A stretch of 51,464 nt of DNA from contig NZ_JAANNO010000019.1 of assembly GCF_011250645.1 (NCBI RefSeq), positions 1 to 51,464 of the forward strand, read 5' to 3'. Source of the DNA: Motilibacter aurantiacus. Lineage in GTDB: Bacteria; Actinomycetota; Actinomycetes; Motilibacterales; Motilibacteraceae. Under the pieces are notes generated by a model. That model saw only the letters and a program-made list of their open reading frames with translations, was not told where the DNA came from and did no database searches. The translations under genes and the position numbers were made by a program. Below, one piece after another: positions 1 to 51,464 of this stretch (positions within the stretch are counted from its first letter, which is position 1; each line of letters opens with the position of its first letter).

Positions 1-75
1 GAGCGCTCACAGGAACTCCGGCGACGTCGGCCGACCTTTTCCGGCCGCGACCCGCCGAGGAACACAGGAGTCGAC

Positions 76-129
76 GTGCGACGAACTCGTGGCCTCCAAC
101 GACGCGGCCACCACGGGCGCAGGCCGTGA
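76..129 (+). CDS. Possible 17-codon leader ORF coupled to the LacI-type gene
   Basis: A GTG at 76 follows an AGGAG Shine-Dalgarno sequence at 67-70 with short spacing and opens 17 codons (MRRTRGLQRRGHHGRRP). Its TGA at 127-129 overlaps the GTG start of the regulator at 126 in a GTGA junction. The regulator's own start has no good ribosome site, so translation may be delivered by this short frame. The peptide is Arg-rich and unlike any family I know. It may instead be chance in GC-rich DNA, with the regulator starting at the internal ATG at 195. Confidence 0.3.
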   Translation: MRRTRGLQRRGHHGRRP

Positions 130-1298
130 GCGCGCCCGCGCCGGACGGGGCTGCGCCCGGCCCGGCCGAGAGCCAGGGGCCCAGGCCGCCGAACATGCGG
201 GACGTCGCCCGCCGGGCGGGCGTCTCGCACCAGACCGTCTCCCGAGTGCTGAACGATGCTTCCGCTGTCCGGACGGACACGCGGGACCGTGTCCTCAGCG
301 CGATCGAGGAGCTCGGCTACCGGCGCAACTCGGCCGCACGCGCGCTCGTCACGCGCCGGTCGCGCACCTTCGGGGTCATCACCATGCCGGCGACCCTCTA
401 CGGCCCGGCGAGCACGCTGCACGCGATCGAGCTGGCGGCCCAGGAAGCGGGCTACTTCGTGCGGGTCGCCACCGTCAGCAGCTTCGAGCGGCATGCGCTG
501 AGCGAGGCGCTGCGCTGGCTCGAGGACGGGCCCGTCGAGGGGCTCGTCGTCCTCGCCCCGCTGCTCGGGGCGGCGGCCGAGCTGCGCGGGCTCTGGGACG
601 ACGTCCCGGTGGTCTTCGTCGAGGGCGCGACCTCGTCCGGCGTGGCCTCGGTCAGCGTCGACCAGGTGGCCGGGGCCGGCGACGTGACGCGGCACCTGCT
701 CGAGCGGAGCGGCAGGGAGCCCGTCTGGCACGTCGCGGGGCCGACGGACTGGGTGGAGGCGCAGCAGCGCGTGATCGGGTGGAGTGCCGCCCACGCGGAG
801 GCCGGGATCGACCCGCCTGCGCCGCTGCCCGGCACCTGGAGCCCTTCGTCGGGCTACGCGGCCGGGCTCAGCCTCGCCCGTCGCCGCGACGTGCGGGCCG
901 TCTTCGTGGCCAACGACCGCATGGCGCTCGGCCTGCTGCGCGCGTTCTCCGAGTCCGGGGTCCGGGTGCCGGACGACGTCCTGGTCGCCGGGTACGACGA
1001 CGTGCCGGAGGCGGCCTTCTACAGCCCGCCGCTGACCTCGGTGCGGCAGGACTTCGCCGGTGTCGGGCGGCACAGCATCGGGTCCCTCGTCCGCCAGTTG
1101 GAGGGGCCGGGGACGACGGCCGCCGCGGCGGTGCTCCCCCCGACGCTGGTGGTGCGGCAGAGCTCGGAGGCCACGCCGCGGCCGCGGCGACGCGCCACCG
1201 TGGCGGTCCCCGGGACCGGGCGCAGGCTGGTGCTGCCCGAGCAGGTGTCCCCGGCCGGCCGGGCGCCGGACGGTCACGATTTAGCCACGCCCCCTTGA
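126..1298 (+). CDS. LacI-family transcriptional regulator, probable arabinose repressor
   Basis: The 390-aa protein has a LacI helix-turn-helix from about residue 24 (MRDVARRAGVSHQTVSRVLN, then the hinge-helix region NSAARALVTRRSRTFGVI). A periplasmic-binding-protein-like effector domain follows, including the NDRMALGLLRAF and VAGYDDVPEAAFYSPPLTSVRQD blocks typical of the family. It lies directly upstream of araB on the same strand, and its stop codon TGA sits inside the araB -35 box. I infer that it binds the 12-bp operator shared by the araB, transporter and arabinofuranosidase promoters; arabinose or a derivative would be the effector. The first 23 residues are Pro/Ala-rich and may be untranslated if the ATG at 195 is used. 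GAGCGCTCAC at 1-10 resembles the right half of the operator and could reflect autoregulation. Confidence 0.9.
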   Translation: MSAPAPDGAAPGPAESQGPRPPNMRDVARRAGVSHQTVSRVLNDASAVRTDTRDRVLSAIEELGYRRNSAARALVTRRSRTFGVITMPATLYGPASTLHAIELAAQEAGYFVRVATVSSFERHALSEALRWLEDGPVEGLVVLAPLLGAAAELRGLWDDVPVVFVEGATSSGVASVSVDQVAGAGDVTRHLLERSGREPVWHVAGPTDWVEAQQRVIGWSAAHAEAGIDPPAPLPGTWSPSSGYAAGLSLARRRDVRAVFVANDRMALGLLRAFSESGVRVPDDVLVAGYDDVPEAAFYSPPLTSVRQDFAGVGRHSIGSLVRQLEGPGTTAAAAVLPPTLVVRQSSEATPRPRRRATVAVPGTGRRLVLPEQVSPAGRAPDGHDLATPP

Positions 1299-1323
1299 CG
1301 GCCAAGGTGTGAACGTTAACATC
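1278..1323 (+). promoter_or_regulatory. araB promoter with LacI-type operator
   Basis: A -35 box TTGACG (1295-1300) is followed by a 17-bp spacer and a weak -10 (AACATC, 1318-1323). The near-perfect palindrome GTGAACGTTAAC (1309-1320) lies over the spacer and -10, where a repressor would block polymerase. Related 12-mers occur at 5729-5740 and 10974-10985. The -35 context CTTGACGG is identical in all three promoters. The first two bases of the regulator's stop codon fall in the -35 box. Confidence 0.7.
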
Positions 1324-1463
1324 ACTCGCGTCGGACGAGACGCGCGGAACGAGGGCTCCTGTCGAGCCCGGAAGGAGTGCGGAGCGATGCCGTGGCAGCG
1401 CCCAACGGAGGGCAGGACGAGCCCGGGACGAGACGGGGCCGCAGCCCGGCCGGGAGGCTCCCG

Positions 1464-3140
1464 ATGACGCAGGGGACGCCCGCCGAGGACCGCCGTGTCG
1501 TCATCGGGGTGGACTACGGGACGCTGTCCGGCCGTGCGGTCGTCGTGCGGGTCGCGGACGGTGTCGAGCTCGGAAGCGCTGTTCACGAGTACACGCACGG
1601 TGTCGTCGAGGACGCGTTGCCGGCCACCGGGAAGCGCCTTCCCCCGGACTGGGCGCTGCAGGTGCCCTCGGACTACGTCGACGTGCTCAAGGACGCCGTG
1701 CCCAAGGCGATCGCCGCGAGCGGTGTGAGCCCGGACGACGTGATCGGCATCGCCACCGACTTCACCGCCTGCACGGTGCTGCCGACGACGGCCGACGGGA
1801 CCCCGCTCTGCGAGCTGGACGACCTGCGCGGCCGTCCCCACGCATACGTCAAGCTCTGGAAGCACCATGCGGCCCAGGGCCAGGCCGACCGGGTCAACGC
1901 GCTCGCGCACGAGCGCGGCGAGCCCTGGATCAACCGGTACGGCGGCAAGCTGTCCTCCGAGTGGGAGCTGGCCAAGGGGCTGCAGCTGCTGGAGGAGGAC
2001 CCGGAGGTCTACGAGCGGATGGCCCATTGGGTCGAGGCGGCCGACTGGATCATCTGGCAGCTCTGCGGCACCTACGTCCGCAACGCCTGCACCGCCGGCT
2101 ACAAGGCGGTCTACCAGGACGGCTCCTACCCCTCGCGCGAGTTCCTCGCGGCCCTCGACGAGCGCTTCGTCGACTTCTTCGAGGCCAAGGTCGACCAGCC
2201 GCTCGCCCCGCTCGGGGCACGGGCGGGGGGCCTCACGGAGCAGGCGGCGGGCTGGACCGGGCTGCCGGCGGGGATCCCGGTCGCCGTCGGCAACGTCGAC
2301 GCCCACGTGACCGCGCCCGCGGCCAAGGCCGTCGACCCCGGTCAGATGCTCGCCGTGATGGGCACCTCCACGTGCCACGTGATGAACAGCGACGCCCTCG
2401 GCGAGATCCCGGGCATGTGCGGCGTCGTGCGGGACGGCATCACGCCCGGGCTGTGGGGCTACGAGGCGGGGCAGTCCGGCGTCGGCGACATCTTCGCCTG
2501 GTTCGTGCGAAGCAGCGTTCCGCAGTCGTACGCCGCTGCCGCCGCCGAGCGCGGGCTCGACCTTCACCAGTACCTCACCGAGCTGGCCGCGCAGCAGGCC
2601 GTCGGCGAGCACGGCCTCGTCGCCCTCGACTGGCACAGCGGGAACCGGTCGGTGCTCGTCGACCACGAGCTCTCGGGCCTGGTCGTGGGGCTGACCCTCG
2701 GCACGAAGCCCGAGGAGGTCTACCGCGCGCTGCTGGAGTCGACCGCGTTCGGCACCCGCAAGATCATCGAGTCCTTCGAGGCCGCCGGCGTCCCGGTCAC
2801 CGAGCTCGTCGTCGCGGGGGGCCTGCTGAAGAACGCGTTCCTCATGCAGATGTACGCCGACGTGACGCGCCGCCCGCTCTCGCTGCTCGGCTCGGCCCAG
2901 GGGCCGGCCCTCGGCTCGGCGATCCACGCCGCGGTGGCCGCCGGGGCGTACCCCGACATCCACGCCGCGGCGCAGGTGATGGGTCGCAAGGAGGAGGCCG
3001 CGTACGTCCCCGACGAGGAGCGCGCGCAGGCCTACGACGCGCTCTACGCCGAGTACTCGCGGCTGCACGACTACTTCGGGCGCGGCGAGAACGAGGTCAT
3101 GCACCGGCTGCGCGACATCAAGCGGAAGGCGAGGGCCTGA
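1464..3140 (+). CDS. araB: Ribulokinase AraB
   Basis: This FGGY-family sugar kinase phosphorylates L-ribulose to L-ribulose 5-phosphate in the cytoplasm. The N-terminal phosphate loop is GVDYGTLSGRA, and the usual ribulokinase blocks follow (GGKLSSEWELAKGLQLL, AGYKAVYQDG, GNVDAHV, VMGTSTCHVM, GYEAGQSGVGDIFAWF, VAGGLLKN). From the ATG at 1464 the protein is 558 aa, close to the normal family length. An in-frame GTG at 1377 would add 29 Pro/Gly/Arg-rich residues; I prefer 1464 because GGGAGG lies just upstream and homology starts right after it. It is the first gene of araBDA and overlaps araD by one base (TGATG). Confidence 0.95.
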   Translation: MTQGTPAEDRRVVIGVDYGTLSGRAVVVRVADGVELGSAVHEYTHGVVEDALPATGKRLPPDWALQVPSDYVDVLKDAVPKAIAASGVSPDDVIGIATDFTACTVLPTTADGTPLCELDDLRGRPHAYVKLWKHHAAQGQADRVNALAHERGEPWINRYGGKLSSEWELAKGLQLLEEDPEVYERMAHWVEAADWIIWQLCGTYVRNACTAGYKAVYQDGSYPSREFLAALDERFVDFFEAKVDQPLAPLGARAGGLTEQAAGWTGLPAGIPVAVGNVDAHVTAPAAKAVDPGQMLAVMGTSTCHVMNSDALGEIPGMCGVVRDGITPGLWGYEAGQSGVGDIFAWFVRSSVPQSYAAAAAERGLDLHQYLTELAAQQAVGEHGLVALDWHSGNRSVLVDHELSGLVVGLTLGTKPEEVYRALLESTAFGTRKIIESFEAAGVPVTELVVAGGLLKNAFLMQMYADVTRRPLSLLGSAQGPALGSAIHAAVAAGAYPDIHAAAQVMGRKEEAAYVPDEERAQAYDALYAEYSRLHDYFGRGENEVMHRLRDIKRKARA

Positions 3141-3844
3141 TGACCACCGACAGCCTGGCCGGCAGCACCTCGCTGTCCGCGACCTCGCGCGAGGCCGTGC
3201 AGGCCGTGCGGGCGGACGTCGCGCGGCTCCACTCCGAGCTGGTCCGCTACAGCCTCGTCGCGTGGACCGCGGGCAACGTCTCCGGGCGGGTGCCGGGCGA
3301 GGACCTGTTCGTCATCAAGCCCAGCGGGGTCGACTACGACGAGCTGGCGCCGGACAACATGATCCTCTGCGACCTGGACGGCAACGTCATCGAGGGCGGC
3401 CACTCGCCGTCGAGCGACACGGCCGCCCACGCCTACGTCTACCGGGCGATGCCGGAGGTCGGCGGGGTCGTCCACACGCACTCCACCTACGCGTCGGCGT
3501 GGGCCGCGCGCGCCGAGCCCATCCCCTGCGTCCTCACGGCGATGGCCGACGAGTTCGGCGGGCCGATCCCGATCGGGCCGTTCGCCCTGATCGGCGACGA
3601 CAGCATCGGCCGCGGGATCGTGGAGACGCTGCGCGGGTCGCGGTCGCCGGCGGTGCTCATGCAGAACCACGGCGTCTTCACCATCGGCAAGAACGCGCGC
3701 GCCGCGGTGAAGGCCGCGGTGATGTGCGAGGACGTCGCCCGCACCGTGCACGTGTCCCGCCAGCTGGGTGAGCCGCTGCCCATCGCCCGACAGGACATCG
3801 ACCGCCTCTACGACCGCTACCAGAACGTCTACGGCCAGCGCTGA
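3140..3844 (+). CDS. araD: L-ribulose-5-phosphate 4-epimerase AraD
   Basis: The 234-aa protein is a class II aldolase/epimerase-fold enzyme that converts L-ribulose 5-phosphate to D-xylulose 5-phosphate, the entry to the pentose phosphate pathway. Family motifs are visible: TAGNVSGR (phosphate/substrate loop), KPSGVDYDEL, SSDTAAHAYVYR, the metal-binding VHTHSTYASAWA and the C-terminal QNHGVFTIG. The length matches the family (about 230 aa). The start ATG overlaps the araB stop, so the two are translationally coupled. A 63-bp gap follows before araA. I see nothing missing from the catalytic set. Confidence 0.95.
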   Translation: MTTDSLAGSTSLSATSREAVQAVRADVARLHSELVRYSLVAWTAGNVSGRVPGEDLFVIKPSGVDYDELAPDNMILCDLDGNVIEGGHSPSSDTAAHAYVYRAMPEVGGVVHTHSTYASAWAARAEPIPCVLTAMADEFGGPIPIGPFALIGDDSIGRGIVETLRGSRSPAVLMQNHGVFTIGKNARAAVKAAVMCEDVARTVHVSRQLGEPLPIARQDIDRLYDRYQNVYGQR

Positions 3845-3907
3845 GCCGGAGTGCCCGCGGCGCGGGCGGCCGACAAGCGACTCCCTGCAGGTGAAAGGAC
3901 CAACACA

Positions 3908-5419
3908 ATGACGGTGTCGGCATTCGAGGGATACGAGGTCTGGTTCCTCACCGGCAGTCAATCGCTCTACGGCGACGACACGCTGCGCCAGGTCGCCGCT
4001 CAGTCGGAGGAGATCTGCCAGACGCTCGCGAGTGCGAAGCAGGTCCCCGTCCGCATCGTCTGGAAGCCGGTGCTCACCACCGCGGACGCGATCCGCCGGG
4101 TCTGCCTGGACGCCTCCGCGACGGACTCCTGCATCGGCGTCATCACCTGGATGCACACCTTCTCCCCGGCGAAGATGTGGATCGCTGGGCTCGACGCGCT
4201 GCAGAAGCCGCTGCTGCACCTGCACACCCAGTCCAACGTCTCGCTGCCCTGGGCCGAGATCGACATGGACTTCATGAACCTCAACCAGGCCGCGCACGGC
4301 GACCGCGAGTACGCCTACATCGAGAGCCGCATGGGCGTGACGCGCACGACCGTCGCCGGCCACGCCTCGGACCCGGCCGTGGCCGAGCGGGTTGCGACGT
4401 GGGCGCGGGCGGCGCGCGGCCGGCAGGAGGCGCGCACCCTCAAGCTCGCGCGGTTCGGCGACAACATGCGCGACGTCGCCGTCACCGAGGGGGACAAGGT
4501 CGAGGCGCAGATCCGCTTCGGCGTCTCCGTCAACACGTACGGGGTCAACGACCTCGTCGAGCGGGTGGACGGCATGGCCGACGACGCGGTCGACGCGCTC
4601 GCGGCGGAGTACGACGAGGCGTACGACGTCGTCGCCGAGCTGCGCCCGGGCGGGGAGCGCCGCGACTCGCTGCGCTATGCCGCCCGCATCGAGCTGGGGC
4701 TGCGCTCGTTCCTGGAGGAGGGCGGCTTCCGCGCCTTCACGTCCAACTTCGAGGACCTCGGCGGTCTGCGCCAGCTGCCGGGCATCGCCGTGCAGCGCCT
4801 AATGGCCGACGGCTACGGCTTCGGCGGCGAGGGCGACTGGAAGACCTCGGCGCTGGTGCGCATCCTCAAGGTCATGGGGGATGGGCTGCCCGGCGGCACG
4901 TCCTTCATGGAGGACTACACGTACCACCTGGGGCCGGGCGAGCCGAAGATCCTCGGCGCGCACATGCTCGAGGTCTGCCCCACGATCTCCGCGGCCAAGC
5001 CCAGCTGCCAGATCCACCCGCTGGGCATCGGCGGACGGGAGGACCCGGTCCGCCTCGTGTTCGACGCCGCCACCGGGCCGGCGTTCGTCGTCGGGTGGAG
5101 CGACCTGGGCGACCGGTTCCGGCTCGTCGCCAACGAGATCGACGTGGTGCCGCCGGACGAGCCGCTCCCCAAGCTGCCCGTCGCCCGGGCGGTGTGGAAG
5201 CCGCGGCCAAGCCTGCGGACCTCGACCGAGGCCTGGCTGACCGCCGGCGGCCCGCACCACACGGTCATGAGCTCCGCCGTCGAGGTCGAGGCGCTCGCCG
5301 ATTTCGCCGACATGGTGTCCACGGAGCTGGTCCTGATCGACGCCGACACGACCGTGCGCGGCCTCGCCAAGGAGCTGCGCTGGAACGCCGCGTACCACCG
5401 GCTGGCCCGCGGCTTCTGA
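3908..5419 (+). CDS. araA: L-arabinose isomerase AraA
   Basis: The enzyme converts L-arabinose to L-ribulose, the first intracellular step. The 503-aa protein matches the family length. The four metal/catalytic positions are recognisable at the expected spacing: Glu308 (GEGDW), Glu335 (FMEDY), His352 (GAHMLEVCP) and His451 (GGPHHTV), corresponding to E306, E333, H350 and H450 of the E. coli enzyme. The ATG at 3908 follows a GAAAGGA ribosome site and opens with the family-typical block [13 protein letters not shown] longer in-frame start at 3851 would add 19 non-conserved residues. It is the last gene of araBDA and is followed by a strong hairpin. Confidence 0.96.
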
Positions 5420-5435
5420 GGGCGTACGCGACCCA

Positions 5436-5462
5436 GGCGCCGGCCGCTCCCCGGCCGGCGCC
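5436..5462 (+). terminator. Hairpin terminator after araA
   Basis: GGCGCCGGCCG (5436-5446) pairs with CGGCCGGCGCC (5452-5462) around a 5-nt loop, 17 bases after the araA stop. There is no U-tract, which is usual for actinobacterial hairpin terminators. Confidence 0.6.
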
Positions 5463-5670
5463 GAGGGCGGGCGACGGGTGTGCGACCGGCGGGCGGGGGC
5501 CTGCCACCTACCCGCGCACCGCCTCATTGCTGACATATCGGACAGGGGTGTCCTCAGGTAGCTCCGTTCGGCAGATTCTTACGGCTCTGAAGTCACCTCG
5601 TGCTTGTGAAGCGCGGGGTGGTGCGGCATGCTCTTTCGCGTTCGGAAGACACGGGTCCGTCATCGCTATG

Positions 5671-5740
5671 GAACCGTTACCAAGACCCCTTGACGGGCTT
5701 GGGAAGCGGGAACAGACTGATCGCGAAAGTTAGCGTTCAC
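5671..5740 (+). promoter_or_regulatory. Promoter and operator of the sugar ABC importer operon
   Basis: GAACCGTTAC (5671-5680) precedes CTTGACGG, with TTGACG as -35 at 5690-5695 and a weak -10 near 5713-5718. The operator-like 12-mer GTTAGCGTTCAC (5729-5740) lies at about the transcription start. It is the reverse-orientation relative of the araB operator (GTGAACGTTAAC). The same upstream element, -35 and operator order occurs before the GH51 gene at 10921-10985. Confidence 0.65.
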
Positions 5741-6034
5741 ATCGAAGTGGCGCGGTCCTCCCGTGGGTGGGCCGGTTGCCTCGAACGTTGCGGGGAGAAG
5801 CGCTTTGGCAAAGATGCCGAAGAGGACGGGGCAGGCCGCCGGACGGCCGCCGTCGTCGGTCCGTGGACGGTCGCCCATCGCGACGCGGCACCCCTTCCCG
5901 ACGTCCGCCGCCGTTCGTGGTGGCCCTCAGGTGTCGAGCCATCGCTTCGACATCCCTGCGTCGCCGTGGTGCGAGCTTTCCGCCTAGCTACACCCCGGTC
6001 ATGCCGACCGTGGACTGCAGAGAAGGAGTTCTAC
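5741..6034 (+). other. Long leader between operator and transporter gene
   Basis: About 290 bases separate the operator from the substrate-binding protein start. No convincing gene lies here. TCGAACGTTGCG (5781-5792) resembles a weak second operator core. Several GC-rich inverted repeats are present (for example around 5835-5875), but I recognise no known riboswitch. Confidence 0.4.
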
Positions 6035-7048
6035 GTGTTCAAGAAGGCATCTCTCGTCGCCTTCGCCAGCGCCGCGGCACTGCTGCTGGCCGGGTGCGGC
6101 GACGACGACTCGGACAACGCCGCTTCCCCGGGCTCGAGCTCGGCCGCGGGCGGCGGCGGTGGCGGGAGTGAGCAGATCACCCTCGGCTTCGCACAGGTCG
6201 GTGCGGAGAGTGGCTGGCGTACGGCCAACACCGACTCGATCAAGAAGTCGGCCGAGGAGGCCGGGATCGAGCTGCAGTTCTCCGACGCGCAGCAGAAGCA
6301 GGAGAACCAGATCCGCGCCATCCGCTCGTTCATCCAGCAGAAGGTCGACGTCATCGCCTTCTCGCCGGTCATCGAGTCCGGCTGGGACGCGGTGCTCAAC
6401 GAGGCCAAGCGCGCCGACATCCCCGTCATCCTCACCGACCGTGCGGTCGACTCGGAGGACACCAGCCTCTACAAGACCTTCCTCGGCTCGGACTTCGTGC
6501 TCGAGGGCAAGAAGGCCGGCGAGTGGCTGGTCGAGGAGTACGCCGACGAGCCGGGCCCGGTCAACATCGTCGAGCTGCAGGGCACGACGGGTGCCGCTCC
6601 TGCCATCGACCGGCAGCAGGGCTTCGCCGACGCCATCGCCGGCGAGTCGAAGTTCAAGATGATCGCCTCGCAGACCGGCGACTTCACCCGCGCGGGCGGC
6701 AAGCAGGTCATGGAGGCCTTCCTGCAGGCCCACAAGGACATCGACGTGCTCTACGCGCACAACGACGACATGGGCCTGGGCGCCATCGAGGCGATCGAGG
6801 CCGCCGGCCTCAAGCCGGGCGAGGACATCAAGATCATCACCGTGGACGCCGTCAAGGACGGCATGCAGGCGCTCGCCGACGGCAAGATCAACTTCATCGT
6901 CGAGTGCAACCCGCTCCTCGGCCCACAGCTGATGGACGCCGTGAAGAAGGTCGTCGCCGGTGAGGAGATCCCCACCCGGATCGAGACCGAGGAGACCACG
7001 TTCACCCAGGAGCAGGCGAAGGCCGCGCTCCCCACGCGTCAGTACTGA
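6035..7048 (+). CDS. Sugar ABC transporter substrate-binding lipoprotein (YtfQ-like)
   Basis: The 337-aa protein begins with a lipoprotein signal (KK, hydrophobic stretch, LLLAGC lipobox, Cys21), then a Ser/Gly linker (to about residue 45). A periplasmic-binding-protein type I fold follows. ITLGFAQVGAESGWRTANT is characteristic of the YtfQ branch that binds furanose sugars in E. coli, as are QQKVDVIAFSPVIESGWD, GTTGAAPAIDRQQGF and YAHNDDMGLGAIEAI. I infer capture of arabinose, perhaps arabinofuranose, outside the membrane. The GTG start follows AAGGAG (6022-6027). It is the first gene of a four-gene importer operon; substrate assignment rests on neighbourhood and family. Confidence 0.9.
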   Translation: MFKKASLVAFASAAALLLAGCGDDDSDNAASPGSSSAAGGGGGGSEQITLGFAQVGAESGWRTANTDSIKKSAEEAGIELQFSDAQQKQENQIRAIRSFIQQKVDVIAFSPVIESGWDAVLNEAKRADIPVILTDRAVDSEDTSLYKTFLGSDFVLEGKKAGEWLVEEYADEPGPVNIVELQGTTGAAPAIDRQQGFADAIAGESKFKMIASQTGDFTRAGGKQVMEAFLQAHKDIDVLYAHNDDMGLGAIEAIEAAGLKPGEDIKIITVDAVKDGMQALADGKINFIVECNPLLGPQLMDAVKKVVAGEEIPTRIETEETTFTQEQAKAALPTRQY

Positions 7049-7091
7049 CAGCTCCGGTTCCACCGGCGGTACTGATCTCGGCGAAGCAGGA

Positions 7092-7130
7092 GGCACGGGG
7101 CCGCTCCCATCCCAGGGGCGGCCCCGTGCC
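7092..7130 (+). terminator. Intra-operon hairpin between binding protein and ATPase genes
   Basis: GGCACGGGGCCGC (7092-7104) pairs perfectly with GCGGCCCCGTGCC (7118-7130) across a 13-nt loop. It lies 43 bases after the binding-protein stop and 34 before the ATPase start. A stem here would partly terminate transcription or protect the upstream mRNA end. That would give the usual excess of binding protein over membrane components. Confidence 0.55.
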
Positions 7131-7164
7131 CGCGAGCACAGTGACGAAGAGAGGTCCCAGTCCC

Positions 7165-8709
7165 ATGGCGTCTGCCACAACCGGTCCTGTGGTGCAGATG
7201 ACCGGCATCCGCAAGGAGTTCCCCGGCGTCAAGGCTCTTGACGGTGTCGACCTGCGCCTGTTCCCCGGCGAGGTGCACGCGCTCATGGGCGAGAACGGGG
7301 CCGGCAAGTCAACGCTCATCAAGGTGCTCACCGGCGTCTACACCATCGACGGCGGCGAGATCCGGCTCGGCGGCGAGCCCGTGCTGTTCTCCAGCCCGCT
7401 CCAGGCCCAGCAGGCCGGTGTGAGCACGGTCTACCAAGAGGTCAACCTCTGCACGAACCTCTCCGTCGCGGAGAACATCTTCATCGGGCGCGAGCCGCGA
7501 CGGCTGGGGGCGATCAACTGGGGGCAGATGCGGCGGCGGGCCAAGGAGGCGCTCGCCCGCGTCGACCTCCACATCGACGTCTCCCAGCCGCTGGGCAGCT
7601 ACTCGCTGGCGATCCAGCAGATGGTGGCCATCGCCCGAGCGGTCGACGTCTCCGCCCGCGTCCTCATCCTGGACGAGCCGACCTCGAGCCTGGACCAGAG
7701 CGAGGTGCAGCAGCTCTTCCGGGTCATGCGCCAGCTCAAGTCCGAGGGGCTCGCGATCGTCTTCGTCTCGCACTTCCTCGAGCAGATCTACGAGATCACC
7801 GACCGGATGACGGTCCTGCGCAACGGGCAGCTGGTCGGGGAGTGGATGACCCGCGACCTCCCGCAGGTGGAGCTGGTCTCCAAGATGATCGGCCGTGACC
7901 TGGCCACGCTCGAGGCGCTCGAGACGGAGGGCAACCGGTCGCTCAACACCCTGGAGAAGGCCACCCCGGTCATCGAGGCCAAGGGCGTGGGCAAGAAGGG
8001 CATGGTCGAGCCGTTCGACCTGTCGATCTACCCCGGCGAGGTCGTCGGCCTCGCCGGGCTGCTCGGCTCCGGGCGCACCGAGGTCGCCCGGCTGATGTTC
8101 GGTGCCGACCGGGCCGACAGCGGGCAGCTGCAGATCGAGGGCAAGCCCGTTCACCTGCGCACCCCGCGCGCGGCCACCAGCCACGGCATCGCCTTCACCT
8201 CGGAGAACCGCCGGACCGAGGGGCTGGTCGGGGAGCTCACCGTCCGCGAGAACATCATCCTCGCGCTGCAGGCGGCGCGCGGCTGGACCCGGCCGATCGC
8301 CCGCAAGCGGCAGGACGAGCTGGTCGACGAGTACATCAAGGCGCTGGACATCCGTCCGGCCAACCCCGAGCAGCAGGTCCGCAACCTCAGCGGCGGCAAC
8401 CAGCAGAAGGTGCTCCTGGCCCGCTGGCTCATCACCCGCCCCAAGCTGCTGATCCTCGACGAGCCGACGCGCGGCATCGACGTCGGGGCCAAGGCGCAGA
8501 TCCAGAAGCTCGTCGTGTCGCTGTCGGAGGAGGGCATGTCCGTGCTCTTCATCTCCGCAGAGCTCGAGGAGGTGCTCCGCCTCAGCCACAAGGTGGAGGT
8601 GCTCCGCGACCGCCGCATCATCGCGGAGCTCGCCAACGAAGAGGGAGTCACCGTGGAGAAGATCGTCGAGACGATCGCCGGCGACAACCGGCAGGAGGTG
8701 AGCGCATGA
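7165..8709 (+). CDS. Sugar ABC transporter ATPase with two nucleotide-binding domains (YtfR/RbsA-type)
   Basis: The 514-aa protein contains two fused ABC domains and energises sugar import. Domain 1 has Walker A GENGAGKSTLIK, the Q-loop region VYQEVNLCTNLSVAENIFIG, a non-canonical signature (GSYSLAIQQ) and Walker B RVLILDEPTSSLD. Domain 2 has GLAGLLGSGRTEVARLMFG, the signature LSGGNQQKV and Walker B KLLILDEPTRGIDVGAKAQI. Degenerate motifs of this kind are normal for the CUT2 class (RbsA, MglA, YtfR). The ATG at 7165 follows AAGAGAGG; an in-frame GTG at 7126 lies inside the preceding hairpin and is less likely. The stop overlaps the next start (ATGA). Confidence 0.93.
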   Translation: MASATTGPVVQMTGIRKEFPGVKALDGVDLRLFPGEVHALMGENGAGKSTLIKVLTGVYTIDGGEIRLGGEPVLFSSPLQAQQAGVSTVYQEVNLCTNLSVAENIFIGREPRRLGAINWGQMRRRAKEALARVDLHIDVSQPLGSYSLAIQQMVAIARAVDVSARVLILDEPTSSLDQSEVQQLFRVMRQLKSEGLAIVFVSHFLEQIYEITDRMTVLRNGQLVGEWMTRDLPQVELVSKMIGRDLATLEALETEGNRSLNTLEKATPVIEAKGVGKKGMVEPFDLSIYPGEVVGLAGLLGSGRTEVARLMFGADRADSGQLQIEGKPVHLRTPRAATSHGIAFTSENRRTEGLVGELTVRENIILALQAARGWTRPIARKRQDELVDEYIKALDIRPANPEQQVRNLSGGNQQKVLLARWLITRPKLLILDEPTRGIDVGAKAQIQKLVVSLSEEGMSVLFISAELEEVLRLSHKVEVLRDRRIIAELANEEGVTVEKIVETIAGDNRQEVSA

Positions 8710-9758
8710 GCATCACCCGGCACCGGCTCTTCTACCCGCTGGCGCTCCTGCTCGTGCTCCTGGTGAGCAACGTCTTCTTCACCCCGACGTTCTTCAACCT
8801 GCGCATGCAGGACGGCCACCTCTACGGCAGCCTCATCGACATCGTCCGCAACGGCGCACCGCTGCTGATCGTGGCGGTCGGGATGACCTTCGTCATCGCG
8901 ACCGGTGGCATCGACCTCTCCGTGGGGGCGGTCATGGCCATCTCGGGCGCGGTCGCCACCCACCACATCGCCGGCCTGGGCAATCAGGACAGTACGGTGG
9001 GCGTGCTCACCGCCGTGGCCATGGCCCTCGGGTTCTGCACACTTCTCGGGTTGTGGAACGGCATCCTCGTCGCGGTGGTCGGGATCCAACCCATCATCGC
9101 CACGCTGATCCTCATGGTCGCGGGGCGTGGCGTGGCGCAGTGGATCACCGACGGCCAGATCATCACGGTGAACAGCCCGGCGTACAAGCTCATCGGCGGC
9201 GGCTACAAGCTCGCCCTGCCGTTCGCGATCTTCCTGGCGATCGCCGTGCTCGTGTTCGCCGCCGTCATCAGCCGCAAGTCCGCCCTCGGCATGCTCATCG
9301 AGTCGGTCGGCGGCAACGCGGAGGCCAGCCGGCTGGCCGGCATCCGCTCCCGCGGGCTCATCCTCCTCGCGTACGTGTTCTCGGGGTTCTGTGCCGGCCT
9401 CGCCGGGCTGATGATCAGCTCGAACGTCTCCAGCGCCGACGCCAACAACACCGGCCTCTTCTACGAGCTGGACGCGATCCTCGCGGTGGTCATCGGAGGC
9501 ACGGCCCTCATCGGCGGGCGCTACTTCCTCGTCGGCACCCTCATCGGCGCGCTGACGATCCAGACGCTGACCACGACCATCCTCACCATCGGCATCAACC
9601 CGAACGCGACGCTGCTGTTCAAGGCTTTCGTCGTCTTCGCGATGTGCCTCATCCAGTCCCCGGCGTTCCGGGCGAAGGTGTTCAGGCGCCGGCATCGCCC
9701 GAGCGCGCCACCGTCCGCCCCTGCCTCCAAGGAGCAGCACGTGAGGGTCCCCGCATGA
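8706..9758 (+). CDS. Sugar ABC transporter permease 1 (YtfT/RbsC-type)
   Basis: The 350-aa polytopic membrane protein is of the CUT2 permease family. Visible blocks are GAPLLIVAVGMTFVIATGGIDLSVGA, NGILVAVVGIQPIIATLILM, SVGGNAEASRLAGIR (the cytoplasmic loop contacting the ATPase) and ELDAILAVVIGGTALIGGR. It pairs with the next gene as the second half of the channel, as YtfT does with YjfF in E. coli. It overlaps its neighbours by 4 bases at both ends, so expression is tightly coupled. The C-terminal tail is Arg/Pro-rich and presumably cytoplasmic. Confidence 0.92.
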   Translation: MSITRHRLFYPLALLLVLLVSNVFFTPTFFNLRMQDGHLYGSLIDIVRNGAPLLIVAVGMTFVIATGGIDLSVGAVMAISGAVATHHIAGLGNQDSTVGVLTAVAMALGFCTLLGLWNGILVAVVGIQPIIATLILMVAGRGVAQWITDGQIITVNSPAYKLIGGGYKLALPFAIFLAIAVLVFAAVISRKSALGMLIESVGGNAEASRLAGIRSRGLILLAYVFSGFCAGLAGLMISSNVSSADANNTGLFYELDAILAVVIGGTALIGGRYFLVGTLIGALTIQTLTTTILTIGINPNATLLFKAFVVFAMCLIQSPAFRAKVFRRRHRPSAPPSAPASKEQHVRVPA

Positions 9759-10762
9759 GCACCGCCGTCCTGGACAAGCGGCCGGCCGGGGTCTCGGGCC
9801 CGCGGTTCTCCCAGCGCTACGTGCCCGTCCTGGCCACGTTGGCCCTGCTCGTCCTCATGTACCTCTTCGGGACCTTCCAGTACGAGGGCTTCGCCAGCGG
9901 CCAGGGCGTGGCCAACCTCTTCATCGACAACTCGTACCTCATGGTCATCGCCGTCGGCATGACCTTCGTGATCCTCACCGGCGGCATCGACCTCTCGGTG
10001 GGCGCGGTGGCGGCGCTCTCGACGATGGTCGCGGCGACCCTGCTCGAGGACCGTGGATGGTCGGCGCCGGTGGTGATCCCCGTCGTGCTGCTCATCGGCT
10101 GCACCCTCGGTGCCGCGATGGGCGCGGTCATCCACTACTACGAGATCCAGCCGTTCATCGTGACGCTGGCGGGCATGTTCCTGGCCCGCGGGCTGTGCTA
10201 CGTGATCAGCACCGACTCCCAGTCGATCACCGACGGGCTCTACAGCGACATCGGGCTCGAGACCATCCCGCTGGGCGGGGGAGTCGTCATCACCTACAGC
10301 GTCCTCGTCGCACTGGCGGCCGTGCTCATCGCCTACATGGTGCTGCACTACACCCGGCTCGGCCGCAACGTCTACGCCTTGGGCGGCAACAAGCAGTCCG
10401 CTCTGCTGATGGGCCTGCCCATCGCGCGCACCACGATCGCGGTCTACACGATCAGCGGCTTCTGCGCCGCGCTCGGCGGCATCCTCTTCTCGTTCTACGC
10501 CCTGTCCGGCTCCCCGAACACCGCCATCGGGCTCGAGCTCGACGCCATCGCCGCGGTCGTCATCGGCGGCACGCTGCTCGTCGGCGGCTCCGGCTTCGTG
10601 CTCGGCTCCGTGATCGGCGTGCTGGTGCTCGGCCTGATCCAGACCATCATCACGTTCGCGAACCTCGAGTCGTACTTCACCCGCATCACCATCGGCCTGC
10701 TCCTCTTCGCCTTCATCCTGCTGCAGCGTCTGGTCTTCGCCCGGCGATCACCGAGCAGCTGA
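9755..10762 (+). CDS. Sugar ABC transporter permease 2 (YjfF-type)
   Basis: This 335-aa membrane protein is the partner permease. Blocks NSYLMVIAVGMTFVILTGGIDLSVGAVAALS, YYEIQPFIVTLAGMFLARGLCYVIS, ALGGNKQSALLMGLP and ELDAIAAVVIGGTLLVGGSGFVLG place it in the CUT2 family. It is closer to YjfF than to the upstream permease in the retained YEIQPFIVTLAGMF block. Two different permeases sharing one double ATPase is the arrangement of the E. coli galactofuranose importer. The ATG at 9755 overlaps the previous stop. Two tandem hairpins follow the stop. Confidence 0.92.
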   Translation: MSTAVLDKRPAGVSGPRFSQRYVPVLATLALLVLMYLFGTFQYEGFASGQGVANLFIDNSYLMVIAVGMTFVILTGGIDLSVGAVAALSTMVAATLLEDRGWSAPVVIPVVLLIGCTLGAAMGAVIHYYEIQPFIVTLAGMFLARGLCYVISTDSQSITDGLYSDIGLETIPLGGGVVITYSVLVALAAVLIAYMVLHYTRLGRNVYALGGNKQSALLMGLPIARTTIAVYTISGFCAALGGILFSFYALSGSPNTAIGLELDAIAAVVIGGTLLVGGSGFVLGSVIGVLVLGLIQTIITFANLESYFTRITIGLLLFAFILLQRLVFARRSPSS

Positions 10763-10770
10763 ACCACAGC

Positions 10771-10797
10771 GGCGGGCTGCGCGAGAGGCAGCCCGCC
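10771..10797 (+). terminator. First terminator hairpin after the importer operon
   Basis: GGCGGGCTGC (10771-10780) pairs with GCAGCCCGCC (10788-10797) around a 7-nt loop, 8 bases after the permease stop. A C-rich tail follows rather than a U-tract. Confidence 0.6.
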
Positions 10798-10836
10798 CCC
10801 CGTACCGCACGGACGCCACCTCACGGCGGAGCCGGC

Positions 10837-10868
10837 AGCGCCCGGGTGCTTGCGAGCACCCGGGCGCT
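10837..10868 (+). terminator. Second terminator hairpin after the importer operon
   Basis: A perfect 14-bp stem AGCGCCCGGGTGCT (10837-10850) and its complement (10855-10868) enclose a TGCG tetraloop. With the hairpin at 10771-10797 it insulates the importer operon from the separately controlled GH51 gene. Confidence 0.65.
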
Positions 10869-10920
10869 AGTGCGTCCGGGCGGGACGAAGGGCCGGTCGG
10901 GGCGAGGAAACGCGCTACCG

Positions 10921-10985
10921 AACCGTTATCGACGCCTCTTGACGGCTCGGGGAGCCGCGTCGAAACTACTCGTGTTATCGCTCAC
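10921..10985 (+). promoter_or_regulatory. Promoter and operator of the GH51/GH43 genes
   Basis: AACCGTTATC (10921-10930) is followed by CTTGACGG (TTGACG at 10939-10944), a weak -10 near 10962-10967 and the operator GTTATCGCTCAC (10974-10985). Order and spacing match the importer promoter. About 124 bases of leader then run to the start codon at 11110. Confidence 0.65.
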
Positions 10986-11109
10986 AAACGCCGTGGACGC
11001 CATCCCCGCCAGTGCTGTGCGGCCTCGCCCGCGTCCCCGTCCCGTCGTCTGTGACCTCGCGGGGGTTCTCCCGTCGCCCTTGCGTTCTTCCTTATCCGAG
11101 GAGACATGC

Positions 11110-13641
11110 ATGTCCCGACCAGGTGCAATGAAGGGCCTGGCAGCAGCCGCTCTGCTCGTCGTGCCCTTGGGCATGGCGGCCGATGCCGGCGCGGCCAAGC
11201 CCGTCCCCGACTACACCATCACCGTCGACGACCGCGCTCAGGGCGCCGTCATCGACGACACGATGTACGGCGTCTTCTTCGAGGACATCAACTACGCCGC
11301 GGACGGCGGCCTCTACGCCGAGCTCGTGCGCAACCGGTCGTTCGAGTTCAACTCCACCGACGCCAGCGGCTTCAACGGGATGACGGCGTGGCAGGTCGTC
11401 AACGGCGGCGGGGCGGCGCCGACGGCGCAGGTCGTCAACGACGCGACACGGCTCAACGAGAACAACCGCAACCACCTGCGCCTGACGAGCGACGGGCCCG
11501 GCGACGGCGTCCGCAACATCGGCTACAACACCGGCTTCGCCCTGAAGGCCGGCGCGACGTACGACGCGTCCGTGTGGGCGCGCACGACCACCGCGCAGAC
11601 GGTCACCTTCGCGCTGACCGACGCCAACGGATCGGTGACGTACGCCAGCGGCACCGTGGCGGTGGACGGCTCCGACGCCTGGAAGCAGTACAAGCTCACC
11701 CTCACCTCCGACGCCACCGTCACCGACGCGCGGCTCGCCGTCACCGGCGGCGCCGCGTCCGTGATGGGCCTGGACATGGTCTCGCTCATGCCGCGGGACC
11801 GGTGGGTCGGCAAGAACGGCCTGTCGACGCTGCGCAAGGACCTGGCGCAGAAGATCGCCGACCTCAACCCCGGCTTCGTGCGCTTCCCCGGCGGCTGCAT
11901 CGTCAACGTCAACAGCCACCGGGCCTACACCGCCGCGAACAACTTCCCCCGAGCGCGGTCGTACCAGTGGAAGGAGACGGTCGGCCCGGTCGAGCAGCGC
12001 CCGACCAACGCCAACTTCTGGGGCTACAACCAGTCCTACGGTCTCGGCTACTACGAGTACTTCACCTTCGCCGAGGACATCGGCGCGATGCCGCTGCCCG
12101 TCGTCCCCGCCGTGCTCAACGGCTGCGGCCAGAGCTTCCGGGCCAACGAGCAGAACGAGCTGCAGCGCCACATCCAGGACACGCTGGACCTCATCGAGTT
12201 CGCGAACGGCCCGGTCACCTCGACCTGGGGCAAGCTGCGCGCCGACATGGGCCACCCCGCGCCCTTCAACCTGACGCACGTCGGGGTCGGCAACGAGGAG
12301 AACTTCCCGGCCCAGTTCATCACCAACTTCGTCCAGTTCCGGGACGCGATCAAGGCGAAGTACCCGAACATCACGGTCATCAGCAACAGCGGGCCGGACG
12401 ACGAGGGGACGACGTTCGAGCAGCACTGGGCGCAGAACCGGGCGAACGACGTCGAGATGGTCGACGAGCACTACTACAACAGCCCGACGTGGTTCCTCCA
12501 GAACAACGACCGTTACGACTCCTACGACCGCAACGGGCCGAAGGTCTTCCTCGGCGAGTACGCCTCGCAGGACGCGAAGCTGTTCAACTCGCTGTCCGAG
12601 GCGGCGTTCATGACCGGGCTCGAGCGCAACGCCGACATCGTGAAGCTGGCGTCGTACGCGCCGCTGCTGGCCAACGTGGACAACGTGCAGTGGCGCCCGG
12701 ACATGATCTGGTTCGACAACCACCAGTCGTGGGGCTCGACCTCCTACGAGGTCCAGAAGCTCTTCATGAACAACGTGGGTGACCGGGTCATCCCGTCGAC
12801 CGCGAGCGGCAAGGTCATGCAGCCCACCCCGATCACCGGCGCCGTCGGCCTGTCCACCTGGCGCACGGCGGCGAAGTACGACGACGTCAAGGTGACGGCG
12901 CCGGACGGCACGACGCTGTTCACCGACGACTTCAACGACGGCAACGCCGACGGCTGGCGCCCGCTCGCCAACCGCGGGACGTGGGGCGTGACCGACGGGC
13001 AGTTCGTCCAGACGAGCACGACCGCCGAGGACACCCTCGTCGCCGGTCCCGCGCTCACCGCGACGGACTACGACGTGACGCTGAAAGCCACCAAGACCGC
13101 CGGCGCGGAGGGCTTCCTCGTCGGCTTCGGCGTCAAGGACTCCGGCAACTTCTACTGGTGGAACCTCGGCGGCTGGAACAACACCCGCAGCGTGGTCGAG
13201 AAGGCGACGAGCGGGGCCAAGCAGACCCTGGTCGCGCGTGAGGGCCACTCGATCACCACGAACAAGGCCTACGACGTCAAGATCTCGGTCCGCGGCACCA
13301 AGGTGACGCTGTCCCTGGACGGCCAGGAGTTCTTCAGCTTCGACGACAACACCGTCGTCGAGCCCTTCGCGCAGGTCGTCACCCACGACGACGCGACGGG
13401 CGACACGATCGTGAAGGTCGTCAACGCGCAGAACACGCCCGCGGTCACGAAGATCGACCTCGGCAAGCTCAAGGTGGCCAAGAAGGCCACCATGACCGTG
13501 ATCTCCGGTGACCCGGGACAGCAGAACACCCGTTCTGCCCAGCCGATCCGGCCGGTGACGACGCAGATCGACGTCCCCTCGCAGTTCTACCGGACGTTCG
13601 ACGCCAACTCCGTCACCTTCATCCGCATCCCGAAGAAGTAG
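11110..13641 (+). CDS. Secreted alpha-L-arabinofuranosidase, family GH51, with accessory sugar-binding domains
   Basis: The 843-aa enzyme releases terminal arabinofuranose from arabinan or arabinoxylan outside the cell. A Sec signal (residues 1 to about 30, ending ADAGAAKP) precedes YGVFFEDINYAADGGLYAELVRNRSFE, the GH51 opening. Residues about 65-220 look like a CBM4_9-type module inserted before the (beta/alpha)8 barrel (FVRFPGGCIV). The predicted acid/base is Glu396 (GVGNEENF) and the nucleophile Glu483 (FLGEYAS). Residues about 590-750 (LFTDDFNDGNADGW, GNFYWWNLGGWNNT, FFSFDDNT) form a LamG/DUF1080-like sandwich inserted before the C-terminal strand domain. The ATG follows GAGGAGA. Most GH51 enzymes are shorter and intracellular, so the export signal and insertions are notable. 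Confidence 0.92.
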   Translation: MSRPGAMKGLAAAALLVVPLGMAADAGAAKPVPDYTITVDDRAQGAVIDDTMYGVFFEDINYAADGGLYAELVRNRSFEFNSTDASGFNGMTAWQVVNGGGAAPTAQVVNDATRLNENNRNHLRLTSDGPGDGVRNIGYNTGFALKAGATYDASVWARTTTAQTVTFALTDANGSVTYASGTVAVDGSDAWKQYKLTLTSDATVTDARLAVTGGAASVMGLDMVSLMPRDRWVGKNGLSTLRKDLAQKIADLNPGFVRFPGGCIVNVNSHRAYTAANNFPRARSYQWKETVGPVEQRPTNANFWGYNQSYGLGYYEYFTFAEDIGAMPLPVVPAVLNGCGQSFRANEQNELQRHIQDTLDLIEFANGPVTSTWGKLRADMGHPAPFNLTHVGVGNEENFPAQFITNFVQFRDAIKAKYPNITVISNSGPDDEGTTFEQHWAQNRANDVEMVDEHYYNSPTWFLQNNDRYDSYDRNGPKVFLGEYASQDAKLFNSLSEAAFMTGLERNADIVKLASYAPLLANVDNVQWRPDMIWFDNHQSWGSTSYEVQKLFMNNVGDRVIPSTASGKVMQPTPITGAVGLSTWRTAAKYDDVKVTAPDGTTLFTDDFNDGNADGWRPLANRGTWGVTDGQFVQTSTTAEDTLVAGPALTATDYDVTLKATKTAGAEGFLVGFGVKDSGNFYWWNLGGWNNTRSVVEKATSGAKQTLVAREGHSITTNKAYDVKISVRGTKVTLSLDGQEFFSFDDNTVVEPFAQVVTHDDATGDTIVKVVNAQNTPAVTKIDLGKLKVAKKATMTVISGDPGQQNTRSAQPIRPVTTQIDVPSQFYRTFDANSVTFIRIPKK

Positions 13642-13652
13642 GGGCAGCCGAC

Positions 13653-15125
13653 ATGAGCTTCGAGATCAGTCGTCGCGCACTGCTGCGCGGCGGGCTCGGC
13701 CTGGGCGGCGTCACGCTGCTCGGCGGCGTGCCGCTCGCGGCGCACTCCGCCACCGCCGCCACGCCGCTGCCGACGGACGCCGAGGTCTACGGCGTACCCA
13801 CGACGAGCCCGCTCGTCCTCAACCGGGCCGACCCGTTCATCACCATGCCGACCAACGGCATGTACTACTTCACGGGCTCCGTGCCGGAGTACGACCGCCT
13901 GGTCGTGCGGGGCGCATCGACCATCGCAGGCCTCACCGACGCGCCGGAGTCGGTGGTCTGGCGCCGTCCCACCACGGGCACGATGGGTGGTCACATCTGG
14001 GCGCCGGAGCTGCACCGGATCGACGGCCGCTGGTACATCTACTTCGCGGCCGGTGACTCCAGCAACGTCTTCGCGATCAAGATGTACGCCATCGAGTCCA
14101 CCCTCGAGGACCCGCGCGACCCCGCGGGCTGGGGCACGCCGCGCGAGGTGACGACGCCCTGGGGGTCGTTCAAGCTCGACGCGACGACCTTCACGCACAG
14201 GGGCAGGCGCTACTACGTCTGGGCGCAGGCCGAGCCGGAGATCTCGGTCAACACCAGCCTCTACATCGCCGAGATGGCCTCCCCGTGGGCGATCAAGGGC
14301 GAGCCGCGCCGCATCTCCACCCCCACGCTCGCGTGGGAGCGGCAGGGCTTCGCGGTCAACGAGGGCGCCGCGGTGCTCGTCCGCAACGGCCGCGTCTGGA
14401 TGACCTACTCCGCCAGTGCGACCGACCACCGCTACGCGATGGGCCTGCTCTGGGCCGACGAGGACGCCGACCTGCTCGACGAGCTGTCGTGGCACAAGTC
14501 GCCCGACCCCGTCTTCGTGACGAACGAGCAGACCAAGCAGTACGGCCCGGGCCACAACTCGTTCACCGTGACCGAGGACGGCACCGACGTCCTCGTCTAC
14601 CACGCGCGCGACTACACCGGCTACATCGGCTCGGACCCGCTCTACGACCCGAACCGGCACGCCCGGGTGCAGAAGCTCTACTGGAGCCGCGACGGCATGC
14701 CGCTCTTCGGCGTCCCGGTCGGCAAGGGCGGGCCGATCGTGAGGCTGTCGCCCACCGACGACAAGCACACGTTCGTGCGTCACTTCGCGTACGTTCTCAG
14801 CGTCGAGGAGGACTCGGACAACCTGCCGCTGGGCGATACGCAGTTCCGCTTCGTGACCGGCTTCGCCGGCCCTGGGACGGAGTCGATCCAGTCGGTCAAC
14901 TACCCGGACCGGTACATCCGGGTGACCTCGACCGGCGAGGTGCGCATCGACCCGTTCGAGGGCGGGTCCGCGTACGCCGGGCAGGCCAGCTTCCGCCGCA
15001 TCCCCGCGAAGAAGGGCTACCAGCTCCAGCTGGTCGGGGACCCCGCCACGTACCTGCTGCACGACAAGGGCCGGCTCACGGTCGGGGCGCTCGCGGGCAA
15101 CCGCAGCATCTTCGAGCTGAGCTGA
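13653..15125 (+). CDS. Tat-exported GH43 arabinosidase/arabinanase with AbfB-type domain
   Basis: The 490-aa protein has a twin-arginine signal (SRRALLRGGLGLGG, cleavage near residue 35). A five-bladed GH43 propeller follows, with base Asp60 (NRADPFI), pKa-modulating Asp176 (KLDATTF) and acid Glu237 (VNEGAAV). HIWAPELHRIDGRWYIYFAAG is a typical GH43 block. Residues about 365-490 (QSVNYPDRYIRV, ATYLLHDKGRLTVG) match a beta-trefoil AbfB/CBM42-type arabinofuranose-binding domain. It probably acts as an exo-arabinofuranosidase or arabinanase alongside the preceding GH51 enzyme, 11 bases upstream. The folded Tat route contrasts with the Sec route of its neighbour. Exact specificity cannot be read from the sequence. 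Confidence 0.9.
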   Translation: MSFEISRRALLRGGLGLGGVTLLGGVPLAAHSATAATPLPTDAEVYGVPTTSPLVLNRADPFITMPTNGMYYFTGSVPEYDRLVVRGASTIAGLTDAPESVVWRRPTTGTMGGHIWAPELHRIDGRWYIYFAAGDSSNVFAIKMYAIESTLEDPRDPAGWGTPREVTTPWGSFKLDATTFTHRGRRYYVWAQAEPEISVNTSLYIAEMASPWAIKGEPRRISTPTLAWERQGFAVNEGAAVLVRNGRVWMTYSASATDHRYAMGLLWADEDADLLDELSWHKSPDPVFVTNEQTKQYGPGHNSFTVTEDGTDVLVYHARDYTGYIGSDPLYDPNRHARVQKLYWSRDGMPLFGVPVGKGGPIVRLSPTDDKHTFVRHFAYVLSVEEDSDNLPLGDTQFRFVTGFAGPGTESIQSVNYPDRYIRVTSTGEVRIDPFEGGSAYAGQASFRRIPAKKGYQLQLVGDPATYLLHDKGRLTVGALAGNRSIFELS

Positions 15126-15140
15126 CGCTCGCCGTTCCGG

Positions 15141-15176
15141 CCGAGGGCCCCGTCGCACCCGCGGCGGGGCCCTCGG
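15141..15176 (+). terminator. Terminator hairpin after GH43 gene
   Basis: CCGAGGGCCCCG (15141-15152) pairs perfectly with CGGGGCCCTCGG (15165-15176) around a 12-nt loop, 16 bases after the stop. It closes the arabinose regulon. Confidence 0.65.
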
Positions 15177-15202
15177 GCGTCCGCACGTCCGGCCTCATCG
15201 CG

Positions 15203-15290
15203 ATGAAGGCGGCACTGTGGCGGGCGTTCCGGGGTGAGTGCGGCACTGCGGCGGACGTCGTCCGGGTGAATGCGGCAGTGTGCCCGTAGG
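15203..15290 (+). repeat. Three-unit 31-32-bp tandem repeat (TGCCGCATTCACCC family, inverted orientation)
   Basis: Three units start at 15203, 15234 and 15266 with cores ATGAAGGCGGCACTG, GTGAGTGCGGCACTG and GTGAATGCGGCAGTG. The period of 31-32 bases is not a multiple of three, so this is not coding. The reverse complement core TGCCGCAYTCACCC is the same as in the array at 46326-46483. The array lies between the GH43 terminator and the broken VOC gene. Confidence 0.7.
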
Positions 15291-15385
15291 TTCGCGTGCG
15301 TGCCACATCCACACACGCCGAGGGGGCGGGAGGAGCCGGCGGATAAGGCGTCGTGGGGGCGGAGCGGCTCGCCCAGCGTCGGGAC

Positions 15386-16208
15386 ATGGCTCTCGGGGTC
15401 GACGCGCTGGTCATCGATGCGCCAATGACCCGGCCGGGCTGGCCCGCTTCTGGGCGGGCGTGCTGGGCTGGGGCCATGCGGAACGGGTCCTCGCGGAACG
15501 GGTCCTCCCGGGACGCGGCGACCGAGCCGACGGCGAGCGGGACACGGACGGGCCTGCCCTGGTCCCGAGCGACGAGACCGGGCTGCGGATCCGGTTCGCC
15601 CGGACGCGGCTGCCCAAGGCCGGCCTCAACCAGATGCCCGTCGACCTGAGGAGCGCCTTGCCGGAGGAGCAGCGACGGACGGTGGAGCGCGCGCTCGCGC
15701 TGGTGCTCCCCATCTCGTCGTGGGGCAGCGTCCCGAGGAGGGCCACGTCGTCCTCGCCGACCCGGAGGGCAACGAGTTCCGCGTCACGGAGGCGGGCAAC
15801 GGGTTCCTCGCCGACTGCGGCCTGCTCGGGGCGCTCTCGTCGGACGGCCTGCCGTCGGTCGGCTACTTCTGGCGCGACGCCCTGGGCGTGCCGCGCGTGT
15901 GGGGCCAGGACGAGGAGACGGCGGTCAAGCTCCTGCCCGCCGGCCCGAAGATCGGCTGGGGAGGCCCGCCGGTGGCCCCCAAGACCGGGAGGAACCGGAT
16001 GCACCTCGACCTCGTTCCGACCTCCGGTAGCACCCAGGACGAGGAGGTCGAGCGCCTGCTGGGGCTGGGGGCGCTGCGGCTGCGCGATGGCCACGAGGGC
16101 GCCGACCGGGGCGTGCTGTGCGACCCCGGCGGCAACGAGCTCTGCGTCCTGCCCTCTGCCACGACCGGGAGCTCTGCCACGACGGGCTCTGCCACGACCC
16201 GGAGCTGA
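15386..16208 (+). pseudogene. Frameshifted two-domain VOC (glyoxalase/bleomycin-resistance-like) gene
   Basis: Conserved VOC-family text is spread over three frames. MALGVDALVIDA runs from 15386. After an extra GC dinucleotide at about 15419-15423 the frame becomes NDPAGLARFWAGVLGW up to ERALAL (15702). After one missing G at about 15703 it continues as GQRPEEGHVVLADPEGNEF and a second VOC domain (GYFWRDALGVPRVW, KTGRNRMHLDLVP, DPGGNELCVLP). Restoring both changes gives one continuous protein of about 273 residues. The C-terminus ends in a short repeat (TCTGCCACGAC three times at 16156-16200) encoding a Ser/Thr tail. It is either a pseudogene or carries two sequencing errors; the two independent shifts favour decay. 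Confidence 0.75.
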
Positions 16209-16217
16209 CGTACCGCG

Positions 16218-16535
16218 TCAATCGGGCGGTCGGCCCCCCGTGGAGAGCCCGGTCAGCCAGGCGCGCACCGCACGGCAGATCTCGTCGACCCCCTCGGCGG
16301 TCGTGAAGGTGTCGGCCGGCTCGCCCTCGACGTCGACCCCGAGCAGCCGGGCCCGCGGCCGCGGCTGCGCGACGGGGGACGCCTCGTCGCGAGGGGCGTC
16401 GTCGACGGGCGCGTCGGACACCCACATCGCCGGGCGCCCGCCGTCGGGGACGTCCTCCAGCCACGCGCGGATGAGCAGGACGGAGCCCGTCTCGGCGCCG
16501 GGGGCTCGACGCTCGGTGCCGACCACTGCCCTCAC
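16218..16535 (-). CDS. Small conserved-looking hypothetical protein coupled to the SARP gene
   Basis: The 105-aa protein contains GSVLLIRAWLED near the N-terminus and TTAEGVDEICRAVRAWLTGL at the C-terminus, separated by a hydrophilic middle. Its GTG start overlaps the SARP stop codon in a GTGA junction, which argues for real, coupled expression. Short actinobacterial proteins with an RAWLE strand and a C-terminal RAWL helix exist, but I cannot name the family or a function. It converges on the broken VOC gene 10 bases away. Confidence 0.6.
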   Translation of the reverse strand: MRAVVGTERRAPGAETGSVLLIRAWLEDVPDGGRPAMWVSDAPVDDAPRDEASPVAQPRPRARLLGVDVEGEPADTFTTAEGVDEICRAVRAWLTGLSTGGRPPD

Positions 16536-17275
16536 CGTCCCCCGTCGGCGGGGCGGCCGAGCAGCCCCGCGACCAGGCTGCGGATCGCAGGGGAGGGGCT
16601 CAGCCCAAGCTCGCTGCGCACCAGCCGGCGGAAGAGCTCGTACTGGCGGAGCGCCTCGCCGGGGTTGCCCTCGGCGAGATGGACCTCGATGACGCGGCGG
16701 TGCGCGCTCTCGCGCAGCGGCTCACCGCTGACGGCCGCCAGCCCGGCGCGCAGGGCCAGGTCGAACCGCCCCGAGTCCCGGTGCAGCACGCACAGCCGCT
16801 CCAGAGCGTGCAACCGTCGCTGCCGGTGTCGCTCCCGCTCGAGCAGGACCCAGTCGTCGCCCCAGCCCGGCAGCACGTCCTGGTCGAGCAGGCCGAGCGC
16901 GTCCTCGTCCGGCAGGTCGCCGGCCGCGCCGACCTGGCGGATCGACGCCTCGGCGCGCCACAGGTCCACGTGGGCGTCGTCGGCGAGGGCCACGTGCGTG
17001 GCGCCCGCCTTGATCAGGGGACGTACGGGGTCCGGCAGCCGCCAGAGCGTCGAGCGCAGGCTTGCGGAGGCCCGGTCGTCGGGGCTCTCCAGCCACAGCG
17101 CGCCGGCCAGCTGCTGGCGGCGCACCGGCTTGCCGACGAGCGCGAGGTAGGCGAGCAGCCGCTCGGCGGTCGCGGGCACCGCGACCGGCCCGCACTCGGC
17201 CGTGAGGGCGAACCCGCCGAGCACGTTGATCGACGCACCCGCTGCGACCGGGGCCGTGCCGAGCCGGTTCGACAT
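16532..17275 (-). CDS. SARP/AfsR-type transcriptional regulator (winged helix plus BTAD)
   Basis: The 247-aa protein has an OmpR-like winged helix (INVLGGFAL, ERLLAYLALVGKPVRRQQLAGALWLE, ASASLRSTLWRLP) followed by a bacterial transcriptional activation domain (LERLCVLHRDSGRFDLALRAGLAAV, EPLRESAHRRVIEVHLAEGN, EALRQYELFRRLVRSELGLSPSPAIRSL). It has no ATPase or TPR extension, so it is a small stand-alone SARP of the kind that binds direct heptameric repeats as an activator. The ATG at 17275 is divergent from the Mn-catalase gene at 17495, and the 219-base gap may hold sites for both. No antibiotic cluster lies nearby, so its target is unknown. Confidence 0.85.
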   Translation of the reverse strand: MSNRLGTAPVAAGASINVLGGFALTAECGPVAVPATAERLLAYLALVGKPVRRQQLAGALWLESPDDRASASLRSTLWRLPDPVRPLIKAGATHVALADDAHVDLWRAEASIRQVGAAGDLPDEDALGLLDQDVLPGWGDDWVLLERERHRQRRLHALERLCVLHRDSGRFDLALRAGLAAVSGEPLRESAHRRVIEVHLAEGNPGEALRQYELFRRLVRSELGLSPSPAIRSLVAGLLGRPADGGR

Positions 17276-17494
17276 GTTCTCCTCCGCGCTTTGCCGGTGT
17301 CGCCGACGTCCTGCCGACGGGCGCGTCCTCCCCCGAAGGAGGCCGTCTGAACGCTCGGCGGCGGCTTTGACGAGCCCGTCACGCGGCTGTGACGCCCACT
17401 GCGACGGCGGGGACGACGGGGGGACGACGGGCCTGTCACACCGGCCGAGCAGAACCAACAGCGTCAGCGATTGCCGAACCCCAAGGAGCTCGCG

Positions 17495-18358
17495 GTGTTC
17501 TTCCACTACAAGGGTCTGCAGTTCGAGGCCAAGCCCGACCGTCCCGACCCGGTGCTCGCCAAGCACCTGCAGGAGCTGCTCGGTGGCGCCGTCGGTGAGA
17601 TGACGGTCGCGATGCAGTACCTCTTCCAGGGCTGGAACTGCCGCGTCCCGGGCAAGTACAAGGACCTCATCCTCGACACGGCGACCGAGGAGCTCGCCCA
17701 TGTCGAGATGATCGCGACCATGATCGCCCGGCTGCTCGAGGGCGCCCCGGAGGACGCGTACGTCGAGGCCGCCAAGGACCCGATGACGGCGGCGATCATC
17801 TCCGGCACCAACCCGCAGCACAAGATCGTGAACGGCCTCGGGCCGGCGCTCGCGGACAGCGCGGGTGAGGCGTGGAGCGGCAAGTACATCCTCGCCAGCG
17901 GCAACCTGTTCGCCGACTTCTCGCTCAACGCGGCCGTCGAGATGCAGGGCCGGCTGCAGGCCACCCGTGTCTTCAACATGACCGACGACTCCGGCGTCCG
18001 GGAGATGCTGAAGTTCAACATCGCCCGCGACACCATGCACCAGAACCAGTGGCTCGCCGCGTGCGAGGAGCTCAAGGCGGACGGCCTGGAGGGCCTGCCC
18101 TCGCCGAGCAACTTCCCCGAGTCGGACCAGAACAACGAGTTCGCCTACACGCTGTTCAACTTCTCCGAGGGCTCGCAGTCGAGCGAGGGCCGCTGGGCCT
18201 CCGGCCCGACGCCGGACGGCAAGGGCACGTTCACGTACGTCGACAACCCGCAGCCGATGGCTCCGGAGCCGGTTCTCCCGCCGACGCCTCCGCAGTACTA
18301 CGGCACCCCGTCGACCGGTGGCGGCATCGTGCAGAAGGTCAAGGACATCCTCACCTGA
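17495..18358 (+). CDS. Manganese catalase
   Basis: This 287-aa four-helix-bundle protein belongs to the Mn-catalase family, which dismutates H2O2 at a dimanganese site. The family-typical start FFHYKGLQFEAKPDRPDPV is followed by GEMTVAMQYLFQGWNCR, EELAHVEMIATMIA, VEMQGRLQATRVFNMT and ARDTMHQNQW, which supply the Glu/His metal ligands. A Pro-rich tail (PEPVLPPTPPQYYG) ends the chain. I chose the GTG at 17495 because AAGGAG lies 8 bases upstream and homology begins there; a TTG at 17471 would add 8 residues. It probably protects against peroxide. A GC-rich hairpin and a small gene follow. Confidence 0.92.
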   Translation: MFFHYKGLQFEAKPDRPDPVLAKHLQELLGGAVGEMTVAMQYLFQGWNCRVPGKYKDLILDTATEELAHVEMIATMIARLLEGAPEDAYVEAAKDPMTAAIISGTNPQHKIVNGLGPALADSAGEAWSGKYILASGNLFADFSLNAAVEMQGRLQATRVFNMTDDSGVREMLKFNIARDTMHQNQWLAACEELKADGLEGLPSPSNFPESDQNNEFAYTLFNFSEGSQSSEGRWASGPTPDGKGTFTYVDNPQPMAPEPVLPPTPPQYYGTPSTGGGIVQKVKDILT

Positions 18359-18361
18359 CCC

Positions 18362-18410
18362 GCGGGCGGTGGGGCCGGCCGTCGCTCCTCGGCGCCCGGC
18401 CCCGCCCGCC
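18362..18410 (+). terminator. Hairpin after the Mn-catalase gene
   Basis: GGGCGGTGGGGCCGG (18364-18378) can pair with CCGGCCCCGCCC (18396-18407), with one bulged T, just after the catalase stop. It would end or attenuate transcription before the 54-aa gene. Confidence 0.45.
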
Positions 18411-18447
18411 CTCGCCCCACCACGCACAACCGTCGTAGGAGACCGTG

Positions 18448-18612
18448 ATGTCGTCTGCTCGCAGGTCGTCGCTCCTCCCGCTCGTGTACGCCCCCGTCGC
18501 CGCGGTCGCGGCGGTGGAGGCCCTGTGGATGCCGGCCGCGGTCCTCGCGGCAGGAGGCGCGGCGCAGCTCGCCGCGCGGCGGCACGCCGCGCGTGCACAA
18601 CCGGGGACGTGA
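18448..18612 (+). CDS. 54-aa small hydrophobic protein
   Basis: An ATG at 18448 sits 7 bases after TAGGAG and opens 54 codons. The peptide starts MSSARRSSLLPLVYAPV, continues with Ala/Val-rich AAVAAVEALWMPAAVLAAGGAA and ends in a basic tail (AARRHAARAQPGT). That pattern fits one membrane helix with a positively charged cytoplasmic end. It ends 3 bases before the convergent FUSC stop. It may be co-transcribed with Mn-catalase. No family is recognised; the ribosome site and compact fit between genes support it. Confidence 0.5.
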   Translation: MSSARRSSLLPLVYAPVAAVAAVEALWMPAAVLAAGGAAQLAARRHAARAQPGT

Positions 18613-18615
18613 GTC

Positions 18616-20811
18616 TCAGGAGGCCTGCGCCACCGCGTGCGCGACGGCCTCGACGGCCTCCACCACCTCCTCGACCTCGACCGTGAGCAGGGCGCGCTCG
18701 GGCCGGTCGACGACCGCGCGCTCGAGGCCGGCAGCCGCCGTCCGCAGCCGGTCGAGCGTCACCCGCGTCACCGTGCCCTCCCGCAGTGTCGCTGCCAGCT
18801 CGCCGAGGACCGCCTCCAGCTGCTCGCCCAGTGCCTCCGCCTCCACCACCGGCTCGTGGCGCTGGGCGTCGCCGAGCCGCGCGTGCAGCGCGAGCACCGC
18901 CTGGGCGTACCGCTGCACGGCTGCGACCGCCGCGCTGGCCGCCGCCGCCGGGAACCGCTCGCGGGCCGGCTCGGTCACCAGCCGGTCCACCGAGGCCTCC
19001 GCCTCGGTACGGGCCAGCCGAGCGGCGACAAGGCCGGTGCGCAGCGGGGCGACCCCGCGCCCGACCGGCGCCGCGTACGCCGAGAGGACCTGCCGGCCGT
19101 AGCGTCCCTGGGCCTCGAGGACGTCCGCGAGCTTGTCGGCGACGCGGTGGCCCTCCCAGGTCGGCCACGCGAGGTAGGCGACGAGCGCCAGCAGCCCCCC
19201 GACGGCCGTGTCGACCAGCCGGTCCCAGCCCGCGCCCGCGCTCGGCAGCCCCACGAGGGCGAGCAGGAAGACGATGTAGCCGGTGAGGAAGGTCGCGAAC
19301 GCCGGCTGGCTGGCCTGGAAGAACGTGTACGCCGCCAGCGCGCACCCGGCGACGAGCCCCGCGAGCACGGCCTGGCCGGGGCGCAGCTCCGCCGCGAGCA
19401 GGGTGGCGGCTGCGGCCCCGACGGCGGTGCCGGCCGTCCGGCTGACGCCGCGGGTCAACGTGGTGGTGAAGTCCGGGCGGAGCACGACCAGGGCGGTCAG
19501 CGCCACCCAGTAGCCCCGCTCCAGCGGCACGATGCGGTAGAGCACGCTCGCGACGGCGAGCACGGCAGCCAGTCGCAGCGCGTGCCGGAACGACTCCGAG
19601 CGCAGGGTCAGGTTCGCGCGCACCGTGAGCACGGCTTCGGCGTCGATCAGCGCGGGCCGCGCGCCCGACCGCGAGGGCCGGGAGTCGGCCAGCGCGAACG
19701 CGGGCTCGGGTGAGCCCGCAGCCGGCTCGTTGCCGTGCAGCCGCTCCACCGTTCGCCCGGCCGCCCGCAGGTGGCCGGCGAGCGCGGACAGCGCGACGCC
19801 GGCGCCGGTCGGGAGCCCGTCCGCGTCGGCCACCCGGTCCAGTGGGGCGTCGGCCGGCTGCGCACCTCCGGGCGCCGCTCGTCGCCAGCGCCGCGACGAG
19901 CGCCGCGCAGCGACGGGGTCGATCGCGTCCGCCAGCCGGCGCAGCCGGTCCGCGGCGGCGTGCAGGCCGAGGTCGGCCCGCCCGGCCTCGCCGTACCGGC
20001 CCTCGGCCACCGCCCTGCGCCGGGCGAGGCTGAGGGCCGTGAGCTCGCTGCGGACGCGCTCGGCGAGGTCGACCAGCGCGCGGAACCGGGCCCGGGTCAG
20101 GTCGCGGGCGAAGGGGTTGGTGTCCCCGACGGTGACGGACGCCTGCTGCAGGGTCGCCACGTCGGGCAGCAGCGGCTCGGCCGAGTGCGTGCTGTCGTCG
20201 GCGTACGCCGCGAGGGCCCGGTAGGCCGCGGCCACCGACGCGCGCTCGGCGCCGTACATCCGCAGCGGCCACACGAGGACGACGAGCGTGGTCTGGACGA
20301 GCCCGCCCAGGCCCACCAGCGCGGCGCGGCTGACGGCCTCGGAGGTGGTCATCGGGTAGTCGCCGGCGATGAGCAGAGCGACACCGCACTGCAGGCCGAT
20401 CACCGTCGCGGCCGGGCCGAGCGCGACGGCCAGCCCGGCAGCGAACGCCCACAGGGCGGTGACCGGGACCGCGAGCCACTCCGAGCGCACGGCCGTGGCG
20501 CCGACGAGCGTGCTGACGGCCATTCCCGCGCTGGTCAGCAGGGTCGCCCGCACGCGCGTGGCGTACACCCCCTGGAAGGACGCGATCCCCACCGAGAACG
20601 CCCCCGCGGCCGCGCTGACCGCGGAGGCGGGCGACCCGGCGAGCAGGCCGACGACCAGGACGACGAGCACCCCGGCCGCCGCGCGCACCGCCGCGAGCAG
20701 GTCGACCTGCGCCAGGTCCAGGCGGCGCAGGTCGCCCGCGATGAGTCCGCCTGCGGCCCGCGCCTGCCCCCACGGCACGGCAGCGTCCCCGTCGCGCTCC
20801 CGCCGCTGCAT
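18616..20811 (-). CDS. FUSC-family (aromatic acid exporter-like) membrane protein
   Basis: The 731-aa protein has two hydrophobic blocks of several helices each. The first covers about residues 38-180 (AAVRAAAGVLVVLVVGLLAG, GAFSVGIASFQGVYATRVR, GDYPMTTSEAVSR, LVQTTLVVLVWPL). The second covers about 395-530 (ALRLAAVLAVASVLYRIVPLERGYWVALTALVVLRPDFTTTLTRGVSRTAGT, FFQASQPAFATFLTGYIVFLLAL). Long soluble helical regions lie between and after them. The RGYWVALTALVVLRPD block is typical of the FUSC/YccS/AaeB superfamily. The substrate is unknown; family members export aromatic acids or influence envelope properties. Its start is divergent from the ATP-grasp gene across a palindrome at 20841-20858. 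Confidence 0.85.
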   Translation of the reverse strand: MQRRERDGDAAVPWGQARAAGGLIAGDLRRLDLAQVDLLAAVRAAAGVLVVLVVGLLAGSPASAVSAAAGAFSVGIASFQGVYATRVRATLLTSAGMAVSTLVGATAVRSEWLAVPVTALWAFAAGLAVALGPAATVIGLQCGVALLIAGDYPMTTSEAVSRAALVGLGGLVQTTLVVLVWPLRMYGAERASVAAAYRALAAYADDSTHSAEPLLPDVATLQQASVTVGDTNPFARDLTRARFRALVDLAERVRSELTALSLARRRAVAEGRYGEAGRADLGLHAAADRLRRLADAIDPVAARRSSRRWRRAAPGGAQPADAPLDRVADADGLPTGAGVALSALAGHLRAAGRTVERLHGNEPAAGSPEPAFALADSRPSRSGARPALIDAEAVLTVRANLTLRSESFRHALRLAAVLAVASVLYRIVPLERGYWVALTALVVLRPDFTTTLTRGVSRTAGTAVGAAAATLLAAELRPGQAVLAGLVAGCALAAYTFFQASQPAFATFLTGYIVFLLALVGLPSAGAGWDRLVDTAVGGLLALVAYLAWPTWEGHRVADKLADVLEAQGRYGRQVLSAYAAPVGRGVAPLRTGLVAARLARTEAEASVDRLVTEPARERFPAAAASAAVAAVQRYAQAVLALHARLGDAQRHEPVVEAEALGEQLEAVLGELAATLREGTVTRVTLDRLRTAAAGLERAVVDRPERALLTVEVEEVVEAVEAVAHAVAQAS

Positions 20812-20840
20812 GAGCCGGTCCTACCCGAGCCGGCCCGACG

Positions 20841-20858
20841 GCCACCCCGCGGGGTGGC
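20841..20858. promoter_or_regulatory. 18-bp perfect palindrome between divergent FUSC and ATP-grasp genes
   Basis: GCCACCCCG followed directly by CGGGGTGGC forms a perfect loopless palindrome in the 120-base divergent intergenic region. A TAGGGT -10-like box for the ATP-grasp gene lies at 20888-20893. The symmetry suits a dimeric regulator better than a terminator because neither gene ends here. Confidence 0.4.
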
Positions 20859-20931
20859 GCGGGCAGGGCGGGGCCGGGCGCGGTCGCTAGGGTGCGATCG
20901 ACCTCGCCTTCTCGAGCCAGGAGCCGCTCCC

Positions 20932-21804
20932 GTGGACATCGTGCTCGTCACCGGCAGCGACATGCCGAAGCCGGATGCCGAGGTGCCGCTGCTCGTCGAC
21001 GCGTTGACCGCGCGCGGCCTCGACGTCGTCGTCCGGGCGTGGAACCAGGCCGGCCAGGACGGCACGTCCTGGGACCCGGCGCCGCTCGTGGTGGTGAAGT
21101 CGCCCTGGGACTACTTCGACGACCGGGCCGGCTTCGTCCGGTGGGCCCATGAGGTCGCCGGCCGGGCGACGCTGGTCAACCCCGCGCAGGTGCTCGAGTG
21201 GAACAGCCACAAGGGCTACCTGCTCGACCTGCAGCAGGCCGGGGTGGCGGTGCTCGAGACCGTGCTGGTGCGGCGTGGCGCGGGCGAGGGGGAGCGGGCG
21301 GCGGCCCTCGACCGGCTCGGGGGCGAGGTCGTCATCAAGCCCGCCGTCGGGGGCGGGGCGTGGGGAGCGCTGCGCACGCCGGCAGGAGCGGAGGCGGCGG
21401 CGGGCCACCTGCGCGCGCTCGCCGCCGACGAGGACGTGCTGGTGCAGCGCTTCGACCCGTCGGTGCTGTCGGCGGGGGAGGCCTCGCTGATCTACTTCGG
21501 CGGCCGCTTCAGCCACGCGATCCGCAAGGTGCCGGCGGCCGGGGACTACCGCGTCCAGGAGTTCTACGGCGGGCGCGTCCTGACCCACGAGCCGGGCGAG
21601 GCCGAGCTGGCGGCAGCGGCGGCCGCCCTGGGCGTGGCGCCCGGGGCCGGCCTGGCGTACGCCCGGGTGGACCTCGTCCGGCTGGACGGCGAGCCCGCGG
21701 TCATGGAGCTCGAGCTCATCGAGCCCGAGCTGTTCCTGCCGCACGCCCCGGGCTCGGTCGAGCGCTACGCCGACGTGCTCGTCGGGCTGCTGCCAGCAGG
21801 GTGA
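20932..21804 (+). CDS. ATP-grasp domain protein (DcsG-like ligase family)
   Basis: The 290-aa protein begins MDIVLVTGSDMPKPDAEVPLL and has an ATP-grasp core. KSPWDYFDDRAGFVRWA and LEWNSHKGYLLDLQQAG form the lid. GEVVIKPAVGGGAWGALRT is the ATP-binding loop. VQRFDPSV, GEASLIYFGGRFSHAIRKVPAAGDYRVQ and VMELELIEPELFL carry the metal-binding acidic residues. Similar proteins include the D-cycloserine ligase DcsG and many uncharacterised actinobacterial relatives; they join a carboxylate to an amine using ATP. The GTG follows CCAGGAG with about 9-base spacing. It stands alone between the FUSC gene and tRNA-Phe, so its substrate cannot be inferred. Confidence 0.8.
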   Translation: MDIVLVTGSDMPKPDAEVPLLVDALTARGLDVVVRAWNQAGQDGTSWDPAPLVVVKSPWDYFDDRAGFVRWAHEVAGRATLVNPAQVLEWNSHKGYLLDLQQAGVAVLETVLVRRGAGEGERAAALDRLGGEVVIKPAVGGGAWGALRTPAGAEAAAGHLRALAADEDVLVQRFDPSVLSAGEASLIYFGGRFSHAIRKVPAAGDYRVQEFYGGRVLTHEPGEAELAAAAAALGVAPGAGLAYARVDLVRLDGEPAVMELELIEPELFLPHAPGSVERYADVLVGLLPAG

Positions 21805-21869
21805 GGCGGCCGTTCGGGAACTGGCTGCGCACCCGCACCGGAGGGCAGTTACACTCGATCCCGCTACCC

Positions 21870-21943
21870 GGGCAGGTAGCTCAGTTGGTACGAGCGTCCG
21901 CCTGAAAAGCGGAAGGTCGGCGGTTCGACCCCGCCCCTGCCCA
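21870..21943 (+). tRNA. tRNA-Phe (GAA)
   Basis: The 74-nt cloverleaf has acceptor stem GGGCAGG/CCTGCCC, D-stem GCTC/GAGC, anticodon stem TCCGC/GCGGA with loop CTGAAAA (anticodon GAA), and T-stem GGCGG/CCGCC with loop TTCGACC. No CCA is encoded (ACG follows). The sequence is that of a normal actinobacterial tRNA-Phe. No integrase is nearby. Confidence 0.95.
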
Positions 21944-22009
21944 CGCTCACGGGCTCCAGGAACCTCGCGTTCCCGGAGCCCGTTCGCGTTCCAGCCCTCG
22001 CCGTCACCC

Positions 22010-23149
22010 TCAGCGCGGGTGGGAGTGTCGGTGCTCGTGGTGGCCTGCCGGGCTCGCGTGCACGAGCGCGGCGCCGAGCCGGGGGACCGCGCCCAGCAGG
22101 TGCTGCTCCGCGGCGTGCGCCACGTCGTGCGCCGCCGCCAGGCTGAGCGCCGCGTCGACCGCGATGTCGACCTCGGCCCGGAGCGAGTGACCGATCCAGC
22201 GCACACGCAGCTCGCGCACCTCGGTGACGCCCGGCAGTGCCGCGACGACCGCCTCGGCCCGGTCGACGATGGCCGGGTCGACCGCGTCCATCAGCCGACC
22301 GCCGACCTGCGCGACGGCCTGGCGGAGCACGCCGAGGATGGCGACGGCGATGAGCAGCCCGATGACGGGGTCGGCGAGGTCCCAGCCCAGGGCCACGCCG
22401 AGCGCGCCGAGCACCACGGCCAGGCTGGTGAAGCCATCGGTGCGCGCATGCAGGCCGTCGGCCACCAGGGCCGCGGAGCCGATGCGCCGCCCGACCCGGA
22501 TCCGGTAGCGGGCGACCAGCTCGTTGCCGGCGAAGCCGACCAGCCCGGCGAGCGCCACGGCCCACAGGTGGTCGACGTCCTGGGGCGAGAGGAGCCGGCG
22601 GATCGACTCGTAGCCCACGAGGACCGTGGAGAGCGCGATCATGGCCACGACGAACAGCCCGGCCAGGTCCTCGGCGCGGCCGTACCCGTAGGTGAACCGC
22701 CTGGTCGGGGGCCGGCGGGCCAGGGCGAACGCGATGAGCAGCGGCACCGACGTCAGGGCGTCGGCCACGTTGTGCAGGGTGTCGCCGAGCAGTGCGACCG
22801 ACCCGGACAACGCGACCACGCCGGCCTGCACGAGCGCCGTGACCGTCAGCACGAGCATGCTCGTCCAGAGCGCGCGCCGACCCGCGGCGTTCGCCTCGAG
22901 CGCGCTGTCGACCCGGTCGGCGGAGTCGTGCGAGTGGCCGCCGAGGACCGCCGACAGCTCGTGGCGAAGCGTGCCCCACCTACCGTGCGGGTGGTCGTGC
23001 GGGTGGTCGTGCGGGTGGTCGTGCGGGTCGTCGTGCGGGTCGTCGTGCGGGTCGTCGTGCGCGTGGTCGTGCGCGTGGTGGGGGCCGGGACCGTGGGAGT
23101 GCGCCGGGTGCCCGGAGACGTGCGGGTGGGCGGGATGCGCGCGCGACAT
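22010..23149 (-). CDS. Cation diffusion facilitator (Zn-type) with long His-rich N-terminus
   Basis: The 379-aa metal/proton antiporter exports divalent metal from the cytosol. The first 60 residues are almost all His, Asp and Pro: a tandem HDxP/HDxA repeat built from 12-bp units. Helices follow with metal-site motifs GDTLHNVADAL and ADGLHARTDGFTSL at the usual TM2 and TM5 positions. The YGYGRAEDLAGLFVV block precedes the His loop region. The C-terminal soluble domain (PGVTEVRELRVRWIGHSLRAEVDI) is the dimerising metal sensor, and the chain ends in HHEHRHSHPR. I use the ATG at 23149; an upstream GTG-type extension would run antisense into the exporter locus. Zn is likely, but Co or Ni cannot be excluded. 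Confidence 0.88.
   Translation of the reverse strand: MSRAHPAHPHVSGHPAHSHGPGPHHAHDHAHDDPHDDPHDDPHDHPHDHPHDHPHGRWGTLRHELSAVLGGHSHDSADRVDSALEANAAGRRALWTSMLVLTVTALVQAGVVALSGSVALLGDTLHNVADALTSVPLLIAFALARRPPTRRFTYGYGRAEDLAGLFVVAMIALSTVLVGYESIRRLLSPQDVDHLWAVALAGLVGFAGNELVARYRIRVGRRIGSAALVADGLHARTDGFTSLAVVLGALGVALGWDLADPVIGLLIAVAILGVLRQAVAQVGGRLMDAVDPAIVDRAEAVVAALPGVTEVRELRVRWIGHSLRAEVDIAVDAALSLAAAHDVAHAAEQHLLGAVPRLGAALVHASPAGHHEHRHSHPR
22985..23080 (+). repeat. 12-bp minisatellite encoding the His-rich metal-binding arm
   Basis: About eight 12-bp units run in homogenised blocks: three of GTGCGGGTGGTC, three of GTGCGGGTCGTC, then two of GTGCGCGTGGTC type. On the coding (minus) strand these give HDHP, HDDP and HDHA tetrapeptides. 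Because the unit is 4 codons, copy-number change keeps the frame. Confidence 0.85.
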
Positions 23150-23350
23150 GAGGTGCAGGATCGGCCGCGCGACGCGTTGCAGCAACTCACCAGAAGGGCA
23201 GCTCGGGCGTTTGCCGAGGACCGCATCCTGCACATCGTTCGCGATCGCGCATGCCTTCCACCTGGAAGGGCTGTGCCCGAGGCCACCACGAGGAGCCCTG
23301 GCCGCTGCCGTCGGGGTTGCGTACCGTTGGCACCGAGCCCCTACCGGCTC

Positions 23351-23393
23351 CCGGACGAGCGGTGCCGTACCCGGTGTGCGACAAGACGGCGCC
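23351..23393 (+). ncRNA. Guanidine-III (ykkC-III) riboswitch
   Basis: CCGGACGAG (23351-23359), then a CGGTGCCGTACCCGG segment and GACAAGACGGCGCC (23380-23393), reproduce the conserved core of the guanidine-III aptamer almost base for base. CCGG/CCGG and GGTGCC/GGCGCC provide the pseudoknotted helices. A TACCGT -10 box lies at 23322-23327. The 3' edge of the aptamer is only 2-3 bases from the GGAGG ribosome site (23396-23400) of the downstream SMR gene. This fits translational control in which guanidine binding frees the ribosome site. Confidence 0.9.
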
Positions 23394-23406
23394 ACGGAGG
23401 TCTCTC

Positions 23407-23721
23407 GTGGCTTGGCTCGTGCTCTGCGTCTCCGGTGTCCTCGAAGCGGTGTGGGCCGCTGCGCTGGACAGGTCCCAGGGGTTCAGCCGCCCCGTCCCCA
23501 CCGTCCTGTTCGCGGTCGCGCTCACCGCGAGCATGGGCGGGCTCGCGTACGCGATGCGGGACCTCCCGCTCGGCACGGCGTACGCGGTGTGGGTGGGCAT
23601 CGGCGCGACCGTGACGGTCGCGTACGCCATGGCCACCGGTGCCGAGGCGGTGTCGTTGGTGAAGGTGCTCCTGCTGCTCGGGATCGTCGGCTGCGTGATC
23701 GGGCTCAAGGTCCTGCACTAG
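23407..23721 (+). CDS. gdx: Guanidinium exporter, SMR family (Gdx/SugE type)
   Basis: The 104-aa four-helix protein has the SMR glutamate at Glu13 (SGVLEAVWAAALD) and the Gdx-type block LPLGTAYAVWVGIGA, and ends IGCVIGLKVLH. Dual-topology SMR proteins of this subtype exchange guanidinium for protons at the cytoplasmic membrane. A guanidine-III riboswitch directly precedes the GTG start with GGAGG at proper spacing, which makes the substrate assignment strong. It stands alone; a weak hairpin (23794-23809) and the strong terminator of the convergent gene (23904-23936) follow. Confidence 0.92.
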   Translation: MAWLVLCVSGVLEAVWAAALDRSQGFSRPVPTVLFAVALTASMGGLAYAMRDLPLGTAYAVWVGIGATVTVAYAMATGAEAVSLVKVLLLLGIVGCVIGLKVLH

Positions 23722-23903
23722 GCCGTCCCGGGCCCCCGCCCTCTCCTGACCTGCATCTACAGAAGACCGTTTCCTCCGTCGGATACGGCGCCTTCCTCCG
23801 TGCGGAGGACGGGCGTCGGGACCCGGGTCGCGAGCCACGCCACCTTGACCGTGCGCCGGCCCGGGAGAGCCAAGAGCAGGGCCACACGAGGGAGTCAGGA
23901 GCG

Positions 23904-23936
23904 GCGGTGCCCCGGCCTACCCGGCCGGGGCACCGC
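23904..23936. terminator. Strong bidirectional hairpin between gdx and the secreted DUF6454-like gene
   Basis: GCGGTGCCCCGGCC (23904-23917) pairs with GGCCGGGGCACCGC (23923-23936) around a 5-nt loop. It lies 17 bases beyond the stop of the minus-strand gene. A shorter TCCTCCG/CGGAGGA hairpin (23794-23809) lies nearer gdx. Confidence 0.65.
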
Positions 23937-23953
23937 GCGGATGTCCACGAGGA

Positions 23954-24907
23954 TCAGGGCTTCGCGGTGAAGGTCAGCATGCGCGCGCTGACGCCGTCGT
24001 CGGGGACGACGGTGAGCCGGACCGAGCCGTCCGGCTGCAGCGCCAGGTCGCTGGGGTTCCGCAGGATGTTGGCACCGGACGTGGACCACCTGAAGACCGG
24101 CACCTCGTGGCCGACGGTGAGCTTCTTCGTGTCGACCACCGCCACGCCGCCCATCCGGATGGCGGCGTTCGGGCCGGCGACCTCGGTCAGCCCGGTGCAG
24201 AGCATCGACCGGCCGCTGAGGAAGTCGCAGTCCTGATAGTCGACGAAGTGGCTCTCGTTGGGCCTCGTGCCAGCGACCCGGCCGTTGCGCCTGAGGTCGT
24301 AGAAGGTGCGCGAGCCCCAGCTGACGCCGACGAAGCGGTCGCGCGTGGTGTCGTGGACGATGCCGCCGAGGTGGTCCGCGACGCGGAACGCCTCCGTCAC
24401 GGCGTGCGTCGTCGGGTCGACCCGGTAGACGATCGACCGGCTGTTGGGGCGGTACTCCGCGACCGGCACCCACAGGCTCTCGCCGTCGAAGTCCAGGCCG
24501 CCGGGGTGGTAGACGGCCCCCTCGCCGAGCAGGATGTCGGCCTGGAGCTCGCCCTGGTCGTCGAAGGCGAACAGGTGGCCACGGCCCTTGCCCGGGGTGC
24601 GGTCGTAGCCGTCCACCGGGGTCGGGTAGCGCACCGTCGGCTCGAGGATCTCGACGCTGCTCATCCACCACAAGCCCCCGATCCGCAGCATGCCCTGCGG
24701 GTGGTGCGCGTCGAACCGGAGCGCCAGGTCGCCCGTCTGCTGCCAGGCCGTCGAGCGGGTCAGCTTCTCCACGGTCGTGACCAGGGCCGGGGTGTCGGCC
24801 GCGGCCCGGTGGGCGGCGGTGCCCGCGGCGACCGCGGTCAGGGCGGCCGCGGCCGTCAGGGCGAGCGTCCGGCGGACGCGGCGCGGGGCAGCGGGAAGAA
24901 GGTGCAC
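23954..24907 (-). CDS. Secreted DUF6454-like beta-propeller protein
   Basis: The 317-aa protein starts at a GTG preceded by GAGGAG. It has a Sec signal (RRVRRTLALTAAAALTAVAAG, cleavage near AAADTP) and then a chain rich in short beta motifs: QGMLRIGGLWWMSSVEI, GRGHLFAFDDQGEL, YHPGGLDFDGESLWVPVAEYRPNS, GGIVHDTTRDRFVGVSWGSRTFY and PSDLALQPDGSVRLTVV. These look like blades of a propeller, and the pattern resembles the actinobacterial DUF6454 family. No catalytic residues are evident, so it may be a binding or lyase-like extracellular protein. The 209-base upstream gap contains a GTGC simple repeat (25021-25046). Confidence 0.65.
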   Translation of the reverse strand: MHLLPAAPRRVRRTLALTAAAALTAVAAGTAAHRAAADTPALVTTVEKLTRSTAWQQTGDLALRFDAHHPQGMLRIGGLWWMSSVEILEPTVRYPTPVDGYDRTPGKGRGHLFAFDDQGELQADILLGEGAVYHPGGLDFDGESLWVPVAEYRPNSRSIVYRVDPTTHAVTEAFRVADHLGGIVHDTTRDRFVGVSWGSRTFYDLRRNGRVAGTRPNESHFVDYQDCDFLSGRSMLCTGLTEVAGPNAAIRMGGVAVVDTKKLTVGHEVPVFRWSTSGANILRNPSDLALQPDGSVRLTVVPDDGVSARMLTFTAKP

Positions 24908-25116
24908 GTCGTCTCCTCGGCACGGGCGGAGCGGTCGCGGGGAGGCAACTACGCGCACCTTGAGTCCGCGTGCCGATCGCATGAAGCCCTGTCGAACGCG
25001 CCCTGTCGACCGTGCTCCGTCGTCCGTGCGTGCGTGCGTGCGTCCGTGCCCGTCCGACCGTGCCCTGGCGAGCAGCTGCCGGAGCGGCCCCCCGTGGCGC
25101 GCGGCCCGCGGGCCGG

Positions 25117-26805
25117 TCAGGGGATCGTGAACCGGACGGTCGTCCCGCCGCCGGGCGTCTGCTCGATCCAGATGCGGCCCCCGTGACGCTCGACGATGCG
25201 CTGGCAGGTCGCGAGCCCGATGCCGCTGCCCCGGCCCCGCGACCCCGTGGAGAACATGGCGAACACCCGCTCGCGCTGGTCCGGCGGGATGCCGAGCCCG
25301 TTGTCCGCGACGGCGAACTCCCAGCCGCCCTCGCCCTGCAGCGGTGCGGCGGTCACCACGACCTGCCCCGGCCGGCCCGGGGCGCGGTAGCGGATCGCGT
25401 TCGTGAGCAGGTTCTGCAGCAGCTGACGCAGCAGCACGGCGTCGACCCGTGCGGCGGGCAGCGCCTCGGGTGCCGACAGCACGACACCGGCCGCCTCCGC
25501 CTCGGCGGCGACGTCCTGGAGCACCTGATCGAGCAGCGCGCCGGTGTCGACCGGCCGCGGGTCGCACGGCTTGCCGCCGGCGCGCGCGTACGAGAGCAGC
25601 GCGTCGATGAGCCCGCGCATGCGGGTGCCCGCGCCGCGCGCCGTGGTCACCCACTCGCGTCCCTCGTCGGTCAGCGCCTCGCCGTGCACGTCCAGCAGCA
25701 GCTCGAGGTAGCCGTCGATGACCGCCAGCGGCGAGCGCAGGTCGTGGCTGGCGACCGCCGCGAACTGGGCCAGCTCGTCGTTGGACCGCTCCAGCTCCGC
25801 GGAGCGGGCGGCCAGGGCGGCGTGCGCGGCCTCCAGCGCGACGCGTTGGGCACGGTCGGCGGTCACGTCGGTCTGCGCGACGACGGCGCCGAGCGACGAC
25901 CCGTCGGCCCGCTGGAGCGCGCGGCCCGAGGCGAGCACGCGGATGGGCTCCCGGCCCGGTGGGGCGATGACGAGCTCGGCGTCGCTCACGGACCCTTCGC
26001 GCAGGGCGCGGTGCAGGGGGACCTGCTCGGCGGGGAGCGGGGTGACCCCGTCCGCGGCGAGCAGGCTGTAGGCGGAGGCGTGGTCGCCGGGGTCGAGGCC
26101 GCCGTCGGCGGGCACCCCGTGCCAGTCCAGGGCGGCCCGGTTGAACATCGTCAGCCGGCCGTCCGGGGCGGCGGCGACGACGGCCACGTCGATCGTGTCC
26201 AGGACCGCCTGGGTCAGCTCCTGCCGCTCCTCGAGCTCGCGGATGGTGAGCGCGACCAGATCGCGCTGCTCCTGGGCCTCAGCGGCGAGGGCGGCGCTGC
26301 GCCGGGCCTCCCGGCGGCGCTCGAAGAGGGCGACGACGATCCGGGCGAGGTCCTCGAGCCGAGCCACCTGGTGGCCGTCCAGCCGGCCCGGTGCCGAGTC
26401 GAACACGCAGAGGGAGCCGAGAGCGTGCCCCTCGGGTGACATCAGCGGGAAGGAGGCATAGAGCCGGACCCGCGCGAGCCGCCCCGTGACCCAGGGGTTG
26501 GCGGCGTAGTCCGGGTGCACGCTGGCGTCGGGGACGAGGACGCTCCTGCCGCTGCGGAAGTGCACGGCGCACATCGAGTCCGAGCGCGGGGAGTCGCTGC
26601 CCTCGAAGCCCACCGTCGTCAGCTGGCACTGGCGGCTCTGGTCGATCAGGTTGAGGGTGGCGGTCGGGACCCCGGCCACCGCTGCGGCCACGCGCAGGAC
26701 GGCGTCCAGCTCGGCGTCGGCGGGGCGGTCGAGGATGCCGTACGACACCAGCGTCTCCAGCCGCTCCCGCTCGTCGCGGTCGAGCAGCTCCTGGCCCTGA
26801 CGCAC
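25117..26805 (-). CDS. Soluble GAF-PAS sensor histidine kinase
   Basis: The 562-aa protein has no membrane segment. A GAF domain (about residues 10-165: LVSYGILDRPADAELDAVLRVAAAVAGVPTATLNLID, CQLTTVGFEG) is followed by a PAS domain (about 205-320: VLDTIDVAVVAAAPDGRLTMFNRAAL) and a coiled linker. The HisKA helix is ASHDLRSPLAVIDGYLELL and the ATPase domain has NLLTNAIRYR, VADNGLGIP and GSGIGLATCQRIVERHGG. It autophosphorylates on the HisKA histidine. I chose the GTG at 26805 because GGAGGGAGG lies just upstream; a longer start at 26898 would add 31 non-conserved residues. No response regulator is adjacent, so it is an orphan kinase with an unknown partner. Confidence 0.88.
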   Translation of the reverse strand: MRQGQELLDRDERERLETLVSYGILDRPADAELDAVLRVAAAVAGVPTATLNLIDQSRQCQLTTVGFEGSDSPRSDSMCAVHFRSGRSVLVPDASVHPDYAANPWVTGRLARVRLYASFPLMSPEGHALGSLCVFDSAPGRLDGHQVARLEDLARIVVALFERRREARRSAALAAEAQEQRDLVALTIRELEERQELTQAVLDTIDVAVVAAAPDGRLTMFNRAALDWHGVPADGGLDPGDHASAYSLLAADGVTPLPAEQVPLHRALREGSVSDAELVIAPPGREPIRVLASGRALQRADGSSLGAVVAQTDVTADRAQRVALEAAHAALAARSAELERSNDELAQFAAVASHDLRSPLAVIDGYLELLLDVHGEALTDEGREWVTTARGAGTRMRGLIDALLSYARAGGKPCDPRPVDTGALLDQVLQDVAAEAEAAGVVLSAPEALPAARVDAVLLRQLLQNLLTNAIRYRAPGRPGQVVVTAAPLQGEGGWEFAVADNGLGIPPDQRERVFAMFSTGSRGRGSGIGLATCQRIVERHGGRIWIEQTPGGGTTVRFTIP

Positions 26806-26960
26806 CTGCACCTCCCTCCACGTCGCCGGACGATCCCATCGGCACGCGGGGCCTGCGGTTGAGGCGTCCCGGGGGCCTTCGGCCGGCGGTGGGCGCATGA
26901 GGGTGTGGGGTACGTCACGCGGGCATCCCGGGCCTCACCTGGCTCTGCCCGCGATGCACG

Positions 26961-26994
26961 AAGGCCCGGCACCGGTGCACCGGTGCCGGGCCTT
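26961..26994. terminator. 34-bp perfect palindrome downstream of tRNA-Asp
   Basis: AAGGCCCGGCACCGGTG followed directly by its exact complement gives 17-bp arms with no unpaired base. It lies 10 bases past the 3' end of tRNA-Asp in its direction of transcription and ends with TT on both strands. It is most likely the tRNA terminator. Confidence 0.65.
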
Positions 26995-27004
26995 CGCCTG
27001 GAGG

Positions 27005-27078
27005 CGACCCCGACGGGACTCGAACCCGCGGCCTCCGCCGTGACAGGGCGGCGCGCTAACCAACTGCGCTACGGGGCC
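27005..27078 (-). tRNA. tRNA-Asp (GTC)
   Basis: The 74-nt cloverleaf on the minus strand has acceptor GGCCCCG/CGGGGTC (one G-U pair), D-stem GCGC/GCGC, anticodon stem CCGCC/GGCGG with loop CTGTCAC (anticodon GTC), T-arm GCGGG/CCCGT with TTCGAGT and discriminator G. No CCA is encoded. It lies 55 bases downstream of tRNA-Glu, probably in one transcript. Confidence 0.95.
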
Positions 27079-27133
27079 TTGCTCGGCCTTGCGGCCGTCG
27101 TGCAGGAGAAGTATTCCATACGGATACCGCTCG

Positions 27134-27206
27134 TGCCCCCAACGGGATTCGAACCCGTGCTGCCGCCTTGAAAGGGCGGTGTCCTGGGCCTCTAGACGAT
27201 GAGGGC
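27134..27206 (-). tRNA. tRNA-Glu (TTC)
   Basis: The 73-nt cloverleaf on the minus strand has acceptor GCCCTCA/TGGGGGC, anticodon loop CTTTCAA (anticodon TTC) between ACCGCC and GGCGG, T-arm CACGG/CCCGT with TTCGAAT and discriminator A. It is the first of a Glu-Asp tRNA pair. Confidence 0.95.
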
Positions 27207-27284
27207 AAGTCTTCGCCTTGGCCACCCGTCGGGGTGCGCTCCTCACGATACGGGACGCGGCGGCCGGACGGGCAGGTGAGGCCC

Positions 27285-28862
27285 TCAGCGACCCGCGGTA
27301 GGCCCGGCGGCCGGGACGGGGGCGACGGCCGCGGCCTCCTCCGAGGCGACGTGGCGCTCGACGGTCGCCGAGGCCAGGCCGAGCCCGCCGAGGGAGATGT
27401 CGTCCCACGCGGTGAGCCGCCTGGTCTCCCGGTCGACGTAGAGCACCGAGAGCTCGATGGGCGTCGGGTCCTCGCCCTCGAGGCCGCGCAGCCCCGCGCC
27501 CCCGGTCGACCCCTGCACGAAGAGCCGGGTCCCCTGCTCCATCACCTCGGTCGAGCGCTCGTGCACGTGGCCGGCGATGACGAGCGGGACCGCCCCGTCG
27601 AGCCGGCGGGCCGTGACCGGGTCGTGGACGACCGCGATGTCGACGGGCGGCACGGCGGCCCGGGCCGTGGCGGCGAGCTGGTCCCCGAGCGTGACCAGCG
27701 GGTCGTCGGCGCTGGCCTCGCCCTTGCCCACCTCGTCGTCCCGCGTCTCCTTGTCGGGGGTGAACCGGGGGTCGCCCGCGCCCAGGAAGCGCAGCCCGTC
27801 GAGGTCGAACGGCTCCCCGGTCAGCACCTTGGTGTTGTGCTGGCGCTCCACCGCGGCGGCCGTGGACGCCGAGTCGTGGTTGCCCTTGATGAAGACGTAG
27901 GGCGCGCCGAGGTTGCCGATCGGGCGGGCGAACGCGTTCTCGAGCTTGCTGCCGTGGTCGGTGAGGTCGCCGGCGTCGACGATGAGGCTCACCGAGAACT
28001 GCTGGACCGTCGACCGGATGACGTTCCACGCCGAGGGGTTCAGGTGGATGTCGCTGACCACGAGGATGCGGATGTCGGTCGTGTCCTCCGGCAGCACGGG
28101 CAGCGTGGAGGTCGTGGCGTAGAGCTGGGAGACGTTCCCGACCAGCTTGCCCAGCTGCTGGCTGTAGCGCCCGAAGTCGCCGACGATGTCCTCCGCGCTG
28201 CCGACGATGCCGGGCGCGCTGGCGAGCAGGCCGGAGTACTTCGGCTCCCGGATCGCGTCCGAGCGCAGCGTGAGGCCCGCGGCCCCCAGTGAGGCGGCGA
28301 CGACGGTCAGGGCCAGCCCGGCGCAGGCGATCGCTGGCCGCCGGCGGCGGTAGACGAGCAGCCCCAGCAGGCCGGCCCCGGCCGTGGACGCGGCCAGCGT
28401 GACGACGACGAGCCGCAGGAGCGCCGAGCGGACGTCGGCGGTCGCCCGCCCGGGGAGCGCGTCCAGCGACGTGGGGTCGTCCACGATCGCGCGCGCCTCG
28501 TCCGGGTCCAGCCGCTCGACCGCCACGTCGACCGCGAGCGGGCCGTCGTGGGTGTCGAGCTCGATGGACCCGAGGGGCGGGATGCGCACGTCCACGTCGC
28601 CGTGGTCGTTCCAGGCCACGCTCAGCCGCGTCTGCGCCGGGCCGACCGGTGCGTCGACGTGGCCGGCGACGGCCAGCCCGAGCCAGCCGCCGAGCAGGGC
28701 CACGACGAGCACGCCGAGCCATCGTGCCGCGCGGGAGGTGACAGCCCGTCCCGCGAGGCGGCCCGGCGCGGAGCGCCGCGTGGCGCGCAGGGCGCGGCGG
28801 AGCGGGCCGGGCCGCGGCGTGGTCGCGGTCGGAGCGGGCCCGGGGGGCTGATCGAGGCTCAT
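27285..28862 (-). CDS. Membrane-anchored metallophosphoesterase
   Basis: The 525-aa protein has a basic Pro-rich N-terminus, a first helix at about residues 47-66 (WLGVLVVALLGGWLGLAVAG), an extracytoplasmic segment, and two more helices at about 145-200. The calcineurin-like domain follows with all metal-ligand blocks: VVSDIHLNP, DAGDLTD, KGNHDS, VVHDP and IAGHVHE. A KDKET-like acidic insert (TPDKETRDDEVGKGEA) sits within it. It would hydrolyse phosphoesters at the outer membrane face, or inside if the topology is inverted. It starts 54 bases from the divergent zincin gene. Substrate unknown. Confidence 0.88.
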   Translation of the reverse strand: MSLDQPPGPAPTATTPRPGPLRRALRATRRSAPGRLAGRAVTSRAARWLGVLVVALLGGWLGLAVAGHVDAPVGPAQTRLSVAWNDHGDVDVRIPPLGSIELDTHDGPLAVDVAVERLDPDEARAIVDDPTSLDALPGRATADVRSALLRLVVVTLAASTAGAGLLGLLVYRRRRPAIACAGLALTVVAASLGAAGLTLRSDAIREPKYSGLLASAPGIVGSAEDIVGDFGRYSQQLGKLVGNVSQLYATTSTLPVLPEDTTDIRILVVSDIHLNPSAWNVIRSTVQQFSVSLIVDAGDLTDHGSKLENAFARPIGNLGAPYVFIKGNHDSASTAAAVERQHNTKVLTGEPFDLDGLRFLGAGDPRFTPDKETRDDEVGKGEASADDPLVTLGDQLAATARAAVPPVDIAVVHDPVTARRLDGAVPLVIAGHVHERSTEVMEQGTRLFVQGSTGGAGLRGLEGEDPTPIELSVLYVDRETRRLTAWDDISLGGLGLASATVERHVASEEAAAVAPVPAAGPTAGR

Positions 28863-28916
28863 GTCCGGCCTCCCCTACCCCTGAGCACCCCAGGCCCGGC
28901 GCCATAGGCTCCTGCT

Positions 28917-29267
28917 GTGGTCGACGTCACGCCTGCCGAGTTCGAGGAGCTCGTCGCCGACGCCCTGGACCAGATCCCGGAGCAGCTCGGCCGGCTCATG
29001 CGCAACGTCGCCGTGGTCGTGGAGGAGGAGCCGCCGGAGGACGACCCCGAGCTGCTCGGGCTGTACGAGGGCACGCCGCTGACCGAGCGGGGCGAGTGGT
29101 ACACCGGCGTCCTCCCCGACAAGATCAGCGTCTTCCGCGGCCCGTTGCTGCGGATGTGCGAGACCCGCGAGGAGGTGGTCGAGGAGGTCCTGGTCACCGT
29201 CGTGCACGAGGTCGCCCACCACTTCGGCATCGACGACGACCGGCTGCACGAGCTGGGGTGGGAGTAG
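28917..29267 (+). CDS. Minimal zincin-like metallopeptidase family protein
   Basis: The 116-aa protein ends with the zinc-binding helix VVHEVAHHFGIDDDRLHELGW (HExxH plus a distal Asp/Glu). It is preceded by LLGLYEGTPLTERG and LPDKISVFRGPLLRMCET, the hallmarks of the short bacterial minimal-zincin family (DUF1025-like, about 115-140 aa). Proteolysis has not been generally shown for such proteins. A TAGGCT -10-like box ends 7 bases before the GTG start, which suggests a leaderless mRNA. Confidence 0.88.
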   Translation: MVDVTPAEFEELVADALDQIPEQLGRLMRNVAVVVEEEPPEDDPELLGLYEGTPLTERGEWYTGVLPDKISVFRGPLLRMCETREEVVEEVLVTVVHEVAHHFGIDDDRLHELGWE

Positions 29268-29316
29268 CCCGTCCGGCGTAGCTGCGCGCCGTACGGACGG
29301 CGAGTAGCGTGGTGAC

Positions 29317-29814
29317 ATGGAGCCGCTCGTCGTCCTGGCCGCGGCGGCCCCCGCGGCCGGTGCCGCCGGCTGGGGGTCGTACCTCGTCGTGGTGCGCGCC
29401 GTCCGCAGCTGCCGTCGCGCGAGCGAGCTCGCCCGGCTGCGCGCCGAGGCCCTCGTGCCCGGCCCGCGGGGCGACGTGGCCCGCGTGCGCCGCCGGCTGG
29501 CCGCGGAGGTGGAGGCCACGGCTCAGCTGCTGCGCCACTGCCGGGCCGCCGAGCGCGCCGTCGGGGACACTCCCGCGCTGCTGGCTCGGCTACGCACCGC
29601 CGCCGCCTCCCTGGACTCCGAGCTCGCGCTGCTCGCCCGCGAGCGCGACCTCGGCGTACGCCGGGCCGGCGCGGCGACGGCGCTGGCCCAGGCCGAGGAG
29701 CTGGTCCGGGCCTCCGCGGTGTTGCGGCTCGCCCTCACCAGCGCGCGGGAGCGGCGCGACGTCGACAGCCTGGTCGAGGACCTGCGCCTCGAGGCGCGCG
29801 CGCTGCAGGCCTGA
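29317..29814 (+). CDS. Hypothetical helical protein with N-terminal membrane segment
   Basis: The 165-aa protein opens with a hydrophobic stretch (EPLVVLAAAAPAAGAAGWGSYLVVV, about residues 2-27). The rest is Arg/Glu/Ala/Leu-rich helix with heptad-like spacing (RLRAEALVPG, RRRLAAEVEATAQLLRHCRAAERA, SLDSELALLARERDLGVRRA). A membrane-anchored coiled coil is likely. The ATG at 29317 lies 6 bases after a TAGCGT -10-like box and has no ribosome site, so a leaderless transcript is plausible. It follows the zincin gene by 49 bases. No function is recognised. Confidence 0.65.
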   Translation: MEPLVVLAAAAPAAGAAGWGSYLVVVRAVRSCRRASELARLRAEALVPGPRGDVARVRRRLAAEVEATAQLLRHCRAAERAVGDTPALLARLRTAAASLDSELALLARERDLGVRRAGAATALAQAEELVRASAVLRLALTSARERRDVDSLVEDLRLEARALQA

Positions 29815-29970
29815 GCCGCCTGGGCCGGGTGGCCTGGCGCTTCGCCGGGCGAAGTAGTGGCACCGCGCTGGGAGACGCCTCTCGGCGAACGGCCGCTCGA
29901 AGCGGCTGATGATGGAGCCCGGGGTCATGCCCCAGCGCGGCACCTGGAACAACGGTGCACCACGCGCTCG

Positions 29971-30050
29971 CATTCCGGCAAACCGGGGGTGCAACGGCGC
30001 GGGGTAACCCACACGGGGGCTGACCGATCGGGCTAGCCTGGGCCGGGATG
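29971..30050 (+). ncRNA. Structured 5' leader of the GH-A gene, resembling a c-di-GMP-I (GEMM-I) aptamer
   Basis: CATTCCGGC (29971-29979) pairs over 9 bp (one G-U) with GCCGGGATG (30042-30050), closing an 80-nt domain. Inside it, GGCAAACC follows the 5' strand directly, as in GEMM-I. GGCT/AGCC encloses a CCGATCGG hairpin, and TAGCCTGGGCCGG resembles the GEMM 3' segment (TAGCCGGGTTGCCG). The normally invariant ACGCAAAGCC core is not matched; GGGTAACCCACACGGG stands there instead. It is therefore a variant or a different RNA. About 200 bases separate it from the start codon. The rest of the 436-base gap shows nothing I recognise. Confidence 0.45.
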
Positions 30051-30250
30051 GGAACCCGCAGGCCGCTCAAGCCCGTTGCGGTTGCGGACGATGCATCACC
30101 CGGATGGAGGACTCCAGGCGCACTGACGGCCCTGCCGCCCTTCGCCACATGAGTCACATCCGCCCCACCTGCCACTGAACGGACAGCAGCCGTCCCCGTC
30201 TCCCTCCTGATGACGAGACCGGTCTGCCCCGCGAAAGGACACTTCGCCTC

Positions 30251-31615
30251 ATGCGTCTCACCCGGATCGGCCGCCTGGGCGCGGCTGCCGTCACCGTCGC
30301 GGTGGCGGCCTCGCTCACGCAGGGCGCCGGCAGCGCTCTGGCCGCCCCGACGCCGACCCCGGCGGACTACTTCGGCATGCACGTGCTGGGCGCGGGCACG
30401 GCCGGCGTCTCGTACCCGAGCAAGGGCACTCTCGGCTCCGTCCGGCTCTGGGACGTCGGCGGCACCTGGGCCCAGCTGCAGCCCACCCAGGGGACCTGGG
30501 ACGCCGCGGCGGTCAAGCGCCTCGACACGGCGGTCGCCCAGGCCAAGGCCCAGAAGGCCGCCCCGCTGCTCGTCCTCGGCCAGACGCCCACGTGGGCCAG
30601 CAAGGACCCGAGCCGCACCTCGGACCCCATCGCCGCCGGCTCCGCCGTCGCTCCCCGCTCCACCGTCTACTGGACCAACTACGTCAAGTACGTGGTGGAC
30701 CGCTACTACAAGAAGGGCGTCCGCTCGTTCCAGACCTGGAACGAGCCGAACGGCGGCCTCTTCTGGGACACGTCGACGGCGTCGTCGGCCAAGGACATGG
30801 CCGCGCTCAACCTCGCCGCGTACCAGGTCATCCACGCCACGACGCTCAAGGCCAAGAAGGTCAAGGTCAAGGGCAAGACGGTCACCAAGAAGGTGCCGGT
30901 CGCAAAGTACCCCGGCGCCGTGCTCGTCAGCCCCGGCCTGATCAGCCGCCGTCCTGCGCAGGTGTCCTGGCTGCGCCAGTACTTCGCCCAGAAGAACGCG
31001 CGCCAGGTCGACGTCATCGGCCTGCACCTCTACCCGAACCCCGGCAAGACCCCGGAGTCGACGCTGACCCAGCTGGCGACGGTCCGCAAGAACCTCGCGG
31101 CGAACAAGCTGGCGAGCAAGCCGGTCTGGGTCACCGAGGTCAGCTTCGGCGGCGCGGTCGGGGGCTCCCAGGGCAAGCCCGAGGTCATCGCCCCCGAGTA
31201 CCAGGCGGCGTACGTCGCGCGCATGCTGCTGCTGGCCCGCTCGAACAAGATCGACCGGCTCTACTGGTACGCCTGGGACGCGCACGGCGTGCTCGGTGTG
31301 GAGCTGACCGCGGTGGCGGGCTCCCGGACCAGCGTCACCCGCGCCGGCACCGCCTGGGGCGTCACCCGCAACTGGATGAGCTTCCCGCTCGACCGCTGCC
31401 TGCGTGACAGGCAGGGCGTCTACACCTGCACCACCAAGCGCGGCAAGGGCTTCGGCTACGTCAAGTGGACCGACACCCCGCGCAAGAACGTGCGCATCAA
31501 GGCCCCCGCCGCCACGACGGCCGTGTTCGACCTGCAGGGCAAGAAGACCGCCCGCAAGGCCGGCCAGGCCGTGACGATCGGCAACTCCCCGATCCTCATC
31601 ACGACCAGCAAGTGA
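30251..31615 (+). CDS. Secreted clan GH-A glycoside hydrolase (GH39/GH5-like)
   Basis: The 454-aa protein has a Sec signal (residues 1-30, ending SALAAPTPTPADYFG). A TIM-barrel hydrolase follows, in which SVRLWDVGGTWAQLQPTQGTWD matches barrel openings of bacterial GH39-like proteins. The predicted acid/base is Glu165 (TWNEPNGG, the clan-A NEP motif) and the nucleophile Glu296 (VWVTEVSFGG); RLYWYAWD precedes the C-terminal part. Residues about 380-454 form a small beta domain (KGFGYVKWTD, AVFDLQGKK). A basic insert (KAKKVKVKGKTVTKKV, about residues 197-215) interrupts the barrel. The substrate is unknown. The ATG follows GAAAGGA at 12 bases. Confidence 0.82.
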   Translation: MRLTRIGRLGAAAVTVAVAASLTQGAGSALAAPTPTPADYFGMHVLGAGTAGVSYPSKGTLGSVRLWDVGGTWAQLQPTQGTWDAAAVKRLDTAVAQAKAQKAAPLLVLGQTPTWASKDPSRTSDPIAAGSAVAPRSTVYWTNYVKYVVDRYYKKGVRSFQTWNEPNGGLFWDTSTASSAKDMAALNLAAYQVIHATTLKAKKVKVKGKTVTKKVPVAKYPGAVLVSPGLISRRPAQVSWLRQYFAQKNARQVDVIGLHLYPNPGKTPESTLTQLATVRKNLAANKLASKPVWVTEVSFGGAVGGSQGKPEVIAPEYQAAYVARMLLLARSNKIDRLYWYAWDAHGVLGVELTAVAGSRTSVTRAGTAWGVTRNWMSFPLDRCLRDRQGVYTCTTKRGKGFGYVKWTDTPRKNVRIKAPAATTAVFDLQGKKTARKAGQAVTIGNSPILITTSK

Positions 31616-31644
31616 GCTGACCGCCCCGGCGGCCGCACGGCAGA

Positions 31645-31676
31645 AGGGCCCGCCCCCCGTCCGGGGGGCGGGCCCT
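31645..31676. terminator. Strong terminator after the GH-A gene
   Basis: A 15-bp stem AGGGCCCGCCCCCCG (31645-31659) with its complement (31662-31676) encloses a 2-base loop, 29 bases beyond the stop. It also lies 25 bases past the end of the convergent small gene, so it can serve both strands. Confidence 0.75.
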
Positions 31677-31700
31677 CGTCGTTCCCGCGGTGCAGCGCGC

Positions 31701-32018
31701 TCAGCGCGTGGTCAGGTCCACCCGGGCCAGCGTGCGTACGAAGGCGGAGGCCTCGATGGTGCCGTCCTCGCAGGAGGCGGCAGCCGCGCACTCGGCGAGG
31801 GTGGCGGCGTACTCCGCGAGCGCGCGAACGAAGGCGAGCGTGGCGCGGGGGTCGCCACAGATGTCGTCGGTGACGCGGCGCAGCGTGGACTCGCGGGCGT
31901 ACGGGTCGAGGTCGACGGTGTACGCGCCGAGCAGCTCGAGCGCGCGGGCCCGACCGGTGCCGAGGACCTCGGCCGGGGTCGGGGCGGGGGTCAGGAAGGA
32001 GCGGTCCACGCCTGGCAA
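31701..32018 (-). CDS. Hypothetical small helical protein downstream of typA
   Basis: Up to 105 aa from a TTG at 32018, or about 101 aa from an internal GTG. The chain is acidic to neutral and mostly helical (TGRARALELLGAYTVDL, STLRRVTDDICGDP, TLAFVRALAEYAATLAECAAAAS). Two cysteines are visible in the helical part. Codon use has the GC3 bias expected for real genes here. It lies 80 bases after typA on the same strand, beyond a large hairpin. I do not recognise a family. Confidence 0.5.
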   Translation of the reverse strand: MPGVDRSFLTPAPTPAEVLGTGRARALELLGAYTVDLDPYARESTLRRVTDDICGDPRATLAFVRALAEYAATLAECAAAASCEDGTIEASAFVRTLARVDLTTR

Positions 32019-32020
32019 GT

Positions 32021-32059
32021 CGGCAGGCCGCCGCCTCAGCTGAGGACGACGGCCTGCCG
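32021..32059 (-). terminator. Nested hairpin between typA and the small downstream gene
   Basis: CGGCAGGCCG (32021-32030) pairs with CGGCCTGCCG (32050-32059), enclosing the 12-bp palindrome CCTCAGCTGAGG (32034-32045). It begins 40 bases after the typA stop. It could end typA transcription or act as an attenuator for the following gene. Confidence 0.5.
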
Positions 32060-32098
32060 GTACCGCAAATTGTTTCGCTCAGGCACCCGGTCGGGGCG

Positions 32099-33982
32099 TC
32101 AGCCGTTCGCCTTGGCGGCTCGTCCGCGCGTACGGCCACGGGTCGTCGCGTCCAGGATCACCTTGCGGATCCGGACCGCGGTGGGGGTCACCTCGACGCA
32201 CTCGTCCTCGCGGCAGAACTCCAGCGACTGCTCCAGGCTGAGCTTGCGCGGCGGGACCAGGCGGACGAGCTCGTCGCCGGTCGAGGAGCGCATGTTGGTG
32301 AGCTTCTTCTCCTTGGTGATGTTGACGTCCATGTCGTCGTCCCGGGAGTTCTCACCCACGATCATGCCCTCGTAGACCTCGGTCGTCGGCTCGACGAACA
32401 TCGTGCCGCGCTCCTGCAGGTTGAACATCGCGAACGGGGTCGCAACCCCGGCCCGGTCCGCGACGAGCGAGCCGGTGGGCCGCGTGCGCAGCTCGCCCGC
32501 CCACGGCTCGTACCCCTCGAACACGGCGTTCGCGATGCCGGTGCCGCGCGTCTCGGTGAGGAACTCGGTGCGGAAGCCGATGAGGCCGCGCGAGGGCACC
32601 AGGAACTCCATGCGGATCCAGCCGGTGCCGTGGTTCGTCATCGTCTCCATGCGCCCCTTGCGGACCGCGAGGAGCTGGGTGATGGCACCGAGGTACTCGT
32701 CGGGGGCGTCGATCGTCAGGCGCTCGACCGGCTCGTGCAGCTTGCCGTCGATGGTCCGCGTGACCACCTGGGGCTTGCCGACCGTCAGCTCGTAGCCCTC
32801 CCGGCGCATCTGCTCGACGAGGATCGCGAGGGCGAGCTCGCCACGGCCCTGGACCTCCCACGCGTCGGGACGCTCGGTCGGCAGCACGCGCATCGACACG
32901 TTGCCGACCAGCTCGCGGTCGAGGCGGTCCTTCACCAGGCGGGCGGTCACCTTGTTGCCCCGCTCGCGCCCGGCGAGCGGGGAGGTGTTGGTGCCGATCG
33001 TCATCGAGATGGCGGGCTCGTCGACCGTGATCAGCGGCAGCGGACGGGGGGCCTCCGGGTCCGCCAGCGTCTCGCCGATCGTGATCTCCGGGATGCCGGC
33101 GATGGCGATGATGTCGCCGGGGCCGGCCTTCTCGCCGGGGACGCGCTCGAGGCCCTCGGTGACGAGCAGCTCGGTCACCTTGACCCGCTCGATCGACCCG
33201 TCGTGCTTGCACCAGGCCACCTGCTGGCCCTTGCGCAGCTCGCCGGCGAAGATGCGGCAGAGCGCGAGCCGGCCGAGGAAGGGCGAGGCGTCGAGGTTGG
33301 TGACGTGCGCCTGCAGCGGCGCCTCGGGGTCGTACGCCGGCGCCGGCACTGAGTCCAGCAGCACCTGGAAGAGCGGCTCGAGGTTCTCCGAGTCGGGGAG
33401 GCCGCCGTTCTCGGGGCGGTTCAGTGAGGCCCGGCCGGCCTTCGCCGAGGCGTACACGATCGGGAAGTCGATCTGGTCCTCGTCGGCGTCGAGGTCGAGG
33501 AAGAGCTCGTACGTCTCGTCGACCACCTCGCCGATGCGCGCGTCCGGCCGGTCGACCTTGTTGATGACGAGCACGACCGGCATGCGCTTCTGCAGCGCCT
33601 TGCGCAGCACGAACCGGGTCTGGGGCAGCGGGCCCTCGGAGGCGTCGACGAGGAGCACGACCGCGTCGACCATCGACAGCCCACGCTCCACCTCGCCGCC
33701 GAAGTCGGCGTGGCCGGGGGTGTCGATGATGTTGATCGTCAGCTCGCGGCCGCCGATCGAGTGCTTGACGGCGGTGTTCTTCGCGAGAATGGTGATGCCC
33801 TTCTCGCGCTCGAGGTCCATCGAGTCCATGACCCGGTCGGTGGCCTCGGCGTGCGCGGAGAAGGCGCCGGACTGCCGGAGCATGGCGTCGACGAGGGTCG
33901 TCTTCCCGTGGTCGACGTGGGCGATGATCGCGACGTTGCGGAGGTCGTCGCGGCGGGCGAGGTTGGCGGTCGCACTGGGCAC
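32099..33982 (-). CDS. typA: Ribosome-associated GTPase TypA/BipA
   Basis: The 627-aa translational GTPase of the EF-G superfamily has G1 [10 protein letters not shown], switch region [15 protein letters not shown]3 [22 protein letters not shown]4 [11 protein letters not shown] and a G5-like ASAKAG. Domains II, III and V and the C-terminal domain follow ([40 protein letters not shown]). Length matches TypA (about 610-635 aa). It binds the 30S/70S ribosome and helps assembly and stress adaptation. The GTG at 33982 fits best with the conserved [19 protein letters not shown] start; the ribosome site is weak. Confidence 0.96.
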
Positions 33983-34102
33983 GACTAGCCAGTCTACGGC
34001 CGGAACGCCACCTGGTGGACAACACGACCGCACCGGGTGCTCGGCAGCAGGTGCCGGGCGCCTGGCCGCACGCGAGGTGGCGGGTGCAGGCGCCCCGGCC
34101 CC

Positions 34103-35638
34103 TCAGCCGAGGTCGAGCACCTCGGGCGTGCCGGGCGCTGCCGCCCCGTGGTCGGGCGCCGCCCGCAGCGGAAGCCGCAGCCGCGCGACGGTGCCTCCGC
34201 CGGCCCGTGGCTCCAGGGCGGCCGAGCCGCCGTGCTCGGCCGCCACCTGCGCGACGATCGCCAGCCCGAGCCCGCTGCCCGGCACGGCGCGCGCCTCGGT
34301 GGCCCGGTAGAACCGCTCGAACACGCGCTCGCGGTCCGCCGGGTCGATGCCGCGCCCGCGGTCCGCGACCGCAACCTCCGCCCGTCCCGGGGCGACGTCC
34401 GCCCGTCGCACCGAGACGTGCAGGACGGCCGGGTGCGGCGCGCTGAACTTCACCGCGTTGTCGAGCAGGTTGTTGACCGCCCGGGTGAGGCCGGTGGCCC
34501 GCCCGGGGATCACCAGCGGCTCGGTCTCGACGGTGAAGGACGCGTCCGGGGCGTGCCGGCGCGCCCGGGCCACGCACCGCTCGACCAGCTCGTCGAGACG
34601 CAGGTCGCCCGGCACCTCCTGCCCGGCGTCCTCGCGGGCGAGCGCGACCAGCTCGTTCATGAGCGTGGTCAGCTCGACGGCCTGCTCCCCGAGGTCGGTC
34701 AGCATCGCCTTCCGGTCCGCTGCCGACAGCGCCCCCGGCCCGCGCTCCTCGGCCCGGGCGAGCAGCTCGACGTTGGCGCGCAGGCTGGTCAACGGCGTAC
34801 GCAGCTCGTGCCCGGCGTCCTCGACCAGCCGCCGCTGCTGGAGCCGCGCGCTCTCCAGCGCCGCGAGCATGGCGTTGACACTGCGCGCCAGCCGCGCCAC
34901 CTCGTCGTCCCCGGTGACCGGGATCGCGGCGCGCAGGTCGCGGGTGGCCGCGACGTGCTCGGCCGCGGCCGTCACCCGGCGGACCGGGCCGAGCCCCGCC
35001 GACGCCACCGCGCGCCCGGCGAACGCTGCGGCCGCGATGCCCAGCAGCGAGAAGAGCCCGAGCAGCAGGGCGAGCGAGCGGAGGGTGCCGTAGACCTCGT
35101 CGAGCGACCGGGCGACCTGCACGGCGCCGGGCCCCGTGCGCAGCGTGGCCGGCGCCGTGATGATGCGGACGTGCGACCCGTCGACGGTGGCGTCGCGCAG
35201 CACCTCGCCCTTGCCGGTCCGCGCGACCTCCACGTCGGCCGCCGTGACGGGCAGGGTGAGGCTCCCGTTGCGCTGGAAGGCGGCGCGCCGCCCCGTCGCG
35301 TCGATGTACTGGATGTTCTGCGCCGCGGCCTGGTTGAACGCGCCGGGCGGCGGGCCCCCGCGGCCGAACCCGCGGTCGGGACGGCCACCGCGCCCGACGA
35401 CGGCGGCGAAGCGGGCCTCGGCCGCCACCTGCTCGCGCAGCGTCTCGTCGGTCTCGCTGCGCAGCTCCGCGCGGACGGACAGCCAGGCCACGGTCGAGAC
35501 GAGGAGCACCGCGCCGGCGACGACCAGCGCGACGATCCCGGCCAGCCGGGCCCGCAGCCCCGGGTGCCGCCAGCGGGCGACACGGCGGCGCAGGCCCGCG
35601 GGCAGCCGTCCCCACAGCTCCCGCAGCGTCCCGGTCAC
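34103..35638 (-). CDS. Membrane sensor histidine kinase (MprB-like)
   Basis: The 511-aa protein has TM1 at about residues 30-52 ([22 protein letters not shown]), an extracytoplasmic sensor region with an Arg/Gly-rich stretch ([20 protein letters not shown]), and TM2 at about 170-195 ([20 protein letters not shown]). HAMP, HisKA ([19 protein letters not shown]) and the ATPase domain ([42 protein letters not shown]) follow. The GTG start overlaps the stop of the upstream response regulator by 4 bases. The layout matches MprB of mycobacteria, an envelope-stress sensor, but the sensed signal here is not evident. Confidence 0.9.
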
Positions 35639-36357
35639 CCCGAGGTCGCCTCGCGCAGGGCGTAGCCGACGCCGCGCACCGTCTGCAGGATGCGCGGCTC
35701 GCCCTCGGCCTCGAGCTTGCGGCGCAGGTAGCCCACGTAGACCTCGAGGCTGTTGGACGTGGTGCCGAAGTCGTAGCCCCAGACCCGCTCGAGCAGGACC
35801 GTGCGGGTCAGCACCTGGCGCGGGTGGCGGAGGAAGACCTCGAGCAGCGAGAACTCGGTCCTGGTCAGCTCCAGCAGGCGCTCGCCCCGGCGTACCTCGT
35901 AGGACACCGGGTCCATCGACAGGTCCGCGAACCGCAGCACGTCGTCCTCACCGGGGCCCTCTCCTGGGGCCGACAGCCGGGCGCGGCGCAGCAGCGCGCG
36001 GACACGGGCGAGGAGCTCCTCGAGCGCGAACGGCTTGAGCAGGTAGTCGTCCGCGCCGGCGTCCAGCCCGGCGACCCGGTCGCCCACGCCGTCGCGCGCG
36101 GTCAGCATGAGCACGGGCGTCGTGTCGCCGGCCGCGCGGAGCCGCCGGCAGGCCTCGAGCCCGTCCATGCGCGGCATCATCACGTCGAGCACGACCGCGT
36201 CCGCCGGCGACGCCTCCAGCTGGGCGAGGGCCTGGACGCCGTCGGCGGCGGTCTCGACCTCGTAGCCCTCGAACCGCAGGCTGCGCGCCAGCGCGTCGCG
36301 CACGGCGGGCTCGTCCTCGACGACCAGCACCTTCACGGTTCCAGGAGTAGCAGCCAC
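35635..36357 (-). CDS. OmpR/MprA-type response regulator
   Basis: The 240-aa protein has a receiver domain ([14 protein letters not shown], phospho-acceptor Asp58 in [41 protein letters not shown]) and a winged helix ([49 protein letters not shown]). It is the partner of the kinase that begins at its stop codon. A GTG at 36357 is used; an in-frame GTG at 36336 (VKVLVVEDE) is an alternative. It is divergent from the c-di-AMP riboswitch and NlpC/P60 gene, so envelope control could be shared, but this is inference. Confidence 0.93.
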
Positions 36358-36464
36358 GGCTGAGGACCGGCTGAGAGCGTGATGCGACGCACAGGGCCGA
36401 GACTAGGCCTCGGCTCAGGTCCCTCGCATACGGTGTCGAGGCAGAGATCGACGGTCGCAAGGCC

Positions 36465-36652
36465 GTCCACGCACCGGCTACGCCGAGTCCTGCCCCGCCG
36501 GTGCGACGACGTCTACTCCGACGTGGGGCAGGAGCGGGGGACCCACTCCTTCGCGAGACCGCCGGACGGCAGCAGCCGCCCGGCTCGGGGTGAAGCCGCA
36601 GCAGCGGCCGGGGCACTTCCGGTCCCGAACCCGACAGCTCACCTCGCAGGCG
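36465..36652 (+). ncRNA. Cyclic di-AMP (ydaO-yuaA) riboswitch
   Basis: The leader holds the conserved pieces of this class in order. These are CGCCGAGTCCTGCC (36481-36494), GGGGGACCCAC (36536-36545), CGGGGTGAAGCCGC (36586-36599) and CCCGAACCCGACAGC, then ACCTCGCAGGCG (36624-36652). A TACGGT -10-like box is at 36429-36434. The aptamer ends a few bases before GGAAGGG, the ribosome site of an NlpC/P60 hydrolase. In actinobacteria this riboswitch typically controls such cell-wall hydrolases and resuscitation factors, usually switching them off when c-di-AMP is high. Confidence 0.9.
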
Positions 36653-36671
36653 TGCTGGAAGGGCTCTTCTC

Positions 36672-37247
36672 TTGTCGTACGCCGCCACCGGCGGCGCGCG
36701 CGCTCTGTCGCGCCGCGCTGCCGTGACCTCCGCTGCCCGTCTCTCCCTCCGCCTCGGCGCGCTGCTGGTCGCGCTGCTCGGCGCCCTGCTCGTCGCCCCG
36801 GCGGCGCCGGCCTCGGCCACCGTGCCCGACGCCGCCGTCACGCCGGCGGGCCGCTCGGCCAAGACCCCCGCCGCCCGCGCCGCCGCCGTCCGCGCGGCCA
36901 AGGTGAAGACGGTCCTGACCACGGCCGCCGCACTGCGTGGCCGCCCCTACCGGTACGGCGCGACCGGCCCGCGCGCGTTCGACTGCTCCGGCTACGTCGG
37001 CTACGTCATGAAGCGCGTGGGCAAGTCGCTGCCCCGCACCTCGCGCGGCCAGTACGCCGCCTCCAGGAAGATCAACCGGTCCGCGATGAAGCCCGGTGAC
37101 CTGGTGTTCTTCAAGCACGGCTCCCGCGTCTACCACGTGGCCGTGTACGCCGGCGGCGGCCGCATCTGGCACGCTCGCCAGCCCGGCCAGGGCGTGGCCC
37201 TCACCCGGATCACCGCGTCGAGCTGGGCCGCCGGCCGCGTCCTCTGA
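36672..37247 (+). CDS. Secreted NlpC/P60 cell-wall hydrolase
   Basis: The 191-aa protein starts at a TTG preceded by GGAAGGG. It has a long Sec signal (hydrophobic LRLGALLVALLGALLVAPAAPASA), a basic Ala-rich linker, and a C-terminal NlpC/P60 domain with catalytic Cys105 (AFDCSGYVGYVMK) and His155 (VYHVAVYAGGGRIWHA). LPRTSRGQYA and KPGDLVFFKHGSRVYH are standard blocks. It cleaves peptide stems of peptidoglycan outside the membrane. A c-di-AMP riboswitch occupies its leader. A GTG at 36723 is an alternative start that would remove part of the n-region. Confidence 0.92.
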   Translation: MSYAATGGARALSRRAAVTSAARLSLRLGALLVALLGALLVAPAAPASATVPDAAVTPAGRSAKTPAARAAAVRAAKVKTVLTTAAALRGRPYRYGATGPRAFDCSGYVGYVMKRVGKSLPRTSRGQYAASRKINRSAMKPGDLVFFKHGSRVYHVAVYAGGGRIWHARQPGQGVALTRITASSWAAGRVL

Positions 37248-37259
37248 CCGACAGCGTCG

Positions 37260-37291
37260 ACGGCCCCGCACTCGATCGTGTGCGGGGCCGT
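37260..37291 (+). terminator. Terminator after the NlpC/P60 gene
   Basis: ACGGCCCCGCAC (37260-37271) pairs perfectly with GTGCGGGGCCGT (37280-37291) around an 8-nt loop, 12 bases after the stop. Confidence 0.75.
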
Positions 37292-37335
37292 CGTGCGTCC
37301 TCCGTTTCAGTGAAGCGAACTGTGCAGCTTCAGCT

Positions 37336-37761
37336 TCAGCGAACGACCTCGTAGTAGAGCGTGTAGTCGGCGGTCCAGGCGGCGAAGCGCGCCTCCTGCA
37401 GGCCCTGGCCGATGTTGTCCGCGCTGACCGCGAACTCGCCCAGGAAGTCGTCGTTGTCGAAGAAGCCGGCGTCCGCGTCGTAGAGCTTGACCCGGGTGGT
37501 GTTGCTGCCGGACTTCGTGACGTTGATGGTCACGCCCTGGCGGTCGTTGAGGCTGCCGGCCCACACCTTGCTGCCGTTGACCGTGATGTACGGCTCGTCG
37601 GCGCCGGTCCAGTCCTCGGTGGACTCGCACCACACGTTGTAGATCTTGATCTTGTACGTGGTGGCCGCCTGTGCGGGGGAGGACAGGGCGACGAGCCCAC
37701 CCGTCGCCACGGCGGCGGCGGCGGCGAGGGAAGCGGTCTTGCGAAGGGTGTTTCCGAGCAT
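37336..37761 (-). CDS. Small secreted protein with C2-like beta-sandwich
   Basis: The 141-aa protein has a Sec signal (LRKTASLAAAAAVATGGLVALSSPAQA). It then has a single domain whose strands and acidic loops follow the C2 pattern: YKIKIYNVWCES, DEPYITVNGSKVWAG, TTRVKLYDADAGFFDNDDFLGEFAVS. The run VKLYDAD...NDDFLGEF is the classic Ca-binding loop 3 signature of C2 domains. It probably binds calcium outside the cell; the partner is unknown. One unpaired cysteine (VWCES) follows the signal. It converges on the NlpC/P60 gene and is divergent from the Gfo/Idh/MocA gene 201 bases away. Confidence 0.7.
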   Translation of the reverse strand: MLGNTLRKTASLAAAAAVATGGLVALSSPAQAATTYKIKIYNVWCESTEDWTGADEPYITVNGSKVWAGSLNDRQGVTINVTKSGSNTTRVKLYDADAGFFDNDDFLGEFAVSADNIGQGLQEARFAAWTADYTLYYEVVR

Positions 37762-37962
37762 GGCTGTGAGCCCCCTGGGAAGGTCGGTCGGTGTGCCGCG
37801 CGTGGCGGCGGGTGCAGCGCGTGTCGGCGCGTGACGCGTCGGGCGGCTCCCGTCCGGTGCCGCCCCGTGCGCGTCCGACTCTTCAGAGCGACGTGGCCCT
37901 GCGCAGATACACGGAGGAAACCCGTGTCGCCCCGCCACCGCGCGCTGGGCCAGGATGGCCGG

Positions 37963-39015
37963 GTGACTGACAACCTGCGCGTCGCCGTGCTGGGCTACGG
38001 CCTGGCCGGCTCGACCTTCCACGCTCCCGTCATCGAGTCGGTCCCCGGGCTCCGGGTGACCGCCGTCGTCACCTCCAACCCCGAGCGGGCGGAGCAGGCA
38101 CGTGCGGACGTCCCCGGTGTACGCGTCCTCGCGTCGGCTGACGAGGTGTGGGCCGACCCCGCCGCGTACGACGCCGTCGTCGTCGCCACGCCGAACAAGT
38201 CGCACGCCCCCCTCGCGACCGCGGCCATCGAGGCCGGGCTGCCGGTCGTGGTGGACAAGCCGCTCGCGGTGACCGCGGCAGCGGGGCAGCAGGTCGTCGA
38301 CCTCGCGGCCGAGCGCGGCGTCCTGCTCACGGTCTTCCAGAACCGGCGCTGGGACGCCGACCTGCTGACGGTGCGCCGGCTGCTCGCGGACGGGGCCCTC
38401 GGCCGGGTGCACCGGTTCGAGTCGCGCTTCGAGCGGTGGCGCCCGCAGCCGAAGGCCGGCTGGCGCGAGAGCGGCTCGCCCGACGAGGCCGGCGGCCTGC
38501 TCTTCGACCTCGGCAGCCACCTCGTCGACCAGGCGCTGCACCTGTTCGGCCCGGCGACGTCGGTGTACGCCGAGGTGGACGTGCGACGTGCGTCGGTGGT
38601 CGTGGACGACGACGTGTTCGTCGCCCTGACCCACGCGTCCGGTGTCCGGTCCCACCTGTGGGCGGGGGCGCTCACCGGGCAGCTCGGCCCGCGGTTCCGG
38701 GTGCTCGGCGGCGAGGGGGCGTACGTGAAGCACGGCATGGACCCGCAGGAGGACGCGCTGAAGGCCGGCGGCCGTCCCGACACCGACGGCTGGGGGGTGG
38801 AGCCGGAGTCGGCCTGGGGGCAGCTCGGTGTCGACGGCGCGACGAGCCCGGTGCCCAGCGCGGCGGGGGCGTACCAGGCGTTCTACGCGCTGCTGGCCAA
38901 GGCGTTGCGCGGCGAGGGCCCGGTCCCGGTCGACCCCGCGGAGGCCGTGACGACCCTGCGGGTGCTCGAGGCCGCCCGTGCCGCGTCCGCCGAGGGGCGG
39001 GCCGTCCAGCTCTGA
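37963..39015 (+). CDS. Gfo/Idh/MocA-family NAD(P)-dependent oxidoreductase
   Basis: The 350-aa cytoplasmic enzyme has a Rossmann fold (LRVAVLGYGLAGSTFHAPVI, YDAVVVATPNKSHAPLATAAIEAGLPVVVDKPLA with the family EKP-like lysine in VDKP). The alpha/beta substrate domain includes FQNRRWDADLLTV, GGLLFDLGSHLVDQALHLFG and GVEPESAWGQLG. The block AGSTFHAPVI is typical of the YdgJ/YvaA subgroup that oxidises inositols or sugars. The substrate is not evident from the neighbours. A CAGGAT -10-like box ends 6 bases before the GTG start, so a leaderless mRNA is plausible. It is unlikely to be part of the following operon. Confidence 0.9.
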   Translation: MTDNLRVAVLGYGLAGSTFHAPVIESVPGLRVTAVVTSNPERAEQARADVPGVRVLASADEVWADPAAYDAVVVATPNKSHAPLATAAIEAGLPVVVDKPLAVTAAAGQQVVDLAAERGVLLTVFQNRRWDADLLTVRRLLADGALGRVHRFESRFERWRPQPKAGWRESGSPDEAGGLLFDLGSHLVDQALHLFGPATSVYAEVDVRRASVVVDDDVFVALTHASGVRSHLWAGALTGQLGPRFRVLGGEGAYVKHGMDPQEDALKAGGRPDTDGWGVEPESAWGQLGVDGATSPVPSAAGAYQAFYALLAKALRGEGPVPVDPAEAVTTLRVLEAARAASAEGRAVQL

Positions 39016-39112
39016 CGAAGCGCTCTTCAGGCAAGGCCCGCTGTGGACGACCGCAGCGGGCTCTCGCGCTCCCGGCCTAGCGTCTGCCTCCTCGCCTGTC
39101 GGAGGGGGAAGC

Positions 39113-39406
39113 GTGAGCGAGTGCCTGAAGGTCGACACCGACGAGCTGCGGGCGGTCGCCCGGTCGCTCACGGCGATCCGGCTGCGCCTGGAGTCGGCAG
39201 CGAACGACATCGCCGGCCTGCACGGGGAGCTCGGCTCGGGGCGGCTGGCCGAGACGATGGACCGGTTCGCGTCCGACTGGCAGGTACGCCGCCGTCGGCT
39301 CTGCGGCTCGGTCGAGGCCGTCGAGCAGATGGCTCTGCAGTCGGCGCGGAAGCTGGAGGCGTGTGATCAGGCGCTGGCGCGGAGCGTCAGCGGGGGTGCG
39401 AGGTGA
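39113..39406 (+). CDS. Small WXG100/ESX-like helical protein
   Basis: The 97-aa, almost all-helical protein reads like a WXG100 fold: DTDELRAVARSLTAIRLRLESAANDIAG, a turn, then LAETMDRFASDWQVRRRRLCGSVEAVEQMALQSARKLEACDQAL. The turn GSG replaces the strict WXG, and a Trp follows in DW. GGAGGGGG lies just before the GTG start, and the stop overlaps the next start (GTGA). Such small proteins usually form a helical hairpin dimer with a partner for export by a type VII secretion system. No secretion ATPase is in the window. Confidence 0.7.
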   Translation: MSECLKVDTDELRAVARSLTAIRLRLESAANDIAGLHGELGSGRLAETMDRFASDWQVRRRRLCGSVEAVEQMALQSARKLEACDQALARSVSGGAR

Positions 39407-40719
39407 CGGCACGGCCCCGGGACTGGGAGCCGCTGGAGGCTGTCGACCCCGTGCCGGGCGACCCGCTCGCGGTCCAGGCCGCCGCCGCCCGCTTCGCAGC
39501 CATGGCGAACGAGCTCGCGACGCAGGCACAGCGGCTGCGCACGATCGCCGCCCCGTCCGCCGCCAGCGGCTGGGAGGGGGAGGCGGCAGGCGAGTTCCGC
39601 TCGGCCGCGGAGGATCTCTCACGGGACCTGGACACGGTGCGCGGCCGCTACGAGACGGCGGCGAGCGAGCTGCGGGTGTGGTCCCGCGAGCTCGACTCGG
39701 CGCAGGAGGAGTCCTTGCGCGCCCTGCGCACGGCCCAGGATCTCGCGGCGGACGCGGCCGCGGCCGGTGCCGTCGCCCCGCCGGGACAGCAGGTCGTCCC
39801 GGACCTCGCGGCCGCGCGGCGCGCCCTGGACGCCGCGGTGGCACAGCGGGACCTCGCGGCCCGGCGGGCGGCGGAGGCGATCGAGCGGGCGATGCAGGCC
39901 GACGGCCTGAAGGACTCGTGGCTGGCCCGGTTCGCGGGCGCTCATCCCACCGTCGTGGCGTGGATGAAGATCGCGTCGGAGGTCGTGGCGATCTCCGGTC
40001 TGGCGCTCGCTGCTGTGGCGATCATCTTCATGGTCACCGTCCCCGCCTCCGCCCTCCTGGCCCTCGCCGCCGCCGGCCTCGGGATCGACGCCCTGTTGTG
40101 GCTGATGGGCGAGGGCGACGGGCTGTCCGTGGTCCTGGGGGCCCTCAACGTCGCGACCGCGGGGCTGGCCGTCGCTGCCGGCCGTGCCTTCGTCCAGGGG
40201 TGGAACGCATCGGTGACGGCTGCGCGCAGCGTCGGCCGTGCCCGCGCCGAGAGCAGCGTCCGGGTGGTCAACGCCGAGCGGGTGCGCCGAGCGCGGCTGG
40301 TCATCGCGCGCACCGACCCCGGCAAGGCATCCCACGTGCGCGCGCAGCAGATCCTCGATGACGTGGACACGCGCGTCCGGGCTGCCGGGGACATCGCGGC
40401 GGCCGCCATCGGTCTCCCGGCGGGTCGCCCCGGGCTGGGGCGTCGGCTCTGGACGTTCGACCGGGTGACCGCACAGCGGGTCGCCTCGGCCTCCTGGATG
40501 CGCACGAAGTACCAGACCCCCGAGCTGAGCAAGGCCTACGAGCGGGTGCGCCGCGCCGCCCTGGCGTCGGGTGGCAGCGCGGCGTCCGGGGTGGCGACGG
40601 AGGGCTACGACCGCGCCCGTCAGGGCTGGGCCACGTCACCGGCACCGTGGAGGGACGCCTGGCGCACCGTGCGGACGGCCACCGGGACGGGGACTGCACG
40701 CCAGGCGGTGGCCCGGTGA
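39403..40719 (+). CDS. WXG-type membrane protein, possible type VII substrate or effector
   Basis: The 438-aa protein has an N-terminal coiled domain (about residues 1-180) with a WXG-like turn (GWEGEAAGEFRSAAEDL) and long Ala/Arg/Glu helices (RGRYETAASELRVWSRELDSAQEESL). A hydrophobic region (about 188-270: VVAISGLALAAVAIIFMV, ALLALAAAGLGIDALLWL, LGALNVATAGLAVAAG) looks like two or three membrane helices. The C-terminal ~165 residues are basic and helical (RVRRARLVIARTDPGKASHVRAQQ, YERVRRAALASGGSAASG), and no toxin domain is recognised. It is coupled by 4-base overlaps to both neighbours. It could be a structural partner rather than an effector. Confidence 0.65.
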   Translation: MTARPRDWEPLEAVDPVPGDPLAVQAAAARFAAMANELATQAQRLRTIAAPSAASGWEGEAAGEFRSAAEDLSRDLDTVRGRYETAASELRVWSRELDSAQEESLRALRTAQDLAADAAAAGAVAPPGQQVVPDLAAARRALDAAVAQRDLAARRAAEAIERAMQADGLKDSWLARFAGAHPTVVAWMKIASEVVAISGLALAAVAIIFMVTVPASALLALAAAGLGIDALLWLMGEGDGLSVVLGALNVATAGLAVAAGRAFVQGWNASVTAARSVGRARAESSVRVVNAERVRRARLVIARTDPGKASHVRAQQILDDVDTRVRAAGDIAAAAIGLPAGRPGLGRRLWTFDRVTAQRVASASWMRTKYQTPELSKAYERVRRAALASGGSAASGVATEGYDRARQGWATSPAPWRDAWRTVRTATGTGTARQAVAR

Positions 40720-41468
40720 CGAGCCCGGCCTCGCGGCGCCCCACCGGCTACGACATCGTCCTGCCTCCTGCGTGGTGGCACGTCCCGCTCGGCAGCGGCA
40801 GGCACGCCTCGGTCGCCGCGCTGATCCGGCACCAGGTGCGCAGGTCCCCGAAGGAAGCGGCTGCGCTCCTGCGCGGCGGCCTGCGTCGCGAGCTGGCCGG
40901 CATCGTCGAGCGCGCCGCCCACAGCGGGGCCAGCGACCTGTACCTCTCGCTCGGGGTGGAGCAGGGCATCCCGCTCGCGGCCTCCCTGGTCGTGCAACGC
41001 CTTCCGGGCGCCACGGGCATCACCGGGAACTCCCTGGAACTCGTGGAAAGGGTCATCGTGCAGTCGGGTGGCACGACCCGTCCGCTGCGTGTCGGCCGCG
41101 GCCGCGGCCTCGGGGTCGCCGGCCGTCGGGTCGAGATGCACGTGCTGCCGGAGAGCGTCCTCGACGGAGGGAGGGCTCCCCTGGACGCGTCGACACTGCC
41201 CCAGTCGTGCACCACGCACCTGGACGTCTTCATCCCGGTCCCGCAGAGCGCCGACCTGCTCCTGCTCGCCTTCAGCACCCCGGTCCCGGCTCTGGCCGAC
41301 GCCTTCGTGGACCTCTTCGAGGCCATGGCCCAGAGCCTGACGTGGACGTACGGGAGAGCCGGGCGGCGTACGCCCGGAACGAGCCCGCCTCGTGTCACCC
41401 CGCGTGTGCCCACGTCACGCTGCGCACAAGCAACGGAGAGCGGCGTCGAGTCTCCGGGGCGTGGGTAG
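40716..41468 (+). CDS. Accessory protein of the WXG cassette
   Basis: The 250-aa protein starts YDIVLPPAWWHVPLGSGRHAS, followed by VAALIRHQVRRSPKEAAALLRGGLRRELAGIVERAAHSGASDLYLSLGVEQGIPLAASLVVQ. The rest is an alpha/beta domain ending VPQSADLLLLAFSTPVPALADAFVDLFEAMAQSLTWTY and a disordered Arg/Thr-rich tail. The W.(V/I)PL opening and the IRxQV helix resemble short actinobacterial proteins encoded beside WXG100 genes. It may be a cytoplasmic chaperone, in the manner of EspG, but that is inference. Its GTG overlaps the stop of the 438-aa gene. No catalytic motif is seen. Confidence 0.6.
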   Translation: MTSPASRRPTGYDIVLPPAWWHVPLGSGRHASVAALIRHQVRRSPKEAAALLRGGLRRELAGIVERAAHSGASDLYLSLGVEQGIPLAASLVVQRLPGATGITGNSLELVERVIVQSGGTTRPLRVGRGRGLGVAGRRVEMHVLPESVLDGGRAPLDASTLPQSCTTHLDVFIPVPQSADLLLLAFSTPVPALADAFVDLFEAMAQSLTWTYGRAGRRTPGTSPPRVTPRVPTSRCAQATESGVESPGRG

Positions 41469-41512
41469 ATCGCCGGCGGGTCGCTCGGGGGAGCGTGTCG
41501 AAGGGGGGAGGC

Positions 41513-43168
41513 ATGCCGACGTTCGTCTGGCGCAGATCGTTGCTGTCACTGGGGATTCTCGGGTCGTTGTTCGTCCTGGCCGGCGGGGCCCTCGTGGCGA
41601 TGACGGACATTCCCGTGATCGTGCCGGTCGTCGCGGCACTGGTGATCGTGGGGCTGCAGTACCTCCTGGCCCCGTGGTTCCTGCAGCTGTTGGTGCCCGC
41701 TCACGTGCTCGACCCGCGGGACGGCGGCTACGCGACCGACCAGCCGATCGGGCGTATCGTCGCCGACGCCTGCAGGGTGGCCGACGTCCCGCTCGTGCGG
41801 CTCGGCATCGTGGACGACGGCACTCCGAACGCCTTCACGTTCGGGCGCACCCGACGGGACGCCCGCATCTGGGTCACCCGCGGGCTGCTCGAGCGGCTGG
41901 ACGAGGAGGAGCTCGAAGCCGTCGTGGCCCACGAGGTCGCACACATCCGCAACTACGACTTCGCCGTCATGACCGCCGCCTCGGTCGTCCCGATGGTCCT
42001 CTACTACGCCTACCTGGGCACCCGCACCAACGGGCGCCCCGAGGCGCTGGCCGCAGCCCTCGTCGCGTGGGTCGGCTACCTGGTCGCCCAGCTGGCCGTG
42101 CTCGCGCTCGGCCGTGCCCGCGAGGTCGGGGCGGACCACGCGTCCTGCGCCCGGACCGGCAACGGAGACGCGCTCTGCTCCGCGCTGGTCAAGGTGGTCT
42201 ACGGGATCGGGGAGGAGCGTGAGGCACGCGCCGCCCGGGTGAAGGAGCTCGTGGAGCACGAGCAGAAACGGATCGCGCGCAAGCTCGAGGCGCGCGGACG
42301 CAGGATGCGCGTCGCGGGCACGCTCGGCATCGCGCAGGACCGGGGCGCGGGCGCCCTGGCCGGTGCGGTGGAGACGAGCCTGAGCCAGGCCGAGGTGATG
42401 CAGGCGCTGCGCTGGGACGCGTGCAATCCCTGGTCGGTCGCGGAGGAGAAGCTCAGCACCCATCCGACCGTGGTCTCCCGGATCGCCGCCCTCGAGCGCA
42501 GCGGGCTTCCGGGAGCGCCGAAGGCCTGGCGTGCCGCGGACGTCACCGCGAGCTGCAGCGGCCCGGAGCTGTCGCGGGCCCGCCGCCGGTTCGCCGGCGA
42601 GGCGCTGCTGCGGCTCGGCGGCTGGTTCGCGCTCGTGGCCGCCGTCGTCGTGCTGCGGCTGGCCGGCACGGACGCCGATCGGCTCGCCGCCTGCCTCCTG
42701 CTCGTGGCGGGCGTGATCCTCGCCCTTCGCGCCGTGGTGATGGCGCCGCTGGGCGCCCCCGAGCGGGTGAGCGGCGTACGCGCCCTCCTGGACCGGCTGG
42801 ACGCGAGCCCGGTCTCCGGAATCCTCGTTCGGGTCCGTGGATCGGTCGTCGGGCGGGTGGACTCCGGGGCGGTGTTCTCCCCGGACCTCACGCTCCGCGA
42901 CGGCTCCGGGCTGGTTCCCCTGCTGTGGGTGCAGCCGCTGCCCTTCGCCCGCACGTTGTTCGGCCTGCTCCAGGCCGACGAGTTCGTGGGGCGCGACGTC
43001 GAGGCGGTCGGGTGGTACCACCGCGGTGCGGCCGGGCCGTGGATCGAGCTGCGGGAGCTGCGCGCTCGGGACGCGGGGCGGACCCGCTGCTGGATGTGGG
43101 CCGGGCGCGTGGTGCTGTCGCTGGCCGTTCTTCTCGCCGGGGCGGTGGCGGTGGTGCTGACGGTGTGA
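41513..43168 (+). CDS. M48-family membrane zinc metalloprotease with C-terminal extension
   Basis: The 551-aa protein has two N-terminal helices (about residues 9-60). The M48 catalytic helix carries His140-Glu141-His144 (VVAHEVAHIRNYDF), then more helices, and the distal zinc ligand is probably Glu in GRAREVGADHASC. STHPTVVSRIAALER closes the protease part. Residues about 355-410 add two helices, and residues about 415-530 form a beta-rich soluble domain (GILVRVRGSVVGRVDSGAVFSPDLTLRDGSG, DVEAVGWYHRG) with an OB-like look. A final membrane helix ends the chain. HtpX proteins are about 290 aa, so nearly half of this protein is extra. GGGGGGAGG precedes the ATG, 44 bases after the 250-aa gene. 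Confidence 0.85.
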   Translation: MPTFVWRRSLLSLGILGSLFVLAGGALVAMTDIPVIVPVVAALVIVGLQYLLAPWFLQLLVPAHVLDPRDGGYATDQPIGRIVADACRVADVPLVRLGIVDDGTPNAFTFGRTRRDARIWVTRGLLERLDEEELEAVVAHEVAHIRNYDFAVMTAASVVPMVLYYAYLGTRTNGRPEALAAALVAWVGYLVAQLAVLALGRAREVGADHASCARTGNGDALCSALVKVVYGIGEEREARAARVKELVEHEQKRIARKLEARGRRMRVAGTLGIAQDRGAGALAGAVETSLSQAEVMQALRWDACNPWSVAEEKLSTHPTVVSRIAALERSGLPGAPKAWRAADVTASCSGPELSRARRRFAGEALLRLGGWFALVAAVVVLRLAGTDADRLAACLLLVAGVILALRAVVMAPLGAPERVSGVRALLDRLDASPVSGILVRVRGSVVGRVDSGAVFSPDLTLRDGSGLVPLLWVQPLPFARTLFGLLQADEFVGRDVEAVGWYHRGAAGPWIELRELRARDAGRTRCWMWAGRVVLSLAVLLAGAVAVVLTV

Positions 43169-43171
43169 CCC

Positions 43172-43250
43172 GCCGGCGCGACCTGCCGGCGCGACCTGCC
43201 GGCGTGCCCCCGATGTGACCTGGCGCCGTGCGCCGGGATGTGCCGGGCGT
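43172..43250 (+). repeat. Short GC-rich direct repeats after the M48 gene
   Basis: GCCGGCGCGACCT starts at 43172 and 43185 and a degenerate third copy (GCCGGCGTGCCCC) at 43198, period 13. GATGTGACCTGG (43212) and GATGTGCCGGGC (43237) follow. The region fills the gap before the PPOX gene and could also fold into terminator-like structures. Confidence 0.55.
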
Positions 43251-43312
43251 GCGCGGCCGGGGGCGCGGGCGGCGCACGCGGGCCGGGGCGGCCCCCGCGT
43301 ACCCTCCGGGAC

Positions 43313-43774
43313 GTGGCGATCGCGACGAACACGACAGTCGACCGGGAGCAGTTGCTCGAGTTCCTCCGCCCACGGCGCAAGGGGTTGGTGATCACGCTGC
43401 GCCGGGACGGGCGGCCGCAGGTCTCCCCGGTTGCCTGCGGGGTGGACGCCGAGGGCCGGCTGGTCGTCTCGACCTATCCGGAGCGGGCCAAGACCCGCAA
43501 CGCCGAGCGCGACCCGCGGGTGTCGATCTGCGTCCTGTCCGACGACTGGAACGGGCCGTGGGTCCAGGTCGACGGGCAGGCCGAGGTGCTGCACATGCCG
43601 GAGGCCCTCGACGCGCTCGTCGACTACTACCGCGCGCTGGCCGGCGAGCACCCGGACTGGGACGAGTACCGGGAGGCGATGCGACGCCAGGGCAAGTCGT
43701 TGCTGCGGGTGACCATCGAGCGGTGGGGCCCGATCGCAACCGGCGGCTTCCCGGCCCGCCTCGGTCAGGGCTAG
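43313..43774 (+). CDS. PPOX-class flavin/F420-dependent oxidoreductase
   Basis: The 153-aa split-barrel protein has LEFLRPRRKGLVITLRRDGRPQVSPVACGVDAEGRLVVSTYPERAKTRNAERDPRVSICVLSDDWNGPWVQVDGQAEV. This matches the actinobacterial PPOX-class F420-dependent family (GRPQVSP and AKTRNAERDPRVS are hallmarks). It probably binds F420 or FMN as a dimer and reduces small substrates; the physiological one is unknown. A TACCCT -10 box at 43300-43305 lies 7 bases before the GTG start and there is no ribosome site, the usual layout of a leaderless gene. Confidence 0.88.
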   Translation: MAIATNTTVDREQLLEFLRPRRKGLVITLRRDGRPQVSPVACGVDAEGRLVVSTYPERAKTRNAERDPRVSICVLSDDWNGPWVQVDGQAEVLHMPEALDALVDYYRALAGEHPDWDEYREAMRRQGKSLLRVTIERWGPIATGGFPARLGQG

Positions 43775-43856
43775 CGCGCGTACGCCGACGCGTAGCGGGA
43801 AGTTCCCGTCCCGGGGCGTGGACGACGTGACCGTGGTCCTGTCGCTGCCCGACGAA

Positions 43857-43872
43857 CCTACGGTAACGTAGG
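43857..43872. promoter_or_regulatory. Palindromic operator before the desaturase gene
   Basis: CCTACGGTAACGTAGG is an inverted repeat (CCTACG/CGTAGG-type arms, central GTAA) 27 bases upstream of the ATG and overlapping the likely -10 region. CCTACG...CGTAGG palindromes of this kind are bound by TetR-family regulators of fatty-acid desaturation in actinobacteria. No TetR gene is in the window. Confidence 0.6.
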
Positions 43873-43898
43873 CGTAGGAAGACCGACCTGGAGGTGCG

Positions 43899-44924
43899 AT
43901 GTCCGCTCGCCGCCCGACCCAGCTGGAGCTGCTGCACGAGCTCGAGCCCGTCGTCGAGGAGAACCTCGAGCGCCACCTGAAGGTCGCCAAGGAGTGGTTC
44001 CCCCACGAGTACATCCCGTGGAGCGAGGGCCGCGACTTCGACGGCGTCCTCGGCGGCGAGGCGTGGGACCCGTCGCAGTCGCGGATCTCCGAGGTCGGCC
44101 AGACCTCGCTCGTGGTCAACCTGCTCACCGAGGACAACCTGCCGAGCTACCACTACGAGATCGCCAACGTCTTCGGCCGTGACGGCGCCTGGGGCACCTG
44201 GGTGCACCGGTGGACCGCCGAGGAGGGCCGGCACGGCATCGCGCTGCGCGACTACCTGCTGGCGACCCGCGCCGTCGACCCGATCGAGCTCGAGCGGCTG
44301 CGCATGCAGCACATGAGTGGCGGCTACGAGACCGCGCAGGAGGAGGACCTGCTCCGCTCGGTCGCGTACGTCTCCTTCCAGGAGCTCGCGACGCGCATCT
44401 CGCACCGCAACACCGGCAGGTTCACGCAGGACCCGCTCTGCGACCAGCTGCTCGCCCGCATCTCCACGGACGAGAACCTGCACATGGTCTTCTACCGCAA
44501 CCTTCTCGAGGCGGCCTTCAAGATCGCGCCCAGCCAGACCATGCGGGCCGTGACCGAGGTCGTGCGCGGCTTCGAGATGCCAGGGTCGACGATCGAGAAC
44601 TTCGGCCGCAAGGCCATGCAGATCGCGCTCGCCGGGATCTACGACCTGCGCATCCACCACGACGACGTCCTCAACCCCGTGCTGCGGGCCTGGAAGATCT
44701 GGGACATCGAGGGGCTGGACGCCGACGGCGAGGCCGCCCGCGAGGAGCTCGCGGCGCTCATGGCCAAGACCGACAAGAGCGCGAGCCGGTTCGAGGACAA
44801 GCGCGAGATGCTGCGCGCCCGCATGGAGCAGCAGGACAAGCCGGCCGACCCGCTGCCGCCGCGCGTGACGATGGACCTGCCCAAGGACGCGGCCGAGGCC
44901 GCGGGGGTCGAGCCCACCACCTGA
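43899..44924 (+). CDS. Acyl-ACP desaturase (DesA type, ferritin-like di-iron)
   Basis: The 341-aa soluble enzyme introduces a double bond into acyl chains on ACP or CoA. The di-iron ligands are in LTEDNLPSYHYEIA (Glu, then His), WTAEEGRHGIALRDYL (EExxH) and TDENLHMVFYRNLL (ExxH-type). The N-terminal KEWFPHEYIPWSEGRDFDG is characteristic of mycobacterial DesA1/DesA2 relatives. Length is as expected. The ATG follows GGAGG. A palindromic operator lies just upstream, pointing to membrane-lipid control. Confidence 0.93.
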   Translation: MSARRPTQLELLHELEPVVEENLERHLKVAKEWFPHEYIPWSEGRDFDGVLGGEAWDPSQSRISEVGQTSLVVNLLTEDNLPSYHYEIANVFGRDGAWGTWVHRWTAEEGRHGIALRDYLLATRAVDPIELERLRMQHMSGGYETAQEEDLLRSVAYVSFQELATRISHRNTGRFTQDPLCDQLLARISTDENLHMVFYRNLLEAAFKIAPSQTMRAVTEVVRGFEMPGSTIENFGRKAMQIALAGIYDLRIHHDDVLNPVLRAWKIWDIEGLDADGEAAREELAALMAKTDKSASRFEDKREMLRARMEQQDKPADPLPPRVTMDLPKDAAEAAGVEPTT

Positions 44925-44934
44925 GGCCCGGCAC

Positions 44935-44977
44935 GACGGCGCTCCCGGCACCGCAGCGGGGCCGGGTGAGCGCCGTC
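44935..44977 (+). terminator. Terminator after the desaturase gene
   Basis: GACGGCGCTC (44935-44944) pairs with GAGCGCCGTC (44968-44977), and inner CCCGGC/GCCGGG extends the stem. It starts 10 bases after the stop. Confidence 0.65.
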
Positions 44978-45006
44978 GGCCTCGGCCCGGCCGTCCAGCA
45001 GGCACC

Positions 45007-46218
45007 ATGGAGGCGATGAGCGTCTTCGGCTTCCCCCTCCGCGTCAGCCCCTGGATCTTCGTCGTGCTGTTCGCGCTGGGTCAGGGCGCCGGCGCGGCCG
45101 CCCTGATCGCCTTCGTGGTCGGTGGCGTCGCCGCGATCGCCGTGCACGAGCTGGGGCACGCCGTCGCGGCCCGTGCGGCCGGCGCCCGCGACGTCCGCAT
45201 CGAGCTGCTCGCGTTCGGCGGCCTGACGACGTTCGCGCCCGCCCCGGACAGCCGGCTGCAGCGCATCTGGATCGCTGTCGCGGGTCCGCTGACCGGCTTG
45301 GTGCTCGGGCTGCCCCTCCTGGCGCTCCGGTTCGGCGCGGATCTCGAGCCCGGCACGACGACGAGCTCGGTGATCAACGCGCTGCTCGTCGTCACCATCG
45401 GCTGGGCCGTGCTCAACCTGCTCCCGGTCCTGCCGTTCGACGGGGGCCACGTCCTCGTCTCCGTGCTGCCCGGCCGCGAGGAGGCCCGCACGCGGGTGGC
45501 GGCGGCGCTGTCGGTCGTCATCGCCGGTGCGGCGGCGTGGTTCTTCTGGAACCGGGACGCCACCTGGTCGGCGGCCGTCTTCGGCTTCCTGGCCGCGACC
45601 AACCTGATCACTCTCGTGGCGAGCGGGCGCAACCCGCAGGCTCAGCAGTCCCGGTCGTACGACGTGCTGCGCGCCGTCGTCGCCGGCCGGCTCGACGAGG
45701 CGCGCGCAGCTGTGGGCGAGGGGCGGGTCGACCCGGTGGCCGCCGCGCTCGTGCAGGTGGCGGAGGGCGGCGGCCAGCCGGCCGCCGAGCGCCTCGAGCG
45801 CGCCGCCGGCACCCGGCCCGACCCGCTGGCCCGGTCCGCCCTGGTCGTCCTGGCCGTCACCCGGCGCGACTGGGACGGGGTCGGGCGGCTCGGGGCGGAG
45901 GGCGGCGTGCCGGCAGACGTCCTGGCCTGGGCGGTCACCGTCGCCGCGCGCAGCGGCGTCCCCGCGGCGGGCGCCCGTGCCGGGCAGGCCGCGCTCGCCG
46001 GGACGCCCGCCCCGGCGCTCGCCCACGCCACCGCGCGGGCCTGGGCGCTGGCGGGCGAGCCCAGCCGGGCGTTCGACGCCGTCGTGTACGCCGTCGCGCT
46101 CGGGTGGGACGACCTGGCCGCGCTCGACGTCGACCCCGCCCTCGGGCCGGTGCGGGCGCTGCCCGCCTGGCCGGGGTGGCGGCAGGGGGTCGGCGCCGCG
46201 GCCGTACACCAGGGCTGA
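45007..46218 (+). CDS. M50-family site-2-type membrane protease
   Basis: The 403-aa protein has an N-terminal membrane protease with zinc motif HELGH at residues 47-51 (AIAVHELGHAVAARAAG) and the second conserved motif NLLPVLPFDGGHVL (Asp as third ligand), plus further helices (AALSVVIAGAAAWFFW, AVFGFLAATNLITLVASG). Residues about 215-403 are soluble, Ala-rich and helical in repeats (RLDEARAAVGEGRVDPVAAAL, RAWALAGEPSRAFDAVVYAVALGWDDLAAL), resembling TPR-type units. It would cut membrane-embedded substrates such as anti-sigma factors; the target is not evident. An in-frame ATG at 45016 is an alternative start. Confidence 0.88.
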   Translation: MEAMSVFGFPLRVSPWIFVVLFALGQGAGAAALIAFVVGGVAAIAVHELGHAVAARAAGARDVRIELLAFGGLTTFAPAPDSRLQRIWIAVAGPLTGLVLGLPLLALRFGADLEPGTTTSSVINALLVVTIGWAVLNLLPVLPFDGGHVLVSVLPGREEARTRVAAALSVVIAGAAAWFFWNRDATWSAAVFGFLAATNLITLVASGRNPQAQQSRSYDVLRAVVAGRLDEARAAVGEGRVDPVAAALVQVAEGGGQPAAERLERAAGTRPDPLARSALVVLAVTRRDWDGVGRLGAEGGVPADVLAWAVTVAARSGVPAAGARAGQAALAGTPAPALAHATARAWALAGEPSRAFDAVVYAVALGWDDLAALDVDPALGPVRALPAWPGWRQGVGAAAVHQG

Positions 46219-46325
46219 GGCGCGGCTCGCGCGCGGCCCCTGCGCGGACCCCCACCCCGCCGGCGCCCGTCGCGCCCCGGTCGCGCCCGTCCCACCCGCC
46301 CGCGCCCCCGTGCCCGTCGGGGTGA

Positions 46326-46483
46326 ATGTCACATCCAGTCGAACCTAGGGCCGCGATGCCGCATTCAGGCAGCCCGGGCCTGCCGCGATGCCGCAGCAAC
46401 CCGGCACGGGTCCGGCGCGACACCGCCTCCCCCTGCGACGGGCCTGGCGCGATGCCGCATTCACCCGACCCGACCAGGTCCCG
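46326..46483 (+). repeat. Five-unit 30-32-bp tandem repeat array (TGCCGCATTCACCC family)
   Basis: Cores start at 46326 (ATGTCACATCCA), 46356 (ATGCCGCATTCA), 46388 (ATGCCGCAGCAA), 46420 (ACACCGCCTCCC) and 46452 (ATGCCGCATTCA), with periods of 30, 32, 32 and 32. Intact cores are symmetric around a central C (ATGT-C-ACAT, ATGC-C-GCAT). The array lies between the M50 gene and the convergent amidase gene. The same family occurs in reverse orientation at 15203-15290. Confidence 0.75.
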
Positions 46484-46574
46484 GCGGCACCCCGGTCCAC
46501 GGCGCGGGCGGCGGCCTGCCGCGGACGCAGCCCTGCCCGCCGACCAGGCAAGCCCCGCCCGCCGGGGCCAGCCC

Positions 46575-46640
46575 CGCCCGCCCCGCAAGCCCCGCAAGCC
46601 CCGCCGCCCCGCAAGCCCCGCCGCCCCGCAAGCCCCGGCC
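46575..46640 (+). repeat. GCAAGCCCCGCCGCC simple tandem repeat
   Basis: GCAAG recurs at 46585, 46594, 46611 and 46628 in a C-rich background (unit CCCCGCAAGCCCCGCCG, 17 bp). It lies in the 527-base gap between the M50 and amidase genes and holds no credible gene. The rest of the gap is the 32-bp array and a terminator. Confidence 0.65.
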
Positions 46641-46695
46641 GCCACCAGCTCCCGCCGGCGCGCGCCACCGACCCCCCCGGGCAGCCGAACGACGA

Positions 46696-46729
46696 AGGCC
46701 CCGCCCCCACACCGGCGGGGACGGGGCCT
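46696..46729 (-). terminator. Terminator of the amidase operon
   Basis: AGGCCCCG (46696-46703) pairs with CGGGGCCT (46722-46729), and an inner CCCC/GGGG lengthens the stem. It lies 17 bases beyond the amidase stop on the minus strand. Confidence 0.65.
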
Positions 46730-46745
46730 CGGCCTCAGCAGGCGG

Positions 46746-48398
46746 TCACTCGCTGAGCGCGGTGGCCTGCTCCGGGGTGAGGCGCAGCGGCGTGGCCACG
46801 GCGGCGCGGCGGGCCGCCGAGGACGCGACCGGGTTCGCCGGCCGGCGCAGGTGGAAGTCGGTCACCTGCTGGTACGCCGCGGCCACCTCGAGCAGCCGGT
46901 CCTCGGCGTAGGGGCTGCCGCCGAGGATGCAGCCGCGCGGCGTGGGCAGGCCGTTGCGGTTGACGAAGCCGATCGGGAACGTGATCTCCGGCAGCCCGAG
47001 GATGTCGAACGGCACCACGCTGGTCTGGAGCACGACGTCGCACCGCTCGAAGAACGTGTCCATGACGCGCTCGAGCAGCTCGTACTTCGCGCGCTGCCCG
47101 GTGATCCACTCGTCGCCGGACAGGAACAGCCCCTGCATCCAGCTGCCCAGCGAGACGCCGAACTGCTTGAGGTCCTGCTTGAGGAACTGCTTGAACGGCT
47201 CGGACCGCTCGGGCAGCCGGACCGCGTTGAACGTGTCCGTCAGCAGGCTCCATTCCGCAGGCAGCGGGACCTCGACCAGGTCGACCTTGTGGATGGAGCT
47301 GAGGGTGTCCAGGAACTGGCCCCGCAGCGCCGCGTCCGCCCCGCTGACGTAGTTCGGGATGACGCCGATCTTCGTGCGGGAGCGGATCGCGGGCTTGCCG
47401 CCGGTGACCACCGGGGTCGCGGCCCGGATGTAGTCGGGCGGGTCGGGCAGGCCCTGGGAGCGGAAGTCGTGGGGGTCCTCGCCGGCCATCGCGGTGAGCA
47501 TGATCGCCGCGTCCCTGGCGTCCCGGGCCAGCGGCCCGGGGTGGTCGCGCGTGTAGGTCAGCGGGACGATGCCGTAGAGCGAGATCCGGCCCATGGTCGG
47601 CTTGAGGCCGGTGAGGCCCTGCTGCTGGGCCGGGCCGATGATCGAGCCACCGGTCTGGGTGCCGATCGAGGACGTGGCCAGCCGGCCGGCGGTGGCGGTG
47701 GCCGAGCCCGTCGACGAGCCCGCCGGGTCGTACGAGGGGTCGTTCGGCGTCCACGCGTTGACCGTGGTGACCGTGCCGTTGGGCGTGGTCGCACGGGTGG
47801 TGGCCAGGGGCCCCATCTGCATCTTGCCGAGGACCAGGCCGCCGGCGAGCTTGAGCCGGGCCACGGCCGTCGCGTCGAACGGCGGCACGAAGTCGGCGAA
47901 GATGTAGGAGTTGACGGTGGTCAACGTGCCCTTGGTGAAGTAGTTGTCCTTGATGGCCAGCGGGATGCCGTAGAGCGGCGACGTGGCGCTCGCCCCCGCC
48001 GTGAGCGCCCGCGCCTCGGACAGCACGTCCGCGGTGCGCACGGTGTTGAAGGCCTTGTAGACCGACTCGAACGCGTTGATCCGGGCGAGGTAGGCCTCGA
48101 CCAGGCCGACGGGCGTGAGCTTGCCGTTCTTGATCTGGTACGCCGCCTCGGCGATGGTGAGCTCGGTCGGGTCCGCTTGGGCCTCGGGCCGCGGGGCGAC
48201 CCAGGCGTCGGCGCGGAACGTCGCCAGCGGGGCCATCTTCGGGGTGCGGTACTTCACCGCGGTGGCGGCCTCGGCCGCGGTCGGGCCCCACGCCAGCTGG
48301 CCGGCCGACGCCGCGGCGGTCACGGCCAGGGAGCGGGCGAGGAACGTTCGGCGGGCGAGGCCCTTGTCCAGGCGGCCGGGCTCGGTCTCGTTGCGCAT
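46746..48398 (-). CDS. Tat-exported amidase-signature family hydrolase
   Basis: The 550-aa protein has a twin-arginine signal (LARRTFLARSLAVTAAASAG). The amidase-signature fold follows: catalytic Lys in YGIPLAIKDNYFT, the Gly/Ser-rich segment DPAGSSTGSATATAG with the cis-Ser, and the nucleophile Ser in GTQTGGSIIGPA. C-terminal QTSVVPFDILGLPEITFPIGF fits the family. It would hydrolyse an amide bond outside the cytoplasm; the substrate is unknown. Its ATG shares one base with the stop of the upstream 101-aa gene, so both are coupled. Confidence 0.9.
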   Translation of the reverse strand: MRNETEPGRLDKGLARRTFLARSLAVTAAASAGQLAWGPTAAEAATAVKYRTPKMAPLATFRADAWVAPRPEAQADPTELTIAEAAYQIKNGKLTPVGLVEAYLARINAFESVYKAFNTVRTADVLSEARALTAGASATSPLYGIPLAIKDNYFTKGTLTTVNSYIFADFVPPFDATAVARLKLAGGLVLGKMQMGPLATTRATTPNGTVTTVNAWTPNDPSYDPAGSSTGSATATAGRLATSSIGTQTGGSIIGPAQQQGLTGLKPTMGRISLYGIVPLTYTRDHPGPLARDARDAAIMLTAMAGEDPHDFRSQGLPDPPDYIRAATPVVTGGKPAIRSRTKIGVIPNYVSGADAALRGQFLDTLSSIHKVDLVEVPLPAEWSLLTDTFNAVRLPERSEPFKQFLKQDLKQFGVSLGSWMQGLFLSGDEWITGQRAKYELLERVMDTFFERCDVVLQTSVVPFDILGLPEITFPIGFVNRNGLPTPRGCILGGSPYAEDRLLEVAAAYQQVTDFHLRRPANPVASSAARRAAVATPLRLTPEQATALSE

Positions 48399-48703
48399 CA
48401 GTCGGTCACCTGTCCGGTCCAGGCCTTCACGATCGAGGGGTACTCCGCGGGCGGCGCGGCCTGCTGGACCACGCGGTTGGAGTCCGCCCCGCTGACGCCG
48501 GAGGCGGGCAGCCAGTTGGAGATGGGCGGCACGCTGTTGCGCAGGAAGCTGCGCAGCGAGGAGAGGATCGACGCCTGCGACGGGGAGCCGGTCACCGGGT
48601 CGGTCTGGGTCGGGTGCAGTTGCGAGAGGTCGATCCCGATCAGGGCCAGCCGCGCCTTGATCAGGGTGTCGAGCTCCGCGTCCGTGGGCGGAACGATTGC
48701 CAA
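48398..48703 (-). CDS. Small protein coupled to the amidase
   Basis: The 101-aa protein starts at a TTG with GAAAGG about 9 bases upstream. It reads MAIVPPTDAELDTLIKARLALIG, then IDLSQLHPTQTDPVTGSPS, SILSSLRSFLRNSVPPISNWLPAS and a C-terminal PPAEYPSIVKAWTGQVTD. No signal peptide is seen. Its TGA overlaps the amidase ATG. Because the amidase leaves by Tat in folded form, the small protein could bind it before export or be a hitchhiker subunit; this is inference. I do not recognise the family. Confidence 0.6.
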   Translation of the reverse strand: MAIVPPTDAELDTLIKARLALIGIDLSQLHPTQTDPVTGSPSQASILSSLRSFLRNSVPPISNWLPASGVSGADSNRVVQQAAPPAEYPSIVKAWTGQVTD

Positions 48704-48994
48704 CGTCTTCGCCTTTCGTGTCGGCCGGGGCAGCGCGGGGAGCGTGTCGAGGACACGAGGCCGGCGGCACCCCCGAGCCGCCGGCAGCCCCTGCCCCGAA
48801 CCGTCGTCGCTGCACGTTTCGCCACTGTTCCGCAAACGTCACCAGCTCGTCACGGGGTGGGGCAGAACCGGGCGACTGCGGTTTCTTCGGAGTCGCCCAG
48901 GTTCGGCGCATAGAGTGGTCTGGCGGCCCCTCGTCCCACGTGTCCGGCCCGGATGCGACGCCGCGCCCCCGTAGTCGACGATCTTGAGGTTGTT

Positions 48995-49963
48995 GTGCGC
49001 CGTCTGGCAGTGCTGCCCGTGCTCGCCCTGTCCGCTTCCCTCGTGCTCGCCGGCTGCGGGGACGACGGCGAGGAGACGCCCGACGCGTCCTCCACGTCGT
49101 CGGCCGCCGCAGTCGGCAGCGGCGAGCTGCCCTCCGTCAGCGGGGCGTACGGCGAGAAGCCCACCATCTCCTTCGAGGGTGACGCCCCCAAGGCGCTGCA
49201 GAAGGAGATCCTCGACGAGGGCGACGGCCCGGAGGTGCAGTCCGGGGACCTGCTCGTCGCCGACTACCTCGGCCAGGTCTGGGGCGGCGAGGTCTTCGAC
49301 AACTCCTACGACCGCGGCCAGGTCGCGGCGTTCCCGATCGGTGTCGGCCAGGTCGTCAGCGGCTGGGACGAGACGCTCGTGGGCGTCAAGGCCGGCAGCC
49401 GGGTCCTCATGAGCCTGCCGCCGGACAAGGGCTACGGCGCGAACGGCAACGAGCAGGCCGGCATCAAGGGCACCGACACGCTGGTGTTCGTCGTCGACGT
49501 CGTCGGCTCGTACGGCAAGTCCTCCGGCGCGCAGGCCGACGCCGCGCAGAAGGACGCCCCGCCGGCCGGCATCACCGTGAGCGGCGCTCCCGGCGCAGCG
49601 CCCAAGGTCACCGTGGCGAAGACCTACAAGGCCCCCGCGAAGGCCGCGACGACGGTCCTCGCCGAGGGCACCGGCCCGGCGGTGGCGTCCGGCCAGGTCA
49701 TCGGCCAGTACGTCGCGGTCGACGCCAAGGGCAGCGCCCTGGGCTCGACGTGGGAGAGCACCCCGCAGGCCATCCCGGTCGCGGTCGAGGGGCAGCCCGG
49801 CCCGTTCGACGCCCTGGTCGGCGTCCCGGCCGGCAGCCGGGTGCTCCTCCAGGTGCCGCCGACCGCGGCGAACCAGTCCACCGGCCAGCAGGCCTCGCCC
49901 GGCGTCGTGGCCGTCGTCGACGTCGTGGCGCAGGCGCAGACCGCCAAGGACTCCGCGAAGTAA
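48995..49963 (+). CDS. FKBP-type peptidyl-prolyl isomerase lipoprotein
   Basis: The 322-aa protein has a lipoprotein signal (LALSASLVLAGC, Cys21) and a Ser/Ala linker. The first FKBP domain (about residues 65-170) reads LVADYLGQVWGGEVFDNSYDRGQVAAFPIGVGQVVSGWDETLVGVKAGSRVLMSLPPDKGYG. A second copy (about 205-315) keeps the FKBP spacing (VIGQYVAVDAKGSALGSTW, PFDALVGVPAGSRVLLQVP) but lacks most active-site aromatic residues and is probably inactive. It would fold proteins at the outer face of the membrane. The GTG at 48995 follows TTGAGG. A TAGAGT -10-like box lies at 48912-48917. Confidence 0.9.
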   Translation: MRRLAVLPVLALSASLVLAGCGDDGEETPDASSTSSAAAVGSGELPSVSGAYGEKPTISFEGDAPKALQKEILDEGDGPEVQSGDLLVADYLGQVWGGEVFDNSYDRGQVAAFPIGVGQVVSGWDETLVGVKAGSRVLMSLPPDKGYGANGNEQAGIKGTDTLVFVVDVVGSYGKSSGAQADAAQKDAPPAGITVSGAPGAAPKVTVAKTYKAPAKAATTVLAEGTGPAVASGQVIGQYVAVDAKGSALGSTWESTPQAIPVAVEGQPGPFDALVGVPAGSRVLLQVPPTAANQSTGQQASPGVVAVVDVVAQAQTAKDSAK

Positions 49964-50010
49964 CGCTGCCCGGCGTCGTCCGCCCGCCCTCCGGCCCGAG
50001 CACGTAGCTC

Positions 50011-50027
50011 GAGGTAAGGCTTGCCCA
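50011..50027 (+). promoter_or_regulatory. Iron-box-like site (IdeR/DmdR type)
   Basis: GAGGTAAGGCTTGCCCA matches the actinobacterial iron box (TWAGGTWAGSCTWACCTWA core) at about 14 of 17 positions. It lies 15-16 bases before the remnant of a siderophore-reductase gene, where an iron-dependent DtxR-family repressor would act. Confidence 0.55.
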
Positions 50028-50042
50028 ACCTGGCGGCCGGAG

Positions 50043-50467
50043 GGGGGGCCGGGCGGTCCGCGTGGCTCGCTGCTGGTGGGGCCCGGTTTCGACTGGCAGC
50101 TGCTGGTGGGCGACGCGAGCGCGCTGCCGGCGATCGGCTGCCGGATCGAGGAGGCCGCGCCGCAGGAGCGGGTCGTGGCCGTCGTCGAGGTCGACGGGCC
50201 ACACGACGAGCAGCAGCCGCCCGCCGGGCCGGCCGTTCCCGTGACCTGGGCTCACCGCACCGCGGCAGCGCTCGGCGTGGGCAGCCCGCTGCTCGACGCC
50301 GTCCGCGCGCTCGACCTGCCCGCGGGTGACTTCTTCGCCTTCGTGGCGGCGGAGGCGGGGACGGTCCGCGCGGTGCGCGACCACCTGCTGGCCGAGCGGG
50401 CGCGCGCAAGGAGTGGATGCGGGCGACGGGCTACTGCAAGCGCGGCGTCGCGAACCACCACGACTGA
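50043..50467 (+). pseudogene. Remnant of a siderophore-interacting ferric reductase (C-terminal half)
   Basis: GPRGSLLVGPGFDWQLLVGDASALPAI and VVAVVEVDGP, then LLDAVRALDLPAGDFFAFVAAEAGTVRAVRDHLLAER are the NAD(P)-binding half of the SIP family. No FAD-binding barrel precedes it. At a GCGCGCGC run (50400-50407) the frame slips, and the true C-terminus KEWMRATGYCKRGVANHHD continues in another frame to a TGA at 50465-50467. The gene has thus lost its N-terminal domain and carries a frameshift, while an iron box remains upstream. A GTG at 50076 could still open a shorter frame. Confidence 0.75.
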
Positions 50468-50636
50468 TTCCCCCGCCGCCGCGCAGGGACGCCGGCAGCC
50501 GGACGACAGCAGCCCCCCGGGCGGGCGCGGCTGCCGGAGGGCGGGAGCCGGCCCCGGCGGTTAAGCTGCCGCGCGGCAGCGCAAAGGTGCGCAAGACGTC
50601 GCAGATGGGCGCGAAGCGCTGCGAGGGGGGTCCCGC

Positions 50637-50999
50637 GTGACCTTGACCATGTCGGCGCGCCGCACGGGCGGCGCGACCGTCGTCAGGCTGGCCGGCGAGC
50701 TCGACTCCCGCTCCGCCGTGCAGTTGCGGATGTTCGTGCTCGACCAGATCGCCAAGCGGCACCACGTGCTCGTCCTGGACCTCGCGGCCGTGCCGTTCGT
50801 GGACTCCGCCGGGTGCCGCACCCTGGTGGACGCGCGGCAGCGCCTGCGCGAGCGCAGGGGCCAGCTGCACCTCGCCCGGCCCACCCGGGACGTGAGCCGG
50901 ATGCTGCGCACGACGGGCCTCGGGCGGGTGCTCCCGCCGCACACCACGATCGCAGCCGCGCTGCGGGCCTGCGACGAGGCCGGCCGCCCTCCGGCCTGA
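50637..50999 (+). CDS. STAS-domain anti-sigma-factor antagonist
   Basis: The 120-aa protein is a single STAS domain: GATVVRLAGELDSRSAVQLRMFVLDQI, then VLVLDLAAVPFVDSAGCRTLVDARQRL with the conserved phospho-acceptor Ser57 (FVDSAG). It fits the SpoIIAA/RsbV type, which releases sigma factors by binding an anti-sigma kinase when unphosphorylated. GAGGGGGG precedes the GTG; an ATG at 50649 is possible. No anti-sigma or sigma gene is adjacent. It converges on the MOSC gene 2 bases away. Confidence 0.88.
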   Translation: MTLTMSARRTGGATVVRLAGELDSRSAVQLRMFVLDQIAKRHHVLVLDLAAVPFVDSAGCRTLVDARQRLRERRGQLHLARPTRDVSRMLRTTGLGRVLPPHTTIAAALRACDEAGRPPA

Positions 51000-51001
51000 G
51001 C

Positions 51002-51464
51002 TCACTGCTCGAGCGTCGCCGACCCGCGCCCCATCGCGACCGGCGCCGGCGGCGCGGCGAGCCGACGGAGCACCAGGTCCCGCGTCCGGGCCGGCAGCTG
51101 CGGGGCCTCGAGCAGCCGAGGAAGCAGCTCCGCCTCGAGCAGCAGGGCCCGGAACACCACCGCCACGGTGACCCCGTGCCCTGGTCGGTGCTCCACGGCC
51201 ATCTCGTCGCCCGCCGCCACCGGCCCCGGCTCGAGCACCCGCAGGTACGCCCCCGGCCGCGCCGCTGCGGTGAAGGCCCGCATCCAGCCGCGCTCGCCGA
51301 GCCAGGCGGCGAACGTCCGGCACGGCACCCGTGGCGACGTCACCTCGAGCACGAGCTCCCGCCCCACCCGCCATCGCTCCCCGACCACCGCGTGGGTGAC
51401 GTCCAGGCCCGCCGTCGTGAGGTTCTCGCCGAAGGCGCCCGCGGCCAGCGGGCGCCCGAGCTCG
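51002..51464 (-). CDS. MOSC-domain protein (truncated at window end)
   Basis: The visible 153 residues start inside the gene at the window edge: ELGRPLAAGAFGENLTTAGLDVTHAVVGERWRVG is the MOSC fold (GAFGENLTT is its hallmark). TSPRVPCRTFAAWLGE with the conserved Cys (PC) follows, then GAYLRVLEPGPVAAGDEMAV. MOSC proteins of the YiiM type handle molybdenum-cofactor sulfur or reduce N-hydroxylated bases. The N-terminus lies beyond base 51464. Confidence 0.88.
   Translation of the reverse strand, partial: ELGRPLAAGAFGENLTTAGLDVTHAVVGERWRVGRELVLEVTSPRVPCRTFAAWLGERGWMRAFTAAARPGAYLRVLEPGPVAAGDEMAVEHRPGHGVTVAVVFRALLLEAELLPRLLEAPQLPARTRDLVLRRLAAPPAPVAMGRGSATLEQ

Follow-up and report, generated by a model that had tools for sequence, protein, structure and literature searches.

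Introduction

Repetitive extragenic palindromic (REP) sequences are defined in general terms as repeated palindromes of 21–65 bases located outside genes, and the roles discussed for them include stabilising the end of the message and damping opposing transcription, according to the sections of PMC1525189 drawn on here. REPs of the GTAG and CGTC types are short, palindromic and extragenic, often species-specific and often arranged as opposite pairs, and they lie mostly in convergent or co-oriented gaps near 3' ends (Di Nocera 2013, PMC3733652, in the part of the article used here). The same part says that CGTC REPs have no dedicated transposase, and it places the described REP superfamilies in Proteobacteria and several other phyla, actinobacteria not being among those it names. 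For Streptomyces, the relevant section of PMC12207403 describes terminators that are likewise poor in U.

We analysed a stretch of 51,464 nucleotides (the window), which is contig C19 of the Motilibacter aurantiacus genome (G000; 4.59 Mb, 62 contigs), together with a congener (G001), a genome of another family (G031) and wider samples of the class. An array in the window proved to belong to a dispersed family of palindromes. Like the GTAG and CGTC REPs in the cited part of PMC3733652, its members are extragenic palindromes near 3' ends, and no RAYT transposase was found in the six genomes searched (compare the CGTC type); unlike those REPs, the Motilibacter and G031 unit carries neither tag at its ends, has TAGG at its centre instead and resides in an actinobacterial host. 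With REPINs, as presented in the section of PMC3116915 used here, the family shares the folding of two inverted palindromes across a spacer into a single hairpin, compensating changes and ordered tandem clusters, whereas here the spacer centre is conserved in sequence and tandem copies of one arm, most of them in direct orientation, make up the Motilibacter arrays.

Results

A phased array of palindromic cores lies between two convergent genes, as an earlier note on this sequence had recorded. They are an M50 peptidase gene ending at 46218 (plus strand) and an amidase gene ending at 46746 (minus strand) (Table 1; genes were called with a codon-usage script, not a standard gene finder). That note described five units of 30–32 bp at 46326–46483 and gave the intact core sequences as ATGTCACAT and ATGCCGCAT. 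The sequences were correct, and five core positions stand in phase at spacings of 30, 32, 32 and 32 bp, but only three of the cores are intact, one is weak and one has decayed; the true first core starts 3 bp earlier (46323) and the last core ends at 46463. A linker with TAGG between the first two cores (CCTA on the plus strand at 46344–46347) had been missed. Core scores in bits come from a matrix trained on copies outside the window and are mildly circular, because those copies had been picked up by their likeness to the window motif; by this measure four sites of at least 6 bits fell inside 150 bp, whereas 60 shuffled windows gave at most three (1/60). Searching both strands with TGAATGYVRCATTCA at up to 3 mismatches gave 10 window matches versus a mean of 1.65 in shuffled sequences, none of 100 of which reached 10, and the looser pattern ATGCCGCATTC at up to 2 mismatches showed no enrichment in the window (7 versus 8.7 expected). 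A second array of the same family lies elsewhere in the window (Table 1).

Two other tandem repeats were noticed in the window. A GC-rich repeat of AGCCCCGCC-like units at 46551–46643 adjoins the array in the same convergent gap, and eight near-identical copies of the 12-bp repeat CGTGCGGGTGGT occupy 22984–23079, within a gene called on the minus strand.

Table 1. Features of the two arrays and their neighbouring genes in the window.
Feature	Position	Strand	Remarks
M50 peptidase family gene (Pfam Peptidase_M50)	45007..46218	+	left convergent neighbour of window array
Hairpin unit, cores 1 and 2 with TAGG linker	46322..46368	-	model R1, 55.4 bits; itself among the 13 sequences of R1
Core 1, TGAATGTCACATCCA	46323..46337	.	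intact; 22.3 bits
TAGG centre of worn hairpin unit	46344..46347	-	reads CCTA on +
Core 2, GCGATGCCGCATTCA	46353..46367	.	intact; 19.6 bits
Core 3	46385..46399	.	weak copy; 6.6 bits
Core 4 position	46417..46431	.	decayed; -1.5 bits; unrecognisable by sequence
Core 5, GCGATGCCGCATTCA	46449..46463	.	intact; 19.6 bits
Amidase family gene (Pfam Amidase)	46746..48398	-	right convergent neighbour of window array
Glycosyl hydrolase 43 / AbfB gene	13653..15125	+	upstream neighbour of second array
Second array, same family, four cores	15204..15311	.	cores at 15204, 15235, 15267, 15297 (13.6, 11.1, 17.6, 12.7 bits)
Hairpin unit of second array	15266..15312	+	TAGG at 15287-15290; model R1, 54.7 bits; also among the 13 sequences of R1
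Glyoxalase-like gene	15720..16208	+	downstream neighbour of second array

The motif recurred when it was counted over the whole genome, a check that had been proposed for the array. The 12-mer ATGCCGCATTCA occurred 8 times across G000 versus 0 times for its reversed control, and TGAATGYSRCATYCA at up to 2 mismatches on both strands occurred 56 times versus 2 for the control. The family comprises 17 loci in G000, 20 in G001 and at least 50 copies in G031. Most of the G000 arrays that were read contain two cores on either side of a linker that carries TAGG or a close variant (TGGG at C3:179013, GAGG at C3:180113). A covariance model built from 13 such units (R1) returned 40 rows from both strands of G000 at E <=1, which correspond to the 17 loci, and 54 rows from G001 at 0.01. 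At 1e-6, R1 matched four of the five genomes of the order, and in a sample of the class it matched 6 of 296 genomes, namely G186, four members of the window's family and, from another family, G031 with 12 rows.

R2, a further model, was built from 22 units, with G186 also among its seeds, and at 0.001 on both strands gave 36 rows in G000, 45 in G001, 7 in G002, 1 in G003, 34 in G004 and 103 in G031. Many of the G004 rows are probably ordinary hairpins; 13 stretches of that genome were scanned for TAGG-centred stems, and one copy had a strong stem. At 1e-5, R2 matched at least 30 of 393 class genomes, and the counts of both class surveys are lower bounds because only 15 candidates per genome were scored (20 in the R1 survey). 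Among 25 R2 class loci that were read, one came from G003; ten of the other 24 were centred on TAGG, twelve were without TAGG, and in two the match lay outside the stretch shown. The distribution is patchy. Nine of these 24 loci were a recurrent hairpin in nine genomes of genus g67, including G186, with the loop GATAGGCTC and a GGACGCC stem; it gave one match per genome and was alike between genomes (L149–L152, L154, L162, L164, L165, L170). A further locus, L158 (G009:C80:3091-3141), from yet another family, was a single hairpin with the centre CCTATTGG, as in G031.

Possible carriers and known families were also searched. Plasmids and phages contained no match to the family and viral contigs no match to one exact pattern, and spread by any of these was rejected. 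An Rfam scan of 12 loci at E <=1 returned six hits. Four of these did not reach the gathering score, and the remaining two were tRNA genes next to one copy; a known RNA family was thus rejected, none being found among the 12 loci at that score. The Y1 transposase RAYT (PF01797) was found in none of six genomes at E 0.01 by a search that was positive in 6 of 14 control genomes. With PF01797 absent from G000 and from all six genomes searched, a REPIN driven by RAYT was rejected. No title on such a family appeared among the matches listed from the open-licence PMC literature.

The basic unit consists of two inverted cores of 13–15 bp, with centres 30 bp apart and TAGG exactly midway, forming a potential hairpin of about 47–57 nt. 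Motilibacter loci contained 97 adjacent core pairs 25–40 bp apart, 40 of them at 30 bp, 44 at 32 bp and the other 13 at 29, 31, 33 and 37 bp, so that the spacing, another of the proposed checks, was not random (84/97 at 30 or 32 bp). The two classes differed in their spacers. When cores were called blind to the loop, TAGG was exactly central in 28 of 39 pairs at 30 bp (one of the 40, cut by the locus end, was dropped from this tally) versus 0 of 44 at 32 bp. The 32-bp spacer keeps its length, its middle being almost without sequence conservation; arrays repeat one arm at this distance without TAGG, and the Motilibacter 32-bp pairs are mostly in direct orientation, with C at both core centres in 28 of 44. 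A loop-blind search in G031, on loci biased by their choice via models containing TAGG, gave 50 pairs at 30 bp, 48 of them with TAGG, and 2 pairs at 32 bp.

Stems vary by species, and the TAGG centre is kept. The Motilibacter stem reads GAATGC(C/G)GCATTC, that of G031 GAACGCGGCGTTC and that of G002 GATGGCCCATC, and GAAGGCGCC was seen in one G004 and one G000 copy. In 50 G031 units, selected for containing TAGG, this centre and most core positions are almost invariant. The conserved linker positions d 3, 4 and 6 are unpaired in most G031 copies, and the retention of TAGG, partly in an unpaired stretch, suggests that something reads TAGG. By majority letters, the ends of the 50 G031 units are TTCGAATG and CATTCG(G/A)A, and perfect G001 units have the ends TTTGGCAG and CTGCCAAA. 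A G precedes the single central TAGG in some copies only.

Because each core is near-palindromic and the pair is palindromic as well, the unit could be read as a hairpin or as a set of protein sites, and covariation separates the two readings in part. Cross-arm Watson-Crick pairing in 29 Motilibacter TAGG units was 0.690 versus 0.613 in shuffles (0/2000). In the same units, internal pairing of whole cores was at expectation (z 1.1 and -0.2), and a within-core excess appeared when the inner six positions of the two cores were pooled (z 2.9). Compared directly, the arms were no more identical than expected (z 0), which speaks against relatedness as the source of the cross-arm pairing. The 50 G031 units gave a cross-arm z of 6.7 (0/1000), with slid controls at or below expectation, and within-core z values of -1.2 and -0.3. 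In alignment A2, whose rows were chosen for good hairpins, 85.9% of hairpin cells were paired, and covariation was 0.491 versus 0.167 in shuffles for the hairpin and 0.335 versus 0.163 within cores. Compensation is thus seen between arms and to a far smaller extent inside a core. This favours a hairpin rather than separate palindromic sites bound by protein, and the conserved object is mainly a hairpin. The idea that paired changes keep the symmetry of the core holds to some degree for the inner six positions but is not supported as a general rule, since whole cores show no excess. Motilibacter pairs at 32 bp had weaker cross-arm pairing (z 3.1) and neighbours alike as direct copies (z 5.5), a pattern that fits tandem duplication of an arm.

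Ten chosen copies were folded. The eight outside the window gave z values of -5.7 to -12.8; both window copies folded no better than shuffled sequences (z -0.02 and 0.17), indicating that the window array is a worn copy. RNA folding of the whole window array gave z values of -1.68 and -1.42 only. This array may thus not function as a hairpin.

The 17 loci of G000 comprised 11 between convergent genes, 4 tandem, 1 divergent and 1 in a called ORF, and the 20 of G001 comprised 12 convergent, 4 tandem, 1 divergent and 3 at contig ends. Compared with 65 convergent pairs among 360 adjacent gene pairs in G000 and 58 among 326 in G001 (400 kb each), convergent positions were enriched in G000 (11/17, p 2.8e-5) and in G001 (12 of 17 loci with both neighbours, p 2.5e-6). 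The preference for convergent genes, which the earlier note had wanted to see checked, is therefore real in both genomes. This tally omits loci that share a counted gap (L073, L083, L085, L088-L090, L101, L102) and L139; a divergent copy found later (G001:C232:478866) is outside it and would make the G001 figure 12/18, and the G001 contig ends C155 and C124, both of which match G000 C1:632187, may be halves of one locus.

In G031, 49 of the 50 elements (L139 omitted) comprised 22 convergent, 21 tandem and 4 divergent settings, 1 edge and 1 in a called ORF, and element-free gaps of at least 60 bp comprised 8 convergent, 25 tandem and 22 divergent ones (Fisher's test: convergent enrichment, p 4.6e-4; divergent depletion, p 2.5e-4). 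Distances to 3' ends were measured in G031 only, where 18 of the 21 tandem elements were closer to the 3' end of the upstream gene. Over 50 G031 units and in both directions, T made up 9% and G 53% of the 16 nt that follow the hairpin; sequence past stop codons is generally C-rich in this genome. At the G031 locus L135, with tRNAs at 1298-1370 and 1409-1482, a TAGG hairpin (1501-1547) starts 18 bases past the second tRNA. Strong ordinary hairpins were present in 18 of 43 and 17 of 39 convergent gaps of the 400-kb stretches surveyed in G000 and G001, counts that include element gaps.

Judged by neighbouring genes, seven of the 17 loci in G000 have a counterpart among the G001 element loci, C23:14305 on one flank only. 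They include the window array, the cores of which are in register with those of its counterpart (C253:69119) over diverged spacers. The convergent gap of G000 orthologous to the G001 array at C232:662374 holds an ordinary hairpin instead (27.9 bits with R2, under the threshold of the hairpin survey), and the place of a large G000 cluster (C3:330400-330730) is taken in G001 by a gap of 76 bp containing an imperfect hairpin. Both species carry a copy at the same place between divergent genes (G000:C3:179013, L070; G001:C232:478866, L202), a setting in which a role at transcript ends is not evident. In G031, two copies separated by 576 bp have an identical 54-bp unit in different flanks, which suggests copying. 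No clear direct flanking repeat of the kind left by target duplication was found in 50 G031 copies, the largest flank excess (33 versus 22, two bases at the unit's own ends) arising because those ends pair; a MITE with target duplication was rejected on this basis.

Discussion

The family qualifies as a REP by the general definition: its units measure 47–57 nt, they are extragenic at 16 of 17 G000 loci and 47 of 49 in G031, and they prefer convergent or co-oriented gaps near 3' ends (3'-end distances from G031). It does not qualify by the end tags of the described superfamilies or by a link to RAYT. Inverted doublets, a hairpin and compensatory changes, which characterise REPINs, are all present; we use REPIN-like for the way in which the unit would work and do not claim a REPIN by descent.

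On balance, we lean towards reading the window array as a decayed REPIN-like extragenic palindromic repeat with tandem copies of an arm, the hairpin of which would serve at transcript ends. The location of the copies, their two-way symmetry and the compensation between arms point to an RNA hairpin at message ends. Of the two roles that the earlier note had allowed for, the one at transcription ends fits best, and no result of this analysis spoke to the one in chromosomal architecture. An intact unit would fold as one hairpin in RNA or single-stranded DNA and, at message ends, would be transcribed from either side; there it could protect the 3' end and reduce read-through into the facing gene. 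A more stable message end and weaker opposing transcription would be the most likely effect. A putative factor recognising the core and TAGG may have spread and homogenised the family, and in Motilibacter the arm was presumably duplicated in tandem at 32 bp, giving phased arrays. Several observations stand against this preferred reading: the window copies fold no better than shuffled sequences, a divergent copy exists in both species, and part of the G031 linker is conserved yet unpaired in most copies, which would be superfluous for a hairpin alone. The within-core z of 2.9, the T-poor sequence that follows the G031 hairpin and the fact that neither a RAYT transposase nor a clear target duplication was found count against it as well.

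The earlier note had favoured a phased set of protein-binding sites about three helical turns apart over a neutral minisatellite. Spelled out, a putative protein dimer on each duplex core would form a roadblock or loop between the convergent genes. We regard such sites as unlikely, since compensation runs mainly across the arms, favouring the hairpin, whereas whole cores do not compensate (Motilibacter z 1.1 and -0.2; G031 -1.2 and -0.3), and regular 32-bp arrays are almost absent from the G031 loci read (2 pairs versus 50 at 30 bp). There is no known binding protein. The part of the proposal that stood is the held spacing, 30 or 32 bp in 84 of 97 pairs though the middle of the 32-bp spacer is unconserved, and this rigidity still allows for a protein-binding role. 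The palindromic core consensus, the within-core covariation of A2 (0.335 versus 0.163) and the inner six positions (z 2.9) speak for it too, as do the orthologous window array, which keeps the core register over diverged spacers, and the window copies, which retain cores and not the fold. The minisatellite itself was rightly disfavoured. A neutral repeat or a drifting remnant without function would agree with the wear of the window copies, with the other GC-rich tandem repeat of the gap (46551-46643) and with the likeness of adjacent 32-bp cores as direct copies (z 5.5), but compensating arm changes, held spacing, the convergent-gap bias and positions kept in two species make it very improbable.

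If the elements were ordinary intrinsic terminators of a high-GC genome, working in both directions and copied and homogenised by chance, this would account for GC-rich hairpins that lie shortly past stop codons and are usable both ways. Strong ordinary hairpins are common in convergent gaps (18/43 and 17/39, element gaps included), an ordinary hairpin replaces an array in the sister species, and Streptomyces terminators are also poor in U, as described in the relevant section of PMC12207403. We nevertheless consider terminators improbable. The sequence past the G031 hairpin has no U-tract (9% T in 16 nt, 50 units, both directions), a fixed and partly unpaired TAGG centre and species-homogeneous stems are superfluous for termination, and a divergent gap holds a copy in both species. 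The stable hairpin of a terminator was seen in the eight chosen copies outside the window and not in the two worn window copies. A further proposal is a REP-like actinobacterial system independent of RAYT, in which a putative DNA-processing enzyme or RNA-binding protein reads TAGG and the general GAAnG...CnTTC frame of the cores, stems drift into species dialects and Motilibacter arms multiply into phased arrays; we put this joint proposal forward tentatively, as a possibility that is itself somewhat doubtful.

Two further labels were considered for the array. Plasmid iterons are regularly spaced repeats beside a replication initiator gene. The regular spacing is common to both, whereas the neighbours here are an M50 peptidase and an amidase gene (Peptidase_M50, Amidase), no replication gene stands beside the array, and the repeat is dispersed over many intergenic regions; the name iteron, under which the array had first been described, was rejected on these grounds. 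The cores also resemble 7-1-7 operator boxes. Because the divergent gaps of G031 are depleted of copies and the stems vary from species to species, a regulator box was set aside.

The occurrence of a REPIN-like family in high-GC actinobacteria, lacking both the usual tag and the usual enzyme, would imply that this architecture can arise or persist otherwise. The TAGG centre, common to distant species with different stems, points to a candidate trans-acting factor, and the family allows the determinants of transcript ends in convergent gaps to be tested concretely in bacteria with U-poor terminators.

Motilibacter intergenic regions also hold a second long palindromic repeat, built on TGTGGACAACTCGCCACA and, in longer copies, ending GCATGATC. 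It was seen at G000:C3:276257 (L187), as a variant at C3:141480 (L181), and on contig C232 of G001 at 420431, 578235 and 612390.
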